64,000 bases of DNA. Origin: Siphonodentalium dalli. Its lineage: Eukaryota > Mollusca > Scaphopoda > Gadilida > Siphonodentaliidae. The position numbers were made by a program, and so were the translations under genes. The DNA lies in assembly GCA_032622095.1 (NCBI GenBank), contig CP136069.1:182951122-183015121 (forward strand), written 5' to 3'. The notes beneath the pieces are model-generated. The model worked only from the letters and a program-made list of their open reading frames with translations. It searched no databases and had not been told where the DNA came from. How positions within the stretch are numbered: the stretch's first letter is position 1; every line of letters begins with the position of its first letter. Positions 1-64,000 of the stretch are shown piece after piece.

Positions 1-1
1 A

Positions 2-1145
2 GGATGTAATACTTGTGCGGTTTTCTGTGATGTGTCCAAAGCGTTCGATAAAGTTTGGCATGAAGGACTTTTACACAAGATGGAGAAATATGGGATTAAA
101 GGAAAACTTATTTTATGGTTTAAAAGTTATCTTAACAATCGCCAACAAAGGGTTAGGGTCAATGCCTGTGTCTCAAATTATGATTGTTTAGAATCTGGAG
201 TGCCCCAGGGGTCCGTTATCGGTCCTCTCCTATTTTTGCTCTACATTAACGATATAGCCGATAGTATGGAATCCAAAACGTGTCTCTACGCAGATGATAC
301 TTGTCTAATGAAGAATAGTCCTGACCTAAACACACTTGAAATTTCACTGAATAATGATATGATTAAGTTGAGCAATTGGTCGAGGCAATGGATGGTGACA
401 TTCAATCCATCAAAAACCAATCTGATGTTTTTTGGAAGTTTCCCTGAACATACTAGGCCCATGGTTAAATTCAATAGTGAAGTCCTGGAATACATGTACA
501 CTGAAAATCACAAGCATTTAGGCATTAAACTGCAGAGTGATCTCAAATGGAATATGTGTATTGACAACACGTGTAAACGTGCTAATGCGAGACTGTCCCA
601 AATAAGGAAACTTAAATGTATACTAAGCAGAAAGACTTTAGAAACAATGTACTTGACATACGTGAGACCACTTCTCGAATATGCAAGCCCAGTGTGGTTT
701 GGCGCTCCGAATTACCTCCTTAAAAACCTTAATGCTATTCAGTTAGATGCAGCCAGCATCGTGACTGGTTGCACTCGTTCTGTATCAGATGTCAGATTAA
801 TGACTGAGGTAGGTTTGGATAGTTTAGAGGACAGAAGAACCGTTAAACGATTATCCACCCTTCACAAGATAATAAATAATAACGCACCTCGTTACTTAAG
901 CACCATCTTGCCCGAACGTTTCAGAGATCGATCGAGAATCAAAATATGCTTCTGATTTTATTATCATTCGCTGTGACTCTGCAATGTTAAAATCCACTTT
1001 TGTCCCTGTCTGTACAAAGGAATGGAACTTCATTAAATTAACTATTCGCAATGGGAAACCCGAACTAACTTATGCTGAGAATAGTGATATTTTTAAGGAT
1101 GTAGACTCGTATATTAGAGATTCCGGTCGATTTGAGAGAACCTAA
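2..1145 (+). pseudogene. Non-LTR retrotransposon reverse transcriptase, 3' part, frameshifted
   Basis: The frame is open from the window edge, so the 5' part of the element lies outside. The protein is a reverse transcriptase, copying element RNA into DNA at a nicked target. Visible motifs are SKAFDKVWH (block A), SGVPQGSVIGPLLFLLYIND (block B) and the catalytic LYADDTCLM (block C). The thumb/C-terminal segment typical of Jockey/CR1-type elements follows (YVRPLLEYASPVWF, then LDSLEDRR, then LPERFRDRSR). The frame breaks at about 941-944 in an A-run and hits TGA at 953-955. The adjacent frame is open from about 942 to TAA at 1143-1145 and reads like the expected element C-terminus (SDFIII, then KEWNFIKL). 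One extra base in the A-run explains the break. Clade assignment is by motif recognition only. The copy is probably dead unless the indel is a sequencing error. Confidence 0.9.
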
Positions 1146-1545
1146 CACTTTGCCCATGCCATTTTACACTTAAAATCTACTTATAATAGAATATATTCTA
1201 TATGTGTACCCTGTTTCCTATGTAATATATATCCCAGTTATGCCCCTGTTATGGCACTGAATAATTGATACATGCCTGTACTATCGTATTTTTACTTGTT
1301 GCACGGGAATGATCACCGACGTGTTGATGAAGCATATACACACTCAACCCATCTCGTCACTGTACCGAACTTCCGATTCTACTCCACAATCTCCATTATA
1401 TGTATGTATATTATATACCTTGGTTTGTTCGTCTTTAGTGTAAAATTTGTCAATGTATTATACTAGAGAGAGGAGGGTATTCTAAGTGATTACAGCACTT
1501 GTCCTCCAATTCCTTTTGTCATCAAATTTATGAACAAATAAAATA
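1146..1545 (+). other. Probable 3' UTR and terminus of the non-LTR element
   Basis: AT-rich non-coding sequence follows the RT stop. It ends in aataaaatatgtttaaac at about 1537-1553, a polyadenylation-like signal expected at an element terminus. A similar ending (aataaacaatgtttaaacca) occurs at about 24812-24832 without an RT, suggesting a 5'-truncated relative. The exact 3' boundary and any target-site duplication cannot be fixed because the 5' end is missing. Confidence 0.45.
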
Positions 1546-1854
1546 TGTTTAAACAAAAATAGAATGAGCGCATTGGAATACCGTGGTACACCGTGTCGAG
1601 ATATGGCGTGAACCAATGTTCTCAAAAACCACAGAACTCAGACAAGTTCTTTCATTCAAAAGTGTATGTATCATCTTGAAATAAATGCCATGAACAAAAC
1701 TTAACCCACTGGTTATAGGTGGTCCTGCTATATGATATGATGCTGGTCGGTCCTGCTGATTGATATGATGCTGGCACGGCAAACTGGTGCTGTTACAAAA
1801 CAATACCGTTAGTTTTTTTCTAAACTCGTAAAAATAGTACGTCATTATAACTTG

Positions 1855-2000
1855 CTGCGTTTGGTTAATACGAGCGATTTGAGACAAAGGAAGTGTCAGC
1901 ATGCAACATCCATGGCCCATAGAGAGCCCCGCATAGACTGCAGCATGCAGACGACACTCCGGTGTACATGCTTCCATATGTGAGGCCCCCTGAGGGCTAA
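1855..2000 (-). other. Conserved block downstream of lectin exon (copy A), possible coding or UTR
   Basis: On the minus strand this block reads MEACTPECRLHAAVY, then LSMGHGCCM, then LSQIARINQTQQVIMTYY. The copy at 18320-18490 reads almost the same, with a 2-residue in-frame difference. It lies about 340-480 bp after the stop of the lectin exon. It could be 3' UTR, or an exon of a neighbouring cysteine-rich module. No domain was recognised and no clear splice pair was found, so coding status is open. Confidence 0.25.
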
Positions 2001-2338
2001 ACATTATATATGCGAGACACGGTGTTTTCGTTCATCAACATACATATTTTTAAATGTTTTAATCATGGCTAATCATGTTTTTGAAAAAAAAACGACAGGG
2101 GTAGACATTTTGAGTATGGTTCGATTGCAACAACCAAATAGCGTACAATATATATGTTTTGTAATGTTTTATAAACATAATGGCCCACCTTGCATGCGTT
2201 CAGATTAGCCAAAACCGTGAAAATGACAATTTAAAAAAACATAATGGTAGGCCTACATGATTTGAACAGAATCAGTTTGCTATACCAGCACCATAGCAAA
2301 TTAGCAGCGCCACTACAAGTCTTGACGAGGGGCGACAC

Positions 2339-2577
2339 TCAGAGCTGGCATATGTAATGGCTGCTTTGAACACAGCTAGAATCCACTATATTATAATCAA
2401 TGCCATTTGCTATGTGGCTCCACAACAGCGCACAATTTTTATTTGTCCCTTCATTTGGCTCCGATGTTTGCCACCCAACTGTCATGGACATCGGCGTGCC
2501 GTCACTGTATACCCAGTTTCCTTTACTTGCTGTGTCGGTTCCGTCAACAAAGTAATATCCAGGCAAAGGACCTCGAT
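2339..2577 (-). CDS. C-type lectin domain, second half: alternative or duplicate terminal exon (4b)
   Basis: The acceptor is actttgcag/ATCGAGG, so the exon starts at 2577 with two bases completing a split codon (phase 1). It ends in TGA at 2341-2339. The 239-bp length equals the exon at 19051-18813. It encodes the C-terminal half of a CTLD: NWVYSDGTPMSMTVGWQTS, the calcium/sugar motif EPN, a cysteine in TNKNCALLW, DSSC, and the final YICQL. The usual WND motif is replaced by NIVDSSC. Of 78 residues, 13 differ from the 18.8-kb copy, and neither copy is interrupted. No matching first-half exon lies between here and 18.8 kb. It is therefore either an alternative last exon of the lectin gene on this strand or an orphan from the segmental duplication. 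Confidence 0.75.
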
Positions 2578-2759
2578 CTGCAAAGTATAGTTTACATAAC
2601 ACTTGGCAAAGTAGCTACATTACGAATTTAGAAACATAACAGTTTGTTTTATATACACCCCCCCCCCCAAATGTCATTGTTTTAGGCCTAAAACTGCATG
2701 AAACCCCACTGAAATCCACATGACAATGTAATCTATTACAGAAGCTGTTTTAATTGAAC

Positions 2760-2945
2760 ATATTGTTAATACAGGCAAATATTAAGATGTTTTACATAGT
2801 GTTAATACAGGCAAATATTAAGATGTTTTACATAGTGTTAATACAGGCAAATATTAAGATGTTTTACATAGTGTTAATACAGGCAAATATTAAGATGTTG
2901 TACATAGTGCTAATACAGGCAAATATTAAGATGTTTTCAAATATT
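2760..2945. repeat. 36-bp minisatellite, about 5 copies
   Basis: The unit gttaatacaggcaaatatta plus agatgttttacatagt repeats in register. Units 4-5 carry the variant ttgtacatagtgc. The open frame across it (repeating IQANIKMFYIVL) is a by-product of 36 being divisible by 3. The counterpart in copy B (19330-19700) has 40-42-bp units. Confidence 0.9.
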
Positions 2946-3249
2946 GGCTTATTGGTATTTGTGTAACACATACATGCATTGAAGTTTCCATGTGAGCGTG
3001 TGATGAGAGTAGGCTAGGTCTACCTGAGTGGTCAAATTCGACATTGTTAAATGGAAATTATAATGAATCGATGTAGTGTACAAACACAGTAACCCAGAGC
3101 AGGGGCTGATAGGTGCACACAAAACACTAGTATAACTTACTGTATAAGGTATAACTAATATGAAAATGCCAATGACACTGTAGCTCAAATTGGGAAGGAG
3201 TAAATGTTTTGCTGAGCAATGAATAGAAACACTAAAGAAGAAGGAATGT

Positions 3250-4115
3250 AAACTAGAGGTCACCTCGAAGATCCATATGAAGTTTGGCGATGATCGGATG
3301 AGGGATGATGTATATAGGGTGCGCCGAAGGATTTTGTCTAGAAAGAGTAAATTCCAAGATGGCCGCTGACGGCCATGTTTTTCAAAAAAATTCGGTCAAA
3401 ATAGGAGGCTCCCATCTAGAGGTCACCCCGAAGATCCATATGAAGATTGGTGATGATCGGATGGGGGTGTGGTATGTAGGGAGCGCCCAAAGGATTTAGT
3501 CATACAAAGAGTAAAATCCAAAATGGCTGCCGGCGGCCATGTTTTTCATTGAAATTTTTTCAAATTTGATAGCTCCAATCTAGAGGTGATTCTAAATATG
3601 TCTGTAAATTTTCAAAGCAATCTTCCAGTAAATGCGGGCTGCTGGGTGTACCGATGGATTCAAATTTGAAATACAAGATGGCTGCTGGAGACCATGTTTT
3701 TCAACAAATTTCGGTCAAAATAGGAGACTCCCATCTAGAGGTCACCCCGAAGATCCATATGAAGTTTGGCGATGATCGGATGGGGTGTGGTCTGTAAGGA
3801 GCGCCAAAGGATTTAGTCATACAAAAGAGTAAAATCCAAAATGGCTGCTGTTTTTCATAGTGTTAATACAGGCAAATATTAAGATGTTGTACATAGTGCT
3901 AATACAGGCAAATATTAAGATGTATACCGACGTATTCAAATTTGAAATACAAGATGGCTGCTGGAGACCATGTTTTTTAACAAATGTCGGCCAAAATAGG
4001 AGGCTCCCATCAGGAGGTCACCTCCAAAATTCATATGAAGTTTGGTGACAATCGGATGGCACACCATGTGGTTTTTATGGTGTGCCAAAGGATTTAGTCA
4101 TACAAAGGGGAAATT
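3250..4115. repeat. Tandemly arranged 'aagatggctgc' dispersed repeat (copy A)
   Basis: Several imperfect copies, about 150-300 bp apart, carry cta gaggtcaccccgaagatc, atgaagtttggcgatgatcg, caaaggatttagtcatac and aaaatggctgccggcggcca. They correspond to 20010-20640 in copy B. A 69-bp patch of the neighbouring minisatellite interrupts one copy at about 3855-3924. No conserved ORF was seen, and the short ORFs differ between copies. Confidence 0.8.
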
Positions 4116-5165
4116 CTAAGATTGTACCAGAGACCACTCGTAGACGGGTGTTACAAGACAGTTACAAATGTTACAAATGATAAAAAGTCTCCAGTAGAAA
4201 ACCGCAGCACATTTTTTTTCCTACCGTCTCAGTGTAGTGACATGTTACAAAGAGTTACAAGTGTAACATTATTACTGAGATACCGGAGAGACCGCTCGTA
4301 GACGGGTGTTACAAGTGTAACATTATTACTGAGATACCGGAGAGCCGCTCGTAGACGGGTGTTACAAGTTTTACAAATGTTACAAATGATATAAAGTCTC
4401 CAGTAAAAAACAGCAGCATATTTTTTTTCCTACCGTCTCAGTGTAGCGACATGTTACAAAGCGTTACAATTTTGTGACATTATTTCTGAGACACCAGAGA
4501 GACCGCTCGTACACGTGTGTTACAAGTGTTACAAATGTTCCCAGTAGAAAACGGCAGCATATTTTTGTCCTACCGTCTCAATGTAGCGACATGTTACAAA
4601 GCATTACAAGTGTTACAATATTTTCTGAGATACCAGAGAGACCGCTCGTAGACGGGTGTTACAAGTGTTACAAATGATATAAAGTCCCCAGTAGAAAACC
4701 GCAGCATTTTTCCCTACCGTATCAGTGCAGCGACATGTTATAAAGCGTTACAAGTGTTACATTATTTCTGAGATACCAGAGACAGCTCGTAGACGGGTGT
4801 TACAAGACAGTTACAAATGTTACAAATGATAAAAAGTCTCCAGTAGAAAACCGCAGCATATTTTTTAACTACCGTCTCATTGTAGCGACCTGTTACATAG
4901 CGTTACAAGTGTAACATTATTTCTGAGATACCAGAGACCGCTCGTAGATGGGTGTTACAAATGTTACAAATGATAAAAAGTCCCCAGTAAAAAACAGCAG
5001 CATATTTTTTTCCTACCGTCTCAGTGTAGCGACATGTTACAAAGCGTTACAATTGTGACATTATTTCTGAATTACTATGGAGACCGTTCGTAGACGGATG
5101 TTACAAGTGTTACAAATGTTACAAGTGATAAAAGTCCCCAGTAGAAAACCGCATCATATTTTTTG
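4115..5165. repeat. ~155-bp satellite array (copy A), about 7 units
   Basis: Each unit carries gagaccgctcgtagacgggt, tgttacaagtgttacaaatg, a tail like agtccccagtagaaaaccgc, and ctcagtgtagcgacatgtta. Units are diverged and vary in length. The same satellite is longer and more homogeneous at 21340-23600. Confidence 0.9.
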
Positions 5166-5640
5166 GGGAAGAAGAAGCCACCATTTGTGCCAGGCCGCCA
5201 AATATAACGATTACGAGGGACTGAAATATAACACATTTCAAAAATCGATATCTGATCACTCGGAGCTTTGATGGGTGAGTTCCTCAACTCGAATCAAATA
5301 TATTTTACTCCCGAAGCCAAATAAGTAGTAATTTAGAGGCGTTTAATTGGAATGTGTACCTTTAATGAGGCTTTCAATCGTACACGTTCCAGACAGTTAT
5401 ATTTTATGTCATTTCAAGTTGATAATTTATTTGAGATTTGATATTTATTTCAGACATAAAATGTTTCTTCAAGACGAGGTATTGTACAGTGCCATTTCAT
5501 TATACTGCTACCAAACTAGATCTCATCCCTTTGGAATGGGAAGAAACTACAAATTCTGGAAATTTGTAACGGGGCCTGTGCATGGTGGGGATATGCGTGC
5601 ATGACTTCATGTGGGAAGCTATATGTTGAAAAATGTTGGA
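5165..5640. other. No gene recognised
   Basis: AT-rich sequence between the satellite and the next repeat block. Only short overlapping ORFs on both strands, with no domain motif, splice context or repeat recognised. Confidence 0.4.
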
Positions 5641-5860
5641 TATTTGAATACACATTTTCAAGTGTGTGTGAACATAACAAATGAATGTTTGTTTTCAAAA
5701 ATACATACATTATGAATGCGTGGTTACTCTCATATTTCTTATGTTGTACTGCGAACCACGCGAAATGTGACAGCAACAATGCGTTCATAATGCATGCAAT
5801 TTGGAAAACAAACATCAAATTGTTGAATGTAGCACACCATTTCATGCAGGAAAATTCACA
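5640..5860. repeat. Inverted repeat (hairpin-forming)
   Basis: Sequence at about 5688-5723 (tgtttgttttcaaaaatac, then cattatgaatgcgt) is the imperfect reverse complement of about 5781-5817 (gcgttcataatgcatgc, then ggaaaacaaaca). The two halves therefore give similar ORFs on opposite strands. The right half recurs without the left half at about 9352-9430. Confidence 0.65.
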
Positions 5861-6990
5861 ACACATGCAATGTACAGTTTTCCGGTCCGCTGAATGAAAG
5901 TAGACATGTAGACTATGTATACGATTTGGGGGGAATACACCCTCGGTCGGTTCTATTTTATGATGAAACAAGCCATGCGCTAACCAAATGTAAGGCCACC
6001 AACACTATACCGTGACATGTCATTGACGTGCCTCATTCCATTCAGCTGAGAATTTCCCATCAGAGTATCTAGTTTGATTTGCCTGGTCTGACATCCTCAG
6101 CTCGACGACATGATTCTTACACGACATGTCACTTTAGCTCGAGGGGTCAGATTACTACTTTTTAAGATTTTTGCAGTTTTGGACGCAGATACACAGACAT
6201 GCAAGTCACAAAAACATTGACAGACGACAACTATATAGTATATTTCTTCCTCTCTGCAATTATATCAACTTTGAGACGAGTGTTTTTGAAATTTGCTATT
6301 ACTTCCATGAAGTAGAAACTGAATACAGCCAAAATTTCGTGCATTAGACTGGTTCTTGTCCCAATCACATAATCTTCACGATTTGTAGTAACCTGGCCCT
6401 TCTGTGTCACGCTCTAGTACTGCCGTTGTAAAAATGTACCATAGTTGTTCTGTGTATACATGTTTCACGTACATGTATGTGCGATACATTCATAACCACT
6501 CTATTATCTGGAGAGTGTATAGTGTGCATTATTCTTATATAGTTGCAAAGACTTGCAGTAACTGTCTGTTGTCTGGTTCATCGAAAGACACATGCAGCGT
6601 CATGACATGCCACATTAACGTTTTGTTTTAATTAACCGAGTAACACAGTTTGTACCAATTCTACATGTAAACCATGTTGATTTCCAATTATAACTGTTAC
6701 ATTCGGCACTATTACACACAATTACGACGAGGTCGTATGCGAGCTTAAAGGACGTATCTTATATGGAACGTAGCGCGAGTTCACATCCGGATTACAATTT
6801 ATAATCCGGAAGTGAACTCGTTTTCTAGCGATTGAGCGCATATTAGACTGTGAAATGTCACATCTAGGTCTATGTCGATGTCATGGATAATATTCGCATA
6901 GTTACAAAGAGGTCAGAACAATGCAAATATGAAAAGTGAACAACCAAAACTTCAAACCCGAGTTTCTCGGAAAATTGAAAAAAAATAATT
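5757..6990 (+). repeat. Dispersed repeat R1, copy 1
   Basis: Aligns by eye with 9352-10600 (direct) and 28980-30460 (inverted). Shared landmarks are cgcgaaatgtgacagcaaca, the ctcgaggggtcag segment, taaccactctattatctgga, and cattaacgttttgttttaat. No transposase or RT ORF was seen, so it looks non-autonomous or decayed. Confidence 0.75.
6776..6820. repeat. 19-bp-stem hairpin inside R1
   Basis: cgagttcacatccggatta and taatccggaagtgaactcg form a 19-bp stem with one mismatch around a 7-nt loop. Related 'gtcgtatctcct' segments occur at about 10365, 29850 (inverted) and 55947, and the hairpin is clearest here. Confidence 0.7.
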
Positions 6991-7990
6991 GTTAATGGGC
7001 TTACAACGTTATAGTACTGATGGGAAGTAATGTATGACTACTATACATGCTACTTCTCCCAATCAATATGAACCGACATACACCATATATCCCTCACAAA
7101 TTTTTCATGTTCCCTGCAGATGTTACTGATAAATTATTAATCTAGCCACATAGTTTCAGGCATATGTGATGTCCCACTAAAAGCCAACGCTATCTTTGGG
7201 GAAAACATTAACATTACAAGTCATTGGAATCAGTACTAGGATGTTTAACTTATGGTTACGGTGGAGTAAATATTATATATCTGTTGCTATGGTAACGCTC
7301 GTTTGGTGTGCATGCATCAAAGGTCAATTGAAAATGCTGAAACTTCAAATTATGTGAGAATGACATATGTGGAACTTTCCCAATACAAAAACAAACACCA
7401 TGTATATGTTTTATTCTGAGCAAAAAATAGTACGACTCCTGAGTTTATAGTGAACCACATGGAAAGTAGATGTATATGTTGACGAGTTACATACATTACG
7501 GAAGGCGGGACTGAATATAGACAATTAGACCTGTTTTTATATGGCTATATTCTACATGAGGGCGACCAACATACAAATCATTACTCATAATTATGGAAAG
7601 CAACAAATTGTGGTAACATCGTCGGTGCTGAAATACTTGTAAGAAATGTACATGTGTCAGACTGAAGGTGCACGAAAGTACACCCCCTGTTATCAACACT
7701 GCACGGTGGACACCATAACCAAACATCCTGAATTACGTATGCCAACACAATCCACAGCCAAGTGTTGGATTTTTTCTGCTCAGCTGCCTATAGTATGTGG
7801 GTGTGGTTTACGTCTTTCGAGTTCATTCCACTGATATCTATAACTATTTTAATTGAATATCACTGATAATAATTATTTGTAGCATATAAACACACATATT
7901 CGCAACGTGTTGATGTTGCAGTCATGTTTTACATACGGTGTGAATCCGTCTGTATTGTGTTTAATATACACATGCATCTTCAGGAACGAA
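6990..7990. other. No gene recognised
   Basis: AT-rich sequence between repeats R1 and R2. Overlapping ORFs at about 7500-7830 on both strands show no recognisable domain. The region may be intergenic or intronic. Confidence 0.35.
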
Positions 7991-8014
7991 TAAGAACTTT
8001 TTGGAAAATATTGT

Positions 8015-8061
8015 TGTCAGTTTTGAATTCGCGCAGCTAGGTGCGCGAATTCAAAACTGAG
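8015..8061. repeat. Perfect-stem hairpin at the R2 end
   Basis: tcagttttgaattcgcgca is followed by a short loop and tgcgcgaattcaaaactga, giving a 19-bp stem. The R2 copy at 44-45.5 kb carries the same hairpin at about 45416-45459 with small changes on both arms, so the fold is part of the element. Confidence 0.85.
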
Positions 8062-8115
8062 CGAAATATAGTACTGCGTGAATTTAAATACGAGTAAGGT
8101 ATTGACATTGAGAAT

Positions 8116-8295
8116 GCACACCGAAGGACCACTTAACCAATGGTGATTTAGTGTTCAGTCAACTCGTTATCTCGTGCACACCATAGGATCACTTAACCAA
8201 TGGTGAATTAGTGTTCAGTCGACTCGTTATCTCGTGCATACCGTAGCACCACATAACCAAGGGTGAAGTATTGGTTAGCACATGAGGTTGGAACG
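8116..8295 (+). repeat. 60-bp tandem repeat, 3 copies
   Basis: Units start at 8116, 8176 and 8236 and carry cacttaaccaatggtga and gttcagtcgactcgttatct. The inverted R2 copy has four units at about 45171-45370 with the same 60-bp period. Confidence 0.85.
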
Positions 8296-9344
8296 AAATG
8301 ACCTACCTAGAGCGGAGGGTACAATCGAGCCCCCCGCCGGGGTCGAGGTTGTCGCCTGCTCGAGGCAGGTCATTCCCTTCCATGAATGACTCCGACCGAA
8401 GGTGGTAACCAATTTACACACCACTGGTATGCATATACGATAGACAAGTCACCCTATACCAAGTACTTTGACACTAAAAGTATGCACCATTGTGTGCATT
8501 CCAACCGCGGCGACAATTGACTCGCCTGTCATGGTCGCATCATTGTGCACATATCCCAAAACAATAGGCCGCACGAAACTCATTCACACCATTTACTTGG
8601 ACCAATATCTCGGTGAAGCCGACAGTTATCTTGATTACTTGTTGATGATATGCCAATAAATTATTACTTTACTGACCAAACACGCTTTTCTAATCCTGAT
8701 GTCTGTTCGCTGACGTTGGTGTTGCCTGTTTCAACATTCAGAGATACGAATCGGACGTGTCCGTCTTAGGTGATTTATAAAGTAATCAATTAAATACATC
8801 AAAATTATGCGGAATTCTAGCTTTCTGGTTAGGGACACACATCAGTTTTAAATATTGTCGCGGTCCGCCAATTATTGCCACAGTCATGATGATGGTCCTT
8901 GAAAACTTAGAATCTGCTGAGTATTTTGGCTCTATATTTACAGCTTTGCGATCGTTTCAAAAATTGATAGATTGATTGCTTTCATGCAAAAATAACAGGT
9001 CAAATTTGAATCTATGTTCGGTCCGGTTTGTCGATTAATTTTATTTCATGATGGTACGGTCGGTTATTATCATGCATGCAGGGATGTTACGCGGTGACAG
9101 ATGGAGTAGGTGGGGTTAATGAGAACCTTTAACTTGGGTCAATATTAGTTGTGAATTTAGACCATTTCGGATTGTTTGATTTTCCAACCAGTATTTACTG
9201 TGAATTTTTTCGCTTCGTAATGTATTTTACTGAAATGTTGAACAGTTTGCAAGCCAGTTTGGAGAACATTTCGGTACCGGTTGTTGAAATATACAAGTCA
9301 ACTTTCCCCACATATTGTCTGTTTCACGGGGTTGGGGTGCACGG

Positions 9345-11240
9345 GAAGCACGCGAAATGTGACAGCAACAACGCGTTCATAATGTATGCATTTTGGAAAT
9401 CAAACATCAAATTGTTGAACGTAGCACCCCATTTCATTCAGCAAAATTCACAACACATCCAATGGAAAGTATTCCGGTTCGCTGAATGAAGTATACATGT
9501 ATACTATGTATACTATAGGGGAAATACACCCTCGGTCAATTCTATTTTATGATGAAACAAGCCATGCTCTAACCAAAGATAAGGCCATCAATAACGTGAC
9601 ATGTCATCGACGTGCCTGATTCCCTCCAGCTGAGAATTTCCCATCATAATATCTGGTTTGATTCGCCTGGTCCTCAGCTCGACGACACGATTCTTACACG
9701 ACATGTCACTTTCGCTCGAGGGGTCAGGTTACTACTTTTTCAGATTTTTTGCAGTTTTGGACCAGTAACCGGTCTATTCAACAAGGGACATTGAATGCTC
9801 GCAGATAAACATACATGCGAGTCACAAAAACAATGACAGACGACCACTATATAGTAATTTTCTTCCGCTGAGCAATTAGATCAACTCTGAGACGAGACTG
9901 TCACGGGAGTCTGTTATTGATATTTGCTTTTACTTCCATGAAGTAGAAACTGAACAAAGTAACTGTTTTTGCCAAATTTTCGCGCATTAGACTGGTTCTT
10001 GTCCCAATTACACAATCTTCCCGATTTGCAATAACCTGGCCATGTTGTGCCACGCTCTGGTACTGGTGTTGTAAAATGTACTATAGCTGTTATGTGTATA
10101 CATGATTCAGGTACATGTATGTGCGATACATTCATAACCACTCTATTATCTGGAGAGTGTATAGTGGGCATACATGTAGTTGCAAAGACTTTCAGTAACT
10201 GTTGTCTGATTCTCGAAACATCGAAAGACACATGTGGCGTCATTACATGCCACATTCACGTTTTGTTTTAATTAACCGAGTAACACAGTTTGTACCAATT
10301 CTACATGTAAACCATGTTGATTTCCAATTATAACTTTTGCATTCGGCACTATTAAGGTCGTATCTCCTTTGGCGTCTTATCCAGAAGTGATCTCAAGCTA
10401 CGATCCGTAAAATCGTAACTCCAAACACGTTTACGTCGTTTTCTAGCGATGGAGCGCATATTAGACTGTGAAATGTCACATCTAGGTCTATGTCGATGTC
10501 ATGGATAATATTTGCATAGTTACAAAGAGGTCAGAACAATGCAAATATAAAAACTGAGCAACCAAAACTTCAAACCCGAATTTATCGGAAAATTGAAAAA
10601 TTGACTCAGGACCTTGTAGCACTGGTGCGAAGATATGGCCAATTGTTTTTATTCTTAGCTGACAGACGAATGGTTAGAACAGATTCCGTTGTACTGAATG
10701 TCTGGTTGACATGGTGAAATTCAATTGTCATGGGTTTCGCTATTGGTGTCACCACAGCATCCCATTACCTACGCTCAACCAAAATATGTCTACTTTTTAA
10801 TTCGTGTCTCACATTGGGTAAAATTTTACAACTTATAATGCTGAAATTGATGCAGAGAATTATATAGATGGAGAATATTACATATCCAGGGGTATATCAG
10901 TCGCCGTGACAACAGTTATATTCGCCAAAACCAACACGAAATGAGAGGTATAATGATGACCAGTCAGTTCATATATAATACAGTGCATACACATGTCTAT
11001 TTAATTCAATGAAACAAAATCTTTTGACTGGAATCACTATTTATCGACTTTCTGATGTGGAAATAATACATTTTGGCAGCCATTTTGAAAACGGTTGCCA
11101 TGGAGACGGAAGAACCAGTTGACGAAGTCTACCCAAATGTTTTTGGAAGCCCTTGACCCAAGGTACATAACTTATATATAGTCTGCTCTAGAGCAAGAAA
11201 TCCTACGGGGTCATAGGATGGGGCCAGTATTAATACCTAT
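9345..11240 (+). repeat. Dispersed repeat R1, copy 2, with extended 3' side
   Basis: The first ~1.2 kb matches 5757-6990. The remainder (about 10440-11240, with atttcacagtctaatatg in reverse, caacacgaaatgagaggtat and gcaagaaatcctacggggtc) matches 28980-29830 inverted. There is no intact ORF. The copies differ in end points, so the full-length element boundaries are uncertain. Confidence 0.75.
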
Positions 11241-11545
11241 CTTTTGTAATCTTATCATCGATATATGATTTAAATCAGGCCAGAGAATAAGGTGCCGGAC
11301 ATTTGCAGAATGAGGTCGCCAGAGGGTGACTTTTTAATGACGCTACCTCGCAAGGCAGCGGGCTAGCACCAATAACTTCACCCTCCGTGGATCTCATTCT
11401 GTTTACACTGCCAAACATTATTTTCTTATTTTGAGATAGTTTCTGGGGATTGATACAAGAAAATAGTTTTTAATGATGTTTGACAGTTTTTCTTTGTCAA
11501 GAAAAACAATCTCTCAGTCAAGAATTTTTTTCTTAGTTTTCTGGA
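11240..11545. other. No gene recognised
   Basis: Short unique stretch between R1 and the following tandem repeat. No coding, RNA or repeat signal was seen. Confidence 0.35.
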
Positions 11546-12320
11546 ATTTAGCAACATTTTAGGGTCCGTTCGGATTCCAGGCTCTACTTATGCCAAATTT
11601 GTTGCCGGGTATAATGGGCCAGCCGGGTACTATTTTGACATATATTTGCCACAAGGGTGGCTATGGACGAATTCAGGGGGGCACCAATGGTATATATCTC
11701 TCACAATTGGGAATTTAGCAACATTCCAGGCTCTACTTACGCCATATTTGTGGCCGGTATAATGGGATAGCCGGGTACGTTTTTTGCCTGAGATTTGCCT
11801 CTAGGGTGGCTATGGATGAATTCACCTCAATAGGGGCCACTAGTGACATAGATCTCTCACAATCGGGTCACAATTAGGGTCCGTTTGGATTCTCCAGGCC
11901 GTGTATAATGGGCTAGCCGGTCACGTTTTTGACAGAGATTTGACTCGTGGGTGGCTATGGACGAATTTGTACCAAAAGGGGCCACCAATGGCATAGATCT
12001 CTCACAATCGGGAATTTAGCAACATTTTAGGGTCCGTTTGGATTCCAGGCTCTACTTACGCCCAATTTGTGGTCGGGTATAATGTGCTAACCGGGTACCT
12101 TTTTGACAGAGAATTGTCGCTAGGGTGGCTTTGGATGAATTCAGACCATCGGAGCATGGATCTTTCACAATCGGTAATTTAGCAACATATTCTGGTTTAA
12201 ATAGGTTCACATTGGAATTTATAGCCGGGTATAATGAACGAGTCGGGTACTTTTTGACAATGAGTTGCCCCCTAGAGTGGCTATGGCCGAATTCACCAAA
12301 TTTGATCATTATTGTCGCCA
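11545..12320 (+). repeat. ~150-160-bp tandem repeat, about 5 diverged units
   Basis: Units carry gggtccgtttggattccagg, gtataatgggctagccgggt, agggtggctatggatgaatt and atagatctctcacaatcggg. The ORFs on both strands at 12052-12394 are by-products of the repeat. Confidence 0.85.
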
Positions 12321-12339
12321 TTCCGTCGAATTTCTCGAA

Positions 12340-12460
12340 TCAGAGGCTGAATTTGAATCGGAGGCTGAATAAGGAACTGGGGATTGGACACTAACAATAT
12401 TTGAATCGGAGGCTGAATAACGAACTGGGAACTAAATTCATGGAGCAACTTTTTTTAACC
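12340..12460 (+). repeat. Short direct repeat shared with 47515-47620
   Basis: Two partial copies of gaatcggaggctgaataa, ending in aactaaattcatggagc. The same pair occurs at 47515-47620, where it is followed almost at once by the sequence found here only after 13285. Confidence 0.7.
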
Positions 12461-12559
12461 ACGGGGAGCGTGTAGCAAAAAAATATTGAAAATATACCTT
12501 ATATACATACCACAGGGGATGTCACTATTCGGTCCGGAATAGCGCAGTACGACCGTCAC

Positions 12560-13195
12560 CGTCGAATTTCTGACTCACTGCACCGATTATGGTCGGGTAA
12601 ACGGTATTGTCGCGTATATTGCTACTTCCAAAAGTGATAGAAACCCTCCTTACCATGTACAATGCTGTAGAATGCCGATATAAACCTGTTTTATACTTTC
12701 AAGTCGTAGAAATTTTTCCAATCGAAGTGTAGTCGACGCATAAACATAGGGGAACACCGTGTGCGTAACGTAACTATCAACTTATCGCCAATTTCATACT
12801 TAAGACATTTTTAACATATCATCTTCGGCTTGTTTTATTTTATGTTTATGAAAAGGAATAACAAATGGGGTGATAAATATATATATAACGACAAATATAA
12901 TCAAATTGGCCATTTTCCCGTGAAACTTGGGACAGGCAAGCAAGGTACAAACATTTGTGAAATCTGAGTACGAACGTCGGAGTGTTCCCCTATCGTATTG
13001 CGATAATCACCTACCGTAGAGTGCCTGCCGATGGTTCGATTTGAAGCAATTTTCTCACTTCAAAGTATACAAAACTTGTTTTTGGACATTCCACTGCATT
13101 TGACAGTGTAGGGAGGTTTCATTCACCTTTGGAAGAAGAAAAACAAGCGACAATGCCGTTTACGCGGCCATAATCGGTTCAGTGAGTCAGAAATG
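12560..13195. mobile_element. Foldback MITE with ~200-bp terminal inverted repeats
   Basis: The left arm (about 12563-12770) starts tttctgactcactgcaccga. The right arm (about 12965-13193) is its imperfect reverse complement, ending tcggttcagtgagtcagaaa. Further paired landmarks are cgtaaacggcattgtcgc and cataggggaacac. The core is about 200 bp with no ORF. No convincing target-site duplication is visible by eye. The paralogous 47.5-47.7 kb segment lacks this region. Confidence 0.8.
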
Positions 13196-13284
13196 CAACG
13201 AATTTAGGAATCCGGAAACCGAAAGTTGTCTAGACTTTTCTTATATATATAAATATTATGTATACACTGTTTTCTACAAAGTGC

Positions 13285-14410
13285 CTGTGTATTTAACCTG
13301 ATAGCGCATTGCTCTGACAATAAAAATGCGAATAATGCTATGTTGGACCAACATATAGTGTGGTCGTGGTACGCAAAAAAAGGGGTCAACCCAGAAGAAA
13401 TTGTTATAGAAGCGATCTCGGTGTCATTCAACGCGGGAGAATCTCTGCTACAACATATCCAAAATCCGCTAAAATCCGCTTTGGGCAAAATCCAGGATCC
13501 AAGATGGCGTCCAACATGGCCGCCTTTAGTCAAAAGAGATTCTGACTGAGATTAATTCGACATAATGAGAACAAATGTTGCCATATTAATACAAATGTAT
13601 ACATTTTTGCGAAGGTAAATTATTATGCCACATATCTATAGAAAAAATGGAACCCCTCGCCCCAGATGGCTGCCAAAATGGTGGCCTAAACTCGAAAATT
13701 TTAAATTTTTGCCTAATATCTTAAAGATCAATTCCTGTTGTTTGATAATGGTTCAGACTGGCGACATTGATTAGTCATATTCATGTTAATTCATCATCGG
13801 AGCAATGAAAGATACCATAAATGGGGTCCCAGTCTCATATACACCCTCAAAAATTTGATTTTACAGAACGCGGTATAAAATTCCACAAAAATCGCCATTG
13901 GGATTCCAGTCGTATATCAACAAGAAATGGACAGAACTGTACAGTGTAAGTTGGGCATACCATAATCTATAATTACTCCAATTCAATGAAACCCAAATTG
14001 GCGCTTTGTCTTAAAATGGCTGCCAAAATGGCGGTCAAAATATGGAAAATGGCAGATATTTAGAATGGTCGTCAGAGGGTTAGACCCAGAAGAAATTGGT
14101 AAAGAAACGGTTTTGTTGTCATTCGACGCGGGAGAATCTCGTGTATAACATATCCAAAATCCGCTAAAATCCGCTTTGGGGAAAATACAGAATTCAAGAT
14201 GGCGTCCAACATGGTCGCCAATAATAATGAAAATGGCAAATATGTAGTTATTCACGAAAACCCATTCGACAAAACGCCAATTCGGCACCAATACACATCA
14301 TTGATTGAAATCAATGTTTTTTGTGGGTATGAGTAGCCAATCACGATTCAAAATGCCAAGATGGCTACCAAAATGGCCACCGAAAATTGTCGAAACAACA
14401 CTTCGGTTGT
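13285..14410 (+). repeat. Dispersed repeat D (plus orientation), copy 1
   Basis: Family D is marked by aaaatggctgccaaaatggc, cattgggattccagtcgtat and the 'gcggtataaaatttcac' segment. Other copies: plus at 23690-24350, 32930-33770, 38470-39540, 45470-46480 and 47985-48620; minus at 26915-27800, 35380-35600, 41930-43100 and 51060-52350. The ORFs here are repeat noise. Confidence 0.75.
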
Positions 14411-15120
14411 GAGCTAACGATGACAGACCTATTAAACATGTTGCCAATAATCTACTACCACAATCAGTTCAGCCCGAAATGTTCCAACTAAGCAGTATCT
14501 ACTGCAGGATCCAACACGATGTCCACTTATTACGAGGGACTATCTTTTTTTTTTATGTTTCATTATAATAAAAGCTGAAAATTAGGGTTAGGGAAAGGGC
14601 CACTCGACCCTTTCGAAGATCCCGGGGTTAGCCCCCCGCCCCCAAACCACAAACCATGCTGGAACAAAGCATTTAGGTAATTTATCTTTAGAGCTTACCT
14701 TTTGCTGTCTCGTGAAGTTTTATTATGTGCTGTATCAACGTGTAATGTTCCCTTTGTACGGCCGTCACAATTCAAGCACTGATTAAAGACGCCAAATTTG
14801 TACGCCAGCTTTGGTGCCGTTTGGATCAAGTATGGAGAGAGCAGAGGAACTAACATTGATAAGAATGTTTTTTGTCGCCCATATCCACCAAAGTTATATA
14901 TAGTAATTCTCCATAATTCGTTCTAAGGAGTTTTGGCATTCAAGTTTCACAACCTCGACAAATGGTGACCGAATTAAGTCACTTGAACAATAATAGGTTC
15001 TCAACTGTCATATTTAGATGGGGACGGGAATCATATAGTGAGCTAGCAAAAACAGATACACAGAAGAAAGCATTAACAGTATATTTATCATTCTACTTAA
15101 GAAATACATAATTCTTGCAA
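14410..15120. other. No gene recognised
   Basis: Includes a short GC-rich patch (about 14580-14660, tagggttagg then accctttcgaagatcccggg). No coding or RNA signal. Confidence 0.35.
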
Positions 15121-15121
15121 A

Positions 15122-15361
15122 ATGATGGACCTTGAACCGTCAGAGTATGACATATTGGAATGGCTCAGGCACTACAACACAACTGAGTATTCCATTCAAG
15201 ATATTGTCCACACAAAAAATAAACGATTCGTCAAAAGCATGGAAGTGCCTAGAAGGCCTGCTCAAAATAGTAGTCACAGTGTGCTGTCAAAAATAATTTC
15301 TTCTGAGATAAAAGAAAATATAGTCAGTTGCACATGGCTTTTCGTGATCCTCCAATACTGA
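15122..15361 (+). CDS. Unrecognised 79-residue ORF
   Basis: It begins MMDLEPSEYDILEWLRHYNT and is polar and acidic in its first half. Composition is more protein-like than the neighbouring ORFs, and an A-rich context (ttgcaaaATGATG) precedes the start. I recognise no family, see no splice partner, and see no second copy. It could be a small exon or chance. Confidence 0.2.
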   Translation: MMDLEPSEYDILEWLRHYNTTEYSIQDIVHTKNKRFVKSMEVPRRPAQNSSHSVLSKIISSEIKENIVSCTWLFVILQY

Positions 15362-15478
15362 CATATGACAAGGGTACATCTGCCCGATGCAGATTATTTC
15401 TTTCATTTTTTTGGAACAGACTCATAGCCTAACATAAACAACTTAAAATATCGCTCTTTGTCGAGCGCATGTACATGT

Positions 15479-15561
15479 ATATAGCCTATATATACGAGGA
15501 TAGCCTATATATACGAGGATAGCCTATATATACGAGGATAGCCTATATATACGAGGATAGC
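15479..15561 (+). repeat. 19-bp tandem repeat, 4 copies
   Basis: The unit atagcctatatatacgagg repeats exactly four times, a very homogeneous microarray and probably polymorphic. Confidence 0.95.
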
Positions 15562-16660
15562 GCTCAATAAGTGTCATTATTAAACAGCAACATTTCTTTT
15601 AAACTGAGAATAATTAGCCAGTATAGCACCATGGATAGAGTAGCACCTGGACATGTCTTTAAATCATATGTATCTTCGTAGATATATGATAAACATGTGT
15701 CCTCAAAATCTGAGTTTAAACCACTAGATTCAGTTATACATGTACATCTCTATGTAAAAGCCAATTGTGGTATTTTATTTTTGCGAAGTAATGTGTTCAT
15801 GTTTTGATCCCAATTACAAATATTTAATAAAAAAAAAACGTCTATCCCAACCACGTCGACTGTACGATTTTTTAAATGGTAACATCTGAAAATCGCGATA
15901 AACAAAATGACAATCACTCTGACAAGGTGAGCCACTATAATTATAATCCATGCATGCATATAAGAATGACGTTTTGTGATGCCATTTTGATATACAATTT
16001 ATGAGAGTACATGTAACAGTTTGTGCAAGAGTATTCTCTATTCCAACATCAAATATCTAGATTATGATTCCGATCATAGCAATTTACTATCGCCAAGGGA
16101 TGGGTTAAACATCAGATCTGCCGATGATGATCGACATCTGGTCTTTACAAGTAACTGCCTCGTATTGGAGTATTTTTTTCTATAAACTATAGCATATATG
16201 TATTGAGTTAGACAAATAGCTATGACAGACATCACATCGAACGATTTAGCAAAAACAGGTTAATTTCCAAAAATGATAATGGCGGCCATCTTGGACTTAA
16301 AAATGACAGGGATAATGACCACGAACCAGATCACCTTACCGAAAAAACGCTATCACGAGCTGAGTTATGTCCCTTGGTTTCCACACACATTAACAATATT
16401 TACTAAAATTGATGATTACTCAACCCAAAAACAGACAACAATAGAGCGAACATCACTAAACAAGCTTCTTCTACTTGATACAGCTATGATATAGAACTGA
16501 GAAGTATTTGACATAGTGGAAACGGTTATCGTAACAATTTCAAAAATAGTGTTTCAAAGCGCAGATGAATCGGGCTAGTTATCCGCAGCCAAACACTGAA
16601 TACGAAAATCATGTTACGAATATGCAAATTTCTTGTGAAATATCACAGCTTCATGAAATA
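15562..16660. other. No gene recognised
   Basis: AT-rich. A fragment near 16268-16310 (aatggcggccatcttggac) resembles common dispersed-repeat motifs. No exon supported. Confidence 0.35.
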
Positions 16661-16664
16661 ATAA

Positions 16665-16912
16665 AGATCGTTCCATGTTAATCTATCACTGATATGGTAA
16701 AATAAAGAGCGTTCCATGTTATTCTATCCCTGATATGGTAAAATAAAGAGCGGTCCATGTTATTCTATCCCTGATATGGTAAAATAAAGATTGTTCCATG
16801 TTATTCTATCCCTGATATGGTAAAATAAGAGCGGTCCATGTTAATATATCCTGATATGGTAAAATAAAGAGTGTCCCATGTTATTCTATCCCTGATATGG
16901 TGAAATAAAGAG
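16665..16912 (+). repeat. 41-bp tandem repeat, about 6 copies
   Basis: Unit gttccatgttattctatccc plus tgatatggtaaaataaagagc. Starts at 16711, 16752 and 16793 confirm a 41-bp period. Each unit carries an aataaa hexamer, so the array holds a regular series of potential polyadenylation signals on the plus strand. Confidence 0.95.
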
Positions 16913-17069
16913 TATTTGTCTCACTTCTGTGAGAAAAAATAAAAATATCTTGAAACTGATATGCAATTTTTTTTCAGAGAAAGCCTATTATATATATAAA
17001 GGTGAAAGTTATGTTTATATGTCGCTCTATTTCACCCCTCTTGCCTGCAGTGGGCATACTTATTTTAAC

Positions 17070-17330
17070 ACAAATATGTCCGTTCGGGAAAGTTGCTGGA
17101 GAAGTACATTGCAGAAATGGAATTGGTGTATACCCGTTTGGTTTTCTGTTCTATGTCAACAGTTTCAATTTGACGGATGATTTTATTTCCCAGTTCAGAA
17201 TTTAAAATGATGTACAGAACGCTTATTGTTCATACGGCCCATTCAGTGGTTTGTTTAAAAGTTGGTTTCAGAACAGCACACGATTGAATAGCGAAAGATA
17301 CATAAGCGGGCTTCACAATTAGATAGCGCT
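17070..17330 (+). pseudogene. Gene-fragment copy (plus), cysteine-containing, with internal stop
   Basis: One frame reads CPFGKVAGEVHC, then NSFNLTDDFISQFRI, a TAA at 17203-17205, then continues NAYCSYGPFSG to SERYISGLHN and a TAG. Its last ~75 bp form an inverted repeat with 17705-17782, where the opposite strand ends NERYLIGIHD-stop. The two are diverged inverted copies of one short C-terminal coding exon. The internal stop suggests decay here. Family not recognised. Confidence 0.4.
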
Positions 17331-17785
17331 TGCTATCATTCGTAGTAACACGTGGCACGAGATGTTAGGATTAAGGTTAGGATTATTGACGAAATAAGTG
17401 TTTAAAGAGCGTTTCCCAAAACTCCACCATGCCCACCCACACAATAAGATACTTTGACTTATGTCCGACAAAAAGTAGTAATGCATTTTGCAGCTTCTTT
17501 TAAGGTTTCTTTTCTTTACATTTGTTTAAAAGGCATAAAGCTTTAGCTTTTGTCATGTGTTATACAAGATATCTATGACTCGTTGTGAATCAAATTTATC
17601 AAGTGAGTTTCATAAAATCTTATATCCCAACATAACTCGCTGGATATCCTCCATATCACCATTCAGATTAACTCAGGATACTCATTTCGAAATATAATCA
17701 TAGCCTCGCGTGGCACATGTCACTGCGATTGAATATCAACCGCTATCTAATCGTGAATCCCGATTAAGTATCTTTCGTTATCTGT
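17290..17785. repeat. Inverted repeat with ~75-bp arms
   Basis: Arms at about 17290-17365 and 17705-17785 share cgaaagatac, ttcacaattagatagcg and cacgtggcacgag in opposite orientation. Both arms cover the end of an ORF, so this may be a pair of inverted gene-end copies rather than a transposon terminus. Confidence 0.7.
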
Positions 17786-17977
17786 GCGTATTACATTGGT
17801 GCTTTCAACAGACCCGTTATCTAGATAGTCCATTATTGAGAGGCCCGTACAGTTAAATGGGTACTGTCCAGAGATGGTCCCACACATGGCCGGATTTAGT
17901 GTACATTTCCCCTTTAGTAGGTATTGAGTGCCTGTTGCGCAGAAAGATTTTCCTGGATTGAGTTTTTTTTTTAGAAA
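17747..17977 (-). CDS. Possible cysteine-rich terminal exon (minus), inverted partner of 17.1-17.3 kb
   Basis: A possible acceptor ctcaatccag/GAAAATC precedes SFCATGTQYLLKGKC, NPAMCGTISGQYPFNCTG and the C-terminus NERYLIGIHD. Four cysteines and an N-glycosylation-like NCT suggest a secreted peptide or domain end. It lies about 0.8 kb downstream of the lectin stop on the same strand. No family is recognised, the polypyrimidine tract is weak, and no start exon was identified. Confidence 0.35.
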   Translation of the reverse strand, partial: FLKKKLNPGKSFCATGTQYLLKGKCTLNPAMCGTISGQYPFNCTGLSIMDYLDNGSVESTNVIRTDNERYLIGIHD

Positions 17978-18319
17978 CGACATCGTATAGGTAGTGACAG
18001 TCAACTCTCATTATAGTGGATTGTAATCAGGTCAGGCATATCCTGAATTCCACTATTAAAGTGGTATATGACCATTACCGTTTTGTGAATTTTATAAAAT
18101 GTTATAAAATCCAAAATCATATTTCACACAAATTAATCAAAATCAGTGTCGCACTAATTCGGTAATATACATATATTTTGTCCAGGAGAATGATTAATCA
18201 TGACGGCACACGATAAGCACCTCAATGCAATTAGTTTAAATGTTGTTATGAAGTATTAGTAATATTATTGAATAACATAGCTGGCGCAAAAGATTGCACA
18301 ACGTTATAATAATACGTCA

Positions 18320-18490
18320 TTATAACTTGCTGCGTTTGTTTAATACGAGCGATTGGAGACAAAGAAAGTGTCTGCATGCAACATCCATGACCCATAGAGA
18401 GCACCACATACATGTAGACTGCAGCATGCAGACGACACTCCGGTGTACATGCTTCCATATATGTGAGGCTCCCTGGGGGGTAAACATTAT
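18320..18490 (-). other. Conserved block downstream of lectin exon (copy B)
   Basis: Partner of 1855-2000: the minus strand reads YMEACTPECRLHAAVY and LSMGHGCCM. The frame is kept despite a 6-bp difference, hinting at coding or recent origin. It lies 320-490 bp past the lectin stop, so it could be 3' UTR. Confidence 0.25.
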
Positions 18491-18812
18491 ATATGCGAGA
18501 CACAGGGTTTTCGTTCATGAACATACATATTTTAAAATGTTTTAATCATGGCTAATCATGTTTTTGAAAAAAACGACAGGGGTAGACATTTTGAGTATGG
18601 TCCGATTGCAACAACCAAATAGCGTACAATATATATGTTCTGTGATGTTTTACAAACATAATGGCTCACCTTCCATACGCTCAGATTAGCCAAAGCCGTG
18701 AAAATGACAACATTAAAAAAATAACGGTACATGATTTGATCAGCATCAGTTTGCCATACCAGCATCATAGCAAATTAGTAGCGCCACTACAAGTCTTGAC
18801 GAGGGGCGACAC

Positions 18813-19051
18813 TCAGAGCTGGCATATGTAATAGCTGTATTTAACACAGCTGGAATCCACTATAATATAGTCAATGCCATTTGCGATGTCGCTCCACAAC
18901 AGCGCACAATTGTTATTTGTTCCTCCATTTGGTTCCGATGTTTGCCACCCAACTGTCATGGACATCGGCGTGCCGTCGCTGTATACCCAGTTTCCTTCAC
19001 TTGCCGTGTCGTTGCCGTCAATAAAGTAGAATCCAACCGAAGGACCTCGAT
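18813..19051 (-). CDS. PAN-EGF-CTLD lectin, exon 4 (second half of C-type lectin domain, stop)
   Basis: The acceptor is tatacttcgcag/ATCGAGG, the exon opens in phase 1 and ends in TGA at 18815-18813. It gives residues 223-300 of the model: FYFIDGNDTASEGNW, SDGTPMSMTVGWQTS, EPN (261-263), Cys270, Cys290 and Cys298 (YICQL). With Cys197 from exon 3 these are the four canonical CTLD cysteines. EPN is the mannose-type calcium motif. The second calcium site (normally WND) reads YIIVDSSC, so sugar binding through calcium may be weakened. With exon 3 (phase-1 end) the junction codon becomes Tyr. It lies on the same strand as the other exons, 9.7 kb downstream of exon 3. CTLD identity is firm. Joining to the other exons is inferred. 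Confidence 0.85.
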
Positions 19052-19329
19052 CTGCGAAGTATAGGTTAGATATCACTTGGCAAAGCATCTACATTACGAA
19101 TATAGAAACATAACAGTTTGTTTTACCCCCACACCCACAAATTTAACTGTTTTAGGCCCAAAACTGAACGAAATCCTACTGATATCACAGGCCCCTGGGG
19201 AAAATTATTAAAATACCGATATAGACTAACACACATGGGCCTGTGACTTATATCACTGACGTGACTGGGAATTTGGGAAATGATCTCCTTTAGTTCAAAT
19301 GACAATGTAACCTGTTACATAAGTTGTTT

Positions 19330-19705
19330 TAAATAAACATAGTGTTAATACATGCAAATATTAAGATGTCTTAATAGAAAAGCGTTAATACAAGCAAATA
19401 TTAAGATGTTTTAATTGAATATAGTGTTAATACAGGCAAATGTTAAGATGTTTTAATTGAACCTAGTGTTAATACAGGCAAAATTAAGATGTTTTAATTG
19501 AACCTAGTGCTAATACAGGGAAATGTTAAGATGTTTTAATTGAACCTAGTGTTAATACAGGCAAAATTAAGATGTTTTAATTGAACATAGTGCTAATACA
19601 GGCATATATTATGATGTTTTAATTGAACATAGTGTTAATGCGGGCAAATATTAAGATATTTTAATTGAACACATTGTTAATACAGGCAAATATTAAGATA
19701 TTTTC
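19330..19705 (+). repeat. 40-42-bp minisatellite, about 9 copies
   Basis: Unit gttaatacaggcaaatatta plus agatgttttaattgaacatagt, with a 2-bp-shorter variant. It is the expanded and altered counterpart of the 36-bp array at 2760-2945. Confidence 0.9.
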
Positions 19706-20009
19706 ATATATTGGCTTATTGGCATTAATGTTGCCTACCACATGCATGCGTTGAAGTTTCCAGGTGAGCGTGTGATGAGAGTATGCAAGGTCTACCTGGG
19801 TGGTCAAATTCGACATTGTTAAATAGAAATTATAATGCATCGATGTAGTGTACACATACAGTAACCCCAACAGAAGCTGATAGGTGCACACACAACACTA
19901 GTATAACTTACTGTATTAGGTATAACTAATATGAAAAATGTCACTGCATCTCAACTTGGGAAGGAGTATATTATTTGCTGAGCAATGAATAGAATAAGAC
20001 AACAGACGG

Positions 20010-20640
20010 AAAGTAAACTAGAGGTCACCCGAAGATCCATATGAAACTTGGCGATGATCGGATGAGGGATGATGTATATAGGGTGCGCCAAAGGATTTGG
20101 TCTACAAAGAGTACATTCCAAATTGGCCGCTAGCGGCCATGAACAAATTTCGGTCAAAATATGAGGCTCCCATCTAGAGGTAATTCCAAAGATCCATATG
20201 AAGTTTGCTCATCTTCAGTTGATGAATGTGGTCTGTAGGGTGTGCCAAAGGATTTAGTCCTGCAGAGTAAAATCCAAGATGGCTGCCGGCGGCCATGTTT
20301 TTCAATGAAAATGTTCAAATTTGATACCTGCAATCTAGAGGTGATTCTAAACATGCCTGTACATTTTCAAATCAATTCTCTTGAATAAATGCGGGCCGCT
20401 GGGTGTACCGACGAATTCAAATTTGAAATACAAGATGGCTGCTGGAGGCCATGTGTTTTTTAACAAATTTCGGTCAAAATAGGAGCCGCCCATCTAGAGG
20501 TCCCCTCGAAGATCCTTGTGAAGGATCGGTGAAAATCGGATGAGAGATGTGGTTTGTAGGGTGTGCCGAAGGATTTTGTCATTCAACAAATTTCGGTCAA
20601 AATCTAGAGGTCACCGTGACATATTAGTTGTTAAGCTCCA
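20010..20640. repeat. 'aagatggctgc' dispersed repeat (copy B)
   Basis: Counterpart of 3250-4115, with aactagaggtcacccgaaga, caaaggatttagtcctgcag and aagatggctgccggcggcca. Shorter than in copy A and lacking the minisatellite patch. Confidence 0.8.
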
Positions 20641-21340
20641 ATTCAACTAGAGTTGACATATTTAGAAAATAGATACATGGAGAGTATATTTACGAGGCTG
20701 CAATTAGAAATATTATTTTATAAATTGTTGATTTTTTGCAAACCTAGGTCATTGTGCTTGATACGCACATTTTCATAATTTCTAACTATTTGCTGATTAG
20801 TAGGTCAACCAGCCCATTATCTAGTATTATTCCATACCACTTTTGTTAGTCTGATGGAGCAATTTCAATTATACTAAATGACAAGCAGGTACTTTGCCGG
20901 ACTTAAATACTTTAGGTGTTGTGGGAGTAACATATCATCTTCGTTGATACACATGCAAATCATTAACTGATTAGTTCGATGCACTGATGGCAGTTATTTT
21001 CTAACCATTGATAGTCACATTAATGTTTGAGACATTTTCTCGCTCTTGTTCCATGAACATAATGATCTAGTCTTAAACGTCTTAGTTACAGCAGGACAAG
21101 TTTATTTATTTCAATATTACATTTCTGGAAGCATCTTCCCAAAGGGTGTTGGGAAGGAAGTTTTTCACATCCCGTCTCATATGCAACATGCCATAGCTTA
21201 ATGTCATCTCCACTAAGGCCCAGTTGAGGTCATAACATAACTATGGCGATTTTACAGTTATGTTTTAAACTGTTACAAATGGCAATATCTAAATGTCAAT
21301 AGATACTGCATGAAACCGGTACATTCTAGCCATTGTGTAA
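20640..21340. other. No gene recognised
   Basis: AT-rich spacer inside copy B with no counterpart in copy A. No domain, RNA or repeat signal seen. Confidence 0.4.
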
Positions 21341-23600
21341 CACCGTCACAAATGTTATAAGTGTTACAAACTGCATATTCTGGGTATCTTACTAAATGAT
21401 TTCAAAGATTCCAGATATAAAGTCCCCAGTAGAAAACCGCAGCATATATTTTTCCTACCGTCTCAGTGTGACGACATGTTACAAAGCGTTACAAGTGTTA
21501 CATTATTTCTGAGATACCAGAGAGACAGCCCGTAGACGGGTGTTACAGGTGTTACAAATGATAAAAAGTCTCCAGTAGAAAACCGCAGCATATATTTTCC
21601 CTACCGTCTCAGTGTAGCGACATGTTACAAAGCGTTACAATTGTCACATTATTTCTGAGATACCATGGAGACCGTTCGTAGACGAATGTTACAAGTGTTA
21701 TAAATGTTACAAGTTACATTATTTCTGAGATACGAGAGAGATCGCAATTAGACGAGTGTTACAAGTGTTACAAATGTTATAAATGATACAAAGTCCCCAT
21801 ACAGTAGAAAACCACAGCATATTTTTCCTACCGTCTCAGTGTAGCGACATGTTACAAGGCGTTACAAGTGTTACATTATTTCTAAGATACCAGAGAGACC
21901 GCTCGTAGACGGGTGTTACAAGTGTTACAAATGTTGCAAATGTTACAAATGATATAAAGTCCCCAGTAGAAAACCGCAGCATATTTTTTCATACCGCCTC
22001 AGTGTAGCGACATGTTACAAAGCGTTACAAGTGTTACATTATTTCTGAGATACTGAGACGGGTGTTACAGATGTTACAAATGATATAAAGTCCACAGTAG
22101 AACTCGCTGCATATTTTTTTCCTACCGTCTCAGTGTAGCGGTTACGGAGCGTTACATCATTTCTGAGATACAAGAGAGACCGCTCGTAGACGGGTGCTAC
22201 AAGTGTTACAAATGTTACAAATGATATAAAGTCCCCAGTAGAAAACCGCAGCATATTTTGTGCCTACTGTCTCAGTGTAGCGACATGTTACAAAGTGTTA
22301 CAAGTGTTACATTATTTCTGACATAACAGATGGACTGCTCGTAGACGGGTGTTACAAGTGTAACAAATGTTACAAATGATATAAAGTCCCCAGTAGAAAG
22401 CCTCAGCATATTTTTGTCCTACCGTCTCAGTGTGGCGACATGTTACAAAGCGTTACAATTGTTACATTATTTCTGAGATACCAGAGAGACCGCTCGTAGA
22501 CCGGTGTTACAAGAGTTACAATGTTACAAAAAATAAAGCCCCCAGTAGAAAACCGCAGCATATTTGTTTCACACCGTATCAGTGTACAGTAGCGACATGT
22601 TACAAAGCGTTACAAGTGTTACATTATTTATGAGATACCAGAGAGACCGCTCGTAGACGGGTGTTACAAGTGTTACAAATGTTACAAATGATATAAAGTC
22701 CCCCAGTAGAAAACCGCACCATATTTTGTCCTACCGCCTCAGTGTAGCGACATGTTACAAAGCGTTACAAGTGTTACATTATTTATGAGATACCAGAGAG
22801 ACCGCTCGTAGACGGGTGTTACAAGTGTTACAAATGTTACAAATGATATAAAGTCCCCCAGTAGAAAACCGCAGCATATTTTGTCCTACCGCCTCAGTGT
22901 AGCGACATGTTACAAAGCGTTACAAGTGTTACATTATTTCTGAGATACCAGAGAGACCGCTCGTAGACGGGTGTTACAAGTGTTACAAATGTTACAAATG
23001 ATATAAAGTCCCCCAGTAGAAAACCGCAGCATATTTTTTCCTACCGCCTCAGTGTAGCGACATGTTACAAAGCGTTACAAGTGTTACATTATTTCTGAGA
23101 TACCAGAGAGACCGCTCGTAGACGGGTGTTACAAGTGTTACAAATGTTACAAATGATATAAAGTCCCCCAGTAGAAAACCGCAGCATATTTTGTCCTACC
23201 GCCTCAGTGTAGCGACATGTTACAAAGCGTTACAAGTGTTACATTATTTCTGAGATACCAGAGAGACCGCTCGTAGACGGGTGTTACAAGTGTTACAAAT
23301 GTTACAAATGATATAAAGTCCCCCAGTAGAAAACCGCAGCATATTTTTTCCTACCGCCTCAGTGTAGCGACATGTTACAAAGCGTTACAAGTGTTACATT
23401 ATTTCTGAGATAACAGAGAGACCGCTCGTAGACGGGTGTTACAAGTGTTAAAAATGATATAAAATCCCCAGTAGAAAATCGCAGCATATTTTTCCTACCG
23501 TCTCAGTGTGGCGACATGTTGCAAAGCGTTACGGAGCGTTACCTCATTTCTGAGATTCTGCTGAAACTGTTCATAGGCGTGTTACAAGTTTTACAAATTC
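21340..23600. repeat. 155-bp satellite array (copy B), about 14 units
   Basis: In the homogeneous part, the landmark gcctcagtgtagcgacatg starts at 22736, 22891, 23046, 23201 and 23356, exactly 155 bp apart. Inside each unit a 9-bp motif (gttacaagt/gttacaaat) is itself repeated. Older flanking units are diverged and irregular. In the gene model it lies in the lectin's intron 3. Confidence 0.95.
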
Positions 23601-23689
23601 TACACACGCCACTTAATTTTAGTATTTTCTCTCAGTGTTTCCCGAAGAAATGATTCCCATAAAATCCCCATGGCTTACTATCTTATCTC

Positions 23690-24350
23690 CATGGTAGTTG
23701 TGAATGCATAACTGGTGATGTACTCTCAAAGTACAATATTTTGAACGATATGTCTGGCCTGCATGACTCATATAATAACGAGGATATACCAGAAATTTCT
23801 CTCTCCCAAACTTTACATAAAAATCAGCAAAAAATAAATTTTTCAAGTAAAATGGAACTATCTTTGGTATCAATTGTCTTTATTATTTTCATCAGTCTTA
23901 AATGTGTCACAGTGGGGTGTGAGTAGACCAGTTTACTCAAGACGGCTAGCAAAATGGCAACCAAATTTGGTAAAAAGTGTTTTGCCACATATATTATGAT
24001 ATATACCGGTTGTTGCGAAAAGGTATCAAATTGTGATTCACATGGGTATGATACATGTTCGTTAATAAACTGACAACTAAATATTTGATATATGTTTATC
24101 CAAGTAACTTATGAGACATGACACATTCAATTTAAAGATGCAGTATGATATTTTGCCAACAATGTCTTTTGGGATTCCAACAATGTTTTGTAAGGAAATG
24201 GACCGAAATTAAAACGCTACTGAGTGCGGCGATACTTTATGGCTATTATGGTCCATCAGATCAAAATTGTTCAACGTGATAAGGGTTTTGGTCAAGATTG
24301 CATCCAGATACCAAAAAATCATTATATTTTTTGCTCTATTTACACGGACA
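23690..24350 (+). repeat. Dispersed repeat D (plus), left arm of palindrome 1
   Basis: Contains tcaagacggctagcaaaatg, caaccaaatttggtaaaaag and gcgaaaaggtatcaaattgt. It is the inverted partner of 26915-27800, with about 2.5 kb between the arms. Confidence 0.75.
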
Positions 24351-24442
24351 GCACTTCATGGTGGGTGTGTACATTATGTTGACTAGTGCGTCAATTGGTT
24401 ATTTAAATAAATAAATCACGCGTAACATCACAATCTGGCACC

Positions 24443-24461
24443 TTTCTCTCTCTCTTTCTCA

Positions 24462-24504
<43 letters not shown>

Positions 24505-24527
24505 CTCTCTCTCCCTCCTCTCTCTGC
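24443..24527 (+). repeat. CT-rich microsatellite
   Basis: Nearly pure CT dinucleotide tract of about 85 bp with a few interruptions. Confidence 0.95.
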
Positions 24528-24599
24528 AAATCATACCTTCGTACTCACAGTACACGAATCAAACCGATTTATAATGTCTATCTACTGCCGCGTCCTGAA

Positions 24600-24832
24600 T
24601 CTTAAAGACAAAACGCATATACAAATTTGAAATATTTTACAGGGCCCAAAAGACACAGCGGGAGGACGACAATCATAAAAAAGCCACGTGCTTACTGTTG
24701 TTCTCCCCTCTCATCAGATACAATTATATTCATAAATCATCCATCACTGTCATTCTGTTACTTTGTCAAATCATGTATAAACTGTTCATGTAATTATAAA
24801 TCTGATGGGAAATAAACAATGTTTAAACCAAT
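24600..24832 (+). mobile_element. Possible truncated non-LTR 3' tail
   Basis: Ends in gggaaataaacaatgtttaa, resembling the terminus after the RT at 1537-1553. Only the last tens of bases are comparable by eye, so this is tentative. Confidence 0.25.
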
Positions 24833-25895
24833 TGGTTATTTAACATGCTAGTTCAGTTAATCAGCTGACGACTAAATATTCTCTTTTGACAGTCCCGGTA
24901 TCGCATTGGCCATGACAAAATCATTGCGGTATAGGATGCGGTATCGAAGTTTGACGAATATTGATTGTGGGATTCTGGCCTTCTTTTTGGCTGAACTTTG
25001 AGTGTGAAGTAAGAAGGGTCATACCATGTGGTTTCTCTAACATGATACGATCCGAATTCATCAACTTAATCCAAAATAACAGCCAGACGAATGCAATTAC
25101 ATTATATTCTGCCAGAGAATTATATTGAAATGTAACATTGTATATTTCTCTGAATCAATTTCTAAGGATCACATGGGAACAGTGTCTACAGTCATTCGTC
25201 ATAGTATGATGTATAGAGATAATCACATAATCACAGATGGATCCATGTAGATGTAAGAACGTCCCAGTAATCAAGAGTACAGTTATTAATTACTTGCGCT
25301 AGTCCATGCTGGAAGCAAGTAATGTTTTCGGTCCGGATCTCTGTCTGTTTATTTGTCTGTTTATTTGTCCTTCCGTGAATATGTTACGTCATACCGGAAA
25401 TACACAATGTAAAGATTGCAGATGAAATGGTGGACTCGTTCCTAGCGCTCAGCCTCCACTACGCTAAGGTGCAACGTTCCGGTATGTAGCGGAAGCGTTA
25501 CGTCGTGGAGTAGGACGGAACAGTGAGCGGAGTGTCTGAGCCAGGTACGAGACTAATGAAATGGTTGCACCAATTGTAAATTAAATCCACGTATATACTT
25601 AAATTGCATAGTTATCTGGTTTTATTTTGGTAATAAATCGTTCATAAAAGAACAATATTGAAAGATTTCTTTCTGGAAACCGATAAAGACGCCATGACGT
25701 CACGACGCACATCAGGACGCCACAGGGCGCGCAAAACACCAGACATGATTGCGTCGATGTCCAGACAGCTGAGACTCGTATTAGAGGCTAAACCGAACCC
25801 TCTTCGTGTTTTATTATTATAAATATATATATACCCTGCATGGCAAATAAAAGTGGGCAATAGTACTGCCCATTAGAAGTACTGCCCTTTACTTC
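24833..25895. other. No gene recognised
   Basis: Includes short gtctgtttatttgtctgttt repeats near 25345 and a GC-richer patch at 25430-25560 with locally symmetric segments. The minus-strand ORF near 25642-25860 shows no domain. Confidence 0.3.
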
Positions 25896-25899
25896 GGTG

Positions 25900-26123
25900 A
25901 TGTACAGCAATGCCCTAAACAATCGACTCCTTAACCATAGCAGAATTATGGGTAACTTTTCAGGATTTAGTCGGAAATATGGCTTGTTGCCATTCATTGG
26001 AAAGCTCTCACCGAGACATTTCCGATGAATGGCAACAAGCCCTATTTCCGACTAAATCCTGAAAAAAAGTAATCCATAATTCTGCTGTGGTTAAGCAATC
26101 GATTATTTAGGGCATTACTGTAG
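25900..26123. repeat. Near-perfect long hairpin, ~104-bp arms, ~15-nt loop
   Basis: The left arm (25900-26003) reads through caatgccctaaacaatcgac, agcagaattatgggtaac, caggatttagtcggaaatat and ggcttgttgccattcattgg. The right arm (26019-26123) is its reverse complement with few mismatches and small indels. No ORF. It could be a short foldback MITE, and a transcript would fold into a long double-stranded RNA. Confidence 0.9.
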
Positions 26124-26914
26124 CTGTCTCCCTTATATTAAATGCTGAAGAAGGCCAAAGAGACCGTAACCTTCTAACTTGAGCTACCTGATGATTATAT
26201 ATTCATACGACGTCCCTGTAAACCCACCATATATATGACATGAATCTTTACGTTGATTATTATTTTCAGATATCACCAATTAAGCAACTCTCATGTTTTT
26301 AAGCGTGTCATATGTCCGTAGTATTTTATAACTCATATATGAAGTAAATTATGCGAGTGTATAAATGGATATAGTGGGAGAGGTGGGTTGCATGATCTGC
26401 AAAGAAATAAATATACAAGAGAAACTTACCGCATGTGAAATATTTATCCCCCTTGTTCGCCTTAATCAGATAATAATTGATTAATCAGATAATAATTGTT
26501 ATACTGTAATATGAACTTTATGTATGTATCCTCTAACACTATCCCCTGTTAATTTGACATGTTACTGGCATTGAGATATATATGATTGACATTGTTATGC
26601 ATAAATCCCGGTTAATTTTGATTTATGTTGGAATTAGAGTCTGCTCTACTGATATTTAATTTGTCTTGGATGCGAGACGCTATTAAAGTCCAAGAGCATA
26701 AGTTATTAGAATTCAGCTTTATATAACCAGGACGATGCCCATGCATGCATACGGCAATGCCAATGGCAATTAATTGGCTCACGTATACAACAATTTATTC
26801 GTCCGATTAATGTTGACATGGGACTTTCTCCATATTAGTATGGAAAAGTTAAGGTACTGGGAACTAGAATAGACTATTTAGTTGTCAGTTGATTAACTAA
26901 CAAGAATTTAGTGA
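26124..26914. other. No gene recognised
   Basis: AT-rich. Contains a small direct repeat (aatcagataataattg, twice near 26465-26500) only. Confidence 0.35.
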
Positions 26915-27800
26915 GTCACAATTTACTGCCTTTTCGGAACAACAAAGAATAATGTTCGGGATATATGTGACATTTCAATATTTTGCCCAATTTGGTTGCC
27001 ATTTTGCAAGAATTCTTGAGTAATTTGGTCGATAAACACCTCAGTAAAGCACTTTTAAGATAGAAAAAAAAACAATCAACACATTTTAAACCAACGATAG
27101 TTATATGGTACTTGAATAAATGGTCCAAACATGAAAAGTCCATTTTTGCCGATTTTGATGTCAAGTTTGTGAGAGAAAATTTCAATAATTCTACTAATGT
27201 CAGTGGTTACGTTAGTAATAATTAACCATGGTGCAGCAAAAAAATTACTATTCAATGTACCGAAGGCAGAATAGCCAATTTTATTCATCAACCACAAATT
27301 GTAAGCGATTGTAGGGCATTCTTGTGTGATATCTACCATTGCCACCAATGCGTCAATGTAACAATTTGGTTCTTTTGAGATGGAATATTCATAGATAATG
27401 GCATTCCCCACTTACATTACACAATTCTGTTCATTTGTTGCTGAAATATGACTAGAATCCCAATGATGATTTTTGGTGAAATATTATACCCCATTCAGAG
27501 ATCGAAACGAACTGGGACCCAAATAATGGAATTTGCTCTTGTGGTGATCAGTTAACATGAAAAATACAAAATAAAGTTAAAATACTCAACAAGTTCCAAA
27601 CATCAGAAACAGATCTAGAATATATTAGTGAAAACATGTCATATTTTCCACTTCCGGTGGCCATTTTGGCAGCCAACGTGGATGTGTAGTTTTGCCATAA
27701 AAAGTGGACATTTGTGTTAGCTTCGCAAAAATATATACATTTGACAATATTTTCTCGCTATAATTTGTATCAAACCGACTAAGTGCCTCGTCTAAAAAAC
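26915..27800 (-). repeat. Dispersed repeat D (minus), right arm of palindrome 1
   Basis: Reverse orientation of the D family: ttggttgccattttgcaaga, ccaaacatgaaaagtcca and ggtggccattttggcagcca. The minus-strand ORFs (26916-27411) correspond to similar ORFs in other D copies but carry no known domain. Confidence 0.75.
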
Positions 27801-28710
27801 GGCGGCCATTATGGACGCCATCTTGTCTGGTGTATACACAGCGACTTTTTTCGTGTTATCATTGCTTTAAACTTGAGGGACATAATAAAGAAGAAAATGA
27901 GTGGGGTGAAGTTAAGTACTGGGGGTGCTTATGTCGCGAATCAGACACCCATAAAGTAATTCATGAGGTATATACCTCCCGAAATAAAATTCGGACAGGA
28001 TTGGTTTTCGATCTCATTCATGATATTCATGAGTAGATATCACCAAAAAAATTTAATGGGAATCGGATTACGTTTGCTGCAATTATCGCGCATGGAACTG
28101 ACTAACACAACCACGTGTATATATTATGTTTACATGCACGTGAAATCGGTATTTGTACCAGGTATAAACGAATTTGTTCCAGCTCTTTAGGTGGGGCAAA
28201 TCTTTTAAATAGAGTCATCGGACAATTGAAATATACCAAGAACAAATCTGTTCACATAGCTAAAATGTGTTCCATGTACATAAATAGTGTATATACCAGG
28301 TTCGTATGGTCTCAAGTAAATGTGGCTTTAGACTATATTATATATAGGGACAGAACTGTATATAAAATACGATAGTTTATAACCTTGCAATGTTGGGATA
28401 TTGTCTGTATTTTTTAATTTAAAATTTCTTTAACCTATTTTGGTGCGACACCAAATCATGGACATTTTTGTGTGTATTTTGTTTTTAGATTTTTCAGTGA
28501 TGACGTCACCTCGTTGGCAACTTGACGACGCCCTGTCCGATGTGACAACCATCAATAATTATATCGGAATTGTGAGCCCATTAATAGCATAGTACCCCGT
28601 ATGGAGCCTCACACGGACCCAATCAGACGGTAGTCATCAGTGGATCGTTCTCTCTGTCTGGGGTTCCATAAAGGGTGAAAGAGAAATATTTAAATGATCA
28701 GTTTATACTT
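27800..28710. other. No gene recognised
   Basis: Three overlapping plus-strand ORFs at 27830-28375 show no domain. A gatgacgtcacctcg motif (CRE-like palindrome) lies at about 28500. Possibly intronic. Confidence 0.35.
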
Positions 28711-28712
28711 AC

Positions 28713-28883
28713 ATAGCAATGGTCTGAGTGCGTCTAATACTGAATTACTTGAGAACCGCATGAGGTGGCCGGATATCAGGTTACGGCACGCTTGTTTGGC
28801 TTCAATGTGACCATTACTGGCATACGTTGTGATATATATGCATCCACCGGCAGCATAATTCCAAATATAAGGACTAGGACAAC
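28713..28883 (-). CDS. PAN-EGF-CTLD lectin, exon 3 (first half of C-type lectin domain)
   Basis: The acceptor is ttaacgacag/GTTGTCC and the donor is ttgctat/GTAAGT, with 171 bp and phase 1 at both ends. It encodes residues 166-221: CPSPYIWN, GGCIYITT, EAKQAC (Cys197, first canonical CTLD cysteine) and GHLMRFSSNSVLDALRPLL, the two-helix N-terminal half of a CTLD. The extra pair Cys166/Cys179 marks a long-form CTLD with an N-terminal hairpin. On the EGF side the split codon joins to Gly. On the exon 4 side it joins to Tyr. The symmetric 1-1 phase allows exon shuffling. The joining is inferred from phase, order and domain logic, not from transcript data. Confidence 0.8.
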
Positions 28884-28979
28884 CTGTCGTTAAATATTTA
28901 AAAAATGATAAGTGATTAGTTAACCCTTTAAAGAACCCCACATAGACTGACGACACTTTGTAGTAAATGCTTTCGTCTG

Positions 28980-30460
28980 TGTGAGGCTCCCTGTGTGGTT
29001 AAACATATTATGTATACGAATATTAGGATATAATACTGCCCACAGCCTATGACCCCGTAGGATTTTCTTGCTCTAGAGCGGACTCTATATATGTTATGTA
29101 CCTTGGGTGAAGGGCTTCCAAAACAAATTGGGTAGACTTCGTCAAATGGTTCGCCCGTCTCCATGGCAACCGTTTCCAAATGGCTGCCAAAATGTGTTAT
29201 TTTCAAATATCAGAAAGTCGATAAATAGTGATTCCAGTCAAAATATTTTGTCTCATTGAATTAAATAGACTTGTGCATGCACTGTATTATATATGACCTG
29301 ACTAGTCATCATCATACCTCTCATTTCGTCTTGTTATTGGCGAATATAGCTGTTGTCATGGCGACTGATATACTCCTGAATATGTAATATATTTTCTGCA
29401 TCAATTTCAGCATTACAAGTTGTAAAATGTTACTCAACGTGAGACATCAATTAAAAAGTAGAACTATTTTGGTTGAGAGTAGGTAATGGTTTGCTGTGGT
29501 GACAACAATCGCGAAACCCCTGGCAATTGAATTTTACCTTGTCAACCAGACATTCAGTACTACGGAATCTGTTCGAACCATTCGTCGGCCAGCTAAGAAT
29601 GAAAACAATAAGCAATATCGTCGCATCAGTGCTACAAGGTCCTAAGTCCATTTTTCAATTTTCCGATAAATTCGGGTTTGAAGATTTGGTTGCTCAATGT
29701 TCATATTTGCATTGTTCTGACCTCCTTGTAACTATGCGAATATTATCCACGACATCGAAATATATCTAGATGTGACATTTCACAGTCTAATATGCACTCC
29801 ATACGACTTTTACGGAACGTAGGGGGAGATCACTTCCGGATTATAATGCCGAAGGAGATACGACCTTTCATAGTGCCCAATGTAAAAGTTATAATTGGAA
29901 ATCAACAAGGTTAACATGTAGAATTGTTACAAGCAGTGTTACTCGATTAATTAAAACAAAACGTGAATGTGGCATGTAATAACGCTGCGTGTCTTTCGAT
30001 GTTTCGAGAATCAGACAACAGTTACTGCAAGTCTTACCAACTATATAAGAATAATACACACTATACACCCTCCATATAATAGAGTGGTTCTGAATGTATC
30101 GAACATACATCTACGTGAATCGTGTATACACAGAACAACTATGGTATATTTTACAACGGCAGCGCTAGAGTGTAGCTCAAAGGTGCCAAGTCACTGAATC
30201 GGGAAGATGTCTGTTTATCCGCGAGCATTCAATGTCCCTTGTTTAATAGATCAGTTCCTGGTCGAAAACTGCAACAATCTTAAAACGTAGTAACCTGACC
30301 CCTCGAGCTAAAGCGACGTGTCGTGTAAGAATAATGTCGTCGAGCTGAGGATGTCAGACCAGGCGAATCTAGATACTATGATGGGAAATTCTCAGCGAAA
30401 GAGAATCGGGCACGTTAATGACATGTCACGGTGTTGGTGCTTTTACATGTAGCTTGTTTT
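28980..30460 (-). repeat. Dispersed repeat R1, copy 3 (inverted)
   Basis: Reverse complement of about 9590-11240: ctatgaccccgtaggatttt, aattttccgataaattcggg, taacatgtagaattgttaca and ctcgagctaaagcgac. It lies in intron 2 of the lectin model, just upstream of exon 3. Confidence 0.75.
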
Positions 30461-30464
30461 ATCA

Positions 30465-30780
30465 TAAAATAGAATATTTGGCATAAAATCGAGCGATGTA
30501 ATAGTTCGGGAGCCCGCATATGTTCCATTTACACTTTTGCGTACAAAAGGTTTGACCCCCTAAAGTTGGTACCAATAATGGAACATTCTGAAAAACCGAT
30601 TTCTTAAGTTGCGCATTCCTGGGGTTTAGGGGCCGCTGAACCCCAAAAAGTGCCAAAAATCACTTCTATTTACACTTCCGCGTACACCGATGAATTTTGG
30701 TTCGATGATACTCCTAATAGTACAGGCGATCTAGCCGAAAAATGGGGTCAACCCCAAACTAATTGCAACACAAATGACTT
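30465..30780. repeat. Outer repeat shared with 37.98-38.3 and 43.3-43.75 kb
   Basis: cacttttgcgtacaaaaggt, cttaagttgcgcattcctgg and ttccgcgtacaccgatgaat recur in reverse complement at 43560-43745 and in related form at 38040-38120. The ORF reading NPRNAQLKKSVFQNVPLLVP is shared by both copies but is probably incidental. Confidence 0.7.
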
Positions 30781-30829
30781 TTAGTTTACTGGATAGTTGA
30801 ATATGTACTTCATTAGAATATAATTTTTT

Positions 30830-32270
30830 TAGAAAAATCTAATTGGGACAAATTTGATAAATTTGTGTTTCCATGGCAACGATGGCTAATAATCGGGTAT
30901 TTGAATTTTTTTACATTAAATAGTGCTTATAGTGAATAACAACTACCTAAAAGTTTACATTGGTTTATGGAAACACTTGTAATAGCCAACATTTCCATAT
31001 ATCCATGGTGACCTTGAGATGTCAAGGTCATGTATAAAGGTCAAGGTCATTGTTAAAAATCTGGATTTTTATCATATAGCTGTCATATTTTCGACCGTCC
31101 TGGTTAGGATTTATTACGAATAGCGATACCCACCACTATTTGTTAACTCCGGACTGCAGGCTCCATGGGAAGTTTCATTTGAATGGATATCGATATCTGC
31201 TTTAGAAACAACAGCATTTTGAAATATGTGGCGACAACATTTTTATGTACAACAAGACACATATACTTGTGATATTTATGTTGTCGATTGTTGAGACAAA
31301 ACATCACAGCATCACTTGTCATATGCAACATGTCAGTTATTGTGAACTGGTTTTTCAACACAGACGTCTTTTGGCACACTGGGTAGTTGAATGTCTACCT
31401 TGTTATAATATCTTTTATTTTGGAAAATCCAACTGGGATAAATTTGGTAAATTTGAGTTTCCATGGCAACGATGGCTAATAATCGGGTATTTGGAAATTT
31501 TACATTAAATAGTGCCTATCGTGAATAATTTAAAAACTACCTAAAAGTTTACATTGGTTTATGGACAAACTTGTAGTGGAACACATTTCCACATATACAT
31601 GGTAACCTTGAAATTCCATGGTCACACATAAAGGTCAAGGTCATTGTTAAAAATAAGGATTTTTTGTCAGTTATAGCAGTAATATTTTCGACCGTCCTGG
31701 TTATGATTTATTATAAATAGCGATCACCAACACTATTTTGTAAACTCCGGAATTCAGGCTCCATGGGAAGGTTCATTTAAAAAGATATCGATAACTGATT
31801 TGGAAACTATAGCAGTTTGAAATATGAAATATTTGTATGTACAACAAGACATAACATGTGATATTTATATAGTCGATTGTTGAGACAAAACTCACAGCAT
31901 AACTTGTCATGCAACAAATCAGTTAGTGCGAACTGATTACAACACATACGTATTTTAGTACACTGGGTTGCTGAATGCCTACTTTGTTAGAATATTTAGG
32001 AAATTCCCATTCGGACAATTTGGTAAATTTTAGTTTCCATGGCAACGATGGCCAATCATGGGTTATGTGGAGATTTTACATTTAATTATTCGTATAATGG
32101 GCAATTCAACAACTACCTCAACGTTTGCACTGGGTTATGAAAGAACCAGTAGGGTCCACATTTCCACATATGTGGTTGGAAGGCTTGGAAGGTCAAGGCG
32201 ACATTCAAAGGTCAAAGTAATTTTTAAAAAGAGCATCACTAGGGCGAGGCAAAATACGCATGTGGTAATT
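30830..32270 (+). repeat. ~580-bp tandem repeat, about 2.5 units
   Basis: The landmark tttccatggcaacgatggc starts at 30868, 31458 and 32034. Each unit also holds cctaaaagtttacattggtt, aaaggtcaaggtcattgtta and ttttcgaccgtcctggtta. A fragment in reverse orientation lies at about 37130-37980. Confidence 0.9.
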
Positions 32271-32929
32271 TCATAACGTGTAATTCATACATGTATGCCA
32301 AATTTGACGGACGGAACCCAAATTCAAACTTGACCTGTATTATCATATGGGTAATCCATATAACACATTTGAAAACAATCAGATAATTAAAAATTATCAC
32401 GCAGAAACAAAAATAATCGGCAAGTTCGACAAGGACCATAACTCCGGAAAAAATTGGCGGGCGGAAACAAACTTTGAACTTGTCATGTATTTTGGGCAAG
32501 TAAACTGACATACCAAATTTCATTCCATGACGTTCAGACTTACTAAAGTTATCATTTTCGACAAAAACATTATACGTTCCGTTTTTACAAAACGGGTGTA
32601 TAAAAACAAATTCTTACAGTTTAACAAAGACATTTGCGACTGAGGTGGTTAAAAATTATTATATGATGGGATAAACAATATAGTGTAGTAGATGAAGTCC
32701 AATTTCAAGGCAATTGTTCAATATGTGACTAAAGCATGAAACTTTGCACATATGTACATATTCACATACTAATTGATATTAGATGTGGATCCATGCTGAA
32801 ATTCCAAATTTAAAGAGTATTTCATGATTGGATAATTTATTAAATGTCGCAATTAATCTTACCATGAAATATGCGATTTAAATATTTGGAATATACAGTA
32901 AGTATGACTCTGTGAGATATAATGCCACA
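32271..32929. other. No gene recognised
   Basis: AT-rich sequence with a faint internal repeat (ccaaatttgacggacggaac near 32298; gaaaaaattggcgggcggaa near 32447). No supported ORF. Confidence 0.35.
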
Positions 32930-33770
32930 TTTTTAGGGTAAAATTTGAACTCCCGCCCATGATGGCAATCAAAATGGCAGCTAGAAGTGGAAAATTTGAC
33001 GTTTTTCACTAATGTCTTCTAGATCAGTTTCTGCTGTATGGAACGGGTTCAGAATTGTGACATTATTTTTGAATTATGCATATTAACTGATTGGGTCAAT
33101 AAAATATGCCATTCATGATGTCCCAGCCCCTTGCGCGCCCTCAAAAGTTAGAATTTTACAGAACTCGGTATGAAATTTCACAAAAAATCAACATTATTAT
33201 TCAAGTCATATTTCAACAAGAACTGTGCACACTAATTTAGGCATACCATTACTTATGAATATTTCAACTCACTGGAACCATTGTCACTTGGTCTGAAAAT
33301 GGCTGCCAAAATGTGATCAAACCTGGGAAATTGTAATTATTGGCCCAGCATGCCATGTAATCGCTTGCAAGTTGTGGTAGATGAATAAAATTGGCTATTA
33401 AATACATAAAATTCTCACATTTCTGATGCACATTTGTTAATTATTACTACTGTAACCAGTGAAATTACCAGAAATATTGGATTTTTCTATCACAAACTTG
33501 ACATCAAAATCGGCAAAAATGTACTTTTCAGGTTTGGACAATTTATTCAAGTAAATAAAACCATCTTTGGTATCAAAGATGTTTATTGTTTTGAGATGTC
33601 TTAAATGCGTTCACACTGAAGATGGCTTCCAAAATGGAAACCAAATTTGGTTAAAAAAAACGTTTATTTTTTTAAAAATATAGCCCGAACATTATTCTCT
33701 GTTCCCAAGAGGTAGAAAATTGTGACTCACTTGTTTATTAACCATGTTACATAATCCACTGGCAACTACA
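32930..33770 (+). repeat. Dispersed repeat D (plus)
   Basis: Contains gatggcaatcaaaatggcag, tcaagtcatatttcaacaag and gatggcttccaaaatgg, then leads into a VNTR as in the other composite copies. Confidence 0.75.
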
Positions 33771-33774
33771 TGTT

Positions 33775-34390
33775 TCTTTCTCGTTGTCCCAGTACCTTCT
33801 GTACAGTCATGATTGTGTATATGCATACCTGGAGTATAACTGGGTGGTCATTGGCGGCGTGTGGGTATATAAGTGTCCTTGTGGTCATGGTTGTATATGT
33901 GATATATATGCATCTCTGCCTTAGCTGTATACATTGGTGGATGTATATATATACTAAGAGTAGCTGTATGATCATGGATGGGGTGTGTGAGTATACATCG
34001 AATGGCTGAATTGTCATGGGCGAGGTGTATATGCATACATGGAGTGTACGAATGGTCCTGGGGGTATTGGTATATCAATTGGAGAGGTACATATGTACCT
34101 GGATTGACGCTTTGGTCACGAGGGGTGTATATGTATATCTTGATTTGGTAAATGGTCATGGGTGTGAAGGAAATGTATACAGGGAATGACTGTATGACCA
34201 ATGGTGATGTCCTGCGCGTTGTATTGCTATACCTAGAAGGTCTGTGTGGTCAATGATGAGGCGTCGATGTATACCTGAAGTGATTATATAATAGGTATTG
34301 GTGGGGTGTGTATATAAGTTGTATATATTTTTGGCTATATGGCCATGGGTGTGTGGGTGTGGCCAATATGTATACAGGGAGTGATCATAT
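33775..34390 (+). repeat. Degenerate VNTR (tatacagggagtgactgtatggtcatgg type)
   Basis: Diverged ~50-60-bp units with gtatatgcatacctggagt, ggtcatgg and gtgtatatgtatac. Opposite-strand ORFs rich in His/Thr/Ile are artefacts of the repeat. The same VNTR lies inside the composites at 39.5-41.9 and 46.5-50.7 kb. Confidence 0.8.
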
Positions 34391-34394
34391 GAAT

Positions 34395-34530
34395 GCCGGC
34401 TGATACGGATCCTGGCTCTTACGGACCCTGGCTCTTACGGACCCTGGCTGATACGGACCACCGGCTGATACGGACCCTGGCTCTTATGGACCCCCGGCTT
34501 ATACGGACCCTGGCTCATACGGACCTCAAT
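34395..34530 (+). repeat. 16-bp tandem repeat
   Basis: gaccctggctcttacg-type units, about 8 imperfect copies (variants ggctgatacggacc, ggctcatacggacc). GC-rich against an AT-rich background. Confidence 0.9.
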
Positions 34531-34583
34531 TTTATTTATATTTTTCTTTATTTAAATAAATTAAAATACTGGCAACATACGTA

Positions 34584-34842
34584 CTAAAGTAAAAAAAAAA
34601 TGTGAATATAATGAGGCACAACAAAAGTGTAACAACGTTCCACCAGACGATCATTATTTATACTGAGGCTACAGCTTGGGGACTGCTGGCAGTAATCCTC
34701 ATTGACGAGTAGGGTTTGCTTTAACAGACAGTCAAGCTTCCCAAGTGTCGCTAACTTCTCACAGGTTCTTGATGGGACGAGATTCACGTGAAACGATTCT
34801 GGTCGATAAGAGGTATGGGGACAATGCTTTGCTTCAAATCGA
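34584..34842 (-). CDS. Possible SUEL-type (galactose-binding) lectin domain, C-terminal part
   Basis: The minus-strand frame reads AKHCPHTSYRPESF, VPSRTCEKLATLGKLDC, LLVNEDYC, SPSCSLSINNDRLVERC and YIHIFFLL, then TAG at 34586-34584. The spacing C-x(4)-SC-x-L-x-I-x-N-x(4)-E-x-C, followed by a hydrophobic strand, resembles the end of SUEL/Gal_Lectin domains. The final aromatic-C is missing. A usable acceptor is ctctccttcgatttgaag/CAAAGC, phase 1, compatible with the phase-1 donor of lectin exon 2. It sits in intron 2 on the coding strand, so it could be an alternative module, a separate gene fragment or a relic. Recognition is by pattern only. Confidence 0.35.
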
Positions 34843-34879
34843 AGGAGAGTCATGTACCAACAACTCAATAACATTTAGA

Positions 34880-35380
34880 TTTAAAAAATTGTTACCATTT
34901 GGGCGTTCTTTGTAACAAAGATAACACAATCATTCCTGAATATTTCATGCAGACACTTATTTTCTTCGGATAGATAGGAAAACCAAAGACCGCTTCAATG
35001 ACCAAATATATCAGGAACACTTAGCCAGATGTTGTATCGATACTGACAGCGTCTGTTTTTTTCTTCTATTAGATGGATCAGCTGCTTGCAACGTCGTGTT
35101 TATCAGGTGTAAAGTAACACTGTATAATATTTAATTACACATAAGAGCGTTATACCAAATCCCCTTTATAGAGTCTTCGTCTCTTTTCTTTTGAATTGAA
35201 TACGGACGCGAACATTTATGTACTACCAGTTGAATTGCAGTCGGGAAGCACACATGGATCGACACAACATTCAATTAATTTGACAATAGAGCGTTACTTT
35301 ATGTCCCATCATAGTGTCTTCTGAGTAATAATGCTTCCAGTACAGTATGTAAATAATACCGTGCGTTATGCTTGTTTAGA
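34880..35380. other. No gene recognised
   Basis: AT-rich. No domain, splice pair or repeat recognised. Confidence 0.35.
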
Positions 35381-35600
35381 ATAGAACATTTAGTTGTCAG
35401 TTGATTAAGTAACATGTTTAATAACCAAGTGAATCACACTGTGCTACTTTTATGGAATAGCAGACAATAATGTCCGGGATATATCTGAAAATATAAACTT
35501 TTCTACCAAATGTTGTGGACATTTTGCACACAAGCTTGAGTATTTATTTTCTGAAAACAAATCAGTGTGATGCATTCTAGGTGGACCAAATATGTTTAAA
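35380..35600 (-). repeat. Dispersed repeat D fragment (minus)
   Basis: gtcagttgattaagtaacat and ataatgtccgggatatatct match the inner end of other minus D copies. It is truncated and may be the residual right arm facing 32930-33770. Confidence 0.55.
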
Positions 35601-35629
35601 TGAAAATTTTGAAAAACTAACACCAAACC

Positions 35630-35895
35630 AACCAAAGTTGGTTGAAATCGGTCTAGTGGTCTGTGAGAAAAATCCGAACAGACAGACAGACAGATCCTAC
35701 TCTGTTATGTATATATAAATGATAATACAATAAAACTTCGTTAAGTCGAACGTCGGTAACTCGAAAACCCCCACATAAGTCGAAGTCATTGACTGGTCCC
35801 GGCTGAGCTTGTGTGAAAAGTCATTTAAATAAACATGGTTGTCGAAGGTGGTAAGTCGAACTCCGCTTAAGTCGAAAAAAAATTTGGGGCACCAG
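35630..35895 (+). mobile_element. Fragments of DNA-transposon-type repeats (Tigger/pogo-like motif)
   Basis: aaacttcgttaagtcgaacg, gtaactcgaaaaccccc and ctccgcttaagtcgaa are recurring motifs like those at pogo/Tigger-type termini, here with opposed copies about 110 bp apart. Just before them is ttggttgaaatcggtctagt followed by a cagacagacag run, a common repeat tail. No transposase seen. Confidence 0.4.
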
Positions 35896-37130
35896 ACAGC
35901 TTATATCACTAATTACCATGGTTAAGATGAAACGCCTTCAGAATGAAAGCATCTGTGTTGCTCTTTCATATGCCATTGTCTTGAGAATACTAAGATGAAC
36001 ATATGGGGCATTTTGGCGAAGGTCTCAATAGACGCGGGGTCGGGGTGTCAAAAATGACCAAATTTTGATTTCGATCTGATTATCACCTCAGGATATAAAG
36101 TCTCTAAGAGATGGCGATTACAAAGTCGCAAAAATATTCTTTAATCGGATGATAGATGGCAAAGTTATGAGCCCATAAACATTAATACTATTGGGCTAGA
36201 ATGGCTTGTCGCCAATACTCAGTCAAAATGAAAGCAGTTATGCCACTATTTGATTTGCCATTTTATTTAGAATACTGAGTTGAACACAATTGGTAACTTT
36301 GGTTGACGTCGCATCTGGAAAGGGGTCAGGAAAGGGGTATTATATATGCCACTGTCTTTGTCATTGTTATATTATGAAATATCATATGTTTATCGACGGT
36401 AGTCTGATGTCTGAGACATGGAGATATCCAAATTTCCCGCCGGGAATTTGAAATCTAGTTCTGATTAATATTGTTCAAATTTATGATTCAGACAACCCGT
36501 ACATTGAAATATTTTAAATGTAGCTCTTTGGAAGCAGTACTCAGGCCTGCTCTATATTGTGTTTGGTCACATGTCGGGTTTGATGTCGTAGAGCTATTAT
36601 CATCATTGTGACATGAGCCATTGCAGTTATATAGTTTGCGAGGTCCCTGTCTATATCACTTGACATGCCATTAGATGTCACAGAACACGGACATATAATA
36701 AGATTAATCATTTCATTAAAGTACTGAATCAACGTTAAGTGTATATATGCCAGTTACCATGGTAGCCAGCTACATGTGTGGTGCATCAATACTTTCCTAG
36801 GTGTCATTTTGAGCAGAGAAATGTCAACCATCCCTAACTACTCATTGATACATAACTTAGCATGCTGATACAGAAAACTGTTGTCAAACATATCAGACCA
36901 AAACAAACACGTCGCTTTCAGGAACCACACTCCCCCAATAAGTAAACCATGTACCCCACACATTATGAACCTCCTTCTGAGATTGAAATACATAACAAGG
37001 GAATGTAATATATCGTTTTGTTCAGAATTTGTATGTCATTATTTATTGTGTTCATATCTCGTGCAATATTACAGAACATTATGCATAAGTGTATATGCTA
37101 TTGTATTTGCTTTGATGTGAGCAAAACCAA
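35896..37130. other. No gene recognised
   Basis: AT-rich. The minus-strand ORF at 36732-36541 and the plus-strand ORF at 36881-37120 lack domains and codon-like character. No repeat assigned. Confidence 0.35.
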
Positions 37131-37980
37131 TGTTATCAACTTTTCCCGAATGACCTTGACCTTTATGTTTGACCTTGACATATACACATAGCAGACGACA
37201 GCACATTGTGTTGGACCTTCACCCATATGTAATGTATATGAACTAATCTTACCCAGACCAATTATACTTTTAGATATGACCTTTTTCCATTTTTTGACAA
37301 AAATAATATCTACATTTTCTTTCCACTTTTGCTCACTACAACAGGGCTAATAATAATGGACAATCCACAAGCTTTCCAACGGTATATAATAATCAGTTAT
37401 ATACGAATTTGCATTAAACTCTTTAAATATGGCCCTTTTCCTCCACTGGCCGCTCTCTTATATAACCATGTCTCTGGTCAAAATAGTACAGAATTTTGCT
37501 TATTACGAAAGGGTACCACCAACTTTGAAGGTCTATATCTCGTGATTGAGTTGACATTATTGCTAAAACTATTATTCTGCACGAAGCGGTGGTCTCTCAA
37601 TATCTTAAATTTCAATCAAGTGGGTCAAAGTTATATGATAGTATCGGAAAACGCACACATTTTTTTGCAATGACCTTGACCTTTACATATGACCTTGACC
37701 CTCCCAAGAGGAGAACTTGATTTCAAAAGTTAGACAACAATGGGTGTTCATACAAACCAACATAATATTTGAGATAATGGAAATTATTCTCGCCATACAT
37801 GCAATTTAACACCTAGTTTTCAAACTCAGTTAAAATCATCCCTCGTTGCCATGGAAACAGGAATTTCGCTATTTGTCCCAAATATTGTTCTCTAAGATTT
37901 GAGTATGTTGCACATATTGACATACTCTATATGACGGCAACTTTGCCATTTGTGTTGCAATTAGTTTTGGGTTAAACCCT
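37130..37980 (-). repeat. Inverted fragment of the ~580-bp repeat
   Basis: tgaccttgacctttatgttt and gttgccatggaaacaggaat are the reverse complement of landmarks in 30830-32270. The 114-residue ORF at 37329-37673 lies within it and has no recognised domain. Confidence 0.65.
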
Positions 37981-37989
37981 AATTCGCCT

Positions 37990-39540
37990 GTACTATAAGT
38001 GTACTGATAAAGAAAACACAACTTAAGAAAGGGATTTTCCTGGGGTTTTCACATAAGAAAGGGGGTCCCATGCTGAACCCCAAAACGTGATTTTTCACTT
38101 TTGTTTACACTTTCGCGTACATCCATAATTTTTGGTCTCAAAGTACTTTGATATATACTAATTATAAAAACACAACTTAAGAAGCAACTTTTCCTGGGGT
38201 TTTAAAATAAGAATGGGGGTGATCGGGTCACCCACCAAAACGTAAAAAAATCACTTTTATTTACATGATTGCATTCGTCCAACGTGTGTGTATGTGCGTA
38301 CACCCCTGGAACGTTGCACTATTACAACCAATACATCCCTAAATCGATACGATCAACTTAAGAAATATATATTCATGTCGTTTTCTGATAAGATCGAGAC
38401 TTGTTACCACCCCCCCCCACCCGATCCATTTTCTAGAACTATAAGTGAGCCAGTTTTATAAAAATTGTAGCGGAAAATCTAGTAAAATGTATACAAATGT
38501 ATATATTTTCGTGAAGCTAAGACATAATGACACTTTTTTGGGCCAAAATTGAAACTCACCATCCAAGATGGCCACCAAAATGGCCGCCGGAAGTTGAAAA
38601 TATGAAATTTTTTCACAAATATTGGATCAATTAAATATGCAATTATCGTGGTCCTAACCCCTTCCGATCCCTCAAAAATTATATTGTACAGAATGCGGTA
38701 TAAAATTTCACAAAAAATTACAATTGTGATTCTATTCATATTTCAACAAGAAATGAACAGAACTTTGTAATGTAAGTGAGGCATATCATTACCTATGAAT
38801 ATTCCAAATCACTGAAACCAAAATTCTTACTTTGGCTCAAAATGGCTGCCAATATGGCCGCCAAAATATGGAAAATGGTAAATGTTGATGTATAAAATGG
38901 ACTATTCTGCATTCTATACATTGAATAGAATGTCTGATGCACCATGGTTAATTGTTACTATTGTCACCACTGACATCGTCAAAAATTTGGACTTTTCTCT
39001 AAAAAAAAAACTTGACATAAATATTGGCAAAAATTCAGTTTTCAGGTTTCGACCATTTTTTCAGGTAAAATATAACTATCTTTGGATTGAAAGGCGTTTA
39101 TTGTTTTGGTCTATCTTAAATGTGTCACACTACATTGTTTATAGATCAAATTGCTCAAGATGGCTTCCAAAATGTAAAATTCTAATTTTTAACATATATC
39201 CCGAACATTCTCTGCATTATCCGAAAAGGTAGCAAATTGTGACTCACTTGGTTATTATATGTGTTAGTTAATTAACTGACAACTACATGTTCTATTCACA
39301 GTTGTCCCAGTTCCGTGTGGGGTATGACAAATTCATTTTAAAGTATGTAATTTTGCCGAGAACCTCTTTTGTGATTTTGGCCATATTTATTGAAAGGAAA
39401 TGGACAGAACTTTGAGACAGAACTGAGATGGACCATAATCTTTGGCTATTCTGGTCCATTATGATAAAAAAAATGTCAACAGGATACAGTGTGGATGCCA
39501 AGATCGTAGCCAGGGAGTTACTCTATGCTCATATGTGAGG
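37990..39540 (+). repeat. Left arm of palindromic composite element 2 (repeat D plus outer segment)
   Basis: The outer part (aacacaacttaagaaaggga, cacttttgtttacactttcg, cttgttaccaccccccccca) and the inner D part (tggctgccaatatggccgcc) reappear in reverse order and orientation at 41880-43545. Confidence 0.85.
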
Positions 39541-41190
39541 TGAATATGTATACAGGGAGTTATTGTATGTCATGACTGATGTGAGTATGTATACACTGAG
39601 TGACTATATGGTTATGAGTGGGTTGTCCATGGTAAGATGCATCTAGGTATACATGGATAATTCATGGTCAGATCTGAGGTGAATCGGTATGCATGGAGTG
39701 ACTGTATGGTGTATGATTGTGTATATCCAGTACGGGTGCACCCGGTGTGCCTGTATGGTCATTGTTGTTGTGTATGGATATAGCTACATGGTCATATATG
39801 TGTTGATTATGTATATATGGAGTGATTGTAAGGTCATGTGTGGGATGTACATGCGTTGTCTGTATGATCATGGATGGGGTGTGTGGATAAATAGGTAGTG
39901 ATTTTATGGTTACGGGTAATGTGTATAGGTATACATGGAATGACTGTACGGTCATGATTGAATATGAATACCTGGAGTAAGCTGGGTGGACATTATCGAG
40001 CGTGTGTGTACATAGGGAGTGTCCTTGTGGTTACGGGTGGGATGTATATTTATACATCTCGTGTATGTATTATCATTGGTGGGTGTATATGGCTTAGCTG
40101 TATTATAATGGATGTCGTGTATGATTATACAGTGAATTGCTGAATTGTCATGTGTGAGGTGTATATGCAAGTATGGATTGTTTGAGTGGTCGTATGTGCA
40201 GGTTTTTTGTATATCTGGAAGGGCTGAATGGCCATTAGTGAGGTTTACATGTATACCTGGAGTGAATTTATGGTCTAGGGCGGGCTGCATATGTATATCG
40301 AGTGGTTATATGACTATGAGTGTCAAATAGGTATACAGGTAGTGACCGCATGGTTAATGGTGAGATGATTACATGTAGGTATACAAGTACTGAAGTAGTG
40401 ACTGTACGATCATAAATGTAATGAACATCTATACAGGGGGTGACAGGCATATGCTTATACATGTACCTGGTGTTCCTGTTTGGTGACTCGTGTCGGTGTC
40501 GTCATGTGTAGGTTATACCGGTACACACACGTGTTGCTTTATTGTCATGGGTGAGGGATATGTGTATATAGCGAGTGGCTATATGGCCATGGAGGAGGTG
40601 CATATGCATACATGGAGTGACTATACTGGCATGGCTGGGGTGTATTGGTATATCTTGAGTGGCTATTCGGCTATGGTGTGACAAATAGGGATACAGGGAT
40701 TGGCATGGCCAATGTTGAGGTGAATATGTATAAAAGGATTGACCATGATCGTGTATGAATGTTTTGAATAGGTACACACGGGGTGACTATATGGCCATAG
40801 GTCAGGTGAAGGAGTATACCAGGTAACATGGGTGAGGGTATGTGCATGAAGCGAGTGGCTATATGGCCATTGATGATGTGCATATGTATACCGGGGTGAC
40901 TGTATGGTCATTGTTGTGGTGTTGATGTATATATTAATTGTATATTTGACCATGCGTTTGGAGAATAGGTATACAGGGGATGACCTTATGGCCAATGGTG
41001 AGATGAATGGGTATACAAGGAGTGACTATATGGTTATGGGTCATGTTTAGGAGTATACCCGGTGTGCCTGCATTGTGACGCGTGGCTGTATGGTCATCCG
41101 TGGTCATGGGTCAGGTGTACATGTATACAGTGGGTCACTATATTGTTATGTCTGTGGTGTTTATGTATATATGTAATGACTGTGTGATAA
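39540..41190 (+). repeat. VNTR core, left side of composite element 2
   Basis: About 30 diverged units of gtatacagggagtgactgta / tggtcatgggtgaggtg type. Open frames on both strands through the array are by-products. The mirrored right side (41290-41930) is much shorter. Confidence 0.85.
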
Positions 41191-41198
41191 TTGGTGGA

Positions 41199-41268
41199 TA
41201 TCGCTTTCCACGATATGACATGACCTCTCTATTGATAACATATCCTTGAATTATTGTGGCAAGCGATA
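41199..41268. repeat. Symmetry centre of composite element 2
   Basis: tatcgctttccacg (41199-41212) and tgtggcaagcgata (41255-41268) are an imperfect inverted pair around a ~42-bp spacer. VNTR orientation flips here. A related sequence (aaggatatgttaactgatag) lies at the inner end of composite 3, near 50700. Confidence 0.7.
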
Positions 41269-41289
41269 GTCGCCCAAGGTACACATGTA

Positions 41290-41930
41290 CAACCCACCCA
41301 TTACCCCAGTCACTCCCTATGTACATAAACACCACACAAATGACAACACAGTAACCCACGTATACACTTTATACGTAATAAAATACTAGACACCTGATCA
41401 TGCAGCCATACTTGGTTATACCCGTACATACCACAAATGACGATACAGCCACGAGTCACCATGCATGCACACAGGCATACACCTACACCCGACACATGAT
41501 CATATATTCACTATATGTATACATATTCACTACATTCACGATCATACAGTCACTCATTGTATACATATTCACCTCACCATTGACCATACAGCCACTACAT
41601 GTATACCTATTCGCCATACACATGACCATAGAGTCAATCAAGGTATACATATGTACATCACCAATCGTGATCCCTTCCAGATATACCAATATCCGCACAT
41701 ACGACCGCTCATAAGTTCAATACTTGCCATACTCATACACGCCATCCATGATAATAAATCTACTCCCCATACACCACCAATGATAACACATCCACAACAT
41801 ATATAAATATACGTCCCACCGTTACCAACTGGGCACTCCCTTTATACCCACACATCATTCATGACCATATAATAACTCTGTCTATACCTATTATCCTCAT
41901 CTATGACCATAGAGTAACTCCCTGTCTGTC
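41290..41930 (-). repeat. VNTR core, right side of composite element 2 (inverted)
   Basis: Reverse-orientation units such as cattgaccatacagccacta and atgtatacctattcgccata, about 11-12 copies. Thr/His-rich ORFs here are artefacts of the repeat. Confidence 0.85.
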
Positions 41931-43545
41931 ATCTTGGCTTCCACACTGTATCCAGTTGATAATTTTTTATCATAATGGGCCAGAATACCCGCATATCATG
42001 GTTCATCTCAGTTCCGTCTCAAAGTTCTGCCCATTCCCTTTCAATAATATGGCCAGAATCACAAAAGAGGTTCTCCGCAATATTCCATACTGCAACTTTA
42101 AAATGAATTTGTCATGCCCCATACGGAACTGGGACAAACATAATAGAACGTAGTTGTCAGTTAATTGCATTGTAACTAACACGTACAATAACCAAGTGAG
42201 TCACAATTTGCTACCTTTTTCGGATAATGCAGAAAATAATGTTCGGGATATGTTAACTTTTAACTTTTTACAAATTTGGTTGCCATTTTGGAAGCCATAT
42301 TGAGCAATTTAGTCTATAAATACCGTAGTGTGACACATTTAAGATAGACCAAAACAATAAACACCTTTCAATCCAAAGATAGTTACATTTTACTTGAACA
42401 AATGGTCGAACCCTGAAAAGTTAATTTTTGCCGATATTTATGTTAAGTTTGTGAGAGAAAAATCCAATATTTCTGGTGATGTCAGTGGTGACAATAGTAA
42501 AAATGATCCATGGTTCATCAAACATGTTAGTATGCAATGTATAGAAAACAGATTAGCCAATTGTGTACATCAACCACAACTTGTAAGCGATTGCAGGACA
42601 CCCTGGGGCAATATGTACCATTTTCCATATTTTGGCGGCCATTTTCGCAGCCATTTTGAGCCAAGGTAAGATTTATGGTTCCAGAGATTTGGGATATTCA
42701 TAGGTAATGATATGCCTCACTTACATTCTTGTTGAAATATGACTAGAATCCCAATTGTGATTTTTTTTAAATGTTGTACTGTGTTCTGTAAAATCGAATT
42801 TTTGACGGATCGGAAGGGGTTAGGACACCAATAATTGCATATTTAATTGCTCCAGTGATCAGTTAATATACAAAACACAAAATAAAGTTGCATTACTCAA
42901 CCAGTTCCAAACAGCATGAATTGATCTAGAACATATTTGTGAGATGTCATTTTGAACTTCCGGTGGCCATTTTGGCGGCCATCTTGGATGGTGAGTTTCA
43001 ATTTTGGCCCAAAAAAGTGTCCATATGTCTTAGCTTCACGAAAATTTATACATTTGTATAAATTTTACTAGATTTTCCCGCTATAATTTTCATAAAACTG
43101 GCTCACTTATAGTTCTAGAAAATGGATCGGGTTGTGGAGGGGGGGGGGTAACAAGTCTCGTTCTTATCAGAAAACGACATGAATATATATTTCTTAAGTT
43201 GATCGTATCGATTTAGGGATGTATTGATTGTAATAGTGCAACGGTCCAGGTGTGTACGCACATACACACACGTTGGACGAATGCAACCTTTAAATAAAAG
43301 TGATTTTTTACGTTTTGGGGGGTGACCCGATCACCCCCTTCTTATCTTAAAACCCCAGGAAAAGTTGCTTCTTAATTTGTGTTTTTATAATTAGTATATA
43401 TCAAAGTACTTTGAGACCAAAAATTATGGATGTACGCGAAAGTGTAAACAAAAGTGAAAAATCACGTTTTGGGGTTCAGCATGTGAAAACCCCAGGAAAA
43501 TCCCTTTCTTAAGTTGTGTTTTCTTTATCAGTACACTTAGGAGTA
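41930..43545 (-). repeat. Right arm of palindromic composite element 2
   Basis: Mirror of 37990-39540, including gccgatatttatgttaagtt, gccattttggcggccatctt and gggggggtaacaagtctcg. Many small differences show that the arms have aged. Confidence 0.85.
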
Positions 43546-43559
43546 TCATCAAACCAAAA

Positions 43560-43750
43560 TTCATCGGTGTACGCGGAAGTGTAAATAGAAGTGATTTTTG
43601 GTACTTTTTGGGGTTCAGCGACCCCTAAACCCCAGGAATGCGCAACTTAAGAAATCGGTTTTTCAGAATGTTCCATTATTGGTACCAACTTTAGGGGGTC
43701 AAACCTTTTGTACGCAAAAGTGTAAATGGAACATATGCGGGCTCCCGAAC
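43560..43750. repeat. Outer repeat, inverted copy of 30465-30700
   Basis: tcatcggtgtacgcggaagt, ccccaggaatgcgcaactta and gtaccaactttagggggtca match 30465-30700 in reverse. The ORF here (43598-43831) mirrors the one at 30656-30462. Confidence 0.75.
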
Positions 43751-43768
43751 TATAAACAGGTCGGTAAA

Positions 43769-43810
43769 GGGCGGGTCAGGTTGGTAAGTTCATACCAACC
43801 TGACCCGCCC
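43769..43810. repeat. Perfect 18-bp stem, 6-nt loop hairpin
   Basis: gggcgggtcaggttggta, loop agttca, taccaacctgacccgccc. GC-rich and free of mismatches in an AT-rich region. No T-run follows. Likely an element end or a cruciform. Confidence 0.9.
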
Positions 43811-44029
43811 AATTTCAAACCAGTTTACTAAATCGCTCGAATTCATGCCAAACATATTGGTGGCAGTCGAGTTAATCCGATGTTGATCCAGTCCACTGTC
43901 GATGGTCGATGTAATTCGCTTAATATTGGCCTTCGTGTGCAAACGTAGAACAAGCATATTGCGATACACACATGATATATAATAATATAACCCGGGACGT
44001 TTCTAGATGAAGTGTCCTTCTTCGTATTC

Positions 44030-45465
44030 CGCTTGCACCCCAACCCCGTGAAACAGAGACTATGTGGGGAAAGTTCACTTGTACGTGTATATGCACTCCT
44101 TGTGTTGAACATTTTCCACAAACTGTACCAAAAAGTTCTCCAAACTGGCACATATTATGCTTCCAAACTGTTCTTCAACATTTCAGTAAAATATATTACG
44201 AAGCGAAAAATATCATAGTAAATACTGGTTGGGAAATCAAACAATCAAACAAATAAACAACATATTTTGGTCCAAATTCACAACTGATAATGACCCAAGT
44301 TATAGGTTCTCGTCAACCCCAGCTACTCAATCTGTCATCGCGTAACATCCCTGCATGCATGATAATAACCGACGTTATCATCCGGAAATAAAATTAATCG
44401 GTAAACCGGACCGAAAATAGATTCAAATTTGACCTTGTTTTTTTTTTTTGCCTGGCAGCAATAAATTTATCAATTTTTGAAAACGATCGCAGAGATGTAA
44501 ATAAAGAACTCAAATGCTCAGCAGATTCTAAGTTTTCAAGGAACGTCATCATGACAGTGGCACGAAATGGCGGATCGCTACAATATTTAACATTGATGTG
44601 TTTCCCTAACAAGTAAGCTCAAATTCCGCATAGTTATGATGTATTTAATTGATTACTTTATAAATCACCTACGACGGACACGTCCGATTCGTATCTTTGA
44701 ATGTTAAAACAGGCAACACCAACGTCAGCGAACAAACACCAAGATTAGAAGAGCGTGCTAGGTCAGCAAAGTAATAATGTTTTTCGGCATATCATCAACA
44801 GATAATCAAGATAGCGGTCGGCTTCACCGAGATGTGGGCCCAAGTAAATGGTGTGAGTGAATTTCGTGCTGCCTATAGTTTTCGTATATGTGCACAATGA
44901 TGAGACCATGATAGGCGAGTCAATTGTCGCCGTGGTTGGAATGCACACAATTGTGCATACTTTTTGTGTCAAAGTAGTTGGTATAGGGTTACTTGTCTAT
45001 CGTATATGCATTCCAATTGAGTCATTTATGGAAGGGAATGACATACCTCGAGCAGGCGACACCCTCGATCCCTACGGGGGGGGGGGGGGGGGGGGGCTCG
45101 ATTGTACATAGGTCATTCTCTTCCAACCTCATGTGCTAACCAATACTTCACCCTTGGCTAAGTGGCCATACGGTGCGCACGAGATAACGAGTAAAATGAA
45201 CACTAATTCACCCTTGGCTAAGTGGTGCTATGGTGTGAATGACATAACGAGTCGACTGAACACTAAATCACCCTCGGGTTAAGTGGTCCTGTGGTGTGCA
45301 CGAGACAACGAGTCGACTGAACACTAAATCACCATTGTTTAAGTGGTTCTGTGGTGTGCATTCTCAATGTCCATAACTTAATCGTATTTAAATTCGTGCA
45401 GTACTATATTTCACTCAGTTTTTAATTCGCGCACCTAGCTGCGCGAATTCAAAATTGACAACAGT
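44030..45465 (-). repeat. Dispersed repeat R2, copy 2 (inverted)
   Basis: Reverse complement of 7995-9340. Landmarks are gaagcgaaaaatatcatagt, gaacgtcatcatgacagtgg, cgccgtggttggaatgcaca, four 60-bp units at 45171-45370, and the GC hairpin at about 45416-45459. Confidence 0.8.
45076..45096 (+). repeat. Poly-G run (21 G)
   Basis: Uninterrupted G tract inside R2. The other copy has a mixed GC-rich sequence at the same place (8325-8345). Could form a G-quadruplex, and length is likely unstable. Confidence 0.9.
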
Positions 45466-45469
45466 ATTT

Positions 45470-46480
45470 TCCAAATGGCGGCCGGAAAGTGGATTTTTTT
45501 ACGTTTTTAACTAATATCTTTAAGATAAGTTTCTACTGTTTGGAACTGGTTGCGAATTTGGCTTTATTTTGTATTTAACATCTTAACTGACCATTGGAGC
45601 AAAGAAATATGCCATTCATGGGCTCCCCACCCCTTTCGATCGCTCAAAAATTCTACTTTACAGAACGCGGTATAACATATCACAAAATATCACCATTGGG
45701 ATTCTAGTCGTATTTCATCAAGAAATCGGAAGAACTGTGCAATGTAAGTAATGCTTTCTACTTTTTTATGGATATTCCAACTCAATGTTACAAAAATCGT
45801 CACTTTAGATCAAAATGGCTTTCAAAATGGCGGCCAAAATATGGAAATTTTTCAATATTGTCCCAGTGTGCCATGCAACTACTTCTAAGTTGTTGTTGAT
45901 GCACACATTTGACTATTCTGTCTTATATACATTGAAAACCAACATTTCCGATGCACCTTGGTTAATTGTTACCATTGAAACCACTAAAATCACCATAATT
46001 ATTCAAATTTTTCGGTCACAAAGTTTGCATCAAAATCGGCAAAATATCACTGTCCAGGGTTTAAAACATTATTAAAAGTAAAATGGAAATTTCTGTGGTA
46101 TCAGCGGTGTTTATTGTTTCGATATGTGCTAACTGTGTCACACTGAGGTGTTTTAGACAATATTGCTCAAGATGGCTTGCAAAATGGCAACCAAATTTGG
46201 TAAAATGTTGATTTGTCACATATATTACCAACATTATTCACTGCTGTTCCGAAAAGGTAGCAGATTGTGACTCACTTGGTTATTAAAAATGCTACTTAGT
46301 CAACTAAATGTTATATTCTGGTTGTCCCAGAACCTTAAGAGGCATGAAAGTTTATTTAAGGGGCGCAGTATGGATTTTGCCGAAAATTTCTTTTGGGATT
46401 CTGTCCATGTTTTTCTAACTGGAATGGGCAGAGCGTTGAAACGAAACTGAGAGGGATCATAGTATGTGGCTACTCTGGCC
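45470..46480 (+). repeat. Dispersed repeat D (plus), left arm of composite element 3
   Basis: Carries tttacgtttttaactaatat, aaaatggctttcaaaatggc and atgttttagacaatattgct-type landmarks. Inverted partner at 51060-52350. Confidence 0.8.
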
Positions 46481-47490
46481 CATTGTAATCAACATTGATC
46501 AACTTAATACAGTGTGTATGTCTGTTTGTATACGGTGAGTTATTGTATTCATGAATGATATGAATAGTTATACAATGTATGACTATATGGTCATGCATGG
46601 GGTGTCCACGTTGAGTTGTATAGGTATATACTGAGTAGATTATGGTCATGTATGGGGTGTCCACGTTGAGTTGTATAGGTATATAATGAGTAGATTATGG
46701 TCATGTATGGGGTGTCCACGTTGAGTTGTATAGGTATATAATGAGTAGATTATGGTCATGCATGGGATGTCCACGTTGAGTTGTATAGGTATATAATGAG
46801 TAGATTATGGTCATGTATGGGGTGTCCACGTTGAGTTGTATAGGTATATAATGAGTAGATTATGGTCATGATCGTCATGTGTGAGGTGTGTATGCAGGGA
46901 GTTGTTGTCTGGCCATTGAAGTGGTGTATGTGTACAGCGAGATTAGCTACATTGCCCATATGTGTTGTGTATGTATATATGGATTGACTGCGTGGTCATG
47001 TGTGGGATGTCAAGGTGTACAATGGGTGGCTGTATTGTCATGGTGGGTGTATATGTATACACGCGTTCGCTGTATAATGGATGGGGTGTATGGATAAATG
47101 TGGAGTGGTTGTGTGTTTATGGGAAATGTGTATATGTGTACATGGAATGACTGCAGGGTCAATGTTGTTGAAGTATATATGCATACCTGGAGTACAGTTT
47201 GATGGTCACTGGCGGGCTTGTGTGTACAGATAGAGACACCATGGTCATGGTGGGATGTACATGTTTATCTGTTGTGATTGTATTGTCATTGCTGCGTAAT
47301 GGTATACAGGGAATAGCTGAATGCTCATGGATGTGGTGTGTAAGAATACAGCGAGTGGCTGAATTGTCATGGTTGAGCTGTAGTTTTGCAAGTCTGAAGT
47401 GTACGAATGGCCATGTGTGTGGTATAGGTATATCTGGAAGGACTGTATGGTAATTGATAAGGTATATATACACATGGAGTGACTATGGTC
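46480..47490 (+). repeat. VNTR core of composite element 3, unit 1
   Basis: Degenerate tatacagggagtgact-type units, including the homogeneous 55-bp array at 46555-46875. Confidence 0.8.
46555..46875 (+). repeat. Homogeneous 55-bp VNTR, 5 copies
   Basis: gtccacgttgagttgtatag begins at 46604, 46659, 46714, 46769 and 46824, exactly 55 bp apart. The duplicated segment at 48.7 kb has a single unit. Confidence 0.95.
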
Positions 47491-47514
47491 ATAGGTTAAC
47501 CAATACAGACTGAA

Positions 47515-47700
47515 TTTGAATCGGATGCTGAATAAGGAACTGGGAAATGGACACTAAAAGATTTGAATCGGAGGCTGAATAACGAACTGGGAACTAAATT
47601 CATGGAGCCATTTTTTTTTTAAAAGGAAGGTGACAATATTTAACCTGATAGCGCATTGTTCTGTCAATAAAAATGCGAATAATGCTATGTGGGACCAACA
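47515..47700 (+). repeat. Deletion-like paralogue of 12340-13345
   Basis: gaatcggaggctgaataacg and ctaaattcatggagc (as at 12400-12450) are followed within about 30 bp by atttaacctgatagcgcatt (as at 13290), without the intervening 0.8 kb that holds the foldback MITE. Confidence 0.75.
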
Positions 47701-47984
47701 TACTGCTGGTAGCGATGGCAACGCGATATCCAGTGCTCCGTACGTGTAAGACATTAGACGCAATATTCACAGACGAACGTTAAACATTCAATGTCGTGTT
47801 CGGACTCATATCCGTACCACATAACACAAATTAGCAAATGTCAATGACATTAAAGCTGTTCGTGCAAAGTCACACACAATACACAAATAGAACCATAGTC
47901 TGGTCGAATAAAGGTTTGACCTAGAATAAATTTGGACTAAATTGGTTTGTATACCATTTTGAAGAGAAATATATTCCAGCGTGC
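47700..47984. other. Dispersed fragments, no gene
   Basis: actcatatccgtaccacata and gttcgtgcaaagtcacacac recur at 53580-53665. ttgacctagaataaatttgg is the reverse complement of a segment near 52393-52413. Repeat fragments only. Confidence 0.5.
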
Positions 47985-49200
47985 CATGCAACTACTTATA
48001 AGTTGTTGTTGATGCACACATTTGACTATTCTGTCTTATATACATTGAAAACCAACATTTATGATGCACCTTGGTTAATTGTTACCATTGGAACCACTAA
48101 AATCACCAGAATTATTCAAAAATTTCGGTCACAAAGTTTGCATCAAAATCGGCAAAATATCACTGTTCAGGGATTAAAACATCTTTAAAAGTAAAATGGA
48201 AATTTCTGTGGTATCAGCGGTGTTTATTGTTTCGATATGTGCTAACTGTGTCACACTGATGTGTTTTAGACAATATTGCTCAAGATGGCTTGAAAAATGG
48301 CAACCAAATTTGGTAAAATGTTGATTTGTCACATATATTACCAACATTATTCACTGCTGTTCCGAAAAGGTAGCAGATTGTGACTCACTTGGTTATTAAA
48401 AATGCTACTTAGTTAACTAAATGTTATATTCTGGTTGTCCCAGAACCTTAAGAGGCATGAAAGTTTATTTAAGGGGCGCAGTATGGGTTTTGCCGAAAAT
48501 TTCTTTTGGGATACTGTCCATGTTTTTCTAACTGAATTGGGCAGAGCGTTGAAACGAAACTGAGAGGGATCATAGTATGTGGCTACTCTGGCCCATTGTA
48601 ATCAACATTCATCAACTTAATACAGTGTGTATGTCTGTTTAATGTATGGCTATATGTGAGGTGAGTATGTATACAGTGAGTTATTGTATTCATGAATGAT
48701 ATGAATAGTTATACAATGTATGACTATATGGTCATGTATGGGATGTCCACGTTGAGTTGTATAGGTATATAATGAGTAGATTATGGTCATGATCGTCATG
48801 TGTGAGGTGTGTATGCAGGGAGTTGTTGTCTGGCCATTGAAGTGGTGTATGTGTACAGCGAGATTAGCTACATTGTCCATATGTGTTGTGTATGTATATA
48901 TGGAGTGACTGCGTGGTCATGTGTGGGATGTCAAGGTGTACAATGGGTGGCTGTATTGTCATGGTGGTGTATATGTATACACGCGTTCGCTGTATAATGG
49001 ATGGGGTGTATGGATAAATGTGGAGTGGTTGTATGTTTATGGGAAATGTGTATAATTGGCATAATTGTCATGGTTGAGCTGTAGTTTTGCAAGTCTGAAG
49101 TGTACGAATGGCCATGTTTGTGTGGTATAGGTACATCTAGAAGGACTGTATGGTAATTGATAAGGTATATATACACCTGGAGTGACTATGGTCATAGGTT
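47985..49200 (+). repeat. Recent tandem duplicate of 45882-47487
   Basis: Nearly identical over long stretches (D part, then VNTR; for example atcaacttaatacagtgtgt at both 46497 and 48612). It differs by loss of four 55-bp units and of about 200 bp near its end, and by a ~40-bp insertion after aatacagtgtgtatgtctgtt. Confidence 0.85.
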
Positions 49201-49840
49201 AACCAACACATACAACCAACCAATACAGGTAAGTATAGGCTAACACATATATGTAAGTGGGTATATGACAAGGTAACACATTTGACCGCGTCACGAAAAT
49301 CACACCTAACCCTCCGGAATGACAATAACAAGTCAGAATGGAGAACTGGCTGACGGACCATAAGGCCTTTCCGTTTGTCAATATAAGTATAGTGAAATAA
49401 ATAATGGCTTGCAACCTATCCTATTCCCCACACAATGATAGTGGTACATAAATGTATGGATGTCAAAAGAAAGGTGAGGATGTCTGTTAGGCATACTACA
49501 GAAGATTCGAGGCTACATATATGATGACCAAGGTCCCAATTTCTCGCAGACAAAGTGATCCCCGTTCTAATGACATGAATGTTGAGTTGGAAGCTGGGGC
49601 CTGGAGCAGTTTGGTGGAATTTTGAAAATAGTTTTAGAACGTACCCCACAAAAACAAGATTTTATTTGATGCTAAATGTAGAGTTTAGACATTTTTGGAA
49701 ATTACGCCCAATGAGTTTAAAAGATGCCAAAATGTTTGGATAATATCAACATCAGTTGCAGATCGCTGAATATGTGCCATACTAAGAAAATGTCACATTA
49801 CGTTTCGACTCATTACCTGCAAGACGCGAGCCCTTGTATA
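49201..49840. other. No gene recognised
   Basis: Unique-looking AT-rich spacer. Minus-strand ORFs at 49137-49649 lack domains. Confidence 0.35.
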
Positions 49841-50690
49841 TCTTGCATGGCTATATTGTCATGATGTGGCCAATGTGTATATATGGAGTGCCAGTGTGGC
49901 AAAATTAATGATGGATGAATTGGTATACAGGGAGTAACTGTATGACCACGGGTGTGGTTTATGGGTATACAGCGAGAGTCTGAATTGTCATGGTGATGTC
50001 TATATCCACGTTTGGAGTGTACGAATGTCCGTGTGTGCGGTGCGGGGCATTGGTATATCTAGAAGGATGTAACGCCATTGGTGAGGTTTATATGTATACT
50101 ATATATACCTGTGATGACTCTGTGGTTTTGGGTTGGTGTATATGTATCTTTTGAGTGGATATATGGCCATGGGTGTCGCAAATATATAGGCAGTGAGTGA
50201 CTTTATGACCCCCGGTGAGGCAAATATGTATACAAGAAGTAATGTATGCTCACGAATGTAGCGATAATATATACCGGGAGTGACTATGTTTTCATCGTTT
50301 GGATGTATATCGTGAGTGCCTATATGGCCATGCATGTGGCAAATATATACATATACAAGGAGTGACTGTATTACCAATGGTGAGACGAATAGGTATACAG
50401 GATGTTACTGTATGTTCACGAATGTAGTGAATAGGTATACAGGTCGTGACTATATGGTCATGGATGAGGTGTAGAAGTATACCTGGTGTGCCTTCATGTT
50501 TACTCATGGCTATATGGCCATGTGTTGGGTGTATGGGCATATCCATGTGTGACTGTGTAGTAGTAGGTGAGGTGTATAAAGCGAGTGACATATGTTCATT
50601 TATGTGGTGTTCATGTATATATGGAGTGACTACATGGTCATGTGTAAGTTGCACTGGTGTACCTATGGGTGACTATCGATTTCCTATCGA
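49840..50690 (+). repeat. VNTR core of composite element 3, distal part
   Basis: Degenerate units (gtatacagggagtaactgta, tatatggccatgcatgtggc) end at atcgatataactcaaggata, related to the symmetry centre of composite 2. Confidence 0.8.
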
Positions 50691-51059
50691 TATAACTCAA
50701 GGATATGTTAACTGATAGCGCAAATATGTTAGTTCATATCCGTAAAGGGTACTAGGCAAATGCTGCCAATGTTCTAGTTCATAACTATAAAGCTCTCTAT
50801 CTCGGTTGCCTTTAATGCAAGACATTATGTCAATGGATACTACTTGTATTGTTATCATATGTGCCGGGGCACGGTTTATGCCAAGTACGTTTATCTTTAA
50901 CTTGTTCCTGTTTGAATTTGATAATAGAAAACGTGTTTCAAACTGTATTCGATCTACACTTTCTGTGAGAACAATTACCCATAGTCGATCCATACTGGTG
51001 TAGAGAGATCATATCAGTGTGTCTCTTAATGGCGTTTGGTATGCAATACGAATGAAACG
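50691..51059. other. No gene recognised
   Basis: Overlapping ORFs on both strands (50697-51003). No domain seen. Confidence 0.35.
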
Positions 51060-52350
51060 GTTTTCATGACAATAGTATATAAGTTAATAAATGTTTATGC
51101 TAATGAGCCAGAGTAGCCACATAATATGACCCCTCTCAGTTCCGTTTCAACGTTCTGCCCATTTCTGTTCAAAGACAGACAGAATCTCAAAAGAAGTTTT
51201 CGGCAAAAATTCATACTGCATTCCTTTAACTGGTTTGTCATGCCTCATAATTTACTTGGAAAACCAGAATATAACATTTAGTTATCAGTTGATTAAGTAG
51301 CATGTGTAATAACAAAGTGAGTCACAATTTGCAACCTTTTCGGAACAGCTTGTAATAATGTTCGGAATAAATATGACAAATCAACTTTTTACCATATTTG
51401 GTTGCCATTTTGCAAGCCATTTTGAGTAATTTTGTCTAAAACACCTCAGTGTCACACATTTAAGATAGATTAAAAATAAAAATCACATTTGATACCAAAG
51501 ATAGTTCCATTTCACTTGAAAAAATGGAGCAAACCTAAAAAGAATTTGTTTTCCCGATTTTGATGCCAAGTTTGTGAAACAGTTTGTGAAAATCCCATAA
51601 TTCTGGTAATTTCAGTGGTTAAATTAGTAAAAATTAATCAAGGTGCATCATACTATTCAATGTATATAAGACAGAATAGTCAATTTTATTCATCAACCAC
51701 AACTAATAAGCGGTTGCACGGCACGCTGGTGCAATATTTACCATTTTTAATATTTTGGCCGCCATTTTGGCAGCCATTGTGAGCCAAAGCGACAATTTTG
51801 ACACCATTGAGTCGGAATATTCATAAGAAATAGAATGCATCACTTACATTACACAGTCCTGCCAATATTTGATGAAATATGACTAGAATCCCACATTATA
51901 ATTGATTTGGTGAAATATTATACCGCGTTCTGTAAACTAGATTTTTTGAATGATCGGAAGAGGTGGGGACCAACTTATGGCATATTTTATTTCCCCGATG
52001 GCCTGTTAACATGCTAAATACAAAATAAAGTCACAATTCTCAACCAGTTCCAAACAGCAGAAACTTATCTTAAAGATATTAGTGAACAAAAAGGTATCAT
52101 TTCCCACTTCCGATCGCCATTTTGGCTGCCATCCTGGGCTGTGAGTTCCAATTTTGGCATAAAATGGTGTCGTTATGTCTTAGCTTGACAAAACTGTAGA
52201 CTTGTGTATACATATGACACGATATTATCACTATAATTGCATCAAATTGCAACAAACTGACTTAACGGAAAATGGCAGCCTTATTGGACGCCATTTTGAA
52301 TTACAAAAAATGCTCAAAGCGGATTTTAGCGGATTTTGGATATGTTATAG
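51060..52350 (-). repeat. Dispersed repeat D (minus), right arm of composite element 3
   Basis: ttggttgccattttgcaagc, ttttggccgccattttggca and cgatcgccattttggctgcc. Reverse orientation of 45470-46480, so the composite spans about 6.9 kb. Confidence 0.8.
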
Positions 52351-52573
52351 AGGAGATCTTCCTCTTAAAAATGATATATAAACCAATTTAGTCCGAATTT
52401 ATTCTAGGTTGACCCTAAAATTTTAGTTTATCGACTACCAGACTACAGGGTCACATTTGTCAGACCGTTGAATACCCAGTTTTGCAGGTGCAGAAGTCTG
52501 ACTTTAATTATTAAAAGGCGTCAGTTTCATTGAAGTTTTGTTTAGTTTAGTTCTTTTCACATAAGTGAAACAT

Positions 52574-52834
52574 GTACTTATTTCAAGAAACGACCCAATT
52601 ACGAGTTCGTTCAACGTGCCTGTTAGTGATGCTACAGTTTCGATTGTGTATCTGATCCTCGACACCAACTGGAGCAATTTTACGTACACAGCAGATAACA
52701 GTTTGTCGGAAGCTCCAGTGATGGGAAAACATTATATTCTGTCCAAGGAGAAAAGTGTCGACATATATACGAAGCATGATAATTGGATGCCAGTGATAGA
52801 CAGACAATTTTATGAAACAACTTTCAAAAAATAG
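52574..52834 (+). CDS. Exon candidate, beta-sandwich-like segment
   Basis: After gtgaaacatgtacttatttcaag (possible acceptor) the frame reads NDPITSSFNVPVSDATVSIV, LDTNWSNFTYTADNSL and KEKSVDIYTKHDNW, to TAG at 52834. Alternating hydrophobic residues and two N-glycosylation sites (NWS, NFT) resemble the beta-sandwich segments that follow VWA domains in hemicentin/CLCA-type proteins. That similarity is an impression only. No in-frame donor matches the next candidate at 53841. Could be an exon of an extracellular protein or a relic. Confidence 0.3.
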   Translation, partial: VLISRNDPITSSFNVPVSDATVSIVYLILDTNWSNFTYTADNSLSEAPVMGKHYILSKEKSVDIYTKHDNWMPVIDRQFYETTFKK

Positions 52835-52879
52835 TTTGGTATAATGTTTGTTTTGCGGTAATAGTTTTGTTCAACTATG

Positions 52880-53083
52880 ATTTTTGTATCAACCCATATA
52901 CCCTGTGCCAATGCATTCTCTTATATATGCGAGTCGACCATAGGTCGCCTCGCACATATAAGAGAATGCATTGGCCTAACATTTTTCTTTTACAATTTTA
53001 ATAATTTATTCTTATATTCTTTAACAGACTTATTTTGTAGGTTTAGGGCCGATGAGATCGGCCCCTGGCACTCAAAGGGTTAA
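52880..53083. mobile_element. 5'-truncated piggyBac-type MITE with central palindrome
   Basis: Matches 61830-62266. The right end cctggcactcaaagggttaa (TTAA at 53080-53083) is intact and the left end is missing. The centre holds ccaatgcattctcttatata, then gcgag, mirrored after 15 nt. A further end-like sequence, actggcactcaaagggttaa, lies at about 53189-53208. Confidence 0.7.
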
Positions 53084-53840
53084 GCGACCTCACATGTACT
53101 TTACACCCAAGATCGCATGACAACATCCGTAATAAATTCGTAATAAATTTAAATATACACAAAGAGTGCTTAGTCGTTAACAATATGTACTGGCACTCAA
53201 AGGGTTAATGCATGTCAACTTGTGGAAAATGACATACTATGACATACTATGACTGTCTTTAATTGAAAGCTTAATATCTTTGTTGTGATTTTTAGTTTGA
53301 TGTTCTAGAACATAATTCGCTTTGTGGTTCACTAAATTGCGTATACAATTTCATTTGTTACAGTCATTTATTTCCAATGTTTTTATCGAGTTTGTCATAC
53401 TTGTGCAGAATTAGCTAATCGGTTCACCTTTATGAGCCCAATGTTACAGGAAGTCGTTTAGGCGACTCGTGATGATTCCAGTATCTCACCGTGACCACCC
53501 ATGAGATACTTCCGGTATTCACTCAAAACACGCAGGTATCCTCTATGTATAATAAATTAAAAAGCCATTTGATGTCGACGATCATATCCGTACCACATAA
53601 AAAAAATTAGCACACGTCAATGGCATTAAACCTGTCCGTGCAAAGTCACCCACAATGTACAAATAGAACCAGGTCACATTTGTCAGACCATTGACAATCA
53701 TTGGTGGAATTATAAAGCTCTAGTTCGCACATCAAACAACAAGCACACATTATATTCTTACACAATTATATATTATGTATATAGTCTAGTTCCGATGTGT
53801 TCATGCCCTATCACGTGGGAATAATGATGCTCTTTAATGC

Positions 53841-53985
53841 CATTTATTCATTTACTATTCTGATAGAAGAGATTGGTCCATCAAAGTTCTTTGAGAGCAC
53901 AGAGAGTGGCGTAGTATTACATAAAACGGGTCAATGGTCCATAGAAATGAACGGAGAGTTCAATCAGCTCACGGGATTTGGATAG
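53841..53985 (+). CDS. Exon candidate with GQW motif
   Basis: The acceptor-like tttactattctgatag precedes a frame reading EEIGPSKFFESTESGVVLHK, TGQWSIEMNGEFNQLTGFG, then TAG. 'TGQWSIEM' resembles the GxWxI strand found late in VWA-associated beta domains, which would fit the candidate 1 kb upstream. Phases (2 there, 1 here) have not been reconciled. Low confidence. Confidence 0.25.
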
Positions 53986-54472
53986 CGAGCAAATTCAACA
54001 AACATCATGAACCCCCAGGGTATTCATACAAAGTCTTCTGAATTTGTAGGCAGTCAAAACCCATAACCACATTGAATCAGTTGTGTATTATATGTGTATA
54101 CTTTAACAAAGTGTTGTCATCAACACTGTTTTCCTTTTTTTATAAATATAATCAGGGTTCCAGGCTATTTTTTGCGAAGCCCAGTATGATTCTTATTCTG
54201 TTGTTAGCAAGGAAACCAAGACCCGAATAGAAAGACGGTATCTCTTAAGCCTAAGTAGATTTCGTAAACGCTTATTTCATGTTTCGACGATTTAGTCTGA
54301 TTGGCAGCATTAATTATCACACATCGCATTGTTTCCGAACAAACTGGTATCGGTATATATTGGCCCAGTGTTAAAATAGTTCACATTTAGTGTTTTTTCA
54401 GCGGAACAGAACCAATAATAAATTATAATTTACGTGTATGTTTTTGTTGTAACCTGAATGCAACTTTAAAAA
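53986..54472. other. No gene recognised
   Basis: AT-rich, no domain or repeat recognised. Confidence 0.35.
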
Positions 54473-55905
54473 CCAACAGTATTATAACATTATAAAACCA
54501 ACAGTATTATAACATTATAAAACCAACAGTATTATAACATTATAACATTATAACATTATAAAACCAACAGTATTATAACATTATAACATTATAACATTAT
54601 AAAACCAACAGTATTATAACATTATAACATTATAACATTATAAAACCAACAGTATTATAACATTATAACATTATAACATTATAAAACCAACAGTATTATA
54701 ACATTATAACATTATAACATTATAAAACCAACAGTATTATAACATTATAACATTATAACATTATAAAACCAACAGTATTATAACATTATAACATTATAAC
54801 ATTATAACATTATAAAACCAACAGTATTATAACATTATAACATTATAACATTATAAAACCAACAGTATTATAACATTATAACATTATAACATTATAAAAC
54901 CAACAGTATTATAACATTATAACACTATAACATTATAACATTATAAAACCAACAGTATTATAACATTATAACATTATAACATTATAAAACCAACAGTATT
55001 ATAACATTATAACATTATAACATTATAAAACCAACAGTATTATAACATTATAACATTATAACATTATAAAACCAACAGTATTATAACATTATAACATTAT
55101 AAAACCAACAGTATTATAACATTATAACATTATAACATTATAACATTATAAAACCAACAGTATTATAACATTATAACATTATAAAACCAACAGTATTATA
55201 ACATTATAACATTATAACATTATAAAACCAACAGTATTATAACATTATAACATTATAACATTATAAAACCAACAGTATTATAACATTATAACATTATAAC
55301 ATTATAAAACCAACAGTATTATAACATTATAACATTATAACATTATAACATTATAAAACCAACAGTATTATAACATTATAACATTATAACATTATAAAAC
55401 CAACAGTATTATAACATTATAACATTATAACATTATAAAACCAACAGTATTATAACATTAACAGTATTATAACATTAACAGTATTATAACATTAACAGTA
55501 TTATAACATTATAACATTATAACATTATAACATTATAACATTATAAAACCAACAGTATTATAACATTATAACATTATAACATTATAACATTATAAAACCA
55601 ACAGTATTATAACATTATAACATTATAAAACCAACAGTATTATAACATTATAACATTATAACATTATAAAACCAACAGTATTATAACATTATAACATTAT
55701 AACATTATAAAACCAACAGTATTATAACATTATAACATTATAAAACCAACAGTATTATAACATTAACAGTATTATAACATTATAAAACCAACAGTATCAT
55801 AACATTATAAAACCAACAGTATCATAACATTATAACATTATAAAACCAACAGTATTATAACATTATAACATTATAACATTATAAAACCAACAGTATTATA
55901 ACATT
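54473..55905 (+). repeat. 1.4-kb composite minisatellite: (ataacatt)n with a 17-bp spacer
   Basis: Blocks of one to six ataacatt octamers alternate with ataaaaccaacagtatt. More than 30 spacer copies are present, nearly invariant except for rare single changes (cactataac, gtatcataac). A few places use a shorter aacagtattataacatt form. No ORF. Confidence 0.95.
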
Positions 55906-55929
55906 AGACAAACGTTCATACAGAGAAGA

Positions 55930-56270
55930 TATACTATGCAAAAGTGTCGTATCTCCTTCGACATTATGATCCAGAAGCCAACGATAATTATTTACGCTAA
56001 ATGTTGTATCTCCAAACACGTTTTCGTCATTTACTCACAATCATGTGAACAATTGGTCATGAAATTCCCCATTAGAGTAGATATCGATGTGATCCATTAT
56101 ATTATTAGAGTAGATATCGATGTGATCCATTATATCGCCGCATTTTCCAATATGTACGAACTGTTTATATACGGAAACTGACCTATCAAAATTTCAAAAC
56201 TCAAAATTATTTCTCGTAAAATGAAAAAAATGGACTTACAACATTACTGTTCTCAGGCGACGACATCCTA
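55930..56270. repeat. Fragment related to R1 inner segment
   Basis: gtcgtatctccttcgacatt, atccagaag and tccaaacacgttttcgtc resemble 10365-10440. A 29-bp direct repeat (agagtagatatcgatgtgat) occurs at 56075 and 56106. Confidence 0.5.
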
Positions 56271-56284
56271 AAGAGCAAACGTCA

Positions 56285-56302
56285 CCCCCCCCCCCCCCCC
56301 CC
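56285..56302 (+). repeat. Poly-C run (18 C)
   Basis: Uninterrupted C tract. Probably length-variable. Confidence 0.9.
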
Positions 56303-56494
56303 GACACCAACAACTGTTTACACGCTTTAGGTTTGATCTCAAGAAGAAAACAGATTATAAGGTACCTAGTGACTCAAAAAAGGTGCAAAACCTGCAAATA
56401 GTTGCACACTGGATCGGAACTTAGACTCAAGAATGGCAACGCCATAACACTTAATGCAGACATGAATTGCATGTCAAAATAATATAATATCTAT

Positions 56495-57207
56495 TATATA
56501 TTTTGGAAGATCTGTGTGTCTGTGTGTGTGTGTGTGATCGCGATGGACTCGAAAACGACCGAGCCGATTTTGATGAAACTTGGTATGTGGGGGTATTTTC
56601 TGTCGGGAAGTGGCATAGGCCTATTAATTTTCAGATCCGAGCTCAACTTGTCACGTGCCGAGGTCAAATCTGGTTTTACGCCGTTTTGCGCTAATATATT
56701 TCAGTTCGGTGCTCACAAATCGATTCGATATAGCGCGAATAATAAATTGCCAGTCATATAATTTGCACGGTTAGAATCTGTGGCGCTTCATCTTTCCAAT
56801 GATGTATCACACGCCTGTGTACGTTTAAAGTTTCTACCTTAATTATCGGGAAGAACGCAGGACCATGCTTCGCTCATCGAAAAACATTGCGTAAATATAT
56901 TACGCCATCAACAGTTCGTGACGTGATCGCGTTAACTCTTAACCGGCCGATGTCGCGTTAACTCATCACCGGCCGAGGTATCCGCAAATGACATTGTGCT
57001 ATATATCTCGTAAACGGGTGGAGCTATCGACTTGAAATTTGGTATGTGTATGTATCTTGCCCGTGCCCGTGCCCGTGCCCGTGCCCGTGCCCGAGCCCGT
57101 GCGACGCCAGCTTCGCGCATGCGCAGACCAGATCTCGGAAACGGGTGGAGCTATCGACTTGAAATTTGGTTTTTGAATAGCCCGGACGAAGTCGGGTCAC
57201 CTTCTAG
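56495..57207 (+). mobile_element. Helitron-like non-autonomous element (3' end recognised)
   Basis: The right end has a short hairpin, cccggacgaagtcgggt (57181-57197), followed by cacctt and CTAG before T, the layout expected of Helitron 3' termini. Internal text such as gagccgattttgatgaaact and a second partial copy (cgggtggagctatcgacttg at 57016 and 57145) is typical of such families. The left end near tatattttggaagatc is uncertain. No Rep/helicase ORF. Confidence 0.6.
57059..57102 (+). repeat. gcccgt hexanucleotide microsatellite, about 7 copies
   Basis: The GC-rich 6-bp repeat gives Ala-Arg ORFs on both strands, which are artefacts. It lies within the Helitron-like element. Confidence 0.95.
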
Positions 57208-57412
57208 TACAATATACAATGCACATCGTGTAGAGAGTCCTATATTGGACAGACCTGACGGAAAGAATGCGGCTACACCGTCAACACACAATGTATATAT
57301 ATATACCATCATATGTATACCACAAGATACCCCGTGGCGAACATCTTGATTTTTGTGGGAGGGGAAACTTCTCTATTTTATCATGTTATGGGCCGATCTT
57401 CAGGTTCCGCCA

Positions 57413-57863
57413 TTTTTATTTTGTATTGTGACGTCACTTCCGGGAGGTTGGTAGGTGACGCCATGATGGAGTTTAGTTTCGGATTCAAAAGCTTCCGGAA
57501 TTTTTCTTCCTTTTGAAGTCTTTTGAATCTGCTAACTTCCATCATCTTGTGTAATAGGAAAATCCAGAAGGATTTACCACCACAGTCATCGAGATGTCCA
57601 CTTAAGGGAATCATCCGTAATGCCGGATGTTTTATCTGCGAGCGGTGGATCCGTGTTCTTTCCACAAGCGAATTTCCCGTCTCTCCAACATAGAATTACA
57701 TACACCCGAACATATTATAACATAAATTAGATTTTGGGATTTGCAGTCCATGTCTTCATTAGGGCGAACATCTTGTCCATACTTTAATAGGAAGTGTGTC
57801 CCGGTTAATATACAGAAACATGTCCCGCATCTGGGGTCGCCACATTTGGTGATTTCTTTATCT
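57413..57863 (-). pseudogene. Penelope-like element, inverted 3' segment (GIY-YIG end)
   Basis: On the minus strand it encodes EITKCGDPRCGTCFCILTGT, DVRPNEDMDCKSQNLIYVII, then RTRIHRSQIKHPALRMIPLS and FKRLQKEEKFRKLLNP. This is the same C-terminal zinc-finger-like and GIY-YIG endonuclease region as at 60315-60721, plus the 3' flank (gtgacgtcacaatacaaaat in reverse). A frameshift lies in the GIY-YIG core. Its inverted relation to the plus-strand copy fits the known Penelope arrangement of terminal segments in inverted orientation. Confidence 0.85.
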
Positions 57864-58128
57864 ATAAAAAATATGGAAAATTCATTTCTTGCGAAAAAAG
57901 GATACATTCCCTATAATAAATATGGAAAATTAATTTCTTGCGAAAAAAGGATACATTCTGGGTCGAAAGCTGGGCGAAGGTTCGTTCGGCAAGATCAGAG
58001 AATGCGTATACAATAATGGAAAGAAAGCCGTCGAAATGGCGGTGAAAATAATCAATAAGGGGAATGCTTCACCCGAGTTCCTAGAAAAGTTCTTACCGAG
58101 AGAAATAAACGTTCTCTCGTTTTTATAA
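57862..58128 (+). pseudogene. TSSK-type serine/threonine kinase fragment (start codon to helix C)
   Basis: An uninterrupted frame from 57931 reads KKGYILGRKLGEGSFGKIRE, VEMAVKIINKG, then SPEFLEKFLPREINVLSFL and TAA at 58126-58128. Visible parts are the glycine loop GEGSFG, the ATP-anchoring Lys of MAVKII, and the helix-C Glu in FLPREINVL. Phe-Leu-Pro-Arg-Glu after Phe-Leu-Glu-Lys is characteristic of testis-specific serine kinases. The kinase start (MENSFLAKKGYI) is present at 57873 but belongs to a 49-bp tandem duplication (57862-57910 and 57911-57959). In the second copy its TCA is TAA. The catalytic loop, DFG and C-lobe are absent. It lies between the inverted and direct parts of a Penelope-like element. 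Confidence 0.8.
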
Positions 58129-58130
58129 GG

Positions 58131-60773
58131 GGGCAATCACAATGTAGGAGACAACCAGAACCACGACAACGTTCTCGGAGTTGGTCTATTAAAACACCAC
58201 GACGGAATATATCACGTGGTCGGTCACCAAATAAGCTGAAACCGAGAAAGGCACCAGCCAACAAGAACCCCAGAAGAACAAGTAAGAGCATACGCGGTTC
58301 AAGGCAATATTCAAAATCACGATCTCCGAACAGGGGACGACATGGACCACTAAAACGTTGGGACAAAGCTGCGAATACCCCCAGAATGACCAAAACATCT
58401 GAACGTGTAGTGCATTTTTTAGGGAGCGGCCAGGCCAGAGCCAGCAAAGAAAAATCAGCCAGTCCCACGCACAGTCAAATAGAAATCATGTACATCCCAA
58501 GATTTTCAATCTGTCCAGCCGTAAACTCGATGATGACGAAATTAAACTCCTTGGGCGCGGAATGAAATTCACACCAGTTCCAATTAAAAATTGTGAAGAA
58601 TTGCATTCGGACATAGACGAGTTCTGTCGCAAAATACGCCTTAAGGAATTTTTCGCGGACAAAGATTCACACAGCGATGGTTCTTTGGTCTGCAACAAGT
58701 CGTCATTCACACCACGTCAATGTCGAAATTACGCACTGGACGAATACGTGAATAACCTAACAACCATGCCTCTAAATTAACCCCCTGCTGCAGTCCGGGA
58801 CAATATACCAAAGTCACAGAGAAAAGCATTGGACAGACTAAAACAGGACAGTTCTGTTATTATTAAGCAAGCCTATAAAGGGGGTGCAGGTGTTGTTATG
58901 GATCGTGATTATTATCAGTTAAAAGCAGAGTTTCTCCTTAAGGACAGAACCACATACACGGAAGTGGCAGATACTAATAATCAAAATATTATGCGCAAAA
59001 TTAGCAAACTGATAAAAAAAAACATTCACAGTGTCTTACAGAAAAAGAAGTTGACTATCTCACCATATTTGAACCTCGGTGCAGTAATTTTTATGGATTA
59101 CCAAAAATTCATAAATCTAAACTAATACAGCAATCAATTCAATGCCAGAAGAGCGAAAATATTGAGTTATTAACACCCGAGGACCTCAAATTAAGACCAA
59201 TCGTCGCCGACCCAGTATGTCCGACGCACAGATTGAGTAACCTTTTGGACATTCTGTTAAAACCACTGTTACCTAATATTCCAAGTTATCTACGGGACGA
59301 TATACAGTTCATTCGAACCCTACCCAGGACTGTCAAACAAGACGCTAAACTAGCTAGTTTTGACGTTGTGAGTCTGTATAGCACCATTCCACATAATTTA
59401 GGCTTGGAAGCTATACGATATTGGATTGATAAATGCAGAGAATCAATAGATGAACGCTTCACAAAAGAGTTTATCACTGAAGGACTACAACTTTGTATTG
59501 GAAAATAAAATTTTGTTCTTCAACGACAGATTCTATCGACAAATAATTGGTACTGCCATGGGCACTAAAGTAGCCCCAACTTATGCAAATCTAACAGTGG
59601 GATATCTAGAAGCAAAATTGCACGAGATCATATCCAACAAATTCAACGATTCATATGCAACATGTATAGGACAATCGTGGAAACGTTATATTGATGACTG
59701 CTTTCTCATTTGGGACCAACTCAATGGGACTTGAATGAATTCCACAATATCCTCAACTCACTAAATCCGGCAATACAATTCACGATAGAAACCGACAATA
59801 ACGAGTTGCCATTCCTGGATGTCCTCGTGAAAAAATCAGCAGAACGAATCACGACGGATATTTACTATAAACCTACCGACACGCATCATTAAGTCGTGTC
59901 ATCCATCACACACCAAACTGAATGTTCCGTATTGCCTCGCACAGAGGGTTTGTACCGTTGTGGACGATATCGCGCAGAGAAACATCCGACTAGGGAAACT
60001 CCGGACATTCCTCTTGACACAAGAATACCCGAAAAAACTAATTGATAATGGTATTGTTGAAGCCAAGAAAACTCCTCTCATAGAGCATGCATGCACAGAC
60101 AAAACTAAAGAATGTAATCCCGATCTCATTCCGTGTGTGGTTACACACAATCCTCGCCATCCAAATGTTATGCAAACGGCTAAATCATTGATACCAATGC
60201 TTCACAAAAGTCCAAAGATGAAGCAATTGGTAAAAACTGATCACTTACTACAGAGCAAGCGACAGCCTTGGAATATATAAACGATTCTAACACGAGCCAA
60301 GTTTGATGGTGGTGAAAAACGAGATAAAGAAATCACCAAATGTGGCGACCCCAGATGCGGGACATGTTTCTGTATATTAACCGGGACACACTTCCTATTA
60401 AAGAATGGACAAGATGTTCGCCCTAATGAAGACATGGACTGCAAATCCCAAAATATAATTTATGTTATAATATGTTCGGGGTGTAGGGAATTCTATGTTG
60501 GAGAGACGGGAAATTCCCTTGTGGAAAGAACACGGATCCACCGCTCGCAGATCAAACATCCGGCATTACGGATGATTCCCTTAAGTGGACATCTCGATGA
60601 CTGTGGCGGTAAATCCTTCCGGATTTTCCCATTACACGAGATGATGGAAGTTAGCAGATTCAAAAGACTTCAAAAGGAAGAAAAATTCCGGAAGCTTTTG
60701 AATCCAAACTCCATCATCTAATCATGGCGTCACCTACCAACCTCCCGGAAGTGACGTCACAATACAAAATAAA
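58131..60773 (+). pseudogene. Penelope-like element: basic N-terminus, RT, GIY-YIG endonuclease; multiply broken
   Basis: Order of parts: an Arg/Ser-rich basic segment (58131-58470, with RSRSPNRG-like text); the conserved N-terminal block (FNLSSRKLDDDEIKLLGRG and KNCEELHSDIDEFCRKIRLK); TAA at 58778; KGGAGVVMDRDYY; FYGLPKIHK at about 59087; RPIVADP; SFDVVSLYSTIP (RT A motif); GTAMGTKVAPTYANL; catalytic RYIDDCFLIW; ELPFLDVLV; TAA at 60278; KCGDPRCGTC zinc-finger-like motif; and GIY-YIG (NIIYVIICSGC, REFYVGETGNS) to TAA at 60719-60721. Frame changes occur near 58480, 59070, 59490, 59720 and 59890. RT would copy element RNA and GIY-YIG would cut the target. This copy cannot encode an intact protein. 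Confidence 0.9.
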
Positions 60774-60877
60774 AGGACATGAAAGGACTAGTTTTAAAGC
60801 CAAATGGTGTGTTTGTGTTTTAATCACATGGTATCTATATATACCACTGTACGTTTGAACTTTCTACTATTCAATAT

Positions 60878-61251
60878 ATATATATTTCATTTTTGTTTGG
60901 GGACTTCTGTCTGTCTGTCTGTTTGTCTGTTTGTCTGTTAGCAATGGCCGGGAAAACTGCCGGACGGATTTCGACGAAATTTGATACCTAGGGGTACTTT
61001 TGTCCGGGTCAAATCGTGACCCCGATCTGACCTTGACCTTCAAAATGGTCAATTAAATGTCAAATCGGGTAAAACGGACGGATTTCGACGAAATTTGATA
61101 CCTAGGGATACTTTTGTCCGGGAAGTGTTTTCGACGGGTCAAATCGTGACCCCGACCTGACCTTGACCTTCAAAGTGGTCAATTCAAGGATATTAGATCC
61201 GGATGAAAGCAGAGGGGAAACAGCCCGAACGAAGTCGGGTCCACCAGCTAG
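60878..61251 (+). mobile_element. Helitron-like non-autonomous element (3' end recognised)
   Basis: The end hairpin cccgaacgaagtcgggt (61224-61240) is followed by ccacca and CTAG before a TA-rich target. The body has a tctgtctgtctgtttg run and two direct copies of gacggatttcgacgaaattt. Related to the element ending at 57207. No ORF. Confidence 0.6.
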
Positions 61252-61433
61252 TATATATATATTTGTTTTTTTTCTGTCTTTTTTTCTTTTTTTTTCTTCT
61301 TAGTATTCTCAGAATTTGTATCACTTTGGTTGCATTATCGGCGATATTAAATCGATTGCCACACGATTCCATGCAGACGGCAGGTTGATTAAAATAAATG
61401 TACACTACCATACGTCTTCAATAGGGTATTTAC

Positions 61434-61611
61434 CATATGTAGTTGGTACCGTCGTGGTTGTTGTTGTTGTTGTTGTCGGTGTCGTTGTTGTTGTCGTTGT
61501 AGGTGTCACACTTTTCAAAGGAATACATCGGTATCTGAGTTGTGGCAACTCGGTAGGTGCGCAGATCGCGTTGGTACCACATGGAGTACTGTAGCATGGG
61601 TGGGAATCATC
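61434..61611 (-). CDS. PAN-EGF-CTLD lectin, exon 2 (EGF-like module and Thr-rich stalk)
   Basis: The acceptor is aataaatgtttcag/GATGATTCC (phase 0) and the donor is actacatatg/GTAAAT (phase 1), 178 bp. It encodes residues 106-164: DDSHPCYSTPCGTNAIC, then LRYRC, a four-cysteine EGF-like module (Cys111, 116, 122, 135) that lacks the last cysteines of a full EGF. A tract of about 20 Thr broken by Pro follows, probably an O-glycosylated stalk. The Thr tract is a GTT/GTC-type microsatellite on the plus strand, so its length is likely variable. Phase 0 matches the exon 1 donor and phase 1 matches exon 3. Confidence 0.75.
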
Positions 61612-61804
61612 CTGAAACATTTATTCCCGATTTGAGTCTGACAACAGGCCGTGGTCGAAAATATGACAATCGGTGCCAAACTGGCGAAAAATTATATCTC
61701 TTATTGTGAGCATATCGCTTTGTCAGCACATGGAGTCTCGTGGCATGGGTGAGACTGGTTCTGAACAAACTATTCTGGTTTGGTCTGGAATAATGTATAG
61801 TCCT

Positions 61805-62266
61805 TTAACCCTTTCAGTGCCAGGTCCGATTTTTGTATCAACCGATATACCCTGTGCAAATGCATTCTCTTATATATGCGAGTCGACCATAGTTAGTCTC
61901 GCATATATAAGAGAATGCATTGGCCTAACAATTTTTCATCATTTGTTATTATTTTTTACAATATTTTACAATTTTAATAATTTTTTCTTACATTCATTAA
62001 CAGACTTATTTTGTCGGTTTGGTGCCAGAGAATCTTACGTTTTTCATGGACATCAAAATTATTACTATGAATACTTGTTGATAGTTTTGAGTTATAACAT
62101 GCCTCTAAGGTTTTATCCAGTTTGTTTTTAAATTCGCTATAGCATGCTAAAGCATACCCAAAAAATATTCAACCCAAAAAAACAAATTCTTTTTTTTATT
62201 TTTTTTGCACTCTACAGACCATAAATTAGGGTCGATGAGATCGGCCCCTGGCACTGAAAGGCTTAA
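61805..62266. mobile_element. piggyBac-type MITE, TTAA-flanked, with central palindrome
   Basis: TTAA (61805-61808) then ccctttcagtgccagg. The other end is cctggcactgaaaggc then TTAA (62263-62266), an inverted pair with one mismatch. The centre (about 61858-61924) has aatgcattctcttatatatg and its mirror image. TTAA flanks and CCC-starting inverted repeats are piggyBac hallmarks. No transposase, so non-autonomous. Lies in intron 1 of the lectin gene. The minus-strand ORF inside is incidental. Confidence 0.85.
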
Positions 62267-62354
62267 CCCGTATAGTAAACGAATGGGATGAGGCTTGTGT
62301 GGATTTCGTCCCGAAACATTTAATCCAGATTTCAATTATGATAACAGTCAGTAG

Positions 62355-62418
62355 TCGAAAATAGTACAATCGGTTCCAAAATAGTACAATCGGTTCCAAA
62401 ATAGTACAATCGGTTCCA
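62355..62418 (+). repeat. 20-bp tandem repeat, 3 copies
   Basis: aaaatagtacaatcggttcc repeated exactly. A further decayed relative (aaaatatgacaatcggtgcc) lies at 61658. Confidence 0.95.
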
Positions 62419-62672
62419 AACTGGTTGGCATGTGTTATCTATATTATTAAATGATCGTGCTGGCCGTCTTATGGTGAAGGGAAGTAAGAATATTAAGTCC
62501 AAGATCAAATATATAGATCACGTATAGCAGATCTACCCTGTGTGAACACATATCCAAATTAATCACTGACTATTCCAATGCATGCTTTCACAATTGATGG
62601 GATAATGAATTTAGTGAAGAAAGGGTTACTTCCAAAGTTTGGAACTGAAAGTACATGTACATTTTTGCTCAC

Positions 62673-62987
62673 CAGAATAGTTTTATTAGCGAACACCATC
62701 GATGATTCGTGATTCAGCACCTCGCCGCTACCAGTACTGAGGAGGTGACACATCGTACTATTTGCACTGTATGCCACCCTGACGCATCCCTTGGTATACG
62801 CGCACATCCTTCTACACCTTGCAATGTTAATGCTTCTGGCGCTGAGCTGAATGATCAGAGCTGAATTCACAGCTTTCTGCAGCAAAGTAGGCGGCTCACA
62901 CATTTCGGCACACGTATGTTCCCAGAAGGTGAGCACTGGCATCAAAGCAATCAGACACGCTGTCCGTGATAACATGTAGCGTTGCAT
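62673..62987 (-). CDS. PAN-EGF-CTLD lectin, exon 1 (signal peptide and PAN/apple domain)
   Basis: ATG at 62987-62985 follows aacacaggaatcacaacg. Residues 1-27 are a signal peptide (basic MQRYMLSR, hydrophobic ACLIALMPVLTF, likely cut after HTCA). Residues 28-105 contain a PAN/apple-like core, ARCRRMC, AYTKGCVRVAY and STMCHLL (Cys58, 62, 68, 80), a fold for protein or sugar binding in extracellular proteins. N-glycosylation sites are N76 and N101. The donor tattctg/GTGAGC ends the exon in phase 0, matching exon 2. Reading on past the donor gives an apparent 142-residue ORF, but the splice model keeps 105. Some PAN domains have six cysteines and this one looks short, so PAN is a pattern call. 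Confidence 0.75.
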
Positions 62988-63047
62988 CGTTGTGATTCCT
63001 GTGTTGTTTATCAGCTTAAATCTCAGCGATTTTCTGAAACAGCGAAC

Positions 63048-63075
63048 ATAATTTTATGCGCGGTATATACACATA
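63048..63075 (-). promoter_or_regulatory. Candidate TATA-type core promoter of the lectin gene
   Basis: On the minus strand gtgtatataccgcgc is about 75-85 bp before the exon 1 ATG, leaving room for a short 5' UTR. Also cataaaattatg nearby. Position is reasonable but TATA-like text is common in this AT-rich DNA. Confidence 0.25.
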
Positions 63076-63734
63076 AGGGTGTCTCTCCTGTTCCGCGTTA
63101 CTCTTCATGCATCATCAAACGTGCGCCGGATGCAACATTGTAGGTTATGTCTAACTTAACATTATTTGTTGACACCTTATGTTAATACATGCATATTGTT
63201 TCTGTTCTGATACCACATATTATGATAACAGCAATAATATTGAATATCGATACGCGGGATTTACAGTCGGTCAAAAGATCTTCAGAGCTTGTGTTTGTAA
63301 TATGTTTAAATACCTCCGACTTTTAAGTAAAAAATGTCTTATCTTAGTCAATTTACAAGCGGTACGTGTGATTGATACACCGCTGCATGTTAGCCGGTAT
63401 TCTGCATGGCTTTGTACCTCCGAATGGTATTTTATATTAGAATAAAAAGGTGACCAGTTAACCGAAAAATTGTGTTATTTGATGACAAGAGTCAATTGTT
63501 GTCCGTTTTCGGATGTAGTTGTGTTAATCGGGCTCCAGATTTCCTGTGACAGGCATCAACAGATCAACCACGTCGCATCCGATCATCACTGTGCCGGAAA
63601 ATATATTAATACATGCTACATTTATTATTGAGAACTATGGAAACATATGGTAATGACATTTATATCCTTGATCGCATTTTTGCTCTTTGATATGGAGTAT
63701 TCACCCCCTATGCTGACTGATATTCATTATTCAG
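63076..63734. other. No gene recognised
   Basis: Upstream region of the lectin gene and downstream flank. The plus-strand ORF 63179-63445 has no domain or start context that I trust. Confidence 0.3.
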
Positions 63735-63927
63735 GGGAGTTGATGACGGCATCGCGTATGTTCATTCGCCGAGAAGTTCTTATGATGACCAGAATTACTA
63801 TCACTTCAGTGAACTACGCGCTGATATGTATGAAAACTACATAGCCGAAAGTCCTGCTTGCAGTTTTGGGAACCTTTGGAAGATGCATATACCATTTCTT
63901 TTTTATGTGTCCTTTATAGCAAAATGA
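63735..63927 (+). CDS. Exon candidate, tyrosine-rich cytoplasmic-tail-like
   Basis: The acceptor ctgactgatattcattattcag/GGGAGTT is good, with branch-point-like ctgac. The frame then reads DDGIAYVHSPRSSYDDQNYY, HFSELRADMYENYIAESPAC and SFGNLW, to TGA at 63925-63927. Several tyrosines sit in SH2-type contexts (YENY fits a Grb2-like YxN motif), as in signalling tails of membrane receptors. The last ~15 residues are hydrophobic and could be read-through past an unseen donor. No ATG precedes it, so it would be an internal or last exon of a plus-strand gene. Family not recognised. Confidence 0.35.
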
Positions 63928-64000
63928 ACTGTTGAAACTTGACGATAAGTTAAACCGCGAACGCTTCGATCATTATAACCGACATTGATCGTTTTGTTTT

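Follow-up and report, generated by a model that had tools for sequence, protein, structure and literature searches.

On balance, we consider that the insert at positions 57414 (its left end) to 60774 of the window, i.e. the whole 64,000-nucleotide stretch of DNA analysed, arose by a single, old insertion of a Penelope-like element (PLE) that trapped the 5' end of the message of a TSSK-like kinase. The initial annotation had placed a TSSK-like kinase N-lobe between an inverted 3' segment and the main body of a PLE, an observation that holds with corrections: the alignment of the arms and the matches in Pfam and the PDB agree on this layout. Capture within one insertion is the best-supported reading, the kinase lying between the outer 3' ends of the element, in sense orientation and with no further kinase sequence found outside in the window, although two of the arguments originally given for it fail.

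The insert starts, on the minus strand, with the final 450 bp of the PLE in inverted, 5'-truncated form (57414-57863), comprising the GIY-YIG domain and the 3' end, followed by the kinase piece, in sense orientation to the element, and then by the PLE body. Both outer ends consist of the same PLE 3' terminus, arranged head to head, and the kinase fragment is located inside them. Aligned with its counterpart at 60322-60774, the inverted arm shows 13 differences in 449 ungapped sites plus five gap columns; the outermost 54 nt of both arms are identical. The insert thereby carries the inverted terminal copy that characterizes an EN-containing PLE. Fold-back artefacts are a typical risk of inverted repeats, and the structure could be read as an assembly chimera or a palindromic sequencing artefact. 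However, a fold-back would be near identical, whereas these arms differ by substitutions and indels and the arm ends 450 nt in, which leaves such an artefact extremely improbable.

Among the ten arm differences up to position 60700, seven are nonsynonymous, one being a stop (three further differences lie nearer the ORF end), as expected of DNA that was dead after one event. The arms have decayed no differently from the 49-bp duplication described below (13/449 versus 2/48 sites, the edge base of the duplication left out; Fisher p 0.65). Equal arm divergence would also result from two independent insertions of similar age, which counts against the single-insertion reading.

The coding body of the PLE (58222-60721, plus strand), delimited by Pfam and by reading of the frames, consists of a basic N-terminal region, RT-like segments with GTAMGTKVAPTYANL and YIDD, and a GIY-YIG domain. 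It is followed by a short 3' end (60722-60774, plus strand), recognized by repeat comparison, which terminates in ...ACAAAATAAAA, the same terminus as in the inverted arm. The ORF of the body is broken by several frameshifts and stops. We take SFDVVSLYSTIP, GTAMGTKVAPTYANL and YIDD to be RT motifs of Penelope-like elements; the RT profiles match one upstream fragment weakly and below the cut-off (RVT_1, E 0.025; group II RT, E 9e-4), and a PDB sequence search with the RT-like fragment gave no match. The GIY-YIG domain (PF01541), C-terminal to the RT-like segments and near the 3' end of the PLE, scores 25.4 bits, i.e. over the Pfam cut-off of 22.6; the PDB sequence search with this ORF returned two weak matches (E 0.51 and 0.93), neither of them an endonuclease. 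Searches of viral contigs with two RT fragments and the EN confirmed none of 9, 7 and 4 pattern matches, and a search of genome contigs with an RT fragment confirmed one of 42, on a Neobacillus contig (42 residues at 44 %).

The joint between kinase and PLE can be placed only to about 58150-58236, i.e. to about 80 nt. Counted from this uncertain join at 58222, the PLE body has 2,500 bp or 833 codons, compared with 830-842 aa in the Adineta vaga Penelope ORFs without N-rich inserts (PMC3846280), and is therefore near full length. We found no direct repeat of at least 20 nt between the element ends, be it a pLTR, a tail or a partial tandem, and no hammerhead ribozyme at the gathering threshold in the 64-kb window; at E values up to 5, the hammerhead search of 57300-60900 gave two weak, unrelated matches. 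Nor was there a TSD of at least 5 bp around the whole insert (left-flank ends 57407-57416, right-flank starts 60768-60849), a search for which the random control was uninformative, the observed value being zero. The absence of TSD, pLTR and hammerhead counts against a single insertion; direct pLTR copies may, we infer, be lost through 5' truncation.

The kinase fragment occupies 57922 to about 58221 on the plus strand, i.e. 100 codons from a start codon to about beta-strand 5, with in-frame stops at 57931 and 58126, is less well supported beyond 58125, and was identified by Pfam, the PDB search and tblastn. Its N-lobe matches PK_Tyr_Ser-Thr with 26.8 bits (E 4e-6, above the cut-off of 23.1) and Pkinase with 26.5 bits (E 5e-6), the latter falling short of the cut-off of 31.7, which can happen with a fragment. 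The closest PDB relatives are two TSSK6 sequences (E about 4e-10), the next family being RET (6e-4), and tblastn with a TSSK1B sequence matches 57937-58125 (E 3e-12). The features of a TSSK-type N-lobe are present, i.e. the Gly loop, the VAIK-type Lys and a helix C reading FLEKFLPRE, a motif that we take to be typical of TSSKs. In a search of viral contigs, two of 26 pattern matches with the kinase were confirmed, each over 35 residues at 46 %, and the predicted structure of the fragment was uninformative (mean pLDDT 37).

Judged by sequence similarity, 57934-58125 is kinase. The N-lobe described in the initial annotation is real, but probably longer than the 180 bp given there, since the frame runs on to about 58221: beyond the in-frame TAA at 58126 it reads GGNHNVGDNQNHDNVLGVGLLKHHDGIYHVV (HDNVLGV..DGIYHVV). 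This extension (58129-58221) is likely to be the rest of the N-lobe, resembling strands beta4-beta5. The kinase motif for these strands occurs once in the six frames of the window, at this place, against 0.175 expected from 40 Markov shuffles, a post hoc test given that the motif was written after seeing the sequence. The Pfam and PDB matches stop short of the extension, and a shuffle test gave it no significant similarity to TSSK1B, its score being reached by 11373 of 20000 shuffles. An open Arg/Ser-rich frame at 58059-58562, probably the N-terminal region of the PLE, overlaps the kinase end in another frame, so that the border between kinase and element is blurred.

At its upstream side, the kinase piece begins with a 49-bp tandem duplication on the plus strand, the left edge of which lies within 2 nt of the arm junction. 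Copy 1 (57862-57910) holds the kinase 5' end with an ATG at 57873, so that the kinase piece starts 9-11 nt ahead of an ATG; copy 2 (57911-57959), identified by comparison with copy 1 and continuous with the kinase, holds an ATG at 57922 and an in-frame TAA at 57931. The copies differ at three of 49 positions, one of them the last base. For a 358-bp filler, the chance that the edge of a random 49-bp duplication falls within 2 nt of the arm junction is about 2 %, in a post hoc calculation, which argues that the duplication was probably formed together with the join. As 49 cannot be divided by 3, reading from the ATG at 57873 misses the kinase frame; the ATG at 57922 is in frame but runs into TAA at codon 4. 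The fragment is thus left without a working start. The kinase had been credited with its own start codon; ATGs are present, but this start is nominal only. With a kinase that is untranslatable from its start codon and a broken element ORF, the insertion product is dead.

The junction also bears on a different origin, i.e. that the kinase piece is filler, derived from a TSSK locus or from a trapped cDNA and introduced during polymerase-theta-like end joining of two PLE cDNAs rather than by copying through the PLE enzyme. A short overlap and a templated repeat at a join are repair-like marks, and this join shows a 2-nt overlap together with the 49-bp templated repeat; the missing TSD would fit irregular repair as well. 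Nevertheless, one would sooner expect a piece of about 360 bp that starts at an ATG and has the sense of the element to come from the 5' end of an mRNA than to be filler, and we regard this origin as unlikely.

As to the remainder of the kinase, the earlier claim that nothing of it follows the element is borne out by tblastn and Pfam through position 64000. The tblastn search of the 64 kb with TSSK1B gave one significant match, the next best having an E value of 0.72, and the catalytic loop, activation loop and C-lobe of a TSSK were not found in the window by this search. Of a set of 86 ORFs (stop to stop, 85 aa or longer, low-complexity ORFs left out), the 72 outside the insert gave no kinase match in Pfam; of the remaining 14, at 57259-60718, eight were scanned in Pfam, exactly or as near-identical stretches. 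The downstream sequence (60775-64000) contains no kinase sequence and nothing resembling exon 2; an upstream kinase promoter would not be recognizable by similarity search.

The lack of an intron in the kinase piece, previously put forward in favour of capture, fails as an argument. The TSSK1-like gene of the Pacific abalone has four coding exons, with 101 aa encoded by the first, and introns are lacking in five bivalve TSSK-like genes that belong to another group (PMC6905558). Because of these gene structures, the absence of an intron is uninformative, and an intronless piece of 100 codons is to be expected whether the source was genomic DNA or mRNA. If the molluscan mean of 19.8 +/- 9.1 aa for the N-terminal length is applied, the end of abalone exon 1 would fall at about human residue 90 (in our own numbering of TSSK1B), near the end of the fragment, with a spread of about nine residues.

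The near agreement between the 100-codon fragment and the 101 codons of abalone exon 1 would fit an origin in which a TSSK gene or pseudogene resident at this site received two independent insertions of PLEs; the rest of this gene would lie beyond the window or have been deleted. A 5'-truncated copy would then have landed just upstream of the ATG and a longer copy in the opposite direction at or near the end of exon 1; exon 2 could sit past a long intron, and the window holds only 3.2 kb downstream of the insert. On the other side, this requires two copies set tightly against either end of a single 300-bp coding piece, head to head and with similar decay, and the downstream sequence that is available is devoid of kinase. 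Moreover, the sequence after the GTs at about 58216-58226 does not resemble a splice donor, the best TSD candidates for the body alone are 6 nt long and away from its ends, none was found for the arm, and the duplication at the arm junction is left unexplained. Two insertions are therefore, in our judgement, unlikely.

Another option is that the kinase exon was inherited within a PLE subfamily that carries a TSSK first exon, possibly with its promoter, and simply moved with the element. The junction with the kinase is close to where the ORF would be expected to begin, and there is a precedent of two LINE-1 copies with the same RAP1GDS1 5' exons, which were independent events and probably derive from one intronic element (PMC13174262). 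No further copy of 57300-60900 was found in the 64-kb window by blastn (E up to 1e-3), however, and we rate inheritance as very unlikely.

For the favoured single insertion, we envisage that the PLE enzyme would cut both target strands and prime reverse transcription from the 3' end of the element on each side; the two outward-facing PLE 3' ends are as expected if both target strands prime. The Anolis Penelope protein cuts and extends both target strands in vitro (PMC11167929), and inverted terminal copies (pLTR ends) are usual in Penelopes, some of which are described as lacking a TSD (PMC3846280). The first cDNA would have halted after 450 nt, yielding the inverted arm, while the second would have copied about 2.5 kb of the element and then continued into the 5' part of a TSSK mRNA. 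This could reflect a template switch, or a template that was a fusion RNA of TSSK first exon and PLE from the outset, generated by read-through or by cis- or trans-splicing. Lying upstream of the element in the same sense and starting 9-11 nt before the ATG, the kinase has the polarity that follows from reading the element into an mRNA 5' end. The longer cDNA would end 9-11 nt upstream of the start codon, its last 49 nt being re-copied once, perhaps through a jump between templates where the RNA ends at its 5' side, perhaps as a templated insert of end joining or repair, and would finally have been joined to the 450-nt cDNA at the 2-nt overlap. We tentatively consider, as a possibility of low probability, that the PLE was transcribed from the testis-kinase promoter as a TSSK-first-exon/PLE fusion RNA and then retrotransposed, which would be a 5' transduction of the first exon of a germ-line gene.

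Two related repeats, which we take to be Helitron-like, with approximate outer limits, flank the insert at about 56510-57206 and 60885-61251; their 3' ends show a CCCGRACGAAGTCGGG hairpin followed by CTAGT, the terminal hairpins being no more stable than shuffles, and a 48-bp unit common to them recurs at 56560, 60961 and 61075. A Helitron capture of the kinase was considered and rejected, as the kinase lies between and not inside the two copies. Further upstream, 54367-55900 is a long tandem array of AT-rich 8-bp and 41-bp units (TATAACAT / AAACCAACAGTATTATAACATTA), and at the window edge a 317-aa open frame with an RT domain (2-952; RVT_1, E 7e-24) belongs to another retroelement, cut off by this edge. 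Downstream, a near-perfect 27-bp inverted repeat at 61856-61924 (15 nt between the arms, 96 % complementary), nested in a wider 20-bp inverted pair (61805-61824 / 62247-62266), is possibly a small inverted-repeat element. The 72 ORFs outside the insert include one PAN_1 (E 2e-5), one SUEL_Lectin (E 0.002) and two Lectin_C matches (best E 3e-6), which suggests an animal, perhaps mollusc-like genome.

Little is settled about how PLE insertion is completed, and what follows the first cDNA is described as still awaiting validation (PMC11167929). An mRNA start attached to the element at its 5' side, together with a re-copied 5' terminus and an inverted second cDNA, would show in a single natural product the priming at both ends, a change of template and the joining of two cDNAs. 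If such events recur, PLEs would join LINEs as a second retroelement class that attaches first exons of the host to itself, and if the fusion RNA from a TSSK promoter is true, PLEs would share with LINE-1 the ability to borrow promoters of the host and to spread first exons.

Canonical Penelope/Poseidon elements, such as PAc, share with this insert the ORF with RT and GIY-YIG, and their double-strand cutting and extension would give head-to-head 3' ends; they differ in the tandem pLTR and the hammerhead ribozyme described for them (PMC11167929), neither of which was found here. The closest parallel to the putative fused mRNA start comes from LINE-1 (Law et al. 2026, PMC13174262), where 15 of 17 chimeras with mRNA or lncRNA are at transcript beginnings, mostly in sense and mostly on near-full-length elements, six ending exactly at splice donors and four being undetermined; the proposed origins are template switch, RNA ligation or splicing. 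The present insert resembles these in carrying a presumed mRNA start, in sense, on the 5' end of a near-full-length retroelement, with the ATG 9-11 nt from the edge. In contrast, the LINE-1 cases are mammalian and have TSDs and poly(A) in the examples shown, whereas the present case involves a PLE, an inverted second 3' end and no TSD. The bipartite and tripartite LINE chimeras of Magnaporthe grisea likewise unite at least two RNA copies within a single insertion, the tripartite insert being ascribed to double template switches; they differ in that LINE machinery and non-coding RNA and SINE partners are involved and that the tripartite case has a 14-bp TSD (PMC2104539).

Among titles and abstract openings of open-licence papers, we found no report of a PLE joined at its 5' end to an mRNA start, and a paper on bivalve transposons sets PLEs aside (PMC10294476). 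Capture of host genes by PLEs is, however, better documented than the initial annotation assumed, having been published for A. vaga (Arkhipova et al. 2013, PMC3846280), a case cited in a 2019 review as transduction by PLEs (PMC6431247). There, Penelopes are associated with host DNA in the form of NRPS and LRR genes, Pen1 host spacers and N-rich inserts. Like the present insert, these elements are EN-containing, have taken up host DNA and carry inverted terminal copies; the authors propose template jumps. The A. vaga NRPS gene is framed by pLTRs with an 8-bp TSD, has kept its introns and, as described, is accompanied by no element ORF (PMC3846280), whereas here the 5' end of a gene sits on the element body and there is no direct pLTR. 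Capture of host DNA by Penelopes is known, and the fusion of a gene 5' end to a PLE body, as read from this one dead copy, appears to represent a different geometry.
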